Shown: positions 1 to 52,781 of the stretch, one piece after another
How positions within the stretch are numbered: position 1 is the stretch's first letter
Layout of the letters: every line of letters begins with the position of its first letter
Assembly (NCBI GenBank): GCA_030611085.1
Contig: JAUWQI010000006.1
Coordinates: 1-52,781 of the forward strand
Reading direction: 5' to 3'
DNA from: Dehalococcoidia bacterium
GTDB taxonomy: Bacteria; Chloroflexota; Dehalococcoidia; GIF9; AB-539-J10
DNA: 52,781 bases
Program-made: the position numbers and the translations under genes
The notes under the pieces: generated by a model
What the model saw: only the letters and a program-made list of their open reading frames with translations
What the model was told of the DNA's origin: nothing
Database searches by the model: none

Positions 1-2
1 CG

Positions 3-131
3 CAATTATCAGAATGCCAGGATATGGCAGAAGTCTTTCTGAAGCGGTATCATTATCATAGACCACATATGGGGAAAGGTATGCTGCCACCGTTATCTGG
101 CAAGGAGAGAGACTGTCGGATATTAAAGTAG
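3..131 (+). pseudogene. Possible transposase 3' remnant (integrase-core C-terminus)
   Basis: An open frame enters from the left edge and ends at a TAG at 129-131. Its product contains FLKRYHYHRPHMGKG, which resembles the Y-x-x-x-RPH-x-x-G stretch near the C-terminus of DDE integrase-core transposases of the IS3/IS481 type. No start codon, terminal inverted repeat or other transposase motif is visible. It could be the end of an element lying to the left, or a chance match in a 43-codon frame. Confidence 0.3.
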
Positions 132-397
132 AATTAAGCGGTGCTGAGCTAATTCAAATTCTTTATTCCGCAGATAGCTTTCTACTGCTGCAGTAACCTG
201 TACCTCAGTATAACAAGGAAAGCAAATAAGTAGTTAGCGCGGAGGCTCAGTCAATATCGTTCACAAATCAAATGCTAAAATCCTAACTCATGCTTGCTTG
301 CGATACCCCCTATGGTGCATCCACTTTAAGCCAAATTACTTCATCGGCTATCTTATGTAACCTCTGCCTATATGCTAAAATTAGCCTGACAAGAAAC
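132..397. other. Intergenic stretch, no recognisable feature
   Basis: No convincing gene, RNA or repeat is seen here. The longer reading of the following hydrolase would start inside this stretch at 290, but there is no Shine-Dalgarno sequence before that codon. Confidence 0.4.
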
Positions 398-1177
398 ATG
401 TTCACCCAACCCGACTATTCTGCATTAGACCGACCAGAAATCCTTCAATTTATCTTTTATCCCAGGAAGGATGTTACCAGGGCTCCACCTAATGCAAGCG
501 ACCACTTTATTCCTGTGGGTAATGAGGTTTCAATTTCTTGCCGCTTTTATACTCATAGTCAAAATTCGCCCTCTATCATATATTTCTATGGCAATGGTGA
601 GGTTGCTAGTGATTATGACTACATTGCCCCTATGTATAACCAGTTGGGTATCAATTTATTTGTGGCTGACTACCGAGGCTATGGCGCAAGCCAAGGTAGA
701 CCTACTTTTACCAATACGATTTCAGATGCCCCTATTATATTTAACGCGTTTACTGACCTACTAGGTGAGAGTCATTATAGTGGCAGTATCTTTGTGATGG
801 GTCGCTCTTTAGGAAGTATTCCTGCTATCGAAATAGCTCGCTGTTATCAAGAGCAAATAAAAGGGCTGATTATCGAGAGCGGGTTTGCTAGCATCGTTAA
901 GTTACTTTCGCATCTAGGCTTCCCTATAGAATACTTAGGGGTTGAAGACACTGACTTCCCCAATCTTGCCAAACTTCGAGCTATTACCAAGCCAATGCTT
1001 ATCATTCACGGAGAATATGACAGTCTCGTTCCTCCTTCTGAAGGTGAAGCTCTGTTTCACAATGCAGCCGCAAAGGATAAAAGGTTAGTCGTTATTCCCA
1101 AGGCTGACCATAATAATATAATGTGGGTAGGCATGGAGCGTTATTTACAAGCGATTAAAGAATTTGTTCTTGCTTAA
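398..1177 (+). CDS. Alpha/beta hydrolase
   Basis: A 259-residue alpha/beta-hydrolase-fold protein, probably an intracellular esterase or acyl hydrolase; the substrate is unknown. The nucleophile elbow GRSLGS carries Ser137. The acid lies in HGEYDS (Asp208) and the histidine in KADHNN (His238). An oxyanion-type GNGE and a DYRGYGASQG segment precede the elbow, as in the Hydrolase_4/serine aminopeptidase-like group. The frame is open from an ATG at 290, but those extra 36 residues look unlike the fold's N-terminus, so the ATG at 398 is preferred; neither has a good ribosome-binding site. It stands alone, upstream of the broken MBL-fold gene. Confidence 0.75.
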   Translation: MFTQPDYSALDRPEILQFIFYPRKDVTRAPPNASDHFIPVGNEVSISCRFYTHSQNSPSIIYFYGNGEVASDYDYIAPMYNQLGINLFVADYRGYGASQGRPTFTNTISDAPIIFNAFTDLLGESHYSGSIFVMGRSLGSIPAIEIARCYQEQIKGLIIESGFASIVKLLSHLGFPIEYLGVEDTDFPNLAKLRAITKPMLIIHGEYDSLVPPSEGEALFHNAAAKDKRLVVIPKADHNNIMWVGMERYLQAIKEFVLA

Positions 1178-1191
1178 TGCCCATGTTAGCA

Positions 1192-1198
1192 AAGGAGA
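1192..1198 (+). promoter_or_regulatory. Ribosome-binding site of the broken MBL-fold gene
   Basis: AAAGGAG lies nine bases before the ATG at 1208. It shows that the 5' end of the degraded gene is the authentic start. Confidence 0.5.
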
Positions 1199-1207
1199 GA
1201 AACTGTT

Positions 1208-1497
1208 ATGTTAATTCAAGAGCCTGGCAAAATCACTGAGAGCATAGATTTACTCGGAACGCGAAAAATTTGCTTACATCTGATTATTTGAAGATGCAAT
1301 TCCCCCATGTTCAGGTAGTTGATTCGGCATACTCATTTGAACATCACGGCATTTTTGTCGGCGAGCAAGCTAAGAATGCCTTATATCAAGGGCTAGAACA
1401 GACTCCCCTCCCTCAGCCTGGAACTCCAAACATCAGTCACCAGGGCAATAATCCGCAAGATACTACGCTAATTTATTTGGCAAATCAGTACCTGTAG
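1208..1497 (+). pseudogene. Degraded MBL-fold metallohydrolase
   Basis: Frame 2 from the ATG at 1208 gives MLIQEPGKITESIDLLGTRK, like the start of MBL-fold hydrolases that read ITDRIDFLG-x-x-x-ICLYL, and stops at 1291. Frame 1 then gives a YLKMQFPHVQVVDSAY segment, like the region after the HxHxDH loop, followed directly by EHHGIFVGEQAKNALYQGLE, like the C-terminal GHHG-VF-G-EA end. The metal-binding HxHxDH motif and about 150 residues are missing and at least one frameshift is needed. This is an internally deleted relic; its 3' end overlaps the end of the convergent RRM gene by 13 bases. Confidence 0.6.
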
Positions 1498-1784
1498 CGT
1501 CCTCCCCCTCCACCACCAAATCCTCCTCCTCTCCCGCCTGCAGGACGGGGACGTGCCTCACTGACTGTAATCGCTCGCTCTTTCATCGAAGTTCCATTAA
1601 GGCCGCTAATTGCAGCTTGAGCTTCGGACTTCGTTGACATCTCAATAAACCCAAACCCTCTAGATTCGCCACTATACCTATCTTTGATAATGTTTGCCGA
1701 GGTCACTTGCCCAAAGGCCTCAAATGCCTGACGCAACTCCTCTTCACTAACCTCACGTGACAAATTACCTACATATATATTCAT
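1485..1784 (-). CDS. RRM-domain RNA-binding protein, glycine-rich tail
   Basis: A 99-residue protein with one RNA recognition motif: RNP2 is IYVGNL near residue 3 and RNP1 is RGFGFIEM near residue 42. The tail after residue 80 is GGRGGGFGGGGGG followed by RYRY. This layout matches bacterial glycine-rich RNA-binding proteins, often cold- or stress-related RNA chaperones in the cytoplasm. The frame is open to 1817, but the ATG at 1784 is preferred because AAGGAGAAGGGGG precedes it. It follows the zinc-ribbon gene on the same strand with a roughly 200-base gap holding a hairpin. Confidence 0.88.
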   Translation of the reverse strand: MNIYVGNLSREVSEEELRQAFEAFGQVTSANIIKDRYSGESRGFGFIEMSTKSEAQAAISGLNGTSMKERAITVSEARPRPAGGRGGGFGGGGGGRYRY

Positions 1785-1933
1785 AAACTTAACCCCCTTC
1801 TCCTTTTTGTCCCACAACCCTTATTTTCCACCCTAAGAAACTCTCTGAATTTCGAGGGGACTTATATTCCCCTTCAAGGGAGAGGCTAAGTGGGGAATTA
1901 AAATACGCTGAAATTTCCCACTTCTAAATGTTG

Positions 1934-1963
1934 AGGGGGGCTAGAACTAAGTCCAGCCCCCCT
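1934..1963 (-). terminator. Hairpin between the zinc-ribbon and RRM genes
   Basis: AGGGGGGCT (1934-1942) pairs with AGCCCCCCT (1955-1963), a 9-bp GC-rich stem with a 12-base loop, 21 bases beyond the stop of the zinc-ribbon gene. No clear U-tract follows on the minus strand, so termination is only probable. Confidence 0.45.
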
Positions 1964-1983
1964 GTCCCTAGCCCGACAGACTA

Positions 1984-2295
1984 TTACTGACTGTTCAATC
2001 TGAGCGTTCTGTAGCACTCCCTGCAATATACCGGTCTGCCCTCTCGAGGCTCGAAGGGTACTTCACATTCTTTACCACACTGAGCACATACCGCGGGATA
2101 CATTTGACGCATAGGCCTGTAAGCACCATAGCCACCAGAGTCATTGTGCTGGGATCTTCTTGCCTCACGGCAAGCAGGACAACGTTTGGGCTCGTTGGTA
2201 TATCCCTTAGCAGCATAAAACTCTTGCTCCTCAGCAGTAAAGGCAAAGCTAATGCCACAGTCGGAACATTGTAGTGTTTTTTCTGTAAAACCCAT
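1984..2295 (-). CDS. Zinc-ribbon protein with two CxxC-pair modules
   Basis: A 103-residue protein. The N-terminal module has CSDCG (residues 10-14) and CPACR, with the FAFTAEEQEFYAAKG segment between, typical of the small probable-zinc-binding family common in Chloroflexota. The C-terminal module has CAQCGKECEVPFEP and CRECYRTLR. Two zinc ions are likely, and a nucleic-acid or ribosome-associated role is possible but unproven. The start at 2295 is chosen over 2340 because AAAGGAGGT sits just upstream. It precedes the RRM gene on the same strand, so the two may respond together to stress or cold. Confidence 0.8.
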   Translation of the reverse strand: MGFTEKTLQCSDCGISFAFTAEEQEFYAAKGYTNEPKRCPACREARRSQHNDSGGYGAYRPMRQMYPAVCAQCGKECEVPFEPREGRPVYCRECYRTLRLNSQ

Positions 2296-2479
2296 TGGAT
2301 GACCTCCTTTCTTATAATATTTGGCTTGAGTTCCGGTCATCCAACGCCTGGCAGGTAAACCTGAAAGAGTTTCCCCAGAGATTGATAACCTAGACTTGTA
2401 ACCACTACAATAAGCATATATGGTAATGGCGAAAATTGCAAGTTCCCCTAATTTTGCTGACGGGAGCTAATCTTGGAAG

Positions 2480-3409
2480 ATGCATAAAGGAGAATTGAAA
2501 CCAAAATTCATTGGATGCTTGGTAGGAGCAGCCATAGGTGATGGACTTGGCGCCCAGCGAGAGGGAAGAGGGATGGCTAAAGAAGAAGCTATTGACTCCT
2601 TAGCTGAGAAGTTGGTAGAGCTGACTTATACCGATGATACTCATATGATAATCGGCGTCGCAGAATCCTTGATAGAGTGCAAAGGATTCGATGGAGAACA
2701 CATGGCCCAAGCCTTTATAAGAAACTATGAAAGTGAGCCATGGCGTGGCTACGGCCCCGGGCCCCCTATGATTTTTAGAATGATAAAGAGCGGCGAGCCG
2801 TGGTATAGCGCCGGGGCTAAACTTTATAAGGGTGGCTCCTTTGGGAATGGGTCAGCGATGAGAGCAGCACCAATAGGATTGCTATACTTCCGTGACCTGG
2901 AGAAACTGCGAGAGATTGCCTACAAATCTAGCGCTATCACACATTCTCATGAATTGGGCAAAGAGGGAGCAGTACTCCAAGCGTATGCCATAGCCCTAGC
3001 TCTCAATACACCTTCAAATGGAGAAATCAATCGGGAGTCCTTTCTTCTAAGACTCCAGAACTTCGCCCAAAACCACTTATATAAGGAAAAGATGGGCAGA
3101 ATAAAAAGGCTGCTGGGTGAGCAAGATAGTGCAAAGGTGGTTATCTTGCTGGGAAATGGGATAGAGGCACCAAGGTCAGTGCCAACTGCTATCTATTGCT
3201 TCCTGAAGCAGCCCAGGTCCTACAAGGACTCCGTGCTCTATGCCATAAGCTTAGGTGGTGACACTGATACTATAGCCTCTATGGCTGGCGCTATTTCGGG
3301 AGCATATCTTGGCATAGAAGCTATTCCACAAGAGTGGAAAGCAAAACTTGAGAACGAGGCTTACATCGAAGCCCTGGCGGAGGAATTGTGGCAACTCGCA
3401 ACCGATTAG
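2480..3409 (+). CDS. ADP-ribosylglycohydrolase family protein
   Basis: A 309-residue DraG/ARH-like hydrolase, expected to remove ADP-ribose from proteins or small molecules using two Mg ions. Metal-site signatures are visible: GAAIGDGLGA near residue 16, YTDDTHM (50-56) and LGGDTDTIASMAGA from residue 258. The GGSFGNGSAMRAAPIG and THSHELG segments also match the family. A short GGGAG precedes the ATG. No ADP-ribosyltransferase partner is seen nearby; DegV follows 43 bases downstream on the same strand. Confidence 0.9.
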   Translation: MHKGELKPKFIGCLVGAAIGDGLGAQREGRGMAKEEAIDSLAEKLVELTYTDDTHMIIGVAESLIECKGFDGEHMAQAFIRNYESEPWRGYGPGPPMIFRMIKSGEPWYSAGAKLYKGGSFGNGSAMRAAPIGLLYFRDLEKLREIAYKSSAITHSHELGKEGAVLQAYAIALALNTPSNGEINRESFLLRLQNFAQNHLYKEKMGRIKRLLGEQDSAKVVILLGNGIEAPRSVPTAIYCFLKQPRSYKDSVLYAISLGGDTDTIASMAGAISGAYLGIEAIPQEWKAKLENEAYIEALAEELWQLATD

Positions 3410-3452
3410 ATGTCTGCGATAGGAATGTTCATATTAACTGGAGGCTTTGTTC

Positions 3453-4316
3453 ATGACAGTTAAAATAGTAACCGATAGTAGTTGTGACATCCCTCCCGAG
3501 ATAGCTCGTAAGCTTTCCATCACCATAGTGCCACTATATATCCAATTTGGTGACAAAACTTACCGCGATGGTATAGACCTCGACGTTGATAGGTTATATC
3601 ACGAACTAGCTCACAGCGGAGAGATTCCTAAAACATCCGTGCCTTCGCCGGGAGATTTCCTCAAAGTCTATAGCAATCTGGCTGCAGAAACTGACCAGAT
3701 TATCTCTATTCATCTCTCTTCGGGATATAGTGGCACATGTAATGTGGCAAAGTTAGCCCAGAGTTACCTGGATGATAAATGCCGAGTGGAGATAATAGAC
3801 TCGAACTCAGTTTCTGTAGGGCTAGGTCTCATAGTTATAGCTGCGGCTAAAGCAGCCCAGGAAGGCAAAAGTTTAGACCAGATTGTTGACCTAGTGCATC
3901 AAATTAGCCTGCGAAGTCATATCTTTGGAAAGATCGAGGATTTGGTTTCCGTTCTCAAAGGAAAGCGTTTTCGGCTAACAAGAGGGTTAATTCTCTTAGG
4001 GAAAATAAGCATGGCGCTGCATATCAAGCTGCTGGGCGAGGTCTATGATGGTGGCAAAATACGCTCTCCCGCTTATGTCATTGGTCACAAAATGGCACTG
4101 AATCAGTTAAAACGATGGGCAAAAGGCTGCAAAGGAATCAAAGACTTAGCAATCGCCTATTCCACAATGCCGCATGAAGCAGAGATGCTTGCTGAGTGCC
4201 TGGAACCATTATTCCCCAGAGAACGCATCCTTATTACCAGACTTGGCTGTGCCACATCCACATATGTAGGTCCTGGAACTTTGGTTATGGCTCTCGTCAC
4301 TGATAAGCAGTTGTAA
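3453..4316 (+). CDS. DegV family fatty-acid-binding protein
   Basis: A 287-residue DegV protein. The opening KIVTDSSCDIPPEIA and the KTSVPSPGDF segment are diagnostic. Family members bind a fatty acid and, as FakB, present it to a fatty-acid kinase in Firmicutes; no kinase gene lies here. The ATG at 3453 is preferred over the TTG at 3447 because GGAGG sits eight bases before it. It may be co-transcribed with the upstream ADP-ribosylglycohydrolase. Confidence 0.88.
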   Translation: MTVKIVTDSSCDIPPEIARKLSITIVPLYIQFGDKTYRDGIDLDVDRLYHELAHSGEIPKTSVPSPGDFLKVYSNLAAETDQIISIHLSSGYSGTCNVAKLAQSYLDDKCRVEIIDSNSVSVGLGLIVIAAAKAAQEGKSLDQIVDLVHQISLRSHIFGKIEDLVSVLKGKRFRLTRGLILLGKISMALHIKLLGEVYDGGKIRSPAYVIGHKMALNQLKRWAKGCKGIKDLAIAYSTMPHEAEMLAECLEPLFPRERILITRLGCATSTYVGPGTLVMALVTDKQL

Positions 4317-4378
4317 GGATAATCAGTATTTGGTCAATGCAGCGAGTATTAATTCCTGAACTTAGTGGTAGTCACGCT

Positions 4379-5359
4379 CTATACATGAAACTCAACTATA
4401 TCGCCATCTTGAAGTATATGTTCCCTGCTGGCCCTCTGCCCATCATACTTCCCTGAGCCCCAAACAACAGCATACTTCAGCTTGCTCTTAAAATCCTTGT
4501 GGATAGACTCTGCGGCATCTTCTATTGTGCTGCCTTTCTTCAGAATCACAGGCTCAGTGAACTCAGCCTTGCTTCCCGGAGTTTTGGTGTGAACTCGGAT
4601 AATGTCCAGAGCTTCATAAACTGCTTCTCTCAATTCTTCTAGACTACTCTCTCCTTTGGCTGAGATAGAGACCATAGGAAGTAGCACCCCATATTGTGAA
4701 TTTAGTTTTCTCCAGTTATCGCTTGAGCCTTCTAAATCGTTCTTATTCCCCACGATTAACATCTTCTTGAGATAGCTTCCTGGAGTTGCCTCCCTGACAT
4801 TATCCATCAAAGGCTCTATTCTTGCTTCCTCCAATCCTTGAAGGGTAGCCTCTACCTGGCTTATTGGTTCCATACTTAAATCAATCACAAGGGCAATAAG
4901 GTCAGCATTTCTGAGGGTATTGCTTAGCAATATTCGCACATTTCTACGTCCTATAGGTGGTGTATCCACCAGTTGAATCTGAATATTCTCAAACTTCATC
5001 ATCCCTGGGATGAGAGTTTGAGTGGTGAAAGGATATGCTCCTATTTCAGGAGTTGCCTCAGTTACTGCTGCTAGTAACTGTGATTTCCCCACATTAGCTT
5101 GCCCCACCAACACTACCTGCCCAGCACCCTCCCTTCTGATATAAAAGCCTGCTCTTCTAGCTGTGGCATATTTCTTTTCCGCCTCTTGTGAAAGCTTAGC
5201 AATCTTCCGCCTTAGCCCGGCATGGAGCTTATCGGTGCCCTTATGTCTGGGCATAATGGCAAGCATCGCTTCTAAGGCTTCAATCTTTTCCTCCGGGTCC
5301 TTGGCTGACCTATACCTCTTCTCAGCCGCAAAATACTGTGGTGGTAAATTCGCTGGCAT
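4379..5359 (-). CDS. OBG/DRG-type GTPase with TGS domain
   Basis: A 326-residue translation-factor-class GTPase. G1 is GQANVGKS (86-93), the G2 threonines lie at 112-113, G3 is DTPP (132-135) and G4 is NKND (205-208). A charged helical N-terminus of about 75 residues precedes the G domain, and a TGS domain occupies roughly 265-326, as in DRG and 50S-associated GTPases. A role in ribosome function is inferred. It is convergent with DegV. The upstream side holds a 400-base repeat-rich stretch. Confidence 0.85.
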   Translation of the reverse strand: MPANLPPQYFAAEKRYRSAKDPEEKIEALEAMLAIMPRHKGTDKLHAGLRRKIAKLSQEAEKKYATARRAGFYIRREGAGQVVLVGQANVGKSQLLAAVTEATPEIGAYPFTTQTLIPGMMKFENIQIQLVDTPPIGRRNVRILLSNTLRNADLIALVIDLSMEPISQVEATLQGLEEARIEPLMDNVREATPGSYLKKMLIVGNKNDLEGSSDNWRKLNSQYGVLLPMVSISAKGESSLEELREAVYEALDIIRVHTKTPGSKAEFTEPVILKKGSTIEDAAESIHKDFKSKLKYAVVWGSGKYDGQRASREHILQDGDIVEFHV

Positions 5360-5486
5360 ATAGCCATTTTAGCATGCCCAATCTGGCAAAATCACACCTC
5401 GTGCCCTTTCCTCTCCATATCTTCTCCAATCTAAAAGCTTTAAGGTCGTTTAGTCCCCGACTGTAAGCTCTGAGCCCTCCGTATCT

Positions 5487-5550
5487 TGTCATTCTGAGCG
5501 AAGCGAAGAATCTCTCCACTCAGGACAGGCTCCGCGACCGAAGGATTTCT
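5487..5550. repeat. Dispersed repeat A (TGTCATTCTGAGCGAAGCGA type)
   Basis: Starts TGTCATTCTGAGCGAAGCGA and continues through CAGGACAGGCTCCGCG. Relatives occur at 9736-9869, 14331-14398 and 15185-15252, and in frame within proA and mfd. Confidence 0.7.
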
Positions 5551-5585
5551 AGCAAACTTTCTCTCACGGAGATCGTTTTTAAAAA

Positions 5586-5637
5586 TGTAGTTGCCCAATT
5601 TATTGGGCGATTCTGCCTGATGAATCAGGCAACTACA
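5586..5637. repeat. Dispersed repeat B, double hairpin
   Basis: Ends TGTAGTT and AACTACA are inverted repeats. Inside lie two palindromes, GCCCAATTTATTGGGC and GCCTGATGAATCAGGC, so the single strand can fold as a three-stem junction. Full copies lie at 11075, 12084 and 32644, and a half copy inside tsaD at 48485. Confidence 0.8.
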
Positions 5638-5708
5638 AGAATTTGAGGTGAGGAGCTTCCAAAATGTCCCAATTTGAAGCTAAAACTAAAGTTAAACAGC
5701 CTTGCTTT

Positions 5709-5743
5709 CTCTCCCTTGATGGGAGAGGACTGAGGTGAGGGTG
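5709..5743. repeat. Dispersed repeat C (CTCTCCC-TTGA palindrome)
   Basis: CTCTCCCTTGATGGGAGAG followed by AGGTGAGGGTG. The same unit is found in frame in the DUF1616 gene (26449-26484) and in mfd (42291-42328). Confidence 0.7.
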
Positions 5744-5759
5744 TCTCTCACTTGCTAAG

Positions 5760-6065
5760 CTAATGCGCCAATTCTTTCCGCAGCGAGTCCACCTTGCCCC
5801 TCATGCTCAAGGCTTTATCTCGCCGCTCGTCAATTTCGATTGTGGTTATTACCCTGGCAACCCCTTCACCAAAAGTCTCTTCATGCATCTTCCTTACCAC
5901 CGTTAAAATCCTGTCCAAATCACCCTCTATAATCGTTCCCATTGCGGTTATCTCGTACTTTATACCCTTCTCTTGCTGCAGGACTTTAACTGCCCGAGCC
6001 ACATACTTGCTCACCGAAGGAGTTTTTGTCCCCATTGGGATAATACTTATCTTTGCTATCGCCAT
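5760..6065 (-). CDS. MTH1187 family thiamine-binding protein
   Basis: A 101-residue protein of the MTH1187/YkoF-like (DUF77) family: MAIAKISIIPMG opening, ITAMGTIIEGD near 40-50, and a central VVRKMHE followed by RVITTIEIDER. Members are small ferredoxin-fold proteins that assemble as oligomers and bind thiamine or related ligands. GGGGGAGGT lies four bases before the ATG. No thiamine riboswitch was recognised upstream. Confidence 0.88.
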   Translation of the reverse strand: MAIAKISIIPMGTKTPSVSKYVARAVKVLQQEKGIKYEITAMGTIIEGDLDRILTVVRKMHEETFGEGVARVITTIEIDERRDKALSMRGKVDSLRKELAH

Positions 6066-6314
6066 GATACCTCCCCCAGAAATATAGCCCCACTATTTTA
6101 TGGGTGAAATCAAATGGGACCTCTTGATTTGACAACGACAGAAAAGAAAAATCCTGAGGAACCTCACCCTTCCCTGCCTCCTCAGAGTTCCCCTGCTCCA
6201 CTTCCACCTACCTTGGGCACGGTTCTTACACCTCGCCTCTTTCAGCTTCCGCTATACAGGTCCTCTGAGGAAACTCACGCTCGGCCCCTCAGGACATCTT
6301 TAAATCTATCACAC
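6066..6314. other. Intergenic region without recognisable gene
   Basis: Open frames on both strands here have low-complexity products and no ribosome-binding site. No RNA gene was recognised. Confidence 0.4.
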
Positions 6315-6753
6315 TTACTGCACTTTGTCAAATTTTTGTAGCTTTCGCGTCAAGAGAGCGTTTAAAAAATTTGCATATCGCCAGAGAAAGAAAAACCACG
6401 GTAAGAAGTTAGAAGGGAAAGTAAGCACCTGGCCAATTTCCAGATATACTTTATCAACCTTCTCTTGCAGTGCAATCGTGAGACGGATAGCTTTGGCTAC
6501 CCTCATATAATGGTTAATCTCTATATCCAAAGATAACCTTCGCCCTTTTCTGTCCTCCAAGTTCAATCTCATAGAATTTAGAGAGGTGGGCTATTGTCTC
6601 AGTTACAAGGTAAGTTGCCTTCAGGGCAACTGCCACTCCGACAAACTTCCCATATTCCTTCTCCATCCCTTCTATTTCCACTCCCTTGCTTCTAGCCTCG
6701 ATTCCGGAGGAGGTCATCATTGCCAGTTTTCTTTCCTCCGCCAGCTTTCGCAT
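6315..6753 (-). pseudogene. Unrecognised gene broken by a frameshift
   Basis: Two overlapping minus-strand frames seem to be parts of one gene. The first (6753 to 6514, 79 aa) starts two bases after the stop of the enoyl-CoA hydratase gene and looks genuinely coding (VALKATYLVTETIAHLSKFY). The second (6572 to 6315) continues with INHYMRVAKAIRLTIALQEK and KVYLEIGQVL, then turns into an unlikely sequence (LPWFFFLWRYANFL). A shift near 6514-6572 would join them as ...VIFGYRD + INHYMRV.... I do not recognise the family. Alternatively the first frame is a complete small protein. Confidence 0.4.
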
Positions 6754-6755
6754 CT

Positions 6756-7544
6756 TTATTTTTTCTTAAAGTTCGCCTTCCTCTTTTCCACTCTCGCTTT
6801 AACTCCTTCTTGAAAGTCATAAGAAGAGATAAGGCTACTTTGTATGATACCTACTGACTCAAGACCTTCGGACGCACTCAGTCCGAAGCTTGCATCGATA
6901 TTTCTCTTTGCGAGTCCAACTGCTAATGGGCCATTGCTAATAATTTCCTCTGCCCAAGTTCTGGCCGTATTCTGTAGCTCCTCCAATGGTACCACCTTGT
7001 TGACCAAGCCAATGCGCTCGGCATCCAGAGCGGTGATTGTCTTTCCAGTTAAAATTAACTCCTTTGCCCTACCCACCCCTACTATCCTAGGAAGCCTCTG
7101 ATTCCCTCCCAAATCAGGAATTATTCCTATGCTTACCTCTGGCATCGTAAATGTTGCTTCCTGAGAAGCGATTCTAATGTCACAAGCTAAAGCCATCTCA
7201 AAGCCTGCCCCAATAGCACCTCCATGGATTGCTGCTATCACAGTCTTTTCTAAATATTCTATCTCCGAAAATGCTCTCTGGAATTTCCTTAAACTTCTCC
7301 GAAAATCCTGGCTACTGTTTCCTGCTATTCTCCCTAATTCAAATAAGTCAATACCAGCACAGAATGACTTCCCTTCCCCTGATATAACCACGGCTCTTAT
7401 GCTATCCTTAGCAGCCACCCCGGTAAAACATTGCTCAAGCTCAGCTAACATTTGTGGGGTGATAGCATTCCTCTTATCTGGTCTATTTAACCTAATGGAG
7501 AGAATCCCTTCGTTCTCTAGTAAGGAAAGCGTTTCAAAGTCCAT
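6756..7544 (-). CDS. Enoyl-CoA hydratase/isomerase (crotonase family)
   Basis: A 262-residue crotonase-fold protein acting on acyl-CoA in fatty-acid or amino-acid breakdown. The oxyanion-hole segment is SFCAGIDLFELG and the second is AAIHGGAIGAGFEMALACDI. The catalytic-loop region is TMPEVSIGIIPDLGGNQRLP. Both usual glutamates (in GFEMAL and MPEV) are present, and an Asp in IPDLGG aligns with the acid of dienoyl-CoA isomerases, as does AGIDL. It could therefore be a hydratase or an isomerase. The downstream broken gene begins two bases after its stop. Confidence 0.88.
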   Translation of the reverse strand: MDFETLSLLENEGILSIRLNRPDKRNAITPQMLAELEQCFTGVAAKDSIRAVVISGEGKSFCAGIDLFELGRIAGNSSQDFRRSLRKFQRAFSEIEYLEKTVIAAIHGGAIGAGFEMALACDIRIASQEATFTMPEVSIGIIPDLGGNQRLPRIVGVGRAKELILTGKTITALDAERIGLVNKVVPLEELQNTARTWAEEIISNGPLAVGLAKRNIDASFGLSASEGLESVGIIQSSLISSYDFQEGVKARVEKRKANFKKK

Positions 7545-7593
7545 TTAAAACCTCCTTTTATCAAAATCCAGTGAGAATATCCCTCGGCTTACT

Positions 7594-7664
7594 GGGGGGG
7601 GTGAATCGCTGGGGTGAGGTGGCTTTAGGCATCCCAGATGCCCCACAGCTTGCTGGGGGGGGGG
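7594..7664. repeat. Two G-tract repeats (G8 and G10)
   Basis: G8 at 7594-7601 and G10 at 7655-7664 lie in two similar contexts, CTTACT-G8-TGAATC and CTTGCT-G10-TGATTC, 61 bases apart. They are intergenic and prone to slippage; their function is unknown. Confidence 0.6.
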
Positions 7665-7700
7665 TGATTCACTATTTCGGTAAGTTCCTTCGTGATATCC

Positions 7701-7916
7701 TTAAGGAAGCCCTGTAGTCTTTCGGTATTCATTCACCGTTTGCATCATAGTTTGGAAATCCTTATCTCCCAGGGTCTTCTTCCTTTCAATCCATTGTTGG
7801 AGTACTTCGATAACGATTTCTCGAAGTGACTTACCTTGCTCAACAGCAGCAATCTTTACTGCTTTAAGGAGCTCCACATCCCCTAAATCTACTGTTACTC
7901 TCGTTCCTTTGGTCAT
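7701..7916 (-). CDS. Ribbon-helix-helix protein, solitary antitoxin-like
   Basis: A 71-residue protein with an N-terminal RHH strand (TRVTVDLGDVELLKAVKIAA) followed by a helix rich in charged residues (LREIVIEVLQQWIERKK). It resembles CopG/Arc-type DNA-binding antitoxins. GAGGAG lies seven bases before the ATG. No toxin gene is adjacent: repeats lie downstream and the GalT relic upstream. It may be an orphan antitoxin or an independent repressor. Confidence 0.7.
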   Translation of the reverse strand: MTKGTRVTVDLGDVELLKAVKIAAVEQGKSLREIVIEVLQQWIERKKTLGDKDFQTMMQTVNEYRKTTGLP

Positions 7917-7946
7917 GTCTTTTCTCCTCTGTATTTATGTATTTAC

Positions 7947-7955
7947 ATTATAACA
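7947..7955 (-). promoter_or_regulatory. Extended -10 promoter element
   Basis: On the minus strand the sequence reads TGTTATAAT, an extended -10 motif, about 30 bases upstream of the RHH gene's start. No strong -35 is visible. Confidence 0.4.
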
Positions 7956-7998
7956 CAAAGATGCAAAGGTGGATAATTGACACTGACTCCGTTTACCC

Positions 7999-8597
7999 TC
8001 AGTTGGAAAAAGGCTTTAGGCTTTCAGCTACCACCTCTGGCAGGATATCTATAACCCAGGCATCATATAACCTCTCAAATGGGACAGTATCGTTAGTATA
8101 GACTCCTTGGGGATATGGTCGGAGAAATGAGCTTTACATTTAGCCTGTAGTAATCCAGCTTCTCACCTACTCAGTCAATTCCTCCCAGTAATTCTGGCCA
8201 TTATGCTCAAAATACACCTCACTCTTTTTCAGAAGTTCGCTTTGCATTGGAAGTGGCTCTCGCTCCACCAAAATTTGGACATGGGGATGTATTATGCTCC
8301 CAGCACTGGGAGGCATATAGTTCCAGACATAGACAGGCCAAAGCGCCTCTTTATTCTTCCTTCCTTGCATATCTCCCTAGAAAACCAGGGGGCTTTCTCC
8401 TCCACCCTTACAGGACAAAATGGACATGTTTCCCTTGATTTGCTGGTTATCTCGCTAAGCCCGATGTCACTTCCAGTTTGCTTAAGCCTTTTGGCTCTAG
8501 CAGGATTTATTCGGCATTGTTCCTGAGTTAGCGGGTCAAATCTATATTCGACTCCATTTCTGGTAACTTTTCTAAATTCCATATCTAGCCAAGGCAT
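7999..8597 (-). pseudogene. Broken GalT-like (galactose-1-phosphate uridylyltransferase family) gene
   Basis: Three reading segments on the minus strand form one decayed gene. Segment 1 (8597-8292) has FRKVTRNGVEYRFDPLTQEQ and CPFCP, the N-terminal zinc-type site. Segment 2 (8370-8167), in another frame, has PPSAGSIIHPHVQILVE with the family's catalytic H-P-H-x-Q motif. After a TAG and two more stops, the same frame resumes with SFLRPYPQGVYTNDTVPFER and ends at 7999. Intact relatives are about 330 residues, so internal sequence is also missing. Its 5' end overlaps the HDAC-family gene's 3' end by 13 bases, which suggests former translational coupling. Confidence 0.7.
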
Positions 8598-9691
8598 TTC
8601 CAGTAGTCTTTATGGTATTTTTTAATCTGCTCCACGACTTTCTTCGTGGCTTCAAATGAAGGGTCTGTTTGAAATCTTTGTGGAATGGGAAGTGGTTCCT
8701 CTACGCCGATTTTGAAATCAGCTAGTCCAGATATTAAAGCCAGCCAGGCATAAGGTAAAACTTCCTTGTTGTAGCCAGAACCAATTATGTCGATTTCTTT
8801 GCCCTGGCAGATTTGAACCATTTCTCTGACTTTCTCACCAATCATTCTGAACCCTTTTACAGATAGCCCCAAGTTGGTCAATCCGTCAGCGAAATGAGGG
8901 TCAGAGCCTCCATTTCTGATAATAATTTGAGGTTTGAATTCTCTGGCTACCGGTTGGACTATTTCCTCGAAAACCAATTGGTAAGAGTCATAGCCAGCAT
9001 AAATTGGCATGGGGAGATTGATAGTGTATCCTTTGCCAGCACCCTCTCCAATTTCATCAGCAAAACCCACTCCGGGATACAAAGTTCTTGGGTCCTGATG
9101 CAGATCGATAAATAGCACCTTTGGGTCGGAATAAAAATATTCACAGGTTCCATTTCCCTGGTGAGCATCAGTATCCAAAATTAAAATCCTTTCCACTCCG
9201 TACCTTTCCATTGAATATTTAGCGGCAAAGGCATTATCATTGTAAATGCAGAATCCTTCACCATAGCTTGGTTTAGCATGATGCATATTCCCACCAATAC
9301 ATATCACCTTTTCATATTCACCGGCCTGGATTAAGTCTACTGCCTTCTTTGCCTGGCCGATCATCAATCTTGCCGCTTCCTCCAATCTTCCTGGTTTGCC
9401 CCTTGGCATATTGTCTCCTGAATGGTATCGAGAAAAACTTCCGGGATAAGTTAAACCTAAATTGGCAGCCTTGAAATAACCCCTGGTGAAATCAATGTAA
9501 TCCTTATGGCAAATTAGCCCTAAATCCTCATCTATGGCTTGTTCTGCCTTCAGGATTCTATAGTTATCATCCTCAGGTAAGTTCTCTTCAAGAAACTTAG
9601 GGAATATTTCATATCTGTCGCCTCGAAAGGGATGACCAGGTCCGAAATCATATTCCTTTAGTTCTTCTCGATATAAAATTGCTATTGCCAT
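8585..9691 (-). CDS. Histone deacetylase family protein (AcuC/HDAC-like)
   Basis: A 368-residue zinc hydrolase of the arginase/deacetylase superfamily. The HH pair lies in GGNMHHAKPSYGEGFCIYND (His137, His138). Metal ligands are Asp175 and His177 in DTDAHQGNGT, and Asp264 in GGSDPHFADG. Bacterial members remove acetyl groups from proteins (AcuC), acetylpolyamines or similar amides; which applies here is not known. GGAGGTGGA precedes the ATG. It is followed by the GalT relic, and an M20 amidohydrolase lies upstream on the same strand. Confidence 0.9.
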   Translation of the reverse strand: MAIAILYREELKEYDFGPGHPFRGDRYEIFPKFLEENLPEDDNYRILKAEQAIDEDLGLICHKDYIDFTRGYFKAANLGLTYPGSFSRYHSGDNMPRGKPGRLEEAARLMIGQAKKAVDLIQAGEYEKVICIGGNMHHAKPSYGEGFCIYNDNAFAAKYSMERYGVERILILDTDAHQGNGTCEYFYSDPKVLFIDLHQDPRTLYPGVGFADEIGEGAGKGYTINLPMPIYAGYDSYQLVFEEIVQPVAREFKPQIIIRNGGSDPHFADGLTNLGLSVKGFRMIGEKVREMVQICQGKEIDIIGSGYNKEVLPYAWLALISGLADFKIGVEEPLPIPQRFQTDPSFEATKKVVEQIKKYHKDYWKCLG

Positions 9692-9735
9692 TCCACCTCC
9701 TCTCCGAATAGGAGACTATTTTGCAAAACCTCTAT

Positions 9736-9869
9736 GTCATTCTGAGCCCTTCGCTTTTTGTCATTCTGCGCGTAGCGAAGAATCTCACCGCTCAGGACAG
9801 GCTCCGCGAAGAATCCAGGCCATTCGCTTGCCTCTTCGCTTCGCTCAGAGCTTCGGCTCAGGGTGACAA
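9736..9869. repeat. Dispersed repeat A, compound copy
   Basis: Contains two TGTCATTCTG starts, AGCGAAGAATCTC, CAGGACAGGCTCCGCG and a closing GCTCAGGGTGACA inverted arm. It fills the gap between the HDAC-family and M20 genes. Confidence 0.7.
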
Positions 9870-9880
9870 GATAAACAACC

Positions 9881-11038
9881 TCAATCAGGCGAAAGGAATC
9901 GGGAGATTATTTCAGCCAAATCCTCGATATCCTTCTGATAGACAAATTCATCCTTGCCGTGGATATTGCATTCCGCTCTGATTACCCCCAGTCCAAATTC
10001 CTTAGCCCCCCATTCCGAGGTAACGATGTAAGGCAAATCTCCGGAGCCCATTTCGCCAAACTTGCCACTTTGCCCGATAACTTCTTTGATTGTGCTGGCT
10101 AGCTCATCCACAATAGGGTCCTGGCAAGGGAGTACAGTGGGAATTCGGTAAATTCTTTCCACCTCCCAATTTACTCCTTTGACTGAGGCGAGAGTATCCA
10201 TCAATTCTTTTTCTGCCTCCTCTATATTTTCCTCAGGAATCAATCTTCTATCTACAGAAATTAGACATTGATCGGGAATAATGTTGACTTTGAGCCCGCC
10301 TTCAATCTTATTTATATTCAATCTCGATTCCATTTTGGCAAGTCCTGTGTCGGGATGGACAGCAATGGTTGATTTTCTCTGCGCCACCTTACTTTTAAGG
10401 TTGAGAAGGGTTGTCACCAAAAGGTTTGCTTTCTCTACAGCATTCTCTCCCAAGTGAGATAACCCTGAGTGAACTGACTTTCCGTTCACCTTGATATCCA
10501 TATGAATCACTCCAAGGTTAGCTATTCCCACATAACCGAAGCTAGAATCAAGACTAAAGATATAACCCCCAGCCACAGGTTGTAAAAATTGAGTTAAATA
10601 GCGAATTTGGCTAGCCTGGCTTATCTCCTCATCAGTGGTAATCATTACCGAGGTGTCGTATTTCAAAGGTTTCCCCTTGAGCTTTCCCAAACCGAGAAGC
10701 AAGGCGATAATTGCTCCTTTCATATCCGCTGCCCCTCGACCATAGATTTTCCCATCGGCCACTCTAGGACAGAAAGCATCCCATCCTTCGGCAGGAACTA
10801 CATCAATGTGACCATAGAAAATTAACCTTGGCTTTTGGGGCTCCCTCCTACGGCAGATAAGATTGACTCTTCCTTCTCTTCCCTCAGCATATTCTTCAGG
10901 AATATAAATCTTCTGAGCTTCGAAGTCTGCACCCTCAAACAAAGGTTGAAGATAATCAATTACCTTGCCATAATTCAAGCCCGGTGGAACAGAAGTATCA
11001 ATTGAAATAATATCTTTTAAAACTTTGACATAGTCCAT
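9881..11038 (-). CDS. M20 family metallopeptidase/deacylase (ArgE/DapE-like)
   Basis: A 385-residue M20 amidohydrolase. Zinc-site motifs: GHIDVVP (His77, Asp79), GRGAADMKG (Asp105) and the catalytic-base pair TTDEE (Glu137-Glu138). A dimerisation domain lies around 180-290. ArgE, DapE, carnosinase-like and peptidase specificities cannot be separated from sequence alone. GGGAGG lies seven bases before the ATG. Its neighbour, an HDAC-family protein, is also an amide hydrolase, so both may act on acylated metabolites. Confidence 0.88.
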   Translation of the reverse strand: MDYVKVLKDIISIDTSVPPGLNYGKVIDYLQPLFEGADFEAQKIYIPEEYAEGREGRVNLICRRREPQKPRLIFYGHIDVVPAEGWDAFCPRVADGKIYGRGAADMKGAIIALLLGLGKLKGKPLKYDTSVMITTDEEISQASQIRYLTQFLQPVAGGYIFSLDSSFGYVGIANLGVIHMDIKVNGKSVHSGLSHLGENAVEKANLLVTTLLNLKSKVAQRKSTIAVHPDTGLAKMESRLNINKIEGGLKVNIIPDQCLISVDRRLIPEENIEEAEKELMDTLASVKGVNWEVERIYRIPTVLPCQDPIVDELASTIKEVIGQSGKFGEMGSGDLPYIVTSEWGAKEFGLGVIRAECNIHGKDEFVYQKDIEDLAEIISRFLSPD

Positions 11039-11367
11039 CTTACGCCTCCCGATGATATCTCACCCTCCAATTTTTGTAGTTGTCTGATTCATCAGGCTTA
11101 GCCCAATAAATTGGGCAACTACATTTCTATACAGCTCTATACAGCTCTATACAGCCTCATTTTTTGTCTTCCCTTGCCCCTGCCAACTGCCAACTATTAA
11201 CCGCGTTTACAAGGTTCATAAAATTCATAAGGTTCAAAGGTTTGTAAAGTTTCACCCCCACCTTCAAACTTTCTAACCTGCAACCTTCTAACCTTCCAAC
11301 CTCTGTCTTTAACCTCCTAACTTGCCAGCCTTTTACCCTTTCTGCTATGCTAAAGATGGAGGCTGTT
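11039..11367. other. Repeat-rich intergenic region before hicBA
   Basis: Holds a repeat B copy, three tandem ATACAGCTCT-like units at 11129-11156, and a stretch of AACCTTCTAACCTTCC-like low-complexity sequence to about 11340. No gene is supported; the minus-strand frame covering it is an antisense shadow of hicBA. Confidence 0.5.
11075..11123. repeat. Dispersed repeat B copy
   Basis: TGTAGTTGTCTGATTCATCA with GCCCAATAAATTGGGC and a closing CAACTACA. The two inner palindromes are in the opposite order to the copy at 5586. Confidence 0.8.
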
Positions 11368-11661
11368 ATGAAATTCACTGTTATTTTGGAGCCTGAGGAA
11401 ATTGGATACTCTATCCAGTGTCCTGCTCTGCCTGGCTGTGTTAGCCAGGGTGACAGCCGCGAGGAAGCCCTGTCTAATATTCGGGAGGCTATCGAGGGGA
11501 TTTTAGCTCTGAGAGAGAAGCACAATATGCCTTTCCCAAAAGAGACACCCGAACTTATGGCAAAGGAGATACGTTGCTGCCTTGAGGACCGCAGAGCAGA
11601 AGGACTTCCCCTCACAATTGAAACTGAGGAAGTAGAGGTGTCACCAAAGGTAGCAGTTTGA
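11368..11661 (+). CDS. hicB: HicB family antitoxin
   Basis: A 97-residue HicB protein. The partial RNase-H-like fold is seen as KFTVILEPEEIGYSIQCPAL, PGCVSQGDSREEALSNIREA and the IEGILALREKHNMP helix. The ATG at 11368 is chosen over 11347 because GGAGG sits six bases before it. The stop overlaps the hicA start as TGATG. HicB neutralises HicA and usually represses the operon. Order is hicB then hicA. Confidence 0.88.
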   Translation: MKFTVILEPEEIGYSIQCPALPGCVSQGDSREEALSNIREAIEGILALREKHNMPFPKETPELMAKEIRCCLEDRRAEGLPLTIETEEVEVSPKVAV

Positions 11662-11882
11662 TGGCGAAGCTGCCTGTAGTAAAAGGAGATGCCGCCATCA
11701 AAGCTTTCGGGGAGGCTGGGTTTCACCTTGATCATTGGAGTGGAAGACATGCTATTCTTTATCATCCAGACAGGCGTCACCTTAGCATCCCAGGTGGAAA
11801 GAAAGAGCTTAAGGCGGGTACCTTGCGAACCTTGATCCGCAAAGCTGAACTTACCGTCGATGAATTTACCAAACTCCTCTAG
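11661..11882 (+). CDS. hicA: HicA family mRNA interferase toxin
   Basis: A 73-residue dsRBD-like HicA toxin. The catalytic histidine is likely in WSGRHAILYHP, the family position for G-S-H. HLSIPGGKKELKAGTLRTLI is typical of the second half. Translation is coupled to hicB by the TGATG overlap. It cleaves mRNA when free of HicB. The region around it is full of repeats and gene relics, consistent with mobile origin. Confidence 0.88.
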   Translation: MAKLPVVKGDAAIKAFGEAGFHLDHWSGRHAILYHPDRRHLSIPGGKKELKAGTLRTLIRKAELTVDEFTKLL

Positions 11883-12007
11883 TCCTCTCGTTGCTCTCAA
11901 CTTTCCCTCTTTACAAGATTCTAATATCTAAGCTCTAAATACTAAGTTTCCTCTCTGTCATTGCGAGCATTTTGTAGGGGAGGATCTTGTACCCTCCCAA
12001 GGGATAA

Positions 12008-12033
12008 GGTGGGGATAAACCCCGCCACTACGG
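12008..12033. repeat. Dispersed repeat D (GGTGGGGATAAACC type)
   Basis: GGTGGGGATAAACCCCGCC followed by ACTACGG. A close relative lies in frame in mfd at 39307-39331. Confidence 0.6.
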
Positions 12034-12083
12034 CTGCGAGGTGGAAGTTTTGCATTTTGATTGCTCGTTCAATTTACGCATTC

Positions 12084-12132
12084 TGTAGTTGCCTGATTCA
12101 TCAGGCTTAGCCCAATAAATTGGGCAACTACA
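12084..12132. repeat. Dispersed repeat B copy
   Basis: TGTAGTTGCCTGATTCATCA, GCCCAATAAATTGGGC and closing CAACTACA. It lies 57 bases before the truncated sirtuin frame. Confidence 0.8.
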
Positions 12133-12189
12133 TTTTTGGACAGTTTCTATTTCACAATTGCCTCAACCCATATTATAGTATAGCAGTAA

Positions 12190-12438
12190 ATGTCGCTGAC
12201 TGATGCCTTCCAGCACTCAGAAAACTGCGACCTTTTCATAGTCGTTGGCTCCAGCCTTGTGGTCACTCCGGCTGCCGACATACCCAAGGTGGCTCTAGCA
12301 CATGGAGCCAGACTGGTAATCATCAATCAAGGCGAAACTCCCTTCGACCGAGTGGCTCACTTGCAATTCCAGGAAAGCATAGGAGAGGTCCTGCCTCCAG
12401 TGGTGGCACAGCTAAAGGAACTAATGAAAGCATCATGA
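12190..12438 (+). pseudogene. Sirtuin (NAD-dependent deacylase) C-terminal fragment
   Basis: Eighty-two residues match only the end of Sir2/CobB proteins: ENCDLFIVVGSSLVVTPAAD, then LVIINQGETPFD, which bind NAD. The N-terminal GAGIS-AS motif, the catalytic His and the zinc CxxC pairs, about 165 residues, are absent. The ATG at 12190 has no ribosome-binding site. Repeats D and B occupy the missing region, so the gene is almost surely dead. Its TGA overlaps an ATG at 12435, so it was once coupled to the next relic. Confidence 0.8.
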
Positions 12439-12543
12439 CCATCCAGGAAAAGCTCTCCCAGGGGGCAAGTTACTCTCAGGAACTGAGTCTGAACTTAAGA
12501 AAAGAAGAAGATAGGTTTAAGTAGTTTCTGGCTTCAATCCAGT
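12435..12543 (+). pseudogene. Relic of a gene coupled to the sirtuin (HhH-type glycosylase-like start)
   Basis: ATGA overlaps the sirtuin stop. The frame reads MTIQEKLSQGASYSQELSLN then LRKEEDRFK, a TAG stop, then FLASIQ. From memory, E-x-x-x-RFKWFLASLLFG is common at the start of helix-hairpin-helix glycosylase-like proteins, so the TAG probably replaces a Trp codon. The rest is missing. Confidence 0.4.
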
Positions 12544-12605
12544 GAAGCTAATCCATAAGCAGCATAGCTTCCTGCCGGTCCTGCTCCTACTATAATGCCA
12601 TCATA
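12534..12605 (-). pseudogene. Fragment of an FAD-dependent reductase N-terminus
   Basis: The minus strand reads YDGIIVGAGPAGSYAAYGLA then SLD and a stop. VGAGPAGSYAA is the dinucleotide-binding GxGxxG motif of geranylgeranyl-reductase-like and related flavoproteins. Only about 23 residues remain. It abuts the end of the oppositely oriented relic near 12540. Confidence 0.45.
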
Positions 12606-12677
12606 AAATTGGCTTGCCAACCTGGCACTACTTACCCAAATTCCTGTTCTCTATGTTAACATAGGAAACGGATGTAA

Positions 12678-14228
12678 ATGAATATCCTTCTCATTGACCC
12701 GAAAATTAACGCTTGGGGATATAGTGCTCCAAAAAGCATAGACCCCTTTGGCCTTATCTGCGTGGCTACATACCTTAACCACACTGGGCAAAAGACCGAA
12801 ATCCTCGATATGAATGCCAGCCAGGTGAGTTGGGAGAACCTTCCTTTAGTAATTAAAGAAAAGAACCCTGATATTGTGGGAGTTCCTAGCTCTATGAATT
12901 GCTATGTTCCTGAATCTTTGAGAGTGGTCAAAATAGCCAAATCAGTCAACCCCGCTATCATCACCCTTGGCGGGGGAATAAACTTTACTCTTAACAGCAT
13001 AAATATAATGAAGCAAGCCCCCGGGCTTGATTTTATTGTTAGAGGGGATGGGGAATATACCACATTGGAACTGATAAAGGCGCTAGAGAATGGAGGGAAA
13101 GAGTTAGACAAAATTTTGGGCATAACCTACCGCAGTGAGGGAGAAATTAGCGTCAACCCCGAGCGTTCCCCAATTATGGATTTAGATTCGCTTCCCCTGC
13201 CTGATTGGGACCTCTTAGATATGGACAAGTACGGGGTGAACGCATTCCCTCCACAGTGGGGGAAACAAATAATGCTTACTATATCCCGTGGCTGCCCTAA
13301 CCACTGTCGTTATTGTGCCCCAACTTTAGCTGCTCAGAGGTATCGGGAATTGAGCGCAGAAAGAGCCCTCGAGATACTTACTATCCTGAGGCGGAAGTAT
13401 GACCGCAGGATGATTTGGCTGAACGACCTCACTTTTGGCGTGAACGAGGAAAGGACAGTTAAGCTTTTAGAAGGGATTATCAGGGATAAACTGGATATCA
13501 ATGTTGTTGTTGATATGACAGCGGAGCTAGTCATTAAGCGGCAAAATTTGCTGCCTCTGATGAAGAGGGCAGGATTTCAGTATATAGATATCGGTGTGGA
13601 ATCCCCGATAGAGGAAGACCATAGAAAATACCAGGATAAAGCTAAGGGCTGGCATAAGGCTGAGGAGGCTTTTCGTCTCCTCAGGAAAAACAAAATACTC
13701 CCTGCGGGCTATTTTATGATTGGAGAGGTGGAACATACGGCAAAGGAAATCCGCCGTATTCGTGAGCTTGCTGAAAAACTCGACCCTGCCATAGCTTACT
13801 TTTGCTTTGTCAATCCTCAACCAGGCACTCCTTATCATGAAGATGTTAAGGACTATATTATCACCGAAGACCTCTCTTGTTATAACGAATCTGGGCCTGT
13901 GATGAAGTATCCCCATCTCAGTGATAACCAGATAAGGATGCTTTATCGAGAGGTATGGACAAGCTACTATGCCCGACCAACCAGGATATTACGAAGGCTC
14001 CTCTTTGGGGGAACCCAAGGGAGGTCATTTTATTCTACGGTAGCCTTCCAGAAGAAATGGGGCTGGGAGTTGGAGGAGGTTTGGAGGAGAACGGGATGGC
14101 AAGGTTGGGGGGAGAAATATGGCGAACTCAAGAAATGGGCAAGGAAGGAACTGGGACTTACAGGTTTCATTCCCTGGCTGGAAGAGCTAGGGAAATCTAT
14201 TCTAAAACGCCTGGGGAAGACAGGATAA
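12678..14228 (+). CDS. Cobalamin-binding-domain radical SAM protein
   Basis: A 516-residue BchE/PhpK-like protein. Residues 1-150 form a B12-binding-type Rossmann domain (ILLIDPKINAWGYSAPKSID, then GGGINF and VRGDGEYTTLELIKAL). The radical SAM cluster motif is SRGCPNHCRYC with Cys206, Cys210 and Cys213. Such enzymes perform methylations or ring rearrangements; the substrate is unknown. The best SD-like sequence is AGGAAACGG just before the ATG. A perfect hairpin follows the stop. Confidence 0.88.
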   Translation: MNILLIDPKINAWGYSAPKSIDPFGLICVATYLNHTGQKTEILDMNASQVSWENLPLVIKEKNPDIVGVPSSMNCYVPESLRVVKIAKSVNPAIITLGGGINFTLNSINIMKQAPGLDFIVRGDGEYTTLELIKALENGGKELDKILGITYRSEGEISVNPERSPIMDLDSLPLPDWDLLDMDKYGVNAFPPQWGKQIMLTISRGCPNHCRYCAPTLAAQRYRELSAERALEILTILRRKYDRRMIWLNDLTFGVNEERTVKLLEGIIRDKLDINVVVDMTAELVIKRQNLLPLMKRAGFQYIDIGVESPIEEDHRKYQDKAKGWHKAEEAFRLLRKNKILPAGYFMIGEVEHTAKEIRRIRELAEKLDPAIAYFCFVNPQPGTPYHEDVKDYIITEDLSCYNESGPVMKYPHLSDNQIRMLYREVWTSYYARPTRILRRLLFGGTQGRSFYSTVAFQKKWGWELEEVWRRTGWQGWGEKYGELKKWARKELGLTGFIPWLEELGKSILKRLGKTG

Positions 14229-14238
14229 GGAAAGAAAC

Positions 14239-14261
14239 GCTTAAGCTGATTCAGCTTAAGC
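14239..14261 (+). terminator. Perfect hairpin after the radical SAM gene
   Basis: GCTTAAGCTG (14239-14248) pairs with CAGCTTAAGC (14252-14261) around a 3-base loop, ten bases past the stop. No U-tract follows, so it may be a terminator, an mRNA-stabilising stem or a protein site. Confidence 0.5.
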
Positions 14262-14330
14262 CATCAAGACCAGCTTATTATCTTTCTTATTGCTGCTAGT
14301 TTAGTTAAAATAGGAATAACTGTTCAGATG

Positions 14331-14398
14331 GTGTCATTCTGAGGGAGCATAACGACCGAAGAATCTCTTGAGACCCTTCGCTTCGCTCAGAGTGACAC
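14331..14398. repeat. Dispersed repeat A, palindromic 68-bp copy
   Basis: Ends GTGTCATTCTGAG and CTCAGAGTGACAC are near-perfect inverted repeats, with CGAAGAATCTC and GAGACCCTTCGCTTCGC inside. It looks like a small non-coding mobile or REP-like element. Confidence 0.75.
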
Positions 14399-14435
14399 AA
14401 GGAGTGACTGAACATTTACAAATAGGATAGAAGCT

Positions 14436-15170
14436 ATGAGCAACTCATATAGCCAATTGGGCTTGGGATTAGCCTTAGCCGGAGCAGCCCTTATCCCAAC
14501 AGCATATCTGTTATTGAGCTCCATCCCGTTAACTGCTCTAGGAATTTCCCTGACGGTATTAGGGGTGATTTGCTTAGTTTTGGGGAGAACCCGCCCCAGG
14601 ATTCCCCCCGAAGTAAGCAGCCTTCTTATGGAAACTGGTTTGGAGAACCTAGCTTCGTTACTAGAGGAGTTAGGCTTAAAATCAAAGGGAATGTATTTGC
14701 CCTCCTCACTGACCAGCAATCAGCCTCAAGCTCTCATCCCCTTACATTCTAATCCGGAGTTCCCCCAATTAAAGCAAGCTGTGCCCAAAAGGCTGATAGT
14801 GCAATATGGCCCCAACCCAGAGAATATTGGCTTGCTGGTAACCACAGTTGGCTCAAACATCATAAATATGCTGGAATCCAAACCAGGCTCATCTTCAGAG
14901 GAGATAAGTGCTGCCCTCACCACTATTCTGGTGGGGACGCTCGATGTAGCTGATGGGGTTAAGGTTCATTTAGGTGATAATAGCACAGTGGTCACCATCT
15001 CTCACCCTCGACTGGAATACAAAAACACCTGGCTTTGTGAAAGTCTGGGAAGCCCTCTAGCTTGCGTAACTGCCTCTTTAGTTGCTGAGGCTCTAGATAC
15101 GCCTGTCATAGTGGAAAGGGAGGAGCAAAGGCGGGGAGAAAATCTTATCGAGCTACACATCTTAAGGTGA
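14436..15170 (+). CDS. Membrane protein of unknown function, envelope locus
   Basis: A 244-residue protein with two hydrophobic helices at about 8-29 and 31-49, then a soluble domain. The soluble part includes LIVQYGPNPENIGLLVTTVG and a C-terminal WLCESLGSPLACVTASLVAE segment. I do not recognise the family with certainty. It is the first gene of the plus-strand envelope locus and is flanked on both sides by repeat A copies. Confidence 0.7.
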   Translation: MSNSYSQLGLGLALAGAALIPTAYLLLSSIPLTALGISLTVLGVICLVLGRTRPRIPPEVSSLLMETGLENLASLLEELGLKSKGMYLPSSLTSNQPQALIPLHSNPEFPQLKQAVPKRLIVQYGPNPENIGLLVTTVGSNIINMLESKPGSSSEEISAALTTILVGTLDVADGVKVHLGDNSTVVTISHPRLEYKNTWLCESLGSPLACVTASLVAEALDTPVIVEREEQRRGENLIELHILR

Positions 15171-15184
15171 AAAACTCTTGTATT

Positions 15185-15252
15185 TGTCATTCCGAATGAA
15201 CTGAAGCGGAATGAAGAATCTCAGAGATTCTTCGCTGCGCTCAGAATGACAG
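15185..15252. repeat. Dispersed repeat A copy
   Basis: TGTCATTCCGAATGA at one end and TCAGAATGACA at the other, with an internal GAAGAATCTCAGAGATTCTT palindrome. Confidence 0.7.
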
Positions 15253-15285
15253 AATGGCGCAGAATGAGAGAAGGTAATATTAGGA

Positions 15286-15552
15286 ATGAAAATCTACGAC
15301 AAGTACATCCTCATATTAGCGGGCCTTCTCTTAGCGACTACCGTTATCGTGGCAGCCTTAGGTGAAGCTCAATTAGACCTTTACTTTTCCATATATGTCA
15401 TAGAAGCTCTGGTTCTCACCGAGCTATATGTTTATCTCAACCCCAAGGCAAAGAGAGGACTAAATAAGGTAAATTATGCGTTGTTCGCCGGGTTCCTGGT
15501 CATTGTAGCAGCAAAAGTAGTAGAGATACTCTGGGGCATCAAGATATTATGA
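15286..15552 (+). CDS. Small integral membrane protein
   Basis: An 88-residue protein with three likely membrane helices (about 7-26, 32-50 and 63-84). No family recognised. Its TGA overlaps the next start as ATGA, so the two are translated together. Confidence 0.7.
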   Translation: MKIYDKYILILAGLLLATTVIVAALGEAQLDLYFSIYVIEALVLTELYVYLNPKAKRGLNKVNYALFAGFLVIVAAKVVEILWGIKIL

Positions 15553-17504
15553 AAAGGCTAGCAGCAATCTCGCTTAGTATAATCCTGATATCTTTAGCTT
15601 CATGGGGAGCGATTACGGCAGCAACTAATAATATCCCCCACGAAAACCCTTCCACCACCGAAACTCGCTTTGCTTTTGTCTTACCTTCCTTGCTTCATTA
15701 CAGCGAAATCTTAAATCAAGTAGCGAAGGGGGATTACTCCGAGGCAAGAGCTCTAATCCAGCAATTGAATCTAGATTATGCTCACCTCCCTGAGGAGATA
15801 AGGTTCATTATGGCGAGGTATAACGATTTAATCACTGAGTTGACACAAAAGCTGGATAGACTGGATGGTACGCTTGATGAGTGTGAAGTTCTTCTTTCCC
15901 AAAACAAGCTTGAGGATGCCCGTCCTAAGCTTAGCCAAGCAAAATGGCTCATTGATGAGGCGGCAGGCATTGTAGAGGATACCAGCAAAGCTACAGATGA
16001 GCTGCTTCACCGCCTGGCGCCTTTTATTCCTCCCCAAGAGGTTAGAGTTGTAAATGAAGCAAAGGCACGACTTTACAAAGCAGTAGAGAGACTTAAGGAG
16101 CTTGAAAGCTGGTACAGAGATAAGTTACAAAGCTTTGAGACCACAATGGAGGAGAAAGAGGAGCTATTAAGCACTGAAGTGACTCTGGATGTGAATCCTG
16201 CTGAGGTTTGGGTAGGAGGTTCGGTTTATGTCTCTGGCACTCTTAAGGCTGACGGAAATACACCTCTGGGTACCCGAGATATATCTATACTTCTTGATGG
16301 TAGGTACTTCACCACTGCCACCACAATAAATAATGGCTCATTCATGGCAATGGTTGATATCCCCTACCACTATGTTCCCGAAATGATAGTTCGGGCATCA
16401 TATGTGCCAAAAGGCGAGGACAAAGATATTTTCTTGGCTTCATCGAGCCCCACAGAGAGAATAACTATGTTATTCCACTCCACCCAGCTTGGAGTAGAAA
16501 TCCCTGAAGAAGTGTATCCTGGATTGCCTATGGAGGTAAGCGGCAGGGTAACTTCGGAGGGCAACCTTGCCAACCGCGACATTAGAGCATCATTAGGCGG
16601 AGAAAGTTTCTTTCAAGCTGTTACTGACGAATATGGGTTATTTCGATATCAGGTAACGCTTAGTCCACACGCTTGGGTAGGAGAGCATAAATTGAGCCTC
16701 AGCGTCGCCCCCGAGGATAACTCTTGCTCTGCTGGTTGTTCGGTTGACAAGACCTTAACTGTGGTAAAGGCAATGCCTCAGATAGAGGTTCATGCTCCAA
16801 CTATCGTCGTTCTCCCTCGACCAATTGAAGTAAGTGGAGAGATATATTCTGACCTTCCCCTGCAAGGAGCTGTAGCAATCTTAGAAACAGAAGGGGCTAT
16901 AACCCAAGCAGCTGTGGAGAATGGGAGGTTTCAGGCATGCTTGCATTTGCCCTTTCAGTTTAGCCTCGTGGGCTTTCAAGAATTTAGATTAAGCATCAAA
17001 CCTATAGAGCCATGGCAACTCCCCGCAGGAACCGGGATACGCATTTTCGTTATAAACGCACCCCTTCTTGGAATCATTCTAGCAGTAGCTATTCCTTTGG
17101 GAATAGTGTCCATTAGAAAGAGAAGAAGACCCAGAAGCGAAGGTGGAATCTCCCCAATTCCACCGGAGGTGAGGAGCTTTGCTGAGAACACCCCACTTCT
17201 TCATAAGCCTGAGACAAAGTTAGAAGGCACCACGGGAACTATCTTACAGGCATATTTCAGGACTGTGAAGGGAGTGGAGAAGATGACCCGGATTTTTATG
17301 AAGCCACAGATGACATTGGGGGAGTTCTTGAAGGAAGTCACACCTAAGCTTAGCAGTGCTGCAGAAGCTTTTGCTGAGTTAACTAACCTTGCTGAAAGGG
17401 TTCTATATTCTCCCTATACGCCGGAAAAGGATGAAGCTTTGAGAGCAGAACAGCTAGCCTCACAAGTGAGGAGAACATGGCTAATAATGTCACCAGTGCC
17501 CTGA
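15549..17504 (+). CDS. Secreted/membrane Ig-like protein with DUF4129-type tail
   Basis: A 651-residue protein. A signal peptide or anchor covers residues 1-25. Residues 45-205 are helical and charged, probably coiled coil (LTQKLDRLDGTLDECEVLLS). Three Ig-like beta domains follow (about 210-300, 310-400 and 410-500), with repeated VSG-x-V/I sequences. A membrane helix near 505-525 ends in RKRRRP, and the cytoplasmic tail resembles DUF4129 (AYFRTVKGVEKMTR, TLGEFLKEVTPKL). DUF4129 is typically linked to MoxR/DUF58 systems, which agrees with the downstream genes. Confidence 0.75.
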   Translation: MKRLAAISLSIILISLASWGAITAATNNIPHENPSTTETRFAFVLPSLLHYSEILNQVAKGDYSEARALIQQLNLDYAHLPEEIRFIMARYNDLITELTQKLDRLDGTLDECEVLLSQNKLEDARPKLSQAKWLIDEAAGIVEDTSKATDELLHRLAPFIPPQEVRVVNEAKARLYKAVERLKELESWYRDKLQSFETTMEEKEELLSTEVTLDVNPAEVWVGGSVYVSGTLKADGNTPLGTRDISILLDGRYFTTATTINNGSFMAMVDIPYHYVPEMIVRASYVPKGEDKDIFLASSSPTERITMLFHSTQLGVEIPEEVYPGLPMEVSGRVTSEGNLANRDIRASLGGESFFQAVTDEYGLFRYQVTLSPHAWVGEHKLSLSVAPEDNSCSAGCSVDKTLTVVKAMPQIEVHAPTIVVLPRPIEVSGEIYSDLPLQGAVAILETEGAITQAAVENGRFQACLHLPFQFSLVGFQEFRLSIKPIEPWQLPAGTGIRIFVINAPLLGIILAVAIPLGIVSIRKRRRPRSEGGISPIPPEVRSFAENTPLLHKPETKLEGTTGTILQAYFRTVKGVEKMTRIFMKPQMTLGEFLKEVTPKLSSAAEAFAELTNLAERVLYSPYTPEKDEALRAEQLASQVRRTWLIMSPVP

Positions 17505-17563
17505 CTCCTGATAGCATGTCCCGGAGGTTCTTTGCTCTGGATGACATTTTAAGAGTGGACTAA
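17477..17563 (+). other. Short open frame overlapping the DUF4129 gene end
   Basis: A 28-codon frame starts with ATG inside the last codons of the DUF4129 gene and ends SRRFFALDDILRVD. It may be a small coupled protein. It may instead be the original C-terminus displaced by a frameshift near 17480. Evidence is weak. Confidence 0.25.
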
Positions 17564-17585
17564 AGTAATGATTGAGGAGATATAA

Positions 17586-18467
17586 GTGGCTAGTCGTAAG
17601 CTGTGGCTGATGATTGCCCTGCCCATAATGGTAGCGCTGGCTTTACTGATATGGTTTTATCCTACCAATAGCGATTTTGGAAAGGAAAATCCTGGATGGA
17701 ATGGGGCTGAAGATTTCGCCACAGAGTTTGAAGTCTTGCCTTTAAGCTCTCTCAATAGCTTGCCTTCTGCTGCCCAGGAGACCACCTTAATGGTTATCCC
17801 CTACCTTGAGTTCGGTGATGCCGATTTGGAAAAACTGGAGCAGTATCTCTCTGACGGAGGAAGGCTTCTGCTACTGGATGATTATGGCTTTGGCAATGAG
17901 GTTCTGGAGTGGTTAGGATTGGGTGCTAGGTTTACCGGGAGTCAACTTTTGGACCCGCTTTTCAACTATAAGAACAAAAACCTTCCTAAGATAATTGATT
18001 TTACCCCTGACCCTGCCACCAACGGCGTGGAGAGCATTGTGTTCAATCATGCCACTAGCCTGGAAAATATTCCTAGTGGCCAGATTATAGCCCAGTCATC
18101 CCATTTCAGCTTTCTGGATGAAAACCAAAATGGCGAGTGGGATGATGGAGAGCCAAAAGGTTCCTTACCCATAATAGCTAATTTCAAGATAGGAAAGGGA
18201 GAGCTTGTCCTTATATCTGACCCCAGCATATTGATCAACAGCATGCTAGGGATGGAAGGTAACCAGCAATTTCTGGAAAATATTATTCAAGGGCAAATTT
18301 TCCTAGACCAGTCACATCTGCCCGAAGTTCCCCTGGATGAAGCCAAGGCTGCACTAAGAATAAGCCGCAATGTCCTGGCTACTATTGGGGCAACCCTGGC
18401 GTTAATAGTGTTACTATTAGTATTCACACTGAAACCTATATGGTATAAAGGAGGACAAAATGAGTAG
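17586..18467 (+). CDS. DUF4350-type membrane protein
   Basis: A 293-residue protein with an N-terminal membrane helix (about 7-26) and a C-terminal one (about 262-283). The extracytoplasmic domain includes LEQYLSDGGRLLLLDDYGFG, the sugar-hydrolase-like core of DUF4350, which usually accompanies MoxR and DUF58. The start is GTG, with GAGGAG before it. The gene end overlaps moxR by eight bases, so coupling is strong. Confidence 0.75.
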   Translation: MASRKLWLMIALPIMVALALLIWFYPTNSDFGKENPGWNGAEDFATEFEVLPLSSLNSLPSAAQETTLMVIPYLEFGDADLEKLEQYLSDGGRLLLLDDYGFGNEVLEWLGLGARFTGSQLLDPLFNYKNKNLPKIIDFTPDPATNGVESIVFNHATSLENIPSGQIIAQSSHFSFLDENQNGEWDDGEPKGSLPIIANFKIGKGELVLISDPSILINSMLGMEGNQQFLENIIQGQIFLDQSHLPEVPLDEAKAALRISRNVLATIGATLALIVLLLVFTLKPIWYKGGQNE

Positions 18468-19398
18468 TAAGGCGTTTGCTATACCAGAGAAGATTCTGAG
18501 TGAGGTTTCCAAAGTCGTTATTGGCAAGGAGGACATCAAAGAGCTACTCTTAGTATCCCTGATGAGTGGTGGACATCTGTTGATTGAAGGATTGCCCGGC
18601 ACAGCCAAAACTACCATCTCCAGGGTCTTTGCTCAAGCCATCGGGGGCGAGTTCAAGAGAATCCAGTTCACCCCTGATATGCTGCCCGCAGATATTACTG
18701 GCTTCTACCTCTATTCCCCCGATGGTAATTCCAGGTTTGTACCTGGACCTATCTTTGCCAATGTAGTGCTGGCTGATGAGCTAAACCGGGCGACACCAAG
18801 AACCCAGGCAGCCCTTCTGGAAGCCATGCAGGAAAATCAAGTAAGCGTTGAGGGAATAACCCACCCATTACCCCATCCTTCCATGGTTATCGCCAGCCAG
18901 CTACCTTACGGCGGTGCCGGCACCTACCCCCTAACCGAGGTGCAAGCAGACCGCTTCTTGCTCCGAGCCTGGAGTGGTTATCCCTCACAAGAGGAGGAGA
19001 AAGAGATTATCACCAACATAGCTAGTATTGAGGAAAGAAAGGTGGAGTCAGTAACAGAGCCTCAGGAACTTTTAGAGCTTCGCCAGGCTGTTAAAAATAT
19101 TCACCTGTCGGAAAAAGTCAGGGATTACATCATATCTTTGGTAGCACATGTACGACAGAATCCCGATGTCCTCCAAAGTCCCAGCCCGAGAGCATCCATC
19201 ACCCTATATAAAGCTTCAAAGGCACTGGCATTGCTCAGGCAGAGAGACTTTGTTATACCTGATGATGTTAAAAGGCTTTCCCGCCCTGCTTTGGAACACC
19301 GCGTAAGGATAAAGCCAGAGGCAGAGATGGAAGAGGTAACGCCAAGAGATATCATTGAGAAAGTTTTATCCGAAGTTCCCGTACCCAAAGAACCATGA
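18460..19398 (+). CDS. MoxR family AAA ATPase
   Basis: A 312-residue AAA+ ATPase. Walker A is GLPGTAKTT (44-52), Walker B lies in VLADELNRATPRTQAALLEA, and the sensor region is QADRFLLRAW. MoxR proteins act as chaperones that activate partner complexes, usually with DUF58 and VWA proteins at the membrane. AAAGGAGG lies before the ATG. The DUF58 partner is next, after an AT-rich inverted repeat. Confidence 0.92.
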   Translation: MSSKAFAIPEKILSEVSKVVIGKEDIKELLLVSLMSGGHLLIEGLPGTAKTTISRVFAQAIGGEFKRIQFTPDMLPADITGFYLYSPDGNSRFVPGPIFANVVLADELNRATPRTQAALLEAMQENQVSVEGITHPLPHPSMVIASQLPYGGAGTYPLTEVQADRFLLRAWSGYPSQEEEKEIITNIASIEERKVESVTEPQELLELRQAVKNIHLSEKVRDYIISLVAHVRQNPDVLQSPSPRASITLYKASKALALLRQRDFVIPDDVKRLSRPALEHRVRIKPEAEMEEVTPRDIIEKVLSEVPVPKEP

Positions 19399-19453
19399 TT
19401 TGTAAATTAAAGAGCAAAAGTAAAAATGCAAAGTGACAAAGCAAAAATTATGG

Positions 19454-19596
19454 TAAATCCTAAGCACGAAATCCTAAATTCTAAACAAACACAAAGCACT
19501 AATGACCAAAATTCAAAACAAAATAAGTTTTGGTATTTGAATTTGGAAATTCGAATTTGTTTAGGATTTAGAGCTTAGAATTTGGGATTTGAATTT
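19454..19596. repeat. AT-rich imperfect inverted repeat (MITE-like)
   Basis: The left arm AAATCCTAAATTCTAAACAA pairs imperfectly with the right arm TTTGTTTAGGATTTAGAG. The inner parts CAAAATTCAAAAC and GTTTTGGTATTTGAATTTG also pair. The element fills the whole moxR-DUF58 gap and runs into the first codons of the DUF58 frame. Confidence 0.6.
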
Positions 19597-21148
19597 TTGG
19601 AGGTATGACATAGCTAGAAAAGGTTCCCAAATCTACCTCATTCTTGCCTTGCTGGCAGCAATACTGCTTTCACCATTGCCTCAATCAGCCATAGCCACAG
19701 GACTGCTCCTGCTAGCTTTATTCCTCTACTCAGGAAAGCTTCACTCTCACTGGGAAATCCCAATTATGCTGGGCTATTTCTTTGCCATACCACTTCTGTT
19801 TGAGCCAATCTTACATTTATTCTCACCCTTGGTAGCAATCTCCATCCTCCCTCTGATAGGCTCTAGCTTCAAGCAAAACGCTTTAATCCAAAGCATCGTT
19901 CCGCCAACAAAGCAAAGAGAGTTGACCTTCACTTCAAAATCGGTAATAGCAGCTACGGGAGCTATAATCCTTACCTCCCTTCTCCTGGGTAACTGGGTTT
20001 TGACAATAACCTGTGGCATAGCACTTCTCTTTATTGCTGGCATGTTGCTATACGTTCTAAGGAGCTTGCCTCTGTCCCCATTGGAGGTACAGCAAAAGGA
20101 AATCAGGCTCTTTGCTGGAAATACAAGCAAATTAGCAATCAAGCTCATGGGCAAGGCTAAATGTCCCTTCCATATCTCCGTCAACTCCAGCTACCCCTGG
20201 ATTTATCCAGCTAAGGACATCCTTCTGAATCTCACTAGCGAAGCAGAGCTAAATCTTACTATCACCCCCTCCTTATCAGGGCCTTCGGAACCTCACATCG
20301 AATTCCTTTCTACAGACCTCTGGGGACTAATCCAGATGAGGCAGGTGATTGAGCCGGTGAGGCTTTACGTTATCCCTCGTGCCAAATATGCTGAATGGCT
20401 GGCCAGGAAATATCTTGAAGAGACTGCGTCAGAGGCAGGAGCCCTCGCTGCCGCTTTCTCACCAGTCGCAGCAGGCACAACACCTAAGGGAGGAGTAGAG
20501 TATTGTGATAGCCGACCTTACCAACCAGGCGATAGATTAAAGGACATAGACTGGAAACACACTGCAAAGCTAAGAAAGCTCGTAATCAAAGAGTATGCGC
20601 AAGAGGCACGGCAGCTAGCCATAATCGCTGCTAACCTTGTGGCAGCAGATGCTGAAGAAGCGGATAAATTGGTGTATAACTTCATCACCGCGGCACTGAC
20701 TTTGGCTAAGGAGACTATCCCGACCGCTATAGCAGCTTATGATCAAGAGCAGGTACTAGCGGCAACTCCACTCCTGGATCCCAGGGGACTGGTGACAAAA
20801 GCACTGCAGTTGAGTCAAAAAGTAGTATTGCTCACACCTCTACAGCGATATATCCAGCCTCCTGACATCAGGCAGATTAAAATTTCGCTGAGACATCTGG
20901 AGAAGGCATCCACAGAACCGGCAAGAAAACTAAGAGAAATCCTCGATCTTGAGAGGAAGGCAATAGAAGAAGGAGTTAAGAAGCACCCAGCAAGAGAGGC
21001 ACTAAGTCGCGGTGCAGTTCATGTTTTGCCCCCAGCAACAATAACAGTGATTTCACCTTGGAGCTATGATTATGAAGCTTTATCGCTAACTCTAGAAGAG
21101 CTAAAAAGGCAAGGATATAATGCCACAGTAATAAAAGTAAACGGATGA
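19589..21148 (+). CDS. DUF58 domain protein
   Basis: A 519-residue protein. The N-terminal half has hydrophobic helices at about 16-45, 55-75 and 118-160. The DUF58 core is GGVEYCDSRPYQPGDRLKDI followed by DWKHTAKLRKLVIKEYAQEA. DUF58 proteins are the usual partners of MoxR in envelope complexes. The start is uncertain: the frame opens with a TTG at 19589 inside the AT-rich repeat with no ribosome-binding site, and an SD-like GGAGG at 19599 is followed by an ATG in another frame that stops at once. The repeat may have replaced the native 5' end. Confidence 0.8.
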   Translation: MNFWRYDIARKGSQIYLILALLAAILLSPLPQSAIATGLLLLALFLYSGKLHSHWEIPIMLGYFFAIPLLFEPILHLFSPLVAISILPLIGSSFKQNALIQSIVPPTKQRELTFTSKSVIAATGAIILTSLLLGNWVLTITCGIALLFIAGMLLYVLRSLPLSPLEVQQKEIRLFAGNTSKLAIKLMGKAKCPFHISVNSSYPWIYPAKDILLNLTSEAELNLTITPSLSGPSEPHIEFLSTDLWGLIQMRQVIEPVRLYVIPRAKYAEWLARKYLEETASEAGALAAAFSPVAAGTTPKGGVEYCDSRPYQPGDRLKDIDWKHTAKLRKLVIKEYAQEARQLAIIAANLVAADAEEADKLVYNFITAALTLAKETIPTAIAAYDQEQVLAATPLLDPRGLVTKALQLSQKVVLLTPLQRYIQPPDIRQIKISLRHLEKASTEPARKLREILDLERKAIEEGVKKHPAREALSRGAVHVLPPATITVISPWSYDYEALSLTLEELKRQGYNATVIKVNG

Positions 21149-21223
21149 TTAACTCTCAATATCCTTGCCATCGGCATCATAAAAGGCATTATCCCAAGGG
21201 TAGCCGTGCTCCTTGACAAATCC
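21149..21223 (-). pseudogene. Possible C-terminal relic of an unknown gene
   Basis: The minus strand reads HGFVKEHGYPWDNAFYDADG then KDIES and a stop, with a protein-like composition but no start. It lies in the gap after the DUF58 gene, is only 25 codons and could be chance. Confidence 0.2.
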
Positions 21224-21261
21224 ATGATTTTATGCTATATGTCAAACAATGTAGGGAAGCT

Positions 21262-21978
21262 ATGAGACAGAAAATATTTTCTAAGAGGGCAATACGACAT
21301 CTGGCAATTGCTTTAGTTTTGGCAGCATCCTTGATTCCTGTTAGCACCTCTCCAGTAGTAGCACTAGACCTGAATCCCTACAGTTACTTTGATGCCAATT
21401 ACTCCATCACCTTCAGTGATAATAAGGTGCAAGGGGAAGAAGTATTTTATCTCCTGGCTGAAGGCAGAGCGACATGCATCAAAGATTTACCGCTGGGAGT
21501 AGATGAAGTTGAGGTTATAGCAAGAGTTGTAGCACAGCATAAGGCAACTGGTGTTGAAGTAGTGCTAAATCCCACCTATAGCGTTGTTATTAGTCCCTTT
21601 CCCGACCGAGAAGGCGAAACTTGTGAGTTAAAGCGACAGGTAAAGCTAATTTTCCCCAGTGGAAGTCGGACGGGCGAATATAATGTAATTGGTCAGCTTA
21701 TTCAAGCCAAAGTTGATGATTGGGATGTTGCCGAACTTATTCCGGAGGTATATAAATCTCATCTACTCGGCTCGATATCTTATGTCGCCTCAGCTAGTAG
21801 TGACAGCCCTAATGGCACAGGAACGCCACCAGTAGAAGAGAAACCTTCATCTAGTAGTGGCAGCACTAATGGCACAGGAACACCACCAGTAGAAGAGAAA
21901 CCTTCATCTTGGCTTTCACAACATCGGTGGGTAGTAGCAATAGCAATTGTTTACTTTTTGTTGTTCGTTTTGTGGTAA
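21262..21978 (+). CDS. Secreted, C-terminally anchored protein with tandem linker
   Basis: A 238-residue protein from the ATG at 21262, chosen over 21232 because AGGGA precedes it. A signal peptide covers about 1-35 (AIALVLAASLIPVSTSPVVA). A beta-rich domain of about 140 residues follows, then two copies of a 19-residue linker containing NGTGTPPVEEKPSS, and a terminal membrane helix (WVVAIAIVYFLLFVLW). The layout is a surface domain on a Pro/Ser/Thr stalk. Function is unknown. Confidence 0.7.
   Translation: MRQKIFSKRAIRHLAIALVLAASLIPVSTSPVVALDLNPYSYFDANYSITFSDNKVQGEEVFYLLAEGRATCIKDLPLGVDEVEVIARVVAQHKATGVEVVLNPTYSVVISPFPDREGETCELKRQVKLIFPSGSRTGEYNVIGQLIQAKVDDWDVAELIPEVYKSHLLGSISYVASASSDSPNGTGTPPVEEKPSSSSGSTNGTGTPPVEEKPSSWLSQHRWVVAIAIVYFLLFVLW
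21794..21907 (+). repeat. Two tandem 57-bp units in the stalk region
   Basis: Units at 21794-21850 and 21851-21907 are nearly identical, differ mainly at wobble positions, and encode the 19-residue stalk repeat. Copy number could vary by slippage or recombination. Confidence 0.8.
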
Positions 21979-22027
21979 TATAGTGTATGAATCAACATAG
22001 AATTTCGCTATGTTATAATAGTAAAGA

Positions 22028-22036
22028 GGGGGGGGG
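22028..22036 (+). promoter_or_regulatory. G9 tract serving as ribosome-binding site
   Basis: Nine Gs followed by AGA sit directly before the ATG at 22040. The tract includes the only SD-like sequence, so length changes could alter translation. Confidence 0.5.
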
Positions 22037-22039
22037 AGA

Positions 22040-24058
22040 ATGAACAAAACAAAGTGGCACAGCAAGGTAATTTACCTAACAGTCACTCTGGCATTACTTC
22101 TATCATTGGGAATAATGGCAATGCCAATGAGGTCTCCGGTAGAGGCGGCTGAATCAGCGTATTATGACGCTGATACGATTGAGGAGTGGCTAATTTCCCA
22201 AATTGAGTCAACCGAAATATCATTCACTGCGCCAACTGCGAGCCTGGATGCCAGTGCTAATACAATGACAATAAATGCCAGTGCCACAGCTCGGGGCACG
22301 ACTGCGGAACTTAACGATGTTATATTCACCTTTGACGGGAGTAAGAATGTATCCATTGAGGGTGAGTCCTCAGTGGTAGGGAAAAACCCAAGATTTTCTT
22401 GCAAAGTTGAGATGGAATGCAAACTGTCAGATAAAATACCACAGCTAAAAAGCATCAGCGATATTCAGGTTGGCGGCTCCGAGCCTTCCTTATCGGAAGA
22501 TACTCTCAATAACATTGCTGACATTATCAACGAGGCTATCGAGGCAAGTGAACTGAAGATGGAATCGCTGGGGGGAGACCTAACTGGCATCGATGTTATT
22601 ACTGAGAGTGAGGAAGCGAAATTAGAATTAAAATGGAGTGGCGGTTCGGCGAAGTGGGATAAATCCACTATCGAAGACAAGTTAAATGAAGCTGCTGATG
22701 AGTTGGTTGACCAGGCTAACGATTATCTCAGCAATGGTTATGACGATGGGAGGTGGTCGCTCAATGTGACCATCGGCAGTGGCAAATTGACCTTCAATGC
22801 AGAAGCTACAGCTTTGAGCCAAACAGCAGAAATAGAAGACATGGTGGTTACCTTTAGCGATACAACAGCATCCATTAGCGACAAAATATCGATAGGGGGC
22901 AAACAAGTAACTGTAAATGGAACTGTTAAGATAACTTGCACAAACTATGTTCCTGACATAACAGTAAAAAGCATAGGTGTCGGCAATGAATATCCTGGAT
23001 TTAGAGACTGGATTGAGGACCCTGTGATAAACTCTGCCTTGGGGGATGCCCTGAGCAGGCTTGCTGAGAATATTATTGATGATACTGGTTTGGAGTGTCA
23101 CATCAAGAGGTTTAACCGTATCGCCATTGTTGGCGAAAGGTTAAAGGTATGGTGGCATAAGGCACCAACTCCAGGTCCCCTAGGTCCAACTTACTATTAC
23201 CTAAAGACTGACCTCTTCGACATAGAGAAGAGCTATCACATTAGCAGCACTGGCAAAATATCGATGACAATAGAAGCCACCTCTAGGGATGGCATGCTTA
23301 CCATTACTATTCCTAAAGACACCGTTGTTCTAGATAAATATGGTAAGCGGCTGGAAAGTTTAACAGTAGCTGTGGATAAAAGCCCACCTGAGCCACCTGC
23401 GGATGCTCGTATTATCGGTTTAGCCTACGATTTTGCTCCTGCCGGCGCTAAATTTGACCCGCTGATGACCTTAACCTGGAAATATGACCCTGATGACTTG
23501 CCAGAAGGAGTAGCTGAAGCGAATTTGTGCATAGCCTATTATAATGAAAATACCGGCAAGTGGAACATGCCATTAAAGAGTATCGCTGTTCCCGAAAAGA
23601 ACTTGCTCCTGGCTGATGTGAGCCATTTCACTACCTTTGCTATTGTTGGCTATCTCGTGCCGCCAGAAATAGCTATTTTTTCAATATCGAATCTCTCCAT
23701 TGAACCACCCGAGGTTTATTCCGGCAAGCCAGTGAGCATCACTGTACTAGTAACTAATACCGGTGGCAAGTCTGGCACCTATCCAATCACACTCAAGATA
23801 GCTGGTAAAGTGGAATCAACCAAAGATGTAATAGTTGCTGCTGGAAGTAACAAAACAGCCTCCTTCACCGTGATTAAAGAGGAGCTCGGCATATATCAGG
23901 TGGAGGTAGAAGGACTTAAAGGAAGCTTCACTGTCAAAGGGGGAGTAGCTCCAGCTCCACTGTCATGGATTTCCCACTATTGGTGGGCTATTCTAGTAGG
24001 GGTAGTGCTTATCGGACTTCTGGCCTACTTCCTGCGGAGAAGGAGAGCCTTAAGTTAG
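22040..24058 (+). CDS. Large secreted protein with duplicated domain, CARDB-like domain and membrane anchor
   Basis: A 672-residue protein. A signal peptide covers about 1-37. Two related beta domains, about 50-140 and 235-325, both contain an A-x-A-x-A strand, then EL/EI-x-D-V/M-x-x-TF and a K/T-V-x-x-x-C segment. A domain with SRDGMLTITIPKDTVVLDKY follows, then LADVSHFTTFAIVG. A CARDB-like Ig domain (ISNLSIEPPEVYSGKPVSI) covers about 550-640, and a C-terminal helix WWAILVGVVLIGLLAYFL is followed by RRRR. It is likely displayed on the cell surface with the preceding gene product. Confidence 0.75.
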   Translation: MNKTKWHSKVIYLTVTLALLLSLGIMAMPMRSPVEAAESAYYDADTIEEWLISQIESTEISFTAPTASLDASANTMTINASATARGTTAELNDVIFTFDGSKNVSIEGESSVVGKNPRFSCKVEMECKLSDKIPQLKSISDIQVGGSEPSLSEDTLNNIADIINEAIEASELKMESLGGDLTGIDVITESEEAKLELKWSGGSAKWDKSTIEDKLNEAADELVDQANDYLSNGYDDGRWSLNVTIGSGKLTFNAEATALSQTAEIEDMVVTFSDTTASISDKISIGGKQVTVNGTVKITCTNYVPDITVKSIGVGNEYPGFRDWIEDPVINSALGDALSRLAENIIDDTGLECHIKRFNRIAIVGERLKVWWHKAPTPGPLGPTYYYLKTDLFDIEKSYHISSTGKISMTIEATSRDGMLTITIPKDTVVLDKYGKRLESLTVAVDKSPPEPPADARIIGLAYDFAPAGAKFDPLMTLTWKYDPDDLPEGVAEANLCIAYYNENTGKWNMPLKSIAVPEKNLLLADVSHFTTFAIVGYLVPPEIAIFSISNLSIEPPEVYSGKPVSITVLVTNTGGKSGTYPITLKIAGKVESTKDVIVAAGSNKTASFTVIKEELGIYQVEVEGLKGSFTVKGGVAPAPLSWISHYWWAILVGVVLIGLLAYFLRRRRALS

Positions 24059-24078
24059 TACCTGGTATAAGGGACTAA

Positions 24079-25983
24079 ATGTCCAAGATATTAGACAAGA
24101 TTAATAGTCCTAGCGCTATTAAGGCGCTAAGCCAGAGTGAACTAACCCAGCTTTGTTCTGAGCTCAGGGAATTGCTGGTAAGCAGAGTAACCGAAAATGG
24201 TGGGCACCTGGCATCGAATCTAGGGGTAGTTGAACTCACTGTTGCCCTGCATCGGGTATTTGATAGCCCAAAAGACAAGATAATCTGGGATGTGGGACAT
24301 CAAAGCTATGTTCACAAGCTACTAACAGGAAGAAGGGAGCAGTTTTCCTCCCTTCGGCAGCATAATGGGTTGTCTGGTTTCCCTGACCCCAATGAAAGCC
24401 CTCACGACGCCTTCACTATGGGACACGGTGGCACCTCTATTTCAGCAGCTTTGGGCATGGCTTTGGCTCGTGACCTTGCCCACGATAATTATCATGTAGT
24501 GGCAGTTATCGGCGATGGTTGCCTTACCTGTGGCATGGCTTACGAAGCACTGAACCACGCTGGGTATCTGGGCACAAAACTTACTGTGGTGCTTAATGAC
24601 AATGGCATGTCCATCTCGCCCACAGTAGGAGCTATAGCCAAACAATTGAACATGCTGCGAGCAGGCTACCAATATAAGCAGGCTAAGGAAAGGACAAGGC
24701 GGTTGCTCTCCCTCATGCCTGGAGGAAAGAAGCTGCATTGGGTATTACGCCGACTTAAGGAAGGAGCTAAAGCAGTCATTATACCCTCCACGATGTGGGA
24801 ACAGCTTGGCTTCACTTATTTTGGTCCCATAAATGGTCATAACATCACCGACCTAGAAACTGCTCTAAAGCAAGCTAGAGATTACCCCAAGCCGGTCATT
24901 ATCCATGTGATGACCACCAAGGGTAAAGGCTATAAACCAGCAGAAGCTGACCCAGTTCGCTTCCATAGCTTACCCCCTGAAGACGATATTTCGGGAGCAA
25001 TACCCACTTATAGCGAAGTATTCGCTCAAACAGTGGGCAAACTGCTCCGGGATAACCCCAGGATAGTAGCGGTGACTGCCGCTATGGCTGAAGGCAACGG
25101 CTTATCTGCTCTAGTCCCGGAGTTTCCCCATCGCATCTACGATGTGGGGATTTCCGAGCAGCATGCTGTTACCCTAGCTGCTGGGCTAGCTACCCAGGGC
25201 TTTATACCCATCGTAGCTATATATTCTACCTTTTTACAGCGTGGCTTTGACCAGATTATCCACGATGTTTGTCTCCCTGACCTCCCTGTTATTTTTGCCC
25301 TTGACCGCAGCGGCATTGTAGGAGAGGATGGCAAAACACACCAGGGAATATTCGACCTCTCCTATCTTAGTTTAATGCCTAACATGATTGTCTCAGCTCC
25401 TAAGGATGAGAATGAACTTCAGCACTTGCTTTACACCGCTCTGGATACAAGTCATCCTATGGCTATTCGCTACCCTCGAGGGCAAGGAGTGGGAGTTGCT
25501 CTTGCCACTCAGTTTCACAAAGTTCCCATAGGCAAAGGCGAAGTAATCAGGCAAGGTAAAGATATAGCTATATTGGCTTTAGGGTCGACTGTTATGCCTT
25601 CCTTAGAGGCAGCACACAAGCTAGGAGAACAAGGTATTGACGTATCAGTAATCAATGCCCGTTTTGCCAAGCCCCTGGATGCAGAGCTTATTTTGGAGTT
25701 AGCCAACTATACTAAGAAGATAATCACCGTGGAGGAAAATGTTCTCAGTGGTGGCTTTGGCACTGCGGTGCTAGAACTATTGGGGAAATTTGGCATCCCT
25801 GATATCAAAGTGAAGCGATTAGGCATTCCGAATGAATTTGTGGAACAAGGAAGCCAGAGACTGCTTCGCTCCAACTACAATTTGGATGCTGAAGGGATAG
25901 CTCGGCAGGTTATTGCTCTTTTTCCCGAGTTTGGTAAAGACAGCCCAGAGAAATTTGGAGCCGCATTAACTTCTAGGAATTAG
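24079..25983 (+). CDS. dxs: 1-deoxy-D-xylulose-5-phosphate synthase
   Basis: A 634-residue enzyme that condenses pyruvate and glyceraldehyde 3-phosphate, the first step of the MEP isoprenoid pathway. The thiamine-diphosphate motif begins at GDGCLTCGMAYEALNHAG and ends at NDNGMSI. GHQSYVHKLLTGR and GHGGTSISAALGMA are family signatures. The central Glu region (GISEQHAVTLAAG) and a transketolase C-terminal domain are complete. Length is normal. It follows the envelope locus on the same strand but is functionally unrelated; no other MEP gene is in the window. Confidence 0.95.
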   Translation: MSKILDKINSPSAIKALSQSELTQLCSELRELLVSRVTENGGHLASNLGVVELTVALHRVFDSPKDKIIWDVGHQSYVHKLLTGRREQFSSLRQHNGLSGFPDPNESPHDAFTMGHGGTSISAALGMALARDLAHDNYHVVAVIGDGCLTCGMAYEALNHAGYLGTKLTVVLNDNGMSISPTVGAIAKQLNMLRAGYQYKQAKERTRRLLSLMPGGKKLHWVLRRLKEGAKAVIIPSTMWEQLGFTYFGPINGHNITDLETALKQARDYPKPVIIHVMTTKGKGYKPAEADPVRFHSLPPEDDISGAIPTYSEVFAQTVGKLLRDNPRIVAVTAAMAEGNGLSALVPEFPHRIYDVGISEQHAVTLAAGLATQGFIPIVAIYSTFLQRGFDQIIHDVCLPDLPVIFALDRSGIVGEDGKTHQGIFDLSYLSLMPNMIVSAPKDENELQHLLYTALDTSHPMAIRYPRGQGVGVALATQFHKVPIGKGEVIRQGKDIAILALGSTVMPSLEAAHKLGEQGIDVSVINARFAKPLDAELILELANYTKKIITVEENVLSGGFGTAVLELLGKFGIPDIKVKRLGIPNEFVEQGSQRLLRSNYNLDAEGIARQVIALFPEFGKDSPEKFGAALTSRN

Positions 25984-25987
25984 CAAA

Positions 25988-26860
25988 TTAGGGTCTGCCC
26001 TCCTCGACATCTACCCAAAGGTGAGGTGGGGCTTTGAAATAGGGCTTTCCTTCTTTGTATAACACAAACTCCACCTTTTGTTTCTTGCCAATCTCCCGAG
26101 GCACAAAGCCAACCTCCCCCTCCCATTTCTCTTCATGGGACAGATCTACCTCTATCATATCTCTACCTTCATCTCCTATTCTCAGCTTCGCCTTTTCCCC
26201 ATCAATTCTCACCCCAATTCGATAGCTCACTTGCTCATGCTCATGATTCACTATTCCTAAAATAACTTTCCCTTCCTCCCCCACTTTTAGCGTCTCAGGG
26301 TAATCTTCAGCCTTGCCCTCAAGCCCTAAGATATAAAATTCGGTAAATTTCTCCCCCACCTTAGGCGTGGCAACAACATATCCCAGAGTTCCTATTACCC
26401 CTATTATGGCTAGAACCAAAACTACTGATAGCGCCTTATCCACTACTCCCTCTCCCTTGAAGGGAGAGGCCAGGTGAGGGTGAATTTCCACAGAAAATCT
26501 TTCCTCAGGGACAAGCCCCCTCCTGCGATGCCAGGCAACTCCAGACATAATCAAAATAAAGGACGAAAGTGAAATAAGAATGGGATAAAGCCTTATTCCC
26601 CAGGGAGTATAGTTCAAGATAAGTCCGATAAGTGGCACTACAGCAATGCTCAAACCAAAGCTTAAAGCTACTCTCTCCACCCCACCTAAACTCTCCCTCC
26701 TGGGAAATAAGGCGGCAATTAAAGTATATCCTGGGAAGAAGAGAATCAAAGGAAGCCCCAGAATAATACGAGCTATATTAGAGGGGAAAAAGATGATAAC
26801 CACAATGAGCAAGATAGTTAATATGGCGATAAGCCAGAGGTCGTTACTCCTAGTTTTCAT
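25988..26860 (-). CDS. DUF1616 family membrane protein
   Basis: A 290-residue protein with four membrane helices in the first 110 residues, a fifth near 140-165, and an extracytoplasmic beta domain (KVGEEGKVILGIVNHEHE) typical of DUF1616. Between helices four and five, residues about 125-137 (HPHLASPFKGEG) are encoded by dispersed repeat C, in frame. It converges with dxs with a four-base gap. Function is unknown. Confidence 0.75.
   Translation of the reverse strand: MKTRSNDLWLIAILTILLIVVIIFFPSNIARIILGLPLILFFPGYTLIAALFPRRESLGGVERVALSFGLSIAVVPLIGLILNYTPWGIRLYPILISLSSFILIMSGVAWHRRRGLVPEERFSVEIHPHLASPFKGEGVVDKALSVVLVLAIIGVIGTLGYVVATPKVGEKFTEFYILGLEGKAEDYPETLKVGEEGKVILGIVNHEHEQVSYRIGVRIDGEKAKLRIGDEGRDMIEVDLSHEEKWEGEVGFVPREIGKKQKVEFVLYKEGKPYFKAPPHLWVDVEEGRP
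26449..26484. repeat. Dispersed repeat C inside the DUF1616 gene
   Basis: CCTCTCCCTTGAAGGGAGAG then AGGTGAGGGTGAA, the same unit as at 5709 and 42291. It keeps the host frame open. Confidence 0.8.
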
Positions 26861-26969
26861 TATGAAGTCCGCTTATTCTGCCTCAGTTTAGCCTAAAGTT
26901 ACCCAAATTGGCTATTGCTTTGAGTTTACTGCATGATATACCATTTCAGGCGAGGAGTTAATTTTTTCC

Positions 26970-27563
26970 ATGTTGCTATGTGCCCACACGGGTTTGACTT
27001 TAGGAGCAGTGAAGAGTCTTTCGCTGGTCCGCTCTTTATCCAGAAGAAAAGGCGTTACTACTACATCAAATGTAAAAAAGGCTGCTACCACTCTGGGGCA
27101 TTGCTCGCTCAGGAACTTCATTGATTATAGGCTGGTGCTAGTTGGCTCCTTGCTCCCAGACATCATTGATAAGCCGCTGGGGATAATACTACTGGGCAAC
27201 GGACGGGCATTTGCACACAGTTTGCTCTTCAATTTCATTCTGATTTCTATAGGAATTTGGCTTTATTACAAGCGGAGGAGGTCTGGTTTCCTTATTTTTT
27301 CACTTTGCTCTGCAGGCCATCTCATCTTAGATGAAATGTGGCACAATCCAGTCACCCTATTTTGGCCGCTATATGGTCGCTTTGTTACAACTGAGGCACA
27401 CAGTTTCACCGGCTGGCTTGTGAAGTTGATGTACCAGGTCCCTGAAATGAGCCTCCATACTCAAGTTGCTGAAATTATAGGAGCTGTGGCACTTGTTTGC
27501 TTTCTTAGAGAGCTAATAACAAAAAGGGGGATTCTGGCTTTCGTCAAAACAGGCGAAGTTTAA
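26970..27563 (+). CDS. YdjM/DUF457-like membrane-bound metal-dependent hydrolase
   Basis: A 197-residue protein with about four membrane helices. Conserved polar motifs match the family: CAHTGLTLG near the start, GSLLPDIIDKPLG, RAFAHSLLFN and HLILDEMWHNP before FWPLYG. Family members are predicted metal-dependent hydrolases of the inner membrane; the true reaction is unknown. Residues 15-50 (SLVRSLSRRKGVTTTSNVKK) look unusual and may be an insertion. No strong ribosome-binding site. Confidence 0.75.
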   Translation: MLLCAHTGLTLGAVKSLSLVRSLSRRKGVTTTSNVKKAATTLGHCSLRNFIDYRLVLVGSLLPDIIDKPLGIILLGNGRAFAHSLLFNFILISIGIWLYYKRRRSGFLIFSLCSAGHLILDEMWHNPVTLFWPLYGRFVTTEAHSFTGWLVKLMYQVPEMSLHTQVAEIIGAVALVCFLRELITKRGILAFVKTGEV

Positions 27564-27678
27564 CTCATCGATGCTACTTATGATGAAGCGGCAAAATGAA
27601 AGCGGAGAAGGAAGGTTATCATCCTTGCGGTTTATACTGATTATACTGAGGCTAGTCGGACAGCTTTATCTCCGCTCC

Positions 27679-28644
27679 TCAAATTGCTCTTATCTCCTCT
27701 CTCATAAATCTTATGTAGGAGACAGCGAAGCATATAACTGCCAAAGCTATTATGCCCATTACCTGAGGCCAGACAAGCAAAAGGCTCTGGTCGAAAGGAA
27801 GAGGAGTTAACATCCTACCAGAAGCATAAGTGCTTATCACCATTAGGGCTAGAAAACTGGCGCTTCCCAACGCAGGTACCGATAATATGGCAGCGACAGC
27901 TTCTCCATAAAGAGTGGACGGTGAAATGCGACTAATTATCCCGTGAACTTCAGCATTTTTACTTATCATTGCCATGCTAGAATTTTGGTCAATTGGCACT
28001 GCTGCGTTAGCAATAGCTCCAGGAATTACAGGAAACACAGACATAAAGAAGAAAAGGAATACCCATAAGCCTATCGAAGCCAACATAGAAGTAGCTGCCG
28101 ATTTGAACAAAATGGAGAAAAGCGTGGCCAGCGCCATCCAGAAGGCTCCGTAAATTACACTTATTAGCACAAAGACTAGAAGCCGCAAAACTTCCTCTGA
28201 GCTAGGTGGCACACCGATGATGCGTAGCCCCAATCCAGCAACAATAGCAATTACGCTTACTACCATGATGCTGAGAACAGCTAACCCAGCAAGAAACTTA
28301 CCATTTATTACCGAATCTCTGTAGATTGGCTGTGCTAAAAGGCGGCTTAAGTTGCCGCTAGCTCGTTCACTGTTTATGGCATCGAAGCCAAGAGCTATCC
28401 CTACGATGGGGATAAGGAGGGAAATAAAGAAGAGGAAGGGAGGCAAAAGGAAAGGCCATCCTTTTACAGAAGTGGTGAAGAGCTTGAGAAATACAAATTC
28501 AGTGGTTGGGGTTAGTTCACTCCTTATATTCTGAAAGGCTATATAAGTAGCAAACATCGCTGCCAGCAAAACCAGGATAAAGAGAATTGCGAACCTTCTA
28601 CTAGCAAAATGGTCAGCTAGTTCCTTGCGAAAAACAACATACAT
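27679..28644 (-). CDS. ABC-2 type transporter permease
   Basis: A 321-residue permease with six membrane helices. SERASGNLSRLLAQPIYRDS is the hallmark cytoplasmic loop of ABC-2 permeases, and the N-terminal FRKELADHFASRRF is also typical. It is the third gene of a minus-strand operon, starting two bases after the ATPase stop. The substrate is unknown. Confidence 0.9.
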   Translation of the reverse strand: MYVVFRKELADHFASRRFAILFILVLLAAMFATYIAFQNIRSELTPTTEFVFLKLFTTSVKGWPFLLPPFLFFISLLIPIVGIALGFDAINSERASGNLSRLLAQPIYRDSVINGKFLAGLAVLSIMVVSVIAIVAGLGLRIIGVPPSSEEVLRLLVFVLISVIYGAFWMALATLFSILFKSAATSMLASIGLWVFLFFFMSVFPVIPGAIANAAVPIDQNSSMAMISKNAEVHGIISRISPSTLYGEAVAAILSVPALGSASFLALMVISTYASGRMLTPLPFDQSLLLVWPQVMGIIALAVICFAVSYIRFMREEIRAI

Positions 28645-28646
28645 AG

Positions 28647-29579
28647 CTAAATCTCCCTAAAATACTTTTTGTAAATCCTCTCCAGACTATATTCCTCTAT
28701 TTTCATTCCAATTAGTAGATTGCCACTATCAACAATCACTTTGGCTATTTGCCCTCTTAAATCCTTTTCACAGCTAATAAGCAGTGAGTTGCCAGAGGCT
28801 TGCACCTCTACTACCCCCTTAACTCGTTTTATAGAATCGCTAAGTTTAGAATCTAACTTGGCTACTTCAACTTCGATGCGATATCGCCCACCACCTATAC
28901 TTTGCCTTCCTAAGCGGTCCACCGAGCCTTCAGCTACCAAACGCCCCTTGGCTAATATCCCCACTCGGGTACATATCTTCTGAACTTGGTGCAGCTGGTG
29001 GGAGCAGAAGATGATGGTTATCCCCTTTTTAGCCATCCTCACCATGAGATTGAGAATGTCGTCGATGCCTTCGGGGTCTATGCCTGAGGTAGGTTCATCA
29101 AGGAAGGCGAGCTTTGGCTCCTTAATCCATATATCAACTATGCCTAACCTCTGTTTCATCCCTCGGGAGAGCTTGCTAACTTCTTCATCAGCTACTTTAG
29201 ACAGTCCCACTGTAGCTAAGAGGTTGCTTATCCTTTTCTCGGCTTCCCCCTGTGACAGACTATTTAGCTCGGCAGTGTACCTCAGATTTTGCTTAACAGT
29301 CATATCTTCGTAAAAACCAACCCTTTCTGGCAGATAGCTAACGATGCGCTTTACCTTTAGGGGTTCTCTAGTTGAGTTATAGCCACAAACCTGTGCTTCC
29401 CCCGAGCTAGGCTCGGTAAGCCCCATAAGCATCAACATAGTCGTTGTTTTACCCGCACCATTAGGACCGAGGAAACCAAAAATTTCCCCTTCCTCTATGC
29501 GGAGGTTAAGCCCATCAACAGCGGTGAAACCATCATAGGTCTTAGTTAAATCCTTTGTCTCAACAACCACTTGCCCCAC
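28647..29579 (-). CDS. ABC transporter ATP-binding protein
   Basis: A 310-residue ATPase. Walker A is GPNGAGKTT, the signature is LSRGMKQRLG, Walker B is LAFLDEPTSGIDP, and the switch His lies in IIFCSHQ. A C-terminal domain of about 90 residues follows, as in ABC-2 exporters. It starts three bases after the NEW3 protein stop and works with the next-gene permease. Confidence 0.93.
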   Translation of the reverse strand: MGQVVVETKDLTKTYDGFTAVDGLNLRIEEGEIFGFLGPNGAGKTTTMLMLMGLTEPSSGEAQVCGYNSTREPLKVKRIVSYLPERVGFYEDMTVKQNLRYTAELNSLSQGEAEKRISNLLATVGLSKVADEEVSKLSRGMKQRLGIVDIWIKEPKLAFLDEPTSGIDPEGIDDILNLMVRMAKKGITIIFCSHQLHQVQKICTRVGILAKGRLVAEGSVDRLGRQSIGGGRYRIEVEVAKLDSKLSDSIKRVKGVVEVQASGNSLLISCEKDLRGQIAKVIVDSGNLLIGMKIEEYSLERIYKKYFREI

Positions 29580-29582
29580 TCC

Positions 29583-30509
29583 TTACCTCCTGCCCAACTG
29601 CCTAAAGCCTACTACTAAACCAGCTATTACAGCAATTACAATTCCCAATCCTATCCACCCCCAATGACTAGGCGTCGATACTGCTACCCTTATCTCCAAT
29701 TTGGGGGGGGCGTTCACTGAAGATTTGGGTTCGCTATCAAAGTTTAGAGTAACAGGATAATCACCAGCTATAGTCTTGGACGGTGGCTTCACAACAACTT
29801 CAACCTCCTCGCTACTGCCGGGAGATAGAGATTCTATCTTCTCCGGTTTAAAAGTTATGCTCCATTCCTCACCACCGACTCCAGTCGGTTTGCTTGAGGA
29901 GAAAGTAACTTTATCCAAAACCGTAGTTCCAATATTAGTCACAATAATAGGTAGATAGCTAGATTCGCCAGCTTTTGCCTTGATATTGAGCCGACCGCTA
30001 GTCGTTTGAACCATGAAATCAGACCTGCCTGTGACCATAACTTTAAATTCTATGCTATCCTTGGGTTCCCCTGAACTGTCCTCTGCTACCTTCAGCCGTA
30101 TAGTGTACTCCCCTGGCTCTGGCAACCTCCAGGGCACCCCTCGAGCCACCACTGCTATTTGTTCCGCGTAACCCTTTTCAGGGTCAAGATAAATAGACGG
30201 TATGATTTTCTCTGTCTCCCCATAAGCTCCTGACCGAACATCTATTACCCAATCAGGAGGCCCCTCAGTATAAAAGTCAAAAAGCTTTTTTTGCTCTCCA
30301 CCCTCATAGGAAAGCTGAACATCGAATTTAAAATACTGCTCAGCCTCGCCAGATAATTCTGGAAACTTGCAGCTAAGTTCGACTTTTTCCTCAGGCAAAG
30401 AAGTAGGTTCCTCTGCTCCAACTATGGCTCGCTGATTTACCAACCCTCCAAACATTGCTAGGCATAAGGTAATACAAGCTACAAGACAAGCTAGCTTCAC
30501 TTTATTCAT
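29583..30509 (-). CDS. Secreted NEW3-domain protein, membrane-anchored
   Basis: A 308-residue protein with a signal peptide (LACLVACITLCLAMFGG), two Ig-like NEW3/COG1470 domains (ITFKPEKIESLSPGSSEEVE is characteristic) and a C-terminal helix (WIGLGIVIAVIAGLVVGF) ending RRR. AGGAG precedes the ATG. It leads the ABC operon, so it may be an accessory exposed on the outer face of the transporter. A C8 run in the coding strand (29703-29710) encodes Ala-Pro-Pro near residue 267. Confidence 0.82.
   Translation of the reverse strand: MNKVKLACLVACITLCLAMFGGLVNQRAIVGAEEPTSLPEEKVELSCKFPELSGEAEQYFKFDVQLSYEGGEQKKLFDFYTEGPPDWVIDVRSGAYGETEKIIPSIYLDPEKGYAEQIAVVARGVPWRLPEPGEYTIRLKVAEDSSGEPKDSIEFKVMVTGRSDFMVQTTSGRLNIKAKAGESSYLPIIVTNIGTTVLDKVTFSSSKPTGVGGEEWSITFKPEKIESLSPGSSEEVEVVVKPPSKTIAGDYPVTLNFDSEPKSSVNAPPKLEIRVAVSTPSHWGWIGLGIVIAVIAGLVVGFRQLGRR
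29703..29710 (-). repeat. Homopolymer (G8/C8) within the NEW3 gene
   Basis: Eight consecutive Cs in the coding strand. A one-base slip would remove the C-terminal membrane anchor. Confidence 0.6.
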
Positions 30510-30624
30510 CTTTACACTCTCCTAAAATCTACAATTCGATTTTACATCTTAGCTGAATTTGTTTATTATATCAAGTGAAAATGTTTAAGCAATCAAATAT
30601 GTATCTTAGTAGCATGGCATTTTT

Positions 30625-31338
30625 ATGACAAGAATAGACAATCGAGCTAATAACAAGCTTCGCCGGGTGCATATAGCGTTGGGCTATCAGAGTTTCGCTG
30701 AAGGTTCAGCCTTAATTGAACTCGGAAAGACGAGGGTGCTATGCTCTGTGAGTATGGAGGAGCGGGTGCCCCGTTTTCTTAAAGGCAACAGCCAGGGCTG
30801 GGTTACTGCCGAATATGCTATGTTGCCTCGCTCTACACTTACCCGTACACCACGTAATAGGACAGAAGGGAGAAGCCAGGAAATCCAGCGCTTTATTGGA
30901 CGCAGTTTAAGAGCAGCAACCAACTTAGCTGCTTTAGGAGAGAGAACCTTCGTTGTGGATTGCGATGTGCTGCAAGCAGATGGTGGCACCAGGACAGCAG
31001 CTATCACCGGCGGATATGTCGCCTTATATCAAGCTTTCCACAATTTGAGAAAGCAGGGCATTTTGCCATTTATGCCCCTCACCAAAATGATAGCTGCCAC
31101 CAGCACTGGCATTGTGCATGGGGATATGCTGCTTGACTTGTGCTATGAAGAGGACTCCCGAGCTGATGTTGATTTCAATGTAGTCATGACCGACAAGAAC
31201 GAGTTCGTGGAAATTCAAGGAACTGCCGAAGGCAAACCTTTCTCCAAAGAAGCTGCCGACTCGCTGCTTTCCCTGGCCCAGCAAGGAATAAATAAGCTAT
31301 TCAAAACTCAAAGGGAAGCTTTGCGAGCTTTGTCTTAA
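30625..31338 (+). CDS. rph: Ribonuclease PH
   Basis: A 237-residue phosphorolytic 3'-5' exoribonuclease for tRNA 3' ends. Signatures: GKTRVLCSVSMEERVPRFLK, TAEYAMLPRST, RTEGRSQEIQRFIGRSLRAA and DCDVLQADGGTRTAAITGGY. Length is normal. It converges with proA; the stops overlap by four bases. Confidence 0.95.
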   Translation: MTRIDNRANNKLRRVHIALGYQSFAEGSALIELGKTRVLCSVSMEERVPRFLKGNSQGWVTAEYAMLPRSTLTRTPRNRTEGRSQEIQRFIGRSLRAATNLAALGERTFVVDCDVLQADGGTRTAAITGGYVALYQAFHNLRKQGILPFMPLTKMIAATSTGIVHGDMLLDLCYEEDSRADVDFNVVMTDKNEFVEIQGTAEGKPFSKEAADSLLSLAQQGINKLFKTQREALRALS

Positions 31339-32627
31339 GGGCGAATCTGCCCACTACCAAAGATAATCCACTTGTAGCTGGTGAGCTCTTTAAGAGCCAT
31401 AGGCCCGCGAGCGTGGAATTTCTGGGTGCTTATGCCAAGCTCGGCGCCTAAGCCAAATTGCGCACCATCGGTAAATCTGGTGCTGGCATTGGCATAAACA
31501 CAGGCGGCATCCACTTCATTGAGAAACCTCATCGCTGCTGAATAATCTTCGGTAACAATAGCTTCAGAATGCCCCGAGCCATAGGTCTCAATATGTTCCA
31601 GAGCTTCATCTAAAGAATCAACCACCTTGATAGCTGCTTTTAGCGAAAGATATTCCTTTCCCCAATCTTCGTCTTCAGCCGGGACTAAGAGATTCTTCAC
31701 TTCGTTCAGAATGACATTGTTGGCTTTAAGGATAGCCAGTGCTCTCTCATCGCAATGCATTTCCACCCCAGCCTTTGCCCACTCTTTGGCAATGGAAGGT
31801 AGGTAATTGGGGGCAACCTGACTATGAACCAGAAGGCAATCCAGTGCATTGCACACAGTGGGACGCTGAACCTTGGCATTATAAGCGATGGCTACAGCTT
31901 TATTAAGGTCAGCAGATTTATCCACATAGGTGTGGCAAACACCTATCCCACCGGTAACCACTGGCATAGCAGCATTTTCCGAGACAAGCTTTATCAACCC
32001 AGCGCCACCACGGGGAATTATCAAGTCAATTATCCCTTTCATCCTAAGCATACGATTGACTAAAACCCGCTCTGTAGATTCAATAAATTGAATTGCCCCT
32101 TGAGGCACTCCAGCTCGATAACAGGCTTCTTGAGCTACTTTGGCTAATGCAGTATTGGAATTTACAGCCTCTCTGCCACCACGAAGGACGACGGCATTGC
32201 CTGATTTAAGGCACAAAGATGATATATCTATGGTAACATTGGGGCGACTCTCGTATATGGCTCCAATCACCCCTAAAGGGACTCGCTTCTTGCCTATCTG
32301 CAAACCATTGGGCAGAGTCTTCATCTCAATTATCTCGCCCACAGGGTCGGGCAAGACAGCTACTGTTCTTGTGTCCTGTGACATACTTTCCAGGCGGTCT
32401 TCTGATAACATAAGCCTATCCAGCATAGCTTCGTTCATCCCTGAAGCTTTAGCCTCGCCATAGTCAACTTTATTGGCAGCTAAAATTTCATCCTGTTTAG
32501 TAACAAGAGCATCAGCGACATTGAGCAAAGCCTTATTCTTGATTTCCGTAGAAAGGAAAGCCAGCTTCTTCGAAGCTGCCTTGGCAGCCTTTCCTTTTTC
32601 TTCCAGTTCTTTTATAGCTGATTTCAT
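31335..32627 (-). CDS. proA: Gamma-glutamyl phosphate reductase
   Basis: A 430-residue NADPH-dependent reductase of proline synthesis. The catalytic Cys lies in QRPTVCNALDCLLVHS; the substrate loop is RGGREAVNSN. Residues about 305-313 (VILNEVKNLL) come from dispersed repeat A, between ALAILKANN and EDEDWGKEYL, making the protein slightly longer than usual. AAGGAG lies seven bases before the ATG. ProB is upstream on the same strand but separated by an R-M cassette. Confidence 0.94.
   Translation of the reverse strand: MKSAIKELEEKGKAAKAASKKLAFLSTEIKNKALLNVADALVTKQDEILAANKVDYGEAKASGMNEAMLDRLMLSEDRLESMSQDTRTVAVLPDPVGEIIEMKTLPNGLQIGKKRVPLGVIGAIYESRPNVTIDISSLCLKSGNAVVLRGGREAVNSNTALAKVAQEACYRAGVPQGAIQFIESTERVLVNRMLRMKGIIDLIIPRGGAGLIKLVSENAAMPVVTGGIGVCHTYVDKSADLNKAVAIAYNAKVQRPTVCNALDCLLVHSQVAPNYLPSIAKEWAKAGVEMHCDERALAILKANNVILNEVKNLLVPAEDEDWGKEYLSLKAAIKVVDSLDEALEHIETYGSGHSEAIVTEDYSAAMRFLNEVDAACVYANASTRFTDGAQFGLGAELGISTQKFHARGPMALKELTSYKWIIFGSGQIRP
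31689..31714. repeat. Dispersed repeat A inside proA
   Basis: On the minus strand it reads GTCATTCTGAACGAAGTGAA then GAATCT, like the intergenic copies at 5487 and 14331. Confidence 0.8.
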
Positions 32628-32643
32628 GGTTCTTCTCCTTATT

Positions 32644-32696
32644 TGTGGTTGCCTGATTTATCAGGCATAATTCGCCCAATAAATTGGGCAACTACA
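32644..32696. repeat. Dispersed repeat B copy between proA and the methyltransferase gene
   Basis: TGTGGTTGCCTGATTTATCA, GCCCAATAAATTGGGC and closing CAACTACA. It touches the methyltransferase stop codon. Confidence 0.8.
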
Positions 32697-33668
32697 TTAC
32701 TTTTCAGCCTTAGATTGCCCTTCATATACACCCATATCTGCTCTGCCTTCTTTAACTATAAAATCGAATAAAGTGGGGATATTCTGGACATAGCTAACCC
32801 TTCTAATTCTTCTCTCCGCTAACTTAACATATTCCTCGTTTATGTCATAACCTACATAGTGTCGTTTTGTTTTTATCGCCGCTAAACCCGCTTGCCCACT
32901 CCCCATAAAGGGGTCTAAAACAACCTCTCCTTCATAAGTATAGAGCTGGATAAGCCTATATGGTAACTCTACAGGGAAAGGGGCAGGATGCCCGATGCTC
33001 CTTGCCTGCTCCGCCGGGAATGTCCATACACTTTTAGTAAATTCAAGGAATTCCTCTCTAGATATAGTGTTATGCTTATCTGGGTACTTCCTGTGGCTAA
33101 ATGTCCCTTTAGAAAAAACCAGGATATATTCGTGAATATCCCTCAGTGTAGGATTAGCTGCAGAGAGCCAACTTCCCCAAGCTGTGGAAGGGCTAGAACT
33201 TGAAGCCTTGTTCCAGATAATCTCTCCTCGCATCAGAAAACCTAATTCAAGCATATCTTCGATAATAAAAGTGTGAAGGGGGATATATGGTTTTCTCCCC
33301 AAGTTGGCAATATTTATGCAAGCTCTGCCCCCTGGCACAAGCACTCTGTAAACCTCTCGCCATACCCTTTTGAGGAATTCTTTGTATCCTTCCAGCGTCA
33401 AATCTTCATCATACTCTTTCCCCACGTTGTAAGGTGGAGAGGTAACCATCAAGTGAACGCTATTATCAGGCAATTCCGCCATTTTCTCACTTGATCTACA
33501 AAATATCTTATCTAGAAATTCAGGAGGAATGAGATTCTCTTCATATTTGACCTTTTCTTCTTTAGGTAAGCCTTCGTAAAGCTTGCTAGCATAGAATCGA
33601 GTGGAATCGTGATTTATCCGACCTGGCGAACCAAATGAACTCGTCTTAGTGCCCCTGCTCTTATTCAT
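32697..33668 (-). CDS. DNA methyltransferase, beta class, probably N4-cytosine
   Basis: A 323-residue site-specific methyltransferase. Motif IV is TSPPYNVGKEY, and motif I (DPFMGSGQAGLAAI) comes later, so the order is that of the beta class. TSPPY suits N4-cytosine, though N6-adenine remains possible. GGAGGGAGGA precedes the ATG. It overlaps the endonuclease gene by four bases, forming a type II R-M pair. Confidence 0.88.
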   Translation of the reverse strand: MNKSRGTKTSSFGSPGRINHDSTRFYASKLYEGLPKEEKVKYEENLIPPEFLDKIFCRSSEKMAELPDNSVHLMVTSPPYNVGKEYDEDLTLEGYKEFLKRVWREVYRVLVPGGRACINIANLGRKPYIPLHTFIIEDMLELGFLMRGEIIWNKASSSSPSTAWGSWLSAANPTLRDIHEYILVFSKGTFSHRKYPDKHNTISREEFLEFTKSVWTFPAEQARSIGHPAPFPVELPYRLIQLYTYEGEVVLDPFMGSGQAGLAAIKTKRHYVGYDINEEYVKLAERRIRRVSYVQNIPTLFDFIVKEGRADMGVYEGQSKAEK

Positions 33669-34297
33669 TCCTCCCTCCAGTGATCAACCCATCTCTCGTA
33701 TGGATCATAGTCTATTTCCATTCTTCGCCAGTATATCCCAATGGCTTTGGAATCCTTATCTGCAACTAAAGCTTCTAAGGCCTCTTTGCTAATTTCCACG
33801 CCTCGGGGATTTGTTCCTGGCTTGGGGAGCTTGATATATCTTTCTTTGCCAATCTTTGTAAACACTTTCCTTTGAATCTCTAAAGGTAAGTAATAAAATC
33901 CACCCTCAGCATCCCAATTAATCTGTACAAGTAAAACATCACAGCAAGGATAGTAACTCTCACAAAATTCCCTTGCTTTTTGAGTGTCAACCGTCCATGT
34001 TAGCTTAACTCCACTAAGTCCTTTGCCTGTAATTGTTTTGATGGAAATAGATTGTCCGAACAACTTCAGGTCAACCTCGGGTTCAGTGATGGGAATTCCT
34101 GTCTCTACATTCTCCTCTCCAAACTTATAAATAAGCAAAGCTATTATTATGTTTTCCCTAAGCGAACCCACTTGCATTCCAATGTTTCCTGCTCGTGAGC
34201 TTTCTAGCTCAGCAATGCGAAATAAGCGAGGTAATTTCTTCTGTATTCTAGCTTTGAGCTCTTTATCCTTAAAGACTTCTATGAGATGGCTATTCAC
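33665..34297 (-). CDS. Type II restriction endonuclease, ThaI-like
   Basis: A 210-residue protein. ESSRAGNIGMQVGSLRENII and ITEPEVDLKLFGQSISIKTI resemble, from memory, the ThaI family, whose prototype cuts CGCG. A PD-(D/E)xK-like site is visible as E-V-D, then SIK. The start is GTG with GAGGAG upstream. Overlap with the methyltransferase ensures coupled expression; methylase after nuclease is the translation order. Confidence 0.7.
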   Translation of the reverse strand: MNSHLIEVFKDKELKARIQKKLPRLFRIAELESSRAGNIGMQVGSLRENIIIALLIYKFGEENVETGIPITEPEVDLKLFGQSISIKTITGKGLSGVKLTWTVDTQKAREFCESYYPCCDVLLVQINWDAEGGFYYLPLEIQRKVFTKIGKERYIKLPKPGTNPRGVEISKEALEALVADKDSKAIGIYWRRMEIDYDPYERWVDHWREE

Positions 34298-34335
34298 TTA
34301 TTTACTCCTCAAGCAACTCATCGAATCATTCATAA

Positions 34336-34395
34336 CACCACCATGATTGTTTCCATGAATCACCTCGCCGCCATAATCATAGTGCCAGAAGGCTA
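34336..34395 (-). pseudogene. Duplicated relic of the proB 3' end
   Basis: The minus strand reads AFWHYDYGGEVIHGNNHGGV, closely like the real ProB end ALLGHEYGDEVIHRNNMVVL at 34720-34780. Nucleotides also match, including a shared ATGAATCACCTCG block. The two copies flank the small membrane protein gene as direct repeats about 390 bases apart. Confidence 0.6.
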
Positions 34396-34692
34396 TGCCC
34401 AGGCTCCTATGGGATGAAACATAAATATTGCGCTCAGAGTTAGTCCCAGCAATACCAAACATCCCATAACTATCCCGGCAACCAATAACCCTCTTATCTG
34501 AGCACTTCTAGCATCGGTCACTGTAATGACTTGTCTGTGGATTATCCCGCTGTAGATACAAAAGATGGCACAAACGCCTGATACGACCCAAAGGATACTC
34601 CCAACAGTGCCCCAAAAGTGCGCCATATATGTGGCTATTGAGATACAACTAACGATATAGCTCGCTAGAGCCCATTTCTCTTCTGTTTTCAT
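34393..34692 (-). CDS. Small integral membrane protein (DUF4190-like)
   Basis: A 99-residue protein with three likely helices (about 10-28, 30-50 and 65-92). No firm family; layout resembles DUF4190-type proteins. AAGGAGG lies four bases before the ATG. It sits between proB and the R-M cassette, bracketed by two copies of the proB 3' end. Confidence 0.65.
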   Translation of the reverse strand: MKTEEKWALASYIVSCISIATYMAHFWGTVGSILWVVSGVCAIFCIYSGIIHRQVITVTDARSAQIRGLLVAGIVMGCLVLLGLTLSAIFMFHPIGAWA

Positions 34693-34719
34693 CTTGCCTC
34701 CTTAATAATTTTTAATTCG

Positions 34720-35832
34720 CTACAATACTACCATATTATTTCTATGAATCACCTCGTCGCCATATTCATGGCCTAGAAGAGCCAGGATTTTATCGGAATG
34801 CGCTCCTTCAATAACAAGAATATCACTGGAATCGTAGTTTGAGATGCCGCAGGCAACATGCTTGCCCCGCTTATCAAAGATGTCCACGATGTCACCACGC
34901 TGGAAATCTCCTTCTGCACTTAGCACACCCGCAGGCAGTAAGCTTTTATTTTGCTCCTTAAGAGCTAGCATAGCACCTTTGTCCACTACTATCTTGCCTT
35001 TAGAAGCCAGCCCTGAGAGCATCCACCGCTTTTTACTTTCCATCTTACTCTGTCGTGGGAGGAAAAGTGTGCCTATTTCTTCGCCCCGGCTAATTCTCAC
35101 CAGAACATCAGGTTCTCGCCCATTGGCAATAATTACGCTCACTCCCGAAGAGATTGCTAATTTAGCCGCTTCTATTTTGGTTATCATGCCTCCAGTTCCG
35201 TAACGGTTAGTGGTATCTCTAGCCAGATTTTCGATTTCAGCATCAATCTCATCTACTCGTCGAATGAGTTGCGCTTCAGGATTATAATGTGGGTCGGCAG
35301 TATACAAGCCACCGGTATCGGTAAGCAGCACTAAAAGGTCGGCATCAACCAGGTTAGCCACCATAGCGGAAAGATTATCATTATCTCCGAATTTAAGCTG
35401 CCCAATCTCATCAGTGGCAACGACATCGTTTTCATTGACGATGCAGATTACACCAAGCTCGATAAGAGCCAGCAAAGTATTACGAGCATTAAGATAACCA
35501 CTGCGCTCAGACATATCCACCTTAGTAAGCAATGCCTGGGCTATGGTTATGTCATGTTGACTAAAGAGCTGCTCGTAAGTGTGGATAAGATGACCTTGCC
35601 CTACCGAAGCCAGAATCTGCTTAAAAGGTGTATTTTTGCTCTCGGGAACTCCTTTAAGTTTTTCCCTTCCAGCAGCAATGGCTCCTGAGGAAACTATTAT
35701 TATCTCCCTTCCCTGCCGGTGAAGCAGAGCTACCTGCTCTGCCAAATTAGCCATAAGAGGCAAATCAAGATGGTTAGCACCTGAGGTAAGGAGATTTGTG
35801 CCAACTTTAGCTACTATACGGTGATAAAGCAT
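34720..35832 (-). CDS. proB: Glutamate 5-kinase
   Basis: A 370-residue enzyme for the first step of proline synthesis. The amino-acid-kinase domain shows VAKVGTNLLTSG, IIVSSGAIAAGREKL, NENDVVATDEI and GTGGMITKIEAAKLA. A PUA domain occupies about 280-360 (GKIVVDKGAMLAL onwards). Length is normal. ProA normally follows directly; here 2.1 kb of other genes intervene. Confidence 0.95.
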   Translation of the reverse strand: MLYHRIVAKVGTNLLTSGANHLDLPLMANLAEQVALLHRQGREIIIVSSGAIAAGREKLKGVPESKNTPFKQILASVGQGHLIHTYEQLFSQHDITIAQALLTKVDMSERSGYLNARNTLLALIELGVICIVNENDVVATDEIGQLKFGDNDNLSAMVANLVDADLLVLLTDTGGLYTADPHYNPEAQLIRRVDEIDAEIENLARDTTNRYGTGGMITKIEAAKLAISSGVSVIIANGREPDVLVRISRGEEIGTLFLPRQSKMESKKRWMLSGLASKGKIVVDKGAMLALKEQNKSLLPAGVLSAEGDFQRGDIVDIFDKRGKHVACGISNYDSSDILVIEGAHSDKILALLGHEYGDEVIHRNNMVVL

Positions 35833-35904
35833 TATGCTGAATTATAGCAGGAATAAAAGTCGACAGAGAAGACTATAAGATGTTGGACATATTGAAGCAA
35901 AACT

Positions 35905-37332
35905 TTATTTAGGTCTGTTATCCACCACCTTGACTGTCTTATAGCCACCTGCTTGGGTAGGAATAGTGCCAGCAGCAACCAGCTCCAGCTCTATTGGAAC
36001 ATCGAGTCTAGTTTCCAGAATAGTTTTTACCTCTTTCTCATACTCCAGGTCTGGCAACTTGCGCAATGTTTCCATCCTTAATTTTAGCTTGTCCATATCC
36101 CAACTATCTAAGATTAGCTGATACACCAAAGTGGCATCGGGAATGTCGCCAACGACCACCTCAACATCCCAGGGTAGCAGTTCCTTTCCCTTCACCTTAA
36201 ATATGTCCTTCAATCTGCCTGGACACAACTTCGACCACCTTTTGTTTGTTCTGCCACACTCGCAAATTTCGGTGCTATAAGAATTCTCAAATACATCTTC
36301 CATACCAAAACGGATAAGTGGTGCTGCATGGTTAAAGAATGTAGTAAACACAAGCTCTCCCCTCTCACCCATAGAACACCTTTTACTAGAGCCTGGTTTA
36401 ACCACTTCGATAGCATAAAGGTCTTCACTCTCATGCAAGTCTTCTCTTCCATGCTCACTCGCTGGCTGACACCCATAGAGCACCACGCCATCGTTAGAAC
36501 TCATTATGTTTACAAAGTATTTGGGCTTCTTAAAAAGTGCCAGCAATTCCCGGGCCCCCTTAGGTGTAAGGGGCATGCCACCCGGGAGTGCCACATCGTA
36601 GGGCGCTTCCTCTCCCATCTTTTCAAATTGCCGCCCCAATGTCATCAGAAATTCAGGTGTCATCATAGTGCATAGAGGAGTATAAAACTTCCCAAGCTCG
36701 ATTTGAGTGCGAGCGCTCGCTTCTGGGTCAGGCAAGTAGCCAAATATCTCCTCTGCATAATAAAAAAGGCCAATATTCTCTGCCACCCTCTCCATCCAGT
36801 CTGGAACTATCTGTCCTTTAGCTTTGGGGAAAAAATCTATAAAAGCGCCTCCTGGTCTACAACCCCCAGACCAAAACTCCCTGCACAGAGTTTCCCCGAT
36901 AACTTTAAAGTCATCTGCTGTCCATAAGTAGCTAGTGGGGTTGCCGCTGGTTCCAGTGGATCTGTAGAGTCTGGGAACATCCGGCATTAATTCTTTCACT
37001 GCTCTGGAGCCGAAGGGCGGGAATTCCGCCTCATCTTTGCGTTGCTGGTCTTTTCTCCATACCGGCAATTTCTCCAGGTCATCATATCCCTTTATTTCAT
37101 AAGGGTTTACCCCAGCTCCATCCCAAAGCTTCTTATAGAACTTAGATTTCTCATAAGCCCATCTCACAATATGACGCAGGTGCTTATCCCTAAGTTGTTC
37201 TAACTTCTCCCTGGGAGCACCTTCAATCGGATTATAGAATTTTTCATTAGCCTTCGGCGGCAAATTTGCCCTTAGAGAGCCTTCTTCCTCAAGTTCCTTA
37301 ATATTTTGCCTTGCTTCATCAATAGTAGCCAT
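35905..37332 (-). CDS. PaaK-like acyl/aryl-CoA ligase (second gene of pair)
   Basis: A 475-residue adenylate-forming enzyme of the phenylacetate-CoA ligase group: WAYEKSKFYKKLWDGAGV opening, YRSTGTSGNPTSYLW (ATP loop), and RGELVFTTFFNHAAPLIRFG. The late CPGRLKDIFKVKGKELLPWD segment carries the hinge. It activates a carboxylic acid with ATP and CoA; the acid is unknown. The start at 37332 is chosen over 37362 because AAGGAGGAAGG precedes it. It lies 34 bases after its paralogue. Confidence 0.85.
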   Translation of the reverse strand: MATIDEARQNIKELEEEGSLRANLPPKANEKFYNPIEGAPREKLEQLRDKHLRHIVRWAYEKSKFYKKLWDGAGVNPYEIKGYDDLEKLPVWRKDQQRKDEAEFPPFGSRAVKELMPDVPRLYRSTGTSGNPTSYLWTADDFKVIGETLCREFWSGGCRPGGAFIDFFPKAKGQIVPDWMERVAENIGLFYYAEEIFGYLPDPEASARTQIELGKFYTPLCTMMTPEFLMTLGRQFEKMGEEAPYDVALPGGMPLTPKGARELLALFKKPKYFVNIMSSNDGVVLYGCQPASEHGREDLHESEDLYAIEVVKPGSSKRCSMGERGELVFTTFFNHAAPLIRFGMEDVFENSYSTEICECGRTNKRWSKLCPGRLKDIFKVKGKELLPWDVEVVVGDIPDATLVYQLILDSWDMDKLKLRMETLRKLPDLEYEKEVKTILETRLDVPIELELVAAGTIPTQAGGYKTVKVVDNRPK

Positions 37333-37366
37333 TTCCTTCCTCCTTCCATTGCCATATTGCAAAAAG

Positions 37367-38800
37367 TTAAGCCCTTTTAGGGCGTTTATCCACTACTTTC
37401 ACCGACTTATATCCCCCGGGAGGTGGAGGGAGAGCTCCTTCTGGAACCCAAGTTGCTTCCACGGGAACGCCAAGTTCACTCTCCAGAATAGCCTTCGCTT
37501 CCCTTTCATATTCAGGGTTGGGTAACTCTCTAGAGGTTTCTATCTTCACTTTTAGTTTATCCATATCCCAACCATCCAAAAATATCTGATACATCAATGT
37601 TGTATCAGGTATCTCCCCTATAACTAACTCGACATCCCAGGGCATCAGTTCTTTGCTTCTTACCTTAAAAACATCCTTCAACCTTCCAGGACAAGGTCTG
37701 AGCCATCTCAGGCTTGTCCTGCCACATTCACAGGGCTCAGTGGTAGATAGATTTTCAAATACATCTTCTGTGGAGAATCGAACAAGAGGTAAAACATGGT
37801 TGTAGAAAACAGTGACGACAAGCTCGCCTCTCTCTCCTTCAGCAGCCTTCTCCCCTGTCCCTGGTTTAACCACCTCATATACATATAAGTCCTCGCTTTC
37901 GTGCAAATAATTTAGTCCCTTCTGAGCTGAGAAAGGACACTCAAAATCCACACCACCCTCAATTGAACCGATTAAATTCGGGAATCCCTTCGGCTTTTTA
38001 TACAAGGAGCGCAATTCTTGACGCAATCTTGACGAAAGGGGCATCCCTCCAGGTAGGATTACATCAAAGGGTGGCTCCTTACCCATCTTCTCAAACTGCC
38101 GTCCCAATGCCATCAGAAACTCTGGAGTGGAAAAGGCGCACAAAGGTTCGTAAACTTCTCCCAACTTTATTTGAAAAGTGGCGCTAACCTCAGGGTCAAG
38201 CAGGTAGCCAGCCACCTCTTCATCATAGTAAACAACCCCTATCTTTCTTGCGCTTGATTCAATTATTTCCGGGGCCATTTGACCCCTGGCTGAGGTAGCA
38301 AATCCTATGTAGGCTCCCCCTGCTCTAAAGCCAGCAGCATACATCCACCTGGCACGAGACTCTGCCATTACCTCTAAATCTTCGGGAATCCAAAGAAGCA
38401 TAGTAGGAAATCCAGAGGTTCCTGTTGACCTATATATTCGAGGGACATAAGGGATTAGTTCCTTCACTGCCCTGGAACCAAAGGGGGAATTTTCCGCTTC
38501 ATCCTTCCGCTGCTGCTCTTTGTTCCAAACTGGCAACTTGCCCAAGTCACCGTACCCCTTGATATCACCGGGCTTCACCCCTGCCTCATCCCATAGCTTG
38601 CGGTAGAATGGAGAATACTTGTAAGCCCAACTTATTATATGGCGAAGATGCTTATCTCTGAGCTCCTCTATCCTCTCTCGTGGTGCACATTCGATAGAAT
38701 TGTAGTATTCCGCTTCAACTCTGGGAGGAACATTAGTTCTCACTGAACCTTCCACCTCAAGCTGTGCCAAATATTCCCTTACCTCATCAATAGCAGCCAT
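37367..38800 (-). CDS. PaaK-like acyl/aryl-CoA ligase (first gene of pair)
   Basis: A 477-residue paralogue of the following gene, similar along the whole length (RHIISWAYKYSPFYRKLWDE, YRSTGTSGFPTMLLW, CPGRLKDVFKVRSKELMPWD). GGAGGGACA precedes the ATG. The two could have different acid substrates or form a heteromer, as in some tandem ligase pairs. Divergent from mfd across 126 bases. The substrate cannot be read from the sequence. Confidence 0.85.
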   Translation of the reverse strand: MAAIDEVREYLAQLEVEGSVRTNVPPRVEAEYYNSIECAPRERIEELRDKHLRHIISWAYKYSPFYRKLWDEAGVKPGDIKGYGDLGKLPVWNKEQQRKDEAENSPFGSRAVKELIPYVPRIYRSTGTSGFPTMLLWIPEDLEVMAESRARWMYAAGFRAGGAYIGFATSARGQMAPEIIESSARKIGVVYYDEEVAGYLLDPEVSATFQIKLGEVYEPLCAFSTPEFLMALGRQFEKMGKEPPFDVILPGGMPLSSRLRQELRSLYKKPKGFPNLIGSIEGGVDFECPFSAQKGLNYLHESEDLYVYEVVKPGTGEKAAEGERGELVVTVFYNHVLPLVRFSTEDVFENLSTTEPCECGRTSLRWLRPCPGRLKDVFKVRSKELMPWDVELVIGEIPDTTLMYQIFLDGWDMDKLKVKIETSRELPNPEYEREAKAILESELGVPVEATWVPEGALPPPPGGYKSVKVVDKRPKRA

Positions 38801-38926
38801 TGTCCCTCCGAATTAAAGTGGCAATACAAATTCTATCACTTCTTCGCTCGTATTGGCAACCCATGTTACAATATAAGCGCTCAGCAAATTACTAACAACC
38901 GTTAGCTAGCTGCTGAAAGTAAAGGT

Positions 38927-41900
38927 ATGGAGCTTTCCGGTTTACTTTCCTTGCTTAGAAAAGTCCCCTTTTACAAACAACTGGTGCGGCAAATATCCAC
39001 AGCCAAAGGTGAACACAGTATATCAGTGCTCGATGCCGCCAGGCCTTACTTTATAGCTGCTCTCCATAAAGAGCTTAGTTTACCTTTGATTGTGGTAACC
39101 ACCCAACCTGAGAATGCCAGGACGCTCTATGAGCAACTTCAAGCATGGTGTTCTCCTTCATCCAATTTGCACCGTTTCCCGGAAGTCGGTTCCCCCCCTT
39201 CCACCAACACCATGTCGGAAAGATTACAGGTGCTAGCTTCTTTAGCCCTTTATAAGCCCTCCGCCCCTTGTCATTCTGAGGGAAGCGAAGAATCTAGAGG
39301 CCCTATGGTGGGGATGAACCCTGCTACTACGTTTGGGGTGACAGCTAAACGACCTCCTTTGATAGTAACCTCAGCCTTAGCAGCTATAATTAAAACCGCT
39401 CCTCAAGGAGATTTTGCCTCTGCTTGCCATACTTTAAATCAAGGCATGCATATTGACCCCATAGAACTACTACATAAATGGCAAAGTATCGGCTATGAAA
39501 TGGAGGATGCTGTTGAGGTGCCTGGGCAAGTAAGCAAACGAGGTGGCATTATTGATGTTTTTCCTCCTTGTAGCTCATCACCAGCTCGAATAGAGTTTTT
39601 TGGCAACCAGATTGAGAGCATAAGGCTTTTCGACCCAGAGAGCCAACGCTCCACCACGCCAATACATTCAATAACCATCACTCCAGCTAAAGAGCTTCTC
39701 AACAATGGAAGTATCCTTGACTACCTGGGTGATAATGCTCTTCTTATTCTTGATGACCCAGAGGAAATCAAAGTTGCCATCCAGAGGCTTTATGCCCAAA
39801 GCCAGGAGCTGGAGCAAGGCGAATCACCTCAGTGCTCTCCTCCTCCTTATCTTGCCTGGGAGAAATTAGAGCCCAAAATAAGGGTAAGGCATCGTCTGAT
39901 GTTGAAATCCACCTCGGAGACCCTTCGCTTCGCCCAGGGTGACAAAGGAGACACTCAGAGTGACATAATTGAGAGCAATGGAAGGTTGCTTCGCACCGCT
40001 CGCAATGACATTGCTTTGCCTTTCTCCCCTTGTCAAAGTTATGGAGGCAAATTGGAACGATTCCTCAAGGCAGCCAGGCAAATGCTCCAACAAAGACAAT
40101 CCGTGCTCGTAGTTAGCCATCAAGCAAATCGCCTGGCTGAGCTTCTTCAGGAAGAAGGTATTTATCCCGCATTACAAATGGAACAAGCTCCCCCTCCTGG
40201 TTCAGTCACTGTGCTTCGAGGTTCACTGGCTGAAGGTTGGGAGTTACCAAATATTTTAAATTTAATCACCGATGCTGAGCTCTTTGGCTTTGTGAAGCAA
40301 GCACGCCCAGGTAGAAAAACGCCAGTGCGAACTAGCTTGCTCCTTCCTCAGTCAATGCCAGGAGATTATGTAGTCCATGTTGACCACGGCATTGCCAGAT
40401 TTAATGGTTTAACACGAATGTCCACCGATGGAATTGAGCAGGAATACCTTGTTTTAGAGTACGCTGGCAGCGACAGGCTTTATGTACCCACAGAGCAAAT
40501 AGAGCGCGTCAGTCGCTATATTGGAAGTGGTGACCAGGCACCAATTTTGAGTCGACTGGGAACGCAGGAATGGCAAAGAACAAAGGAACGGGTTAGACAA
40601 TCAGTGGTTGATATGGCTCAGGACTTGCTTGAGCTCTACGCTGCCAGGGAGGTAGCTCCAGGCTTTGCCTTCTCTCCTGACACATTATGGCAGCAGGAAT
40701 TGGAAGCATCATTCCCTTATATGGAAACGCCAGACCAGCTTGAAGCAATTACGGCCGTCAAAGAGGATATGGGAAAAAATAAGCCCATGGACCGGCTCAT
40801 CTGTGGAGATGTGGGCTATGGCAAAACTGAGGTGGCTTTGCGCGCTGCCTTCAAAGCAGTGATGGACAACAAGCAAGTAGCTATACTGGCACCCACCACT
40901 GTGCTGGCTCAGCAACATTTCACTACCTTCACCGAGAGATTGCAAGCTTTTCCTCTAAGAGTGGAAATACTGAGCCGCTTTTGTTCCTCAGAAAAAGAAG
41001 AGAAAATTCGTGAAAGCTTAGCTAATGGCACCACAGATATATGCATCGGCACTCATCGCTTATTGCAAAAAGACATCGTATTCAAAGACCTGGGACTGGT
41101 GGTAATTGATGAAGAGCAACAATTCGGCGTGGCGCAAAAGGAGAGGCTTAAACAAGTGAGAAAAGAGGTAGATACTATCGCCCTGAGCGCCACCCCCATC
41201 CCACGCACCCTCCATATGTCCTTAACCGGAATCAGGGATATGAGCATCATGGAAACACCACCCGAAGAACGCTTATCCATTAAGACCTCTGTTGGTGTTT
41301 ATGATGATACCCTGGTTAGGCAGGCGGTATTGCGTGAGTTGGAGAGAAATGGTCAGGTCTTTTTTGTTCATAATCGAGTTCAGAGCATCGTTTTAGCCGC
41401 CAGCAAGTTACAGGCTCTGGTGCCCGAAGCCAGAATCGCCATTGCTCATGGGCAAATGCCCGAGGAAGAACTAGAAAAAGTGATGGCAGATTTTATCGCT
41501 GGCACTTATGATGTCTTGGTCACCACCACTATTATCCAGTTGGGCTTGGATATGCCCAATGTCAACACGCTAATTATTGACCAGGCTGACAAATTTGGTT
41601 TAGCTCAGCTTTATCAGTTGAGAGGCAGAATAGGCCGTGGCATCAACCAGGCTTATGCTTATTTCCTATATGATAAAGGCAAGCAGCTAACTGCCCAAGC
41701 CCATAAAAGGCTTAAGACTATCTTCGAGGCTACAGAGTTGGGTGCTGGGTTTGGTATTGCTATGAAAGATTTGGAGATTCGTGGCGCGGGGAATCTTCTG
41801 GGTGTTAAGCAGAGTGGGCATATAGTTGCTATAGGTTTTGACCTTTATTGCCAGATGATGGCTGAGGCAGTAGAGGAGGTCAAAAAAGTCAGGAGTCAAA

Positions 41901-42469
41901 GGAGCCGGGAGTCAGGGGAGACTCTGGACTCTCGCCTATCGACTATCTGGACTAATGATGGGAGAGGAACAAGTGAGGGTGAAATTAGGAAGAGCGAAGC
42001 GAAGCAATCTCCCACCATATCCCTACCATTAACCGCCCATATATCGGAGGAGTATGTGCCAAATTTGAACACTCGCTTATCTCTTTACCGCAGATTGGCA
42101 GCCATAGAGCGCATTGAGGAAGTAACGGATGTAACGCAGGAGATCAAGGATAGATTTGGCGCCTTGCCAGAGCCGGTGAAAAATCTCCTTTATATAGTAA
42201 AAACCAGGATTTTAGCCAGCCAGGCTAACCTGAGCTCCATCTCCACTCATGGGAAGCAAATTGTAATAAAGCCGAAACTCCCTCACTTTGCCTCTCCCTT
42301 GAAGGGAGAGGAACAAGGTGAGGGTGAACTACAATCTCTAAGCAGGCATTATGATGGAGCAGTTAAAATAGGAGCTACACAAATAAAATTAGACACCAGT
42401 CGCCCAGGAATTGAATGGACGAAGGTGCTGGAAGAAATATTACTGAGTATAACCTGCCCTTCAACGTAA
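38927..42469 (+). CDS. mfd: Transcription-repair coupling factor
   Basis: An 1180-residue Mfd, a DNA translocase that removes stalled RNA polymerase and recruits UvrA. The UvrB-like N-terminus spans about 1-330. The CarD-like polymerase-interaction domain starts near 480 (GDYVVHVDHGIARFNGLTRM). Walker A is GDVGYGKT (about 627), the DEEQ box lies near 728 (VVIDEEQQFG), and helicase motif VI is QLRGRIGRG. Four segments encoded by dispersed repeats interrupt it, at residues about 114-141, 328-363, 984-1031 and 1119-1134, all in frame. Confidence 0.95.
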   Translation: MELSGLLSLLRKVPFYKQLVRQISTAKGEHSISVLDAARPYFIAALHKELSLPLIVVTTQPENARTLYEQLQAWCSPSSNLHRFPEVGSPPSTNTMSERLQVLASLALYKPSAPCHSEGSEESRGPMVGMNPATTFGVTAKRPPLIVTSALAAIIKTAPQGDFASACHTLNQGMHIDPIELLHKWQSIGYEMEDAVEVPGQVSKRGGIIDVFPPCSSSPARIEFFGNQIESIRLFDPESQRSTTPIHSITITPAKELLNNGSILDYLGDNALLILDDPEEIKVAIQRLYAQSQELEQGESPQCSPPPYLAWEKLEPKIRVRHRLMLKSTSETLRFAQGDKGDTQSDIIESNGRLLRTARNDIALPFSPCQSYGGKLERFLKAARQMLQQRQSVLVVSHQANRLAELLQEEGIYPALQMEQAPPPGSVTVLRGSLAEGWELPNILNLITDAELFGFVKQARPGRKTPVRTSLLLPQSMPGDYVVHVDHGIARFNGLTRMSTDGIEQEYLVLEYAGSDRLYVPTEQIERVSRYIGSGDQAPILSRLGTQEWQRTKERVRQSVVDMAQDLLELYAAREVAPGFAFSPDTLWQQELEASFPYMETPDQLEAITAVKEDMGKNKPMDRLICGDVGYGKTEVALRAAFKAVMDNKQVAILAPTTVLAQQHFTTFTERLQAFPLRVEILSRFCSSEKEEKIRESLANGTTDICIGTHRLLQKDIVFKDLGLVVIDEEQQFGVAQKERLKQVRKEVDTIALSATPIPRTLHMSLTGIRDMSIMETPPEERLSIKTSVGVYDDTLVRQAVLRELERNGQVFFVHNRVQSIVLAASKLQALVPEARIAIAHGQMPEEELEKVMADFIAGTYDVLVTTTIIQLGLDMPNVNTLIIDQADKFGLAQLYQLRGRIGRGINQAYAYFLYDKGKQLTAQAHKRLKTIFEATELGAGFGIAMKDLEIRGAGNLLGVKQSGHIVAIGFDLYCQMMAEAVEEVKKVRSQRSRESGETLDSRLSTIWTNDGRGTSEGEIRKSEAKQSPTISLPLTAHISEEYVPNLNTRLSLYRRLAAIERIEEVTDVTQEIKDRFGALPEPVKNLLYIVKTRILASQANLSSISTHGKQIVIKPKLPHFASPLKGEEQGEGELQSLSRHYDGAVKIGATQIKLDTSRPGIEWTKVLEEILLSITCPST
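39269..39331. repeat. Repeats A and D inside mfd, site 1
   Basis: TGTCATTCTGAGGGAAGCGA (repeat A) is followed by GGTGGGGATGAACC (repeat D, 39307-39331). The frame reads CHSEGSEESRGPMVGMNPAT, between ALYKPSAP and a normal Mfd PPLIVTSALAA. Confidence 0.8.
39917..40012. repeat. Repeat A-like segments inside mfd, site 2
   Basis: GAGACCCTTCGCTTCGCCCA matches the right arm of the copy at 14331. GTTGCTTCGCACCGCTCGCA then ATGACA is a related half. The frame reads ETLRFAQGD and LLRTARND. Confidence 0.7.
41890..42012. repeat. Repeat cluster inside mfd, site 3
   Basis: Contains GGAGTCAAAGGAGCCGGGAG and ACTCTGGACTCTCGCC low-complexity units, a repeat C half (GATGGGAGAGG, AGTGAGGGTGAA) and AGCGAAGCGAAGCAATCTCC. 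It lies between the translocase and the C-terminal D7 domain. Confidence 0.65.
42291..42328. repeat. Repeat C inside mfd, site 4
   Basis: CCTCTCCCTTGAAGGGAGAG then AGGTGAGGGTGAA. The frame reads ASPLKGEEQGEGE. The copy in the DUF1616 gene is nearly the same DNA read in a different direction relative to its host. Confidence 0.8.
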
Positions 42470-42514
42470 GAAGCACCAACAGCTTATCGTCCTCCGCACA
42501 CTTCCATAATAAAG

Positions 42515-42539
42515 TACCCCTCCCTAGAAGGGAGGGGTA
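42515..42539. terminator. Hairpin between convergent mfd and MFS genes
   Basis: TACCCCTCCCT and AGGGAGGGGTA form a perfect 11-bp stem with a 3-base loop. An A8 run follows on the plus strand rather than a T-run, so the hairpin is not a textbook intrinsic terminator for either gene. Confidence 0.45.
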
Positions 42540-42576
42540 TCAAAAAAAAGCTAAGAGCCCCTTTTCAACACTTTTG

Positions 42577-43797
42577 TTATTTTGAATGTTTGGATTTGAA
42601 AGCAAAAGCCAGTCCCACTGCTACAAAAACAAGTACAGCGGCGATGGTAAATGCTATAGCATAGCTTTCCGTAGTATCGTAGACATACGAGCCCATAATA
42701 GGTCCGATAGTACCGCCTACTCCATAAGCCGTGAAAACCAACCCGTAATTGACCCCGAGGTTCTTAATGCCGAAAATATCAGCTGTTACCGTTGGGAACA
42801 AGGCGAAGTTGGCTCCATAAATAAATCCTACTACTGCTACCGAGACGAATATTGCTGCCAAACTTGTTGCAAAGTGGGGAAATGCCAACATCATTACGCC
42901 CTGTATCGCAAAGAGAATAAGCATGGCCTTCGGTACGCCGATTTTATCAGCAAGAGCTCCGCCTCCAGGCCTCCCAACAGCATTGAATGCAGAAAGAACA
43001 CCAGCAGCAATAGCAGCATACATAGCCACTACACCGATCTCTTCAGTATAAGCTGCAACATGCCCTATAACCATCAGTCCAGCTGCCGACGTGAAAACGA
43101 ACATCAGCCAAAGCATCCAGAACCGCCCCGATTTGAGAACTTCTCCCGGGCTGCAATCCCTTACCGCAGGTGTGACGGAGGAGGTTGTTGCTTTAGGCGG
43201 GGTCCATCCTGCGGGCTTCCATCCCTCAGGTGGGTTCTTCAACATGGAAGCTGCCGAAATAGAAACAACGAGGAGCACCGCACCTACTATGAGAAAGGCC
43301 ATTTGCAGTCCCTGCGTATCTAACAAGTACCTCTGAAGAGGAGCAAACAACAGGGCGCTCAAGCCAAATCCACCAACGACGATTCCCACTGACAAACCCG
43401 GCTTGTCAGGAAACCATTTCCGCGTTGCTGGAATGGCACAGGCGTATCCCAAGCCACAGCCCGACCCCGCTATAATCCCGTAGCTAAAGTATAACCAGAA
43501 AGGACTCCCAAAATGTCCGATAAACGAGGCTAGAATAAACCCTAAACCAAGCAGAGAGCCTCCAATCATGGCTACTTTTCTTGGCCCCATTTTGTCTTGG
43601 GCCCTCCCTGCAGGGATCATCATCAAGGCGAAAAACACCAGGAATATCGTGAATGGCAAGGTAGCTGTCGTTTTTGTCCACTCAAACGATTCCATCAACG
43701 GACGAACAAAAACACTCCACGCATACACGATTCCCAACATCAGATTTAGCAGAAAGCCGGCAATAACAATGGTCCATCTATTAGTTGATGTTGCCAA
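42577..43797 (-). CDS. MFS transporter, oxalate/formate antiporter-like
   Basis: A 406-residue, 12-helix major facilitator protein of the OFA type: LNLMLGIVYAWSVFVRPLME near the start, AGRAQDKMGPRKVAMIGG loop 2-3, and GGALADKIGVPKAMLILF in the second half. The N-terminal helix signature suggests import of a small carboxylate in exchange for another. The TTG at 43797 is chosen as start because AAAGGAGG lies six bases before it; the frame is open to 43821. The acs gene upstream on the same strand fits use of organic acids. Confidence 0.85.
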   Translation of the reverse strand: MATSTNRWTIVIAGFLLNLMLGIVYAWSVFVRPLMESFEWTKTTATLPFTIFLVFFALMMIPAGRAQDKMGPRKVAMIGGSLLGLGFILASFIGHFGSPFWLYFSYGIIAGSGCGLGYACAIPATRKWFPDKPGLSVGIVVGGFGLSALLFAPLQRYLLDTQGLQMAFLIVGAVLLVVSISAASMLKNPPEGWKPAGWTPPKATTSSVTPAVRDCSPGEVLKSGRFWMLWLMFVFTSAAGLMVIGHVAAYTEEIGVVAMYAAIAAGVLSAFNAVGRPGGGALADKIGVPKAMLILFAIQGVMMLAFPHFATSLAAIFVSVAVVGFIYGANFALFPTVTADIFGIKNLGVNYGLVFTAYGVGGTIGPIMGSYVYDTTESYAIAFTIAAVLVFVAVGLAFAFKSKHSK

Positions 43798-44102
43798 GAT
43801 TCGCCTCCTTTCAAATTCCAAGGCTGCTTAATTTTGTCCTAGCCTTAGATTTGTCTTTGTTATACCAGAAAATTTGCACTTTCAGCTTTTTGAGCGCATC
43901 CTTTTAGACTCATACGGTACGAAGAAAATCTCGCACTATATTTCTACCACCCCCCTGAATTCTCTTAGTGGTCCTACTATATAATTAGAGGGGGTTAGAA
44001 GAACCCCCTCTAATATCTCATATCTCTTGCTTAAATCTACCTTCGATGCTTTATTTGCTTGTCTTGGATAAATCGCCTGCCTCTGCAAAATCGGCCAAAG
44101 CT
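43798..44102. other. Intergenic region between acs and the MFS gene
   Basis: Apart from the hairpin at 43984 and AT-rich sequence that may hold the MFS promoter, nothing is recognised. Confidence 0.4.
43984..44014 (-). terminator. Perfect 13-bp hairpin after acs
   Basis: ATTAGAGGGGGTT pairs with AACCCCCTCTAAT around a 5-base loop, 89 bases past the acs stop. No U-tract follows; it could end acs transcription or protect its mRNA. Confidence 0.5.
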
Positions 44103-46070
44103 TTATACTCTCCCCTTTATCAAATCATCAACAACACTAGCATCAGCTAAAGTAGAGGTGTCTCCAAGTTCGTTTATCTTACCCTCAGCGATTTTGACCA
44201 AAATCCTCCGCATAATCTTGCCGCTCCTGGTCTTGGGCAAGCCATCAGCAAATTGAATTTTGTCCGGACTAGCAATGGGTCCAATCTCTTTCCGTACATG
44301 AGCCACAAGCTCTTTCTTGAGCGCATCGCTCTTCTCTACTCCTACATTCGTGGTGACATAGGCATATATACCTTGACCCTTAATATCGTGTGGCATGCCC
44401 ACCACTGCAGCCTCAGCAATCTTCTCATGAGATACCAGGGCGCTCTCAACCTCCGCCGTTCCGATACGATGTCCCGAAACATTGATGACATCATCCATCC
44501 GCCCCATTAGCCAGTAGTAGCCATCTTCATCCACCCTGGCACCATCACCACAAGTATACAGCCCAGGGAGCTGAATAAAGTATGTTTCCTTGAACTTTTT
44601 CGGCTCTTGATATACTCCTCTCATTAGCCCTGGCCACGGTTTCCTAAAGCAAAGCCATCCACCTTCATTAACATCGCAAGGAGTGCCGTCAGCTCTCAGT
44701 ATTACTGGGTCTATTCCAGGGAGTGGGAAGGTAGCTGAACCCGGCTTGAGCGGAGTTGCACCAGGCATCGGAGAGATGATATGACCACCTGTCTCTGTCT
44801 GCCAAAAACAATCCGAAATGGGGCATCTCTCTTTGCCTATTACGTTGTAATACCACATCCAGGCTTCAGGATTGATGGGTTCACCCACTGAACCCAGTAC
44901 CCGTAAGCAGCTCATGTCGTGCTTATTGGGCCATTCCTCTCCTTCTCTCATCAACGACCGAAGGACAGTGGGAGCAGTATAGAACACACTTACCTTGTTT
45001 TTCTCCACGATTTCCCAGAATTTATCTGGATGTGGATAATTAGGTACCCCTTCAAATATCAGGCTCGTGGCACCAAGTCCCAGAGGACCATAGACACAAT
45101 AAGTTTGCCCCGTTACCCAACCAATGTCTGCGGTGCACCAGTATGTGTCCTCCTCTTTGAGGTCAAAGCTCCATTTCATGGTCTCCATGCCAAAGAGAAG
45201 ATATCCCGCCTGCGTATGCACCACCCCTTTTGGTTTACCAGTAGTGCCGCTGGTATACATAAACATGAGGTAATCTTCAGCATCCATCACCTCTGGCTCG
45301 CAGTAGGGTTTGATATCATCAGCCGCCATCAACTCATGCCACCACTGGTCGCGTCCCTCTTTGAATTCAATCTCATTCCCGCATCTCTTGACAACTACGG
45401 CCCTTTTTACATCAGGACACATTGCCATGGCTGCATCGGCATTAGTTTTGCTCGCGATGACTCTTCCACTGCGATAATAGCCATCACAGCAAACAAGGGT
45501 CTCGGCTCCGCTAGCTTGTATTCTATCTCGAAGGGCCTCAGCGCTGAAGCCACCAAAAACTACAACGTGGACGGCGCCAATTCTGGCACAAGCCAACAGA
45601 GCTATGGGCAACTCAGGAATCATAGGCAAATACATAGCAACTCGGTCGCCTTTCTTTACCCCAAGCTTTTTCAAAACATTGGCAAACTTGCATACCTCGT
45701 AATAAAGCTGCTGGTAGGTATAAGTCTTACTTTCTCCTGCCGGTTCTCCTTCCCAAATGATGGCTGCTTTATTCCTACGCCAGGTCTTTAGATGCCTATC
45801 GAGACAGTTGTAACTAACATTGAGCTTGCCACCCACAAACCATTCGTGTTTAGCATTAGCAAAATCCTCAACTAAAACCTTATCCCATTTTTTATACCAG
45901 TCAAGCTCCTCAGCAAGCTTCCCCCAGAATTTCTCTGGATTCTCAATGGACTCTTTATAGATTTTCTTGTACTCCTCCATGCTTTTAACATAAGCTTTTT
46001 CACTCAGTTCCTTTGGCGGAGGGAATACACGCTTCTCCTCCATCATGGAAATCATACCTTTTTCTGCCAT
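44103..46070 (-). CDS. acs: Acetyl-CoA synthetase
   Basis: A 655-residue AMP-forming enzyme that activates acetate to acetyl-CoA. The P-loop is YTSGTTGKPKGVVHT. KHEWFVGGKLNVSYNCLDRH is the family N-terminal motif, and WQTETGGHIISPMPG and DDVINVSGHRIGTAEVES follow. The C-terminal KTRSGKIMRRIL carries the lysine usually controlled by acetylation. AAGGAGGTATTT precedes the ATG. A deacetylase of the HDAC/AcuC family at 8585 and a dead sirtuin at 12190 are relevant to that control, though distant. Confidence 0.95.
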   Translation of the reverse strand: MAEKGMISMMEEKRVFPPPKELSEKAYVKSMEEYKKIYKESIENPEKFWGKLAEELDWYKKWDKVLVEDFANAKHEWFVGGKLNVSYNCLDRHLKTWRRNKAAIIWEGEPAGESKTYTYQQLYYEVCKFANVLKKLGVKKGDRVAMYLPMIPELPIALLACARIGAVHVVVFGGFSAEALRDRIQASGAETLVCCDGYYRSGRVIASKTNADAAMAMCPDVKRAVVVKRCGNEIEFKEGRDQWWHELMAADDIKPYCEPEVMDAEDYLMFMYTSGTTGKPKGVVHTQAGYLLFGMETMKWSFDLKEEDTYWCTADIGWVTGQTYCVYGPLGLGATSLIFEGVPNYPHPDKFWEIVEKNKVSVFYTAPTVLRSLMREGEEWPNKHDMSCLRVLGSVGEPINPEAWMWYYNVIGKERCPISDCFWQTETGGHIISPMPGATPLKPGSATFPLPGIDPVILRADGTPCDVNEGGWLCFRKPWPGLMRGVYQEPKKFKETYFIQLPGLYTCGDGARVDEDGYYWLMGRMDDVINVSGHRIGTAEVESALVSHEKIAEAAVVGMPHDIKGQGIYAYVTTNVGVEKSDALKKELVAHVRKEIGPIASPDKIQFADGLPKTRSGKIMRRILVKIAEGKINELGDTSTLADASVVDDLIKGRV

Positions 46071-46340
46071 AAATACCTCCTTTTTCTTCTATATTTGCAT
46101 TTTCTCGCTACAAACTGCCTCGAATTGTAGCACAACAAAAATCCAAACCGAAATAATAACATGCTGCCCAAGATAATGCAACTTCGCGTGCTGGCTGACC
46201 ACATCGCCACCAAAGAGGTCGCTTAGCAATCTATTTGTCATTACTAGTTAATAAACAAACTCCTGCCAAACTCTTCCTTGTCTAAACGCCTTTTCTTTAC
46301 TAGAATACACCAATATAACCAGTAATTTTATAGATAGATT
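46071..46340. other. Intergenic region upstream of acs and clc
   Basis: A divergent promoter region of about 270 bases. It is AT-rich near 46230-46340. No motif, repeat or RNA gene was identified with confidence. Confidence 0.4.
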
Positions 46341-48110
46341 GTGCTAAAAAGACATAAGAGTGCCATTAATAGCAAACTAGTTTCACCGCTGAGGTATTTA
46401 CGCGCCCATAGATTCACCTCTGGCATCATTCTTAGCATTATTGTTGGGCTCGGTGGTGGGCTCGGTGCTGTTATCTTCAGGTGGCTCATCAAGACATTTC
46501 ACCAGCTCTTTTTTACCGGAATGAGTGATTCTTTAACCCTTTTAGGGCATTACTCCGTCATTTTAGCGCCTGTAGTGGGTGGACTCATCGTTGGTTGCAT
46601 CATTTACTTCACTAAAACTGGAGAGACGAAAGGCCATGGCGTCCCTGAGGTAATGGAAGCAGTATGGCGAGAAGGAGGACGCATCCGTCCCAGAGTAGCA
46701 GCAATTAAGGTGCTAACTTCATCAATATGCCTTGGCAGTGGAGGTTCTGCAGGAAGAGAAGGACCAATCGTCCAGATTGGCTCCAGCATCGGCTCAACTG
46801 TAGCACAATGGTTTCGCTTGCCAGAGGATTGGGTAAAAACTCTGGTTGCCTGTGGAACAGCAGCAGGCATTTCAGCCACATTTAATGCCCCTATAGGCGG
46901 TATATTTTTTGCTTTGGAAGTTATTTTAGGCCGGGTTGTAAACCCACGCCTGGGCTTTGTTGTCCTGAGTTCAGTGGTAGCCGACCTTATCGCTCACCTT
47001 TTCCTGGGCGATTTCCGAACCTTCAATATGCCGGTGGAATATACTCTAAATAGCTACAGCGAATTACCCTTATATATCTTATTAGGCGTATTTTGTGCTC
47101 TTGTCGCTGCTCTTTTCATTCGTTCACTGTACAAAATGGAAGACGGTTTTAATGCCTTAAAACTTCCCGAATACTTAAAACCAGCTTTGGGTGGCATTGC
47201 CGTTGGGCTCATCGGTTTCTACAATCCTTATCTTTTTGGAGTTGGCTATGATGGAATAGACCAGGTTCTATTGGGTAATATTGGCCTTCTCTCCTTGATA
47301 GCATTGCTATTTCTGAAAATATTAGCTACTTCATTCACTCTAGGAAGCGGGGGTAGTGGCGGCATTTTTGCCCCCAGTTTATTTATGGGAGCTATGTTTG
47401 GTGGGCTCTTCGGAGAAATAGCTCACGGTTTCCTGCCCGGCGTCGTCGCCCCTGCAGGTGCTTACGCACTGGTAGGTATGGCGGCAGTCTTTGCTGGAGC
47501 AACACAGGCACCAATAACATCTTTCATCATCCTTTTTGAGATGACCCAGGATTACGCTATCATCCTGCCCTTACTGCTGGCAGTAGTAACTAGCACTTTG
47601 CTTTCTCGCCGACTTAGCCGCGAAACCATATACACCCTTAAATTAGCACGGCGCGGCATAAGTACACAACGCCCCGAAGAGGCTGCTTTCTTGAGAAGTA
47701 TTACTGTCGGTGAGACGATGACACGCAATTTCCCCAGCGTTTCACCCCAAATGAGCGTTCCTAAGCTAATAGACAAGCTGAACAAAACTGGCCATCATGG
47801 ACTCCCTGTGGTGGATGAAAATGGTCACCTTTATGGCATGGTTACCTTGACCGATGTTGAATCCAGAATAACAGGAGACATTAAGAAGCTTACTGTAGCT
47901 GATATTGCTACTAAAAGACTGACTACAGCCTATCCCGACCAGCTTTTGAGTGAACTGGTTGAGCATTTGGGCATGGGAACCAGTGAAATTCCACGAATTC
48001 CTGTCGTCAGCAGGCGAGACCCTACCAAGCTCCTGGGAGTGCTGCGCCGCCAGGATATTGTTAAGGGTTACGCCAGAGCAGTGTCAGGAATACACGGAAA
48101 CGAAGTATGA
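46341..48110 (+). CDS. ClC family chloride channel/antiporter with two CBS domains
   Basis: A 589-residue membrane protein. Selectivity-filter motifs: KGHGVPEV (98-103), [11 protein letters not shown] with the gating Glu140, and [12 protein letters not shown] near 337. Glu140 suggests a Cl-/H+ exchanger or related anion antiporter. Two CBS domains occupy about 450-585 ([23 protein letters not shown]) and may sense nucleotides. The start is a GTG with no clear ribosome-binding site. Its stop overlaps tsaD as ATGA. Confidence 0.92.
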
Positions 48111-49123
48111 AAATCTTAGGCATTGAAACCTCCTGTGATGAAACTGCCGCCGCAGTGGTTGCCGATGGCAGCAAAATTATCTCCAATATCATAGCTTCAC
48201 AGATAGACATTCATGCTCGCTACGGCGGCATAGTGCCAGAAATTGCCTCAAGACAGCACCTGCTCACCATTATCCCTGTGGTGCAAAAGGCAATGTCTGA
48301 AGCCAATGCCGGTTGGCAAGATATAGATGGCATTGCCATAACTTACGGCCCAGGCTTGGCAGGCTCACTGCTCGTGGGGGTTAATGTAGCCAAGGCAATC
48401 GCCCTGGCTACAGGATTGCCTATTACCGGGGTTAACCATCTCGAAGGGCATATCTATGCCAACTGGTTATCTTCTCCATCCAATTGTAGTTGCCCAATTC
48501 ATTGGGCGAATGGCGCGGGCAAGGTGAGATTCCCCTGCCTCTGCCTTATCATTTCCGGTGGGCACAGCGACTTGATAGTAATGAAAGGACATGGGCAATT
48601 TGAGAAGCTAGGACGAACTCGTGATGATGCCGCCGGAGAGGCATTTGACAAAGCGGCTCGAATTTTGGGCTTAGGCTATCCCGGAGGCCCAGCCGTGGAA
48701 CAAGCAGCTACCACCGGAACCCCTTGCATTCCTCTTCCCCGAGCCTGGCTCAAAGGAAGCCACGATTTCAGCTTCAGCGGCTTAAAGACAGCCCTCTGGC
48801 ATCTCGCCCAAAAGGAACAAATTTCGGCAACCGACGCTGCCGCAAGCTTCCAGCTAGCAGTAGTAGATGTCCTGGTTGGTAAAACAATCGAGGCAGCAAA
48901 GGAATTACAGGTAAAACAAATTTTGCTCAGTGGTGGTGTAGCATCAAATAAGTTTTTAACAGAGCGTTTCCTGAACTCCTCGCCTATCCCCGTCCTCATT
49001 CCCCCTCCCGACTTATGCACTGATAATGCCGCTATGGTCGCCGCTTGTGGCTACTACCATTTTCAAGCTGGTAACGCAAGCAGCTATGACTTAGATGTAG
49101 TTCCCAGCCTCAGCCTGGGCTAG
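48107..49123 (+). CDS. tsaD: tRNA N6-threonylcarbamoyladenosine transferase subunit
   Basis: A 338-residue TsaD, part of the complex that makes t6A37 in tRNAs. [12 protein letters not shown] opens the ASKHA fold; the metal histidines are His111 and His115 in [31 protein letters not shown] follows. Residues about 124-141 ([18 protein letters not shown]) are extra relative to the family and are encoded by a half copy of repeat B, a few residues after the metal site. Overlap with the ClC gene implies coupling. Confidence 0.94.
48485..48507. repeat. Half of repeat B inside tsaD
   Basis: TGTAGTTGCCCAATTCATTG then GGC: the left half of the double-hairpin element at 5586, in frame. Confidence 0.8.
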
Positions 49124-49282
49124 CTAAGCCAGAGGACATGCGCCACCTTTCTCCTCATTGGACTACCCTCCGGGCAAGGCCGGTTATGTATTGTACTTAT
49201 TGAATTGCACGAAATGACGGAATGTGTCTCCTAATTGCAGGTCAATAGCTGTTAGGCAATCAAGGTTAAATATATGCGAAGG

Positions 49283-52200
49283 CTAGATTAGTGCCTCACT
49301 GCAAATTATGCGCGGTATCTCTTCGGTTTCAATGAAAACGGCCTTTTGCTCCAAACGCTCCTGGAGGCTATGTTCGTAATAAATGTCGGTAAGGCTCTTT
49401 AGCAGATTTTCGCCAACTACACCATTTCGCCTCAGGAAGTTCAACTTTTTATTCACAGCGGGCGATGGACTCATCCGAAATGCTTTTTCCAGAATATTTA
49501 ACCGTTCCTTAGTCACATCGTCAGCATGTTCAAAAAGTATACGAAGTTCACGCAAAACATACCGCTGTGCCTGGGTCAAAGACAGGGTCTGAGCCCGTTC
49601 TGCTCTCCTGTGCTTAACCTCCTCTTCAAAGAGGTGTTTAATCTTCATTGTGTTGCGGTTATACCCGGCAGGGAGCTTTCGTGCCGGCTCGAGAGCAGAG
49701 CATCTTATGGCGTTGATGGCTCTTGGAGCATCACGAGAGATAATCTTCCCCGCATCATCAGTCAGGAAGAGCTGCTGAAAGCGCCCAGCCTGGCAGAAAA
49801 CATAATGCCCCTTAAAATCGGATTCCTTTGCAGCCCGAATACCATCCCTGAGTTCTGCTATTCTCTGGAACTCCTCTGGTTTTTCACTCTTTAGATGACG
49901 AAGCATCTCCTCTGCCTCATTAAGGTCTATAATGTCCTTTGTATCCTCTTCAAACAATGATAATTGCCCCTCTTTGCCTTCGTAGATGGCATACATAGCT
50001 TGCTCATTAAGTTGCTCACTCTGGTCAAGAATGGCTGCATCCTCTCCAATAGTGTCGTGGATTTCCTGAATGCGCCTTTGTAGGACGCCTTTAATGCCTA
50101 AGCCTTTATCAAGCTCGGTCTCGGGAAGAAAGTTGAATGCCCAGACTATGTCGTTCTCAGAACCAATCCTGTCAATACGACCGATGCGCTGTATCAGCTT
50201 AACCGGGTTCCAGTGCAGGTCGTAGTTGATGACCTTATCACAATCCTGGAGGTTAAGTCCTTCAGAGAGGACATCGGTGGAGACAAGAATACGAACCTCG
50301 CACTCCCCTTTTTGGAAGCTAAATTCAGGGTTGGCTTTAGGAGCAAAACGACCCACCATCCTGGACTTGCTTTTATCTGCGCCATAGATAACATCAATAT
50401 CAGGCATCTTGCTGTCAGGATTAAGGTTATCGTAGAGATATCTGGCTGTATCGGCATATTGGGTAAAGATTAGACATTTACCATTATTTAGTGGCTCCTG
50501 TTTCATCCTGGTAAAGAGCCTTTGCAGCTTGGCATCTTTGTCGGGTGTAATTGGCTCTACTAGCTCAAATATATGTTTAAGCAATTTCTTATCTGCCTCT
50601 ATATGTTGGCGTAGTCTTGCCTCATCGAAATCCTTTATATCGTAGCGCCCTGACATTTCGCGCAACCGGTCAATAAGGTCAGTTTCCTCATAACGGTCTG
50701 ACTCATACAAAAGTCGCTGAGCATCTTCACCCGCTGGTACAATGCCAGCATCAAGAGATTTAAGGAAGTCTTGATGGATGCGAACAAGGCGACCTATCGT
50801 TTCTCTAAAGGCGTAAACGCTGGACTCAAATCGTTTGAACAGAAGCACCCTGATTAATCCTCGCAGGTTAATCCCGGCACGATGAAGGTCGCTATAAGGC
50901 ATCTGCTTTCGTTTCTCAGGAAGAACATAGTTATACAGTCCATAGCGGGCATAGGTAATCTCCTGTCCTGGCTTTGGTCGGTAATGCTCTCCGCGAGGCC
51001 GACCAAGGTATGTCCGAATCTGCTGATAGAGACCACTATATGTCTCCTCTATGCTGTATCTGAGTGATTCAAGCTCCCTCTTGGGGAAGAACTGGTGTTT
51101 CTCACCTACGATGATATATGCCCTCTTGGTGCCATTGAGATATTGCCTGCATTCCATATCAGACATTTCTCGTAGAGGCTGGTGAGTATCCTCAGCGTAT
51201 CCATACCACCGAAGAACATGCCTTCGGGTCCTGCGGATCAGTACATGAACCAATAAATCCTGGAGCTCCCTTTCTCCATTATCAACCAGTTTGAAATACC
51301 TCTTGAGGTCCGGAGGGTCTATGGGAAGGTCCGTCTTATCCTCTTGATGAAACAGTTTTATCTGGTTATAAATATCTCCCGCTGACTTGTTGCGCGGTGT
51401 AGCCGTCAAAAAGCAACACTTCCGTCCTGTGGAGAGGAATGTATGCAGAACCTCGTAACGCTGTGTAGTGTGGTGACGGAAGTTATGGCTCTCATCTACC
51501 AGAACCACATTCCGGTCGCGGTATCTAACATCCTGTAGAAGCCCATTGACGTCTGACTCACCCGTTTCTTTAAGAAGGCTCATGGGCAGGACTCGAGCAT
51601 TGAGATGGTAAATCTCATTGTAGCCTTCCCACATATCCTCCAGTGTTTTAGGACAGATAATGAGTGGGCGAGCATGCTCCGTCCGCTCAAAGTGCTTCAG
51701 GATAGCTGCACCAATATAGCTTTTACCCAATCCGACCACATCAGATACAAAACACCCGCCATTATCCCTTATTTTTTGTATCGCCTGGCGGACGGCAACC
51801 TTCTGGAAATCAGCGAGGTCTTGCGTTATCTCATCATCCCAAAGAATTTCTACTCCCTCTCCCTCCTCAAGGCGGTCTTTCACCAGGGTGTAGAGGGTTT
51901 TCATATAGACATCGTAGGGACGCACCGGGCGAGCTGCCCAGGATTGGTTCAGTTCATTCATCAAGTAGGCTTCGAAGTCTTGGGCTTCATTCCACAGCTC
52001 ATCAAACCACCTGGTAAGTTCAGCATGATTGCTATCTCCCTCGATTCTTACATTGAGTTCCGTGTTATCTGATATCCCGGCCAAGCTTAGATTTGAGGAA
52101 CCAACAATAGCAGTTCCTGTACTGGGTAGAGTGACAAGATTGCCCTTATCATCATAAAGCTGCTTATAGTCAAAGATATATGCTTTGGCGTGGAGGCGTC

Positions 52201-52624
52201 CCTTAGTGTATATCCTCACCTTAAGCCGCTTCTCCTCTATCAGATTAATCAGCGTTTTAACCAGGGCTTCTCCCTCATCAGTCTGGTCCATAAGAGCAAC
52301 GGCTTCTTGAAGATTCTCCCTGGTCTCGTTTGCTCGCTGCCTTTGGTCTGCTTTCTTGCTTAACCTGATATCCTCCAACGCCTGGTCAACCAGCTCAAGA
52401 CGCTTGTATCCCTCACTAATTTGCTCCAGCGTTTCACGGTTAGTGGTGTTGCCTATAAGTAGCTTCAGCTCTGATACTTCCTGAAGGTTCTTCTGTATTG
52501 GCTCGAAGCCAGACAAAAAGAAATAGCCCACGGCGAACTTAGCCCGCTCCGTAGAGGGAAGAATGCGGTTTATGTGGTCGACTAGTTTCTCGCTGCGATT
52601 ATCTATAATATCGTGGGTGGGCAT
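49283..52624 (-). CDS. PLD-like nuclease/SNF2-family helicase fusion
   Basis: An 1113-residue protein. The N-terminal phospholipase-D-like domain has GRLHAKAYIFD (His145, Lys147, Asp152) and GSSNLSLAG (175-183), one HKD half-site. The SNF2-type helicase follows: Walker A DVVGLGKS (295-302), DESH box (377-380), TATP, then SEGLNLQDCDKVINYDLHW and QRIGRIDRIGS (motifs V-VI). The last 250 residues are uncharacterised. Such fusions occur in phage-defence and restriction-like loci. The ATG is immediately preceded by the stop of the HEPN-like gene. Its role is inferred only. Confidence 0.88.
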   Translation of the reverse strand: MPTHDIIDNRSEKLVDHINRILPSTERAKFAVGYFFLSGFEPIQKNLQEVSELKLLIGNTTNRETLEQISEGYKRLELVDQALEDIRLSKKADQRQRANETRENLQEAVALMDQTDEGEALVKTLINLIEEKRLKVRIYTKGRLHAKAYIFDYKQLYDDKGNLVTLPSTGTAIVGSSNLSLAGISDNTELNVRIEGDSNHAELTRWFDELWNEAQDFEAYLMNELNQSWAARPVRPYDVYMKTLYTLVKDRLEEGEGVEILWDDEITQDLADFQKVAVRQAIQKIRDNGGCFVSDVVGLGKSYIGAAILKHFERTEHARPLIICPKTLEDMWEGYNEIYHLNARVLPMSLLKETGESDVNGLLQDVRYRDRNVVLVDESHNFRHHTTQRYEVLHTFLSTGRKCCFLTATPRNKSAGDIYNQIKLFHQEDKTDLPIDPPDLKRYFKLVDNGERELQDLLVHVLIRRTRRHVLRWYGYAEDTHQPLREMSDMECRQYLNGTKRAYIIVGEKHQFFPKRELESLRYSIEETYSGLYQQIRTYLGRPRGEHYRPKPGQEITYARYGLYNYVLPEKRKQMPYSDLHRAGINLRGLIRVLLFKRFESSVYAFRETIGRLVRIHQDFLKSLDAGIVPAGEDAQRLLYESDRYEETDLIDRLREMSGRYDIKDFDEARLRQHIEADKKLLKHIFELVEPITPDKDAKLQRLFTRMKQEPLNNGKCLIFTQYADTARYLYDNLNPDSKMPDIDVIYGADKSKSRMVGRFAPKANPEFSFQKGECEVRILVSTDVLSEGLNLQDCDKVINYDLHWNPVKLIQRIGRIDRIGSENDIVWAFNFLPETELDKGLGIKGVLQRRIQEIHDTIGEDAAILDQSEQLNEQAMYAIYEGKEGQLSLFEEDTKDIIDLNEAEEMLRHLKSEKPEEFQRIAELRDGIRAAKESDFKGHYVFCQAGRFQQLFLTDDAGKIISRDAPRAINAIRCSALEPARKLPAGYNRNTMKIKHLFEEEVKHRRAERAQTLSLTQAQRYVLRELRILFEHADDVTKERLNILEKAFRMSPSPAVNKKLNFLRRNGVVGENLLKSLTDIYYEHSLQERLEQKAVFIETEEIPRIICSEALI

Positions 52625-52781
52625 TTAAATCTCCCTGGCGAGTTCTGAGTGGTTATTTCGTATCCACGCCTCAACCTGCTGGCGTATTTGTTTTGCCAGT
52701 TCAACCATCTCCTGTGCTTCCTGCTCAGTAACTACGCCGGGGCGCTCGTAGTCGCTAATATTTCGTTTGCGGCGTAGTTTA
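52625..52781 (-). CDS. HEPN-like protein, C-terminal part (cut by window edge)
   Basis: The last 51 codons of a gene entering from the right. The product includes KLRRKRNISDYERPGV and a helix EAQEMVELAKQIRQQVEAWI, like the RN-x-x-x-Y/H motif and final helix of HEPN domains, which are often RNases or toxin components. The TAA lies directly against the helicase ATG with no gap, so the genes form one transcription and translation unit. Full identity needs the missing part. Confidence 0.5.
   Translation of the reverse strand, partial: KLRRKRNISDYERPGVVTEQEAQEMVELAKQIRQQVEAWIRNNHSELAREI

Follow-up and report, generated by a model that had tools for sequence, protein, structure and literature searches.

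A probable REPIN with unlike paired hairpins in a Dehalococcoidia genome, and REP-flanked RAYT genes in other carriers of the repeat

Known REP Systems and the Present Repeat

REPINs, GTAG heterodimers, REPtrons and the patchy horizontal spread of tnpA-REP genes have already been published, and the repeat described here can be set against four such reports (PMC3116915, PMC3733652, PMC8266576, PMC6006769). In Pseudomonas fluorescens SBW25, the unit consists of two inverted REPs and is linked to specific RAYTs, with singlets taken as remnants (Bertels and Rainey 2011, PMC3116915); the present repeat is alike in these respects. Two folds have been proposed for the SBW25 unit, a stable hairpin and a less stable "clover," the latter as the form that a RAYT would recognize (PMC3116915). 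SBW25 REPINs are described as pairing one REP type around a spacer that itself forms a hairpin (PMC3116915); by contrast, the stems of the present repeat differ in nearly every dimer, and its spacer is short and unconserved.

The GTAG REP heterodimers (Di Nocera, De Gregorio and Rocco 2013, PMC3733652) share with the present repeat the GTAG tag, a short perfect stem and the head-to-head arrangement of dimers; in both, heterodimers are common and RAYT genes are flanked by REPs, forming a REPtron. That report leaves the preference for heterodimers without an obvious explanation, proposing an escape from hairpin-cleaving enzymes, and describes homodimers as common in some families (PMC3733652), but in the present repeat they are almost absent. 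Group 3 Marinomonas REP-Mb has a perfect stem two bases from GTAG and a TTTA loop (PMC8266576, PMC6006769), for which the counterpart here is GTAG-TT-GCCCAA(TTTA)TTGGGC; the REP-Mb stem is 5 bp long, as against 7 in the present repeat. The E. coli BIME/REPtron, with its Y and Z2 REPs, likewise pairs unlike REPs in inverted orientation around a RAYT, but the E. coli stems are reported to include a required bulge (PMC8266576, PMC6006769), and the stems considered here have none.

The present repeat is very probably a REPIN: two head-to-head GTAG-tagged REP hairpins that would spread together as a small, non-autonomous element. Observed here are the anatomy of paired REPs, at least 36 copies, covariation in the hairpins, presence or absence at orthologous sites, REP-flanked RAYTs in other genomes and near-strict heterotypy. 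It is probably a new family within a known class of repeats, one in which the heterotypy rule is unusually clean.

Anatomy of the Repeat

The window, that is, the whole stretch of 52,781 nucleotides analyzed (Dehalococcoidia bacterium, contig JAUWQI010000006.1), holds four dimers, each composed of one CCAAT and one CTGAT hairpin, just as a first-pass annotation had stated. Copy 1 (5586..5637, + strand, 52 bp) reads TGTAGTT, the hairpin GCCCAAT-TT-ATTGGGC, the spacer GATTCT, the hairpin GCCTGAT-GA-ATCAGGC and finally AACTACA, a pair of head-to-head GTAG REPs with the CCAAT half first. Half A (5586..5608, + strand) is TGTAG, TT and the first of these hairpins; half B (5615..5637, − strand), when read on the − strand, is TGTAG, TT and the hairpin GCCTGAT-TC-ATCAGGC. 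As in REPINs, a GTAG tag lies beside a short palindrome, and two such halves are paired in inverted orientation with their tags facing outward. The remaining copies lie on the − strand, and the earlier statement that copy 1 is oriented opposite to them holds. Copy 2 (11075..11123, 49 bp) has one arm substitution and a 3-base spacer, copy 3 (12084..12132, 49 bp) has exact arms and a 3-base spacer, and copy 4 (32644..32696, 53 bp), also with one arm substitution, directly adjoins the stop codon of the ORF at 32697-33668 (− strand). The arm substitutions of copies 2 and 4 give TGTAGTTGTC and TGTGGTTGCC, and the spacers of the window dimers are 3, 6 or 7 bases long.

The arrangement of outer arms enclosing two palindromes, as first annotated, is confirmed as to layout and needs one correction: the 10-base arms share GCC/GGC with the feet of the hairpins, so that a junction would have 7 + 7 + 7 pairs. 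With at most one mismatch, the 10-base arm has 18 matches in the window, far more than chance would give: shuffles average 2.81, and none of 100 scores as high. Folded as single-stranded DNA, copy 1 has a z-score of −5.80.

A single CCAAT REP half (48485..48507, + strand) lies inside the tsaD reading frame at 48107-49123; it is in frame, and the residues it encodes fall within an insertion of 14 residues by comparison with the solved TsaD structure 6nak. A short tandem of about three TCTATACAGC units (11127-11156) stands directly beside copy 2. Elsewhere in the window, a further dispersed repeat, TGTCATTCTGAGCGAAGCGAAGAATCTC, occurs in both orientations at 5487-5515, 9756-9786, 14370-14397, 15223-15251, 31689-31716, 39269-39295 and 39917-39944, and adjacent ORFs contain two 230-base direct repeats (35996-36225 and 37464-37693) that are 71% identical.

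Copies in the Genome and Beyond

The genome to which the window belongs (G000) is a 1.16-Mb assembly of 30 contigs, 83% complete. It carries 23 dimers with exact 10-base arms and 11 further dimers with one to three mismatches and a 6-base spacer; together with the window copies at 11075 and 32644, the total is at least 36 dimers in 1.16 Mb. The copies are not confined to the window, an outcome that the first-pass annotation had named as refuting its reading, and are many and dispersed within the genome, as REPINs are.

The exact-arm pattern is present in 13 of 149 genomes when the own genome is included, that is, in 12 of its 148 relatives. Among the 111 stretches listed, the repeat is found in metagenome-assembled genomes (MAGs) that bear at least 11 different labels of phylum rank, though such labels can be in error; the labels among the matches listed are Dehalococcoidia/Chloroflexi, Nitrospinota, Nitrospirae, Zixibacteria, Schekmanbacteria and Omnitrophota, as well as Elusimicrobia, Firestonebacteria, Doudnabacteria, WOR-3 and Deltaproteobacteria. 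Eleven loci were judged not to be this repeat and excluded before counting (L092, L108, L133, L138, L173, L179, L180, L190, L197, L201 and L205). Arm matches labelled Nocardia, Aquibacillus, Rufibacter and others are not copies of it. In the viral collection IMG/VR, 11 contigs were matched (L203-L213): ten have a dimer, one of these with a changed right stem, and L205 has none. A search of the open-licence literature, covering text outside figures and supplements, found no description of the repeat in Dehalococcoidia.

Hairpins Conserved as Structure, Arms as Sequence

The first-pass annotation saw in the repeat a conserved three-stem structure, and its two inner stems stand up to analysis. 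Across 96 distinct copies, both sides have changed in 8 pairs and 49 cells of the inner hairpins, compared with 2.9 and 3.4 in shuffles, with none of 500 shuffles reaching as high; 98.9% of their cells are paired, compared with 95.5% in shuffles. Both inner hairpins are therefore conserved with compensatory changes, as is characteristic of REPINs. This alignment includes 96 of the 104 reference copies (omitted are L016, L123, L131, L132, L150, L162, L181 and L202), and in 94 of the 96 the outer arms were fixed by the search itself and are uninformative about the outer stem.

The outer stem was assessed with a mismatch-tolerant search of 13 genomes, which returned 121 matches, 66 of them imperfect. 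At the six GTAGTT pairs, the 66 imperfect copies contain no compensated change, 12 one-sided changes and one double non-pairing change; compensated cells, 6 in number, occur only at the base outside the GTAG tag, where 34 cells are one-sided and 4 are double changes that do not pair. In these 66 copies, the outer stem of a conserved three-way DNA junction is thus not upheld by compensatory change, and this part of the annotated structure is not supported. The arms are thus conserved as sequence, as expected for a GTAG tag plus foot, while the outer stem seems to result incidentally from the inverted arrangement of the halves.

Nor does the junction as such emerge from predicted folding. The minimum-energy DNA folds of the 104 copies have two hairpins in 46 cases, one imperfect hairpin in 57 and three hairpins in one; the imposed junction averages −11.3 kcal/mol against −14.6 kcal/mol for the best fold, being 3.3 kcal/mol less stable. 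When all dimer families are taken together, one hairpin is the minimum-energy form of 72 of 168 distinct dimers. The predicted fold also depends on the strand: the copy at 32644 forms one long hairpin on the + strand and two hairpins on the other.

RAYT Genes Flanked by the Repeat

A transposase of the RAYT type probably spreads the repeat. The search for a TnpA-REP (Y1/HUH) gene in the window's own genome, recommended at the time of annotation, detected no Y1 transposase or RAYT there (5 of 14 control genomes were positive), and absence from an 83%-complete assembly is not proof of absence. A cognate RAYT shares a genome with the repeat in G026, G021 and six other genomes. G026, a member of the same family with 11 exact-arm copies, contains a RAYT frame whose ATG is 29 bases from a dimer of this repeat; the contig end terminates the frame ahead of the presumed catalytic tyrosine, and REPs are seen on one side, the other having been lost with the contig end. 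The G021 RAYT, 71% identical to that of G026, has a REP half on one side, a full dimer on the other and an interrupted frame.

Of 24 genomes picked solely for carrying the arms, six have a RAYT with an E-value of 3e-29 or better, and along almost the whole of the G026 fragment the identities to it are 77, 61, 57, 51, 50 and 44%; the other 18 have no RAYT at this level, which incomplete MAGs may explain in part. Among the 149 genomes, the same level is attained by two, G026 itself and G021, the next best E-value being 2.9e-15, and among the 12 other exact-arm carriers a close RAYT was found in G026 alone. In five of the six genomes, L247 (B_CHL_03), L248 (Zixibacteria), L250, L251 and L252, the RAYT has REPs to either side; these five and G021 are REPtrons, in which a RAYT is flanked by its REPs. 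The stems beside the RAYT are GCCCAAT with GCCTGAT for the 77% identical enzyme, GCCCAAT and GCCCGAT for the 61 and 50% identical ones, GCCCAT and GCCGAT for the 51% one, and GGTCGAGC and GCAAAGT for the 44% one. Together with the anatomy and the compensatory changes in the hairpins, the flanked RAYT genes support the recognition site for a REP-associated transposase that the first-pass annotation had suggested.

The assignment of these proteins to the Y1/HUH class is backed by PF01797, which scores over its cut-off in 3 of 3 proteins scanned, and an HIH motif is visible in the RAYT translation. As to RAYT rather than IS200 TnpA, the best NCBIfam model is NF047646, REP-associated tyrosine transposase, at 68.4, 51.6 and 52.6 bits, below its cut-off of 80; the best PDB match is E. 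coli TnpA-REP (4er8) at a modest E-value of 1.2e-5, on a scale on which an unrelated V-ATPase chain reaches 0.003. We take the tyrosine in EYIQNNP of the L247 RAYT to be the candidate catalytic residue; YYEHV is not supported as its site. When any Y1 transposase is set against any strict head-to-head dimer, the two lie within 600 bp at 8 of 51 places, with dimers on both sides at 5; these 51 places include IS200-like enzymes and fragments, and the test with the specific RAYT subfamily is the stronger one.

In L249, an Elusimicrobia MAG, GTAG-tagged REP halves (1614-1636 and 1786-1808) lie inside the RAYT match, and recall the REPs inserted within tnpA-REP genes that are mentioned in PMC6006769. 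At L047, L050, L053, L056 and L069, further RAYT-like genes of related genomes are bordered on either side by heterotypic dimers whose stems are different again.

A Locus With and Without the Enzyme

In G026 and in G021, the RAYT has a radical-SAM gene on one side and an AMMECR1 gene on the other. The window's own genome has two dimers and no RAYT between these neighbors, and the first dimer in G026 and in this genome starts at the corresponding position where the radical-SAM gene ends, providing its stop codon. In G003, G017, G014, G051 and G037, the radical-SAM and AMMECR1 genes are direct neighbors, with neither a dimer nor a RAYT; G028 has REP halves at the locus, and G005 and G027 have other repeats, in each case without a RAYT. 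We infer that the window's lineage once had a RAYT at this locus and then lost it. The family also illustrates that such a spreading repeat can be maintained where its enzyme is absent from the genome or has not been assembled. A putative remnant of the RAYT leader in the own genome matches at 19 of 24 bases, a score reached by 2 of 5000 spacers after shuffling and by none of 5000 pieces of the window; the candidate is weak, the same stretch being found also beside other dimers on that contig, and was set aside.

Mobility and the Length of the Unit

Filled and empty orthologous sites are distinguished in the comparisons of L151 with L156, L019 with L047 and G026 with G003. At the site of the window copy at 32644, the neighbors on both sides are recognizable in G006 (L280) and the dimer is missing there; most other relatives keep just one of the two neighbors. 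None of the filled/empty comparisons made gave base-exact ends at the empty site. In G014, 13 of 23 matches at dispersed places have one spacer sequence in common, which suggests recent spread of the repeat in that genome.

What moves may extend beyond the 52-bp core, because conserved, asymmetric sequence adjoins the core (pooled, 126 distinct flanks) and does so around another stem pair as well. In many Dehalococcoidia copies, GGCTGTTTAAAAA adjoins the CCAAT half and AAAATTTGGGGGTGAAA... the opposite half; the first flank count registered many elements on each of the two strands and serves here as a qualitative guide. These flanks would also fit a different origin of mobility, in which the core is the middle of a miniature element of ~100 bp with conserved ends of its own, moved by another transposase while the REPIN core rides inside. 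The framing of a different REPIN core (TGTAGTGCGAGGCT...) by the same left flank and the longer inverted extension of some Nitrospinota copies (AGGGCATCTCTAAAAAT) argue in its favor, but we consider such an element unlikely: the flanks vary between lineages while the core and its GTAG tag are constant, many copies in the own genome are devoid of them, and so are the dimers beside the RAYTs of G026 and G021.

Poorer still are the prospects of a functional RNA or transcription element, e.g., a terminator or an mRNA-end hairpin, kept in place rather than mobile. All four window dimers do lie between predicted ORFs, one of them abutting a stop codon, and each half is a stable hairpin, yet an Rfam search of the window gave no match at the gathering score (a tRNA search of the window also gave nothing), the dimer is often missing at orthologous sites, one half is inside tsaD, and the repeat is linked to RAYT. 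Roles of the nucleoid-protein or gyrase type are known for E. coli REPs, but a binding site of this sort is most improbable here, as nothing in the present data points to one.

Beside the presumed REPIN, a second, heterotypic REPIN family (TGTAGTGCGAGGCT...CGACCC...) occurs at L025:423, L053:1272, L125:5040, L182:7648 and L192:587; in L053, REPINs of this family are located on both sides of a RAYT. At several places it has the left flank GAGGCTGTTTAAAAA in common with the present repeat, as if different stem pairs had been set in one flank frame. The Nitrospinota copies L095, L136, L148, L151, L156 and L164 carry a conserved extension, ATTTTTAGAGATGCCC, which in L156 is found on both sides as an inverted repeat.

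Unlike Stems as a Rule

The two stems differ in 167 of the 168 distinct head-to-head dimers of the fetched loci, later additions included, the sole equal-stem dimer being in L270. They differ in each of the 23 exact-arm copies in G000, in all 93 distinct copies with two clean hairpins (17 of the 110 distinct matches were set aside for want of these) and, in the loci before later additions, in all 151 distinct head-to-head dimers of any sequence. As controls, a planted equal-stem dimer was detected by the dimer scan, and no dimer turned up in 613 kb of shuffled loci, an amount short of half the 1.34 Mb that the scan covered. The loci were chosen mostly by their arms, a choice that gives no advantage to unequal stems. 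The copies are related, and 167 of 168 do not amount to independent trials; a stronger argument is the variety of stem pairs, which fall into 53 types, one of them equal.

Artificial versions with equal stems are predicted to form one hairpin in 102 of 102 cases, with a mean of −27.3 kcal/mol. We infer from this energy model that the stems stay different because equal ones would zip into one 24-bp perfect hairpin. As the proposed mechanism runs, each half of a REPIN in single-stranded DNA would offer a GTAG tag and a hairpin to the RAYT, a HUH single-tyrosine transposase, which would nick and rejoin the strand, setting a copy elsewhere; with equal stems, the 24-bp perfect hairpin would hide both tagged hairpins from the RAYT and expose the site to hairpin-cleaving nucleases. 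A bolder idea, which we put forward tentatively and with rather more doubt than conviction, is that heterotypy is a selected design rule: the middles would differ so that a single strand opens into a two-hairpin clover readable by the RAYT, with stem pairs varying freely, tag and foot constant and stems almost never equal, with one flank frame carrying different pairs, and with the family and its RAYT subfamily having crossed many phyla.

The preference for heterodimers has been called unexplained in print (PMC3733652), and stem-pair types, a simple energy argument and cognate RAYTs in several lineages are now available. Of the 38 types with two 7-base stems, 27 have a difference at position 4 and 25 at position 5, counted from the foot, the commonest sites, and 5 have one at position 1, the rarest.
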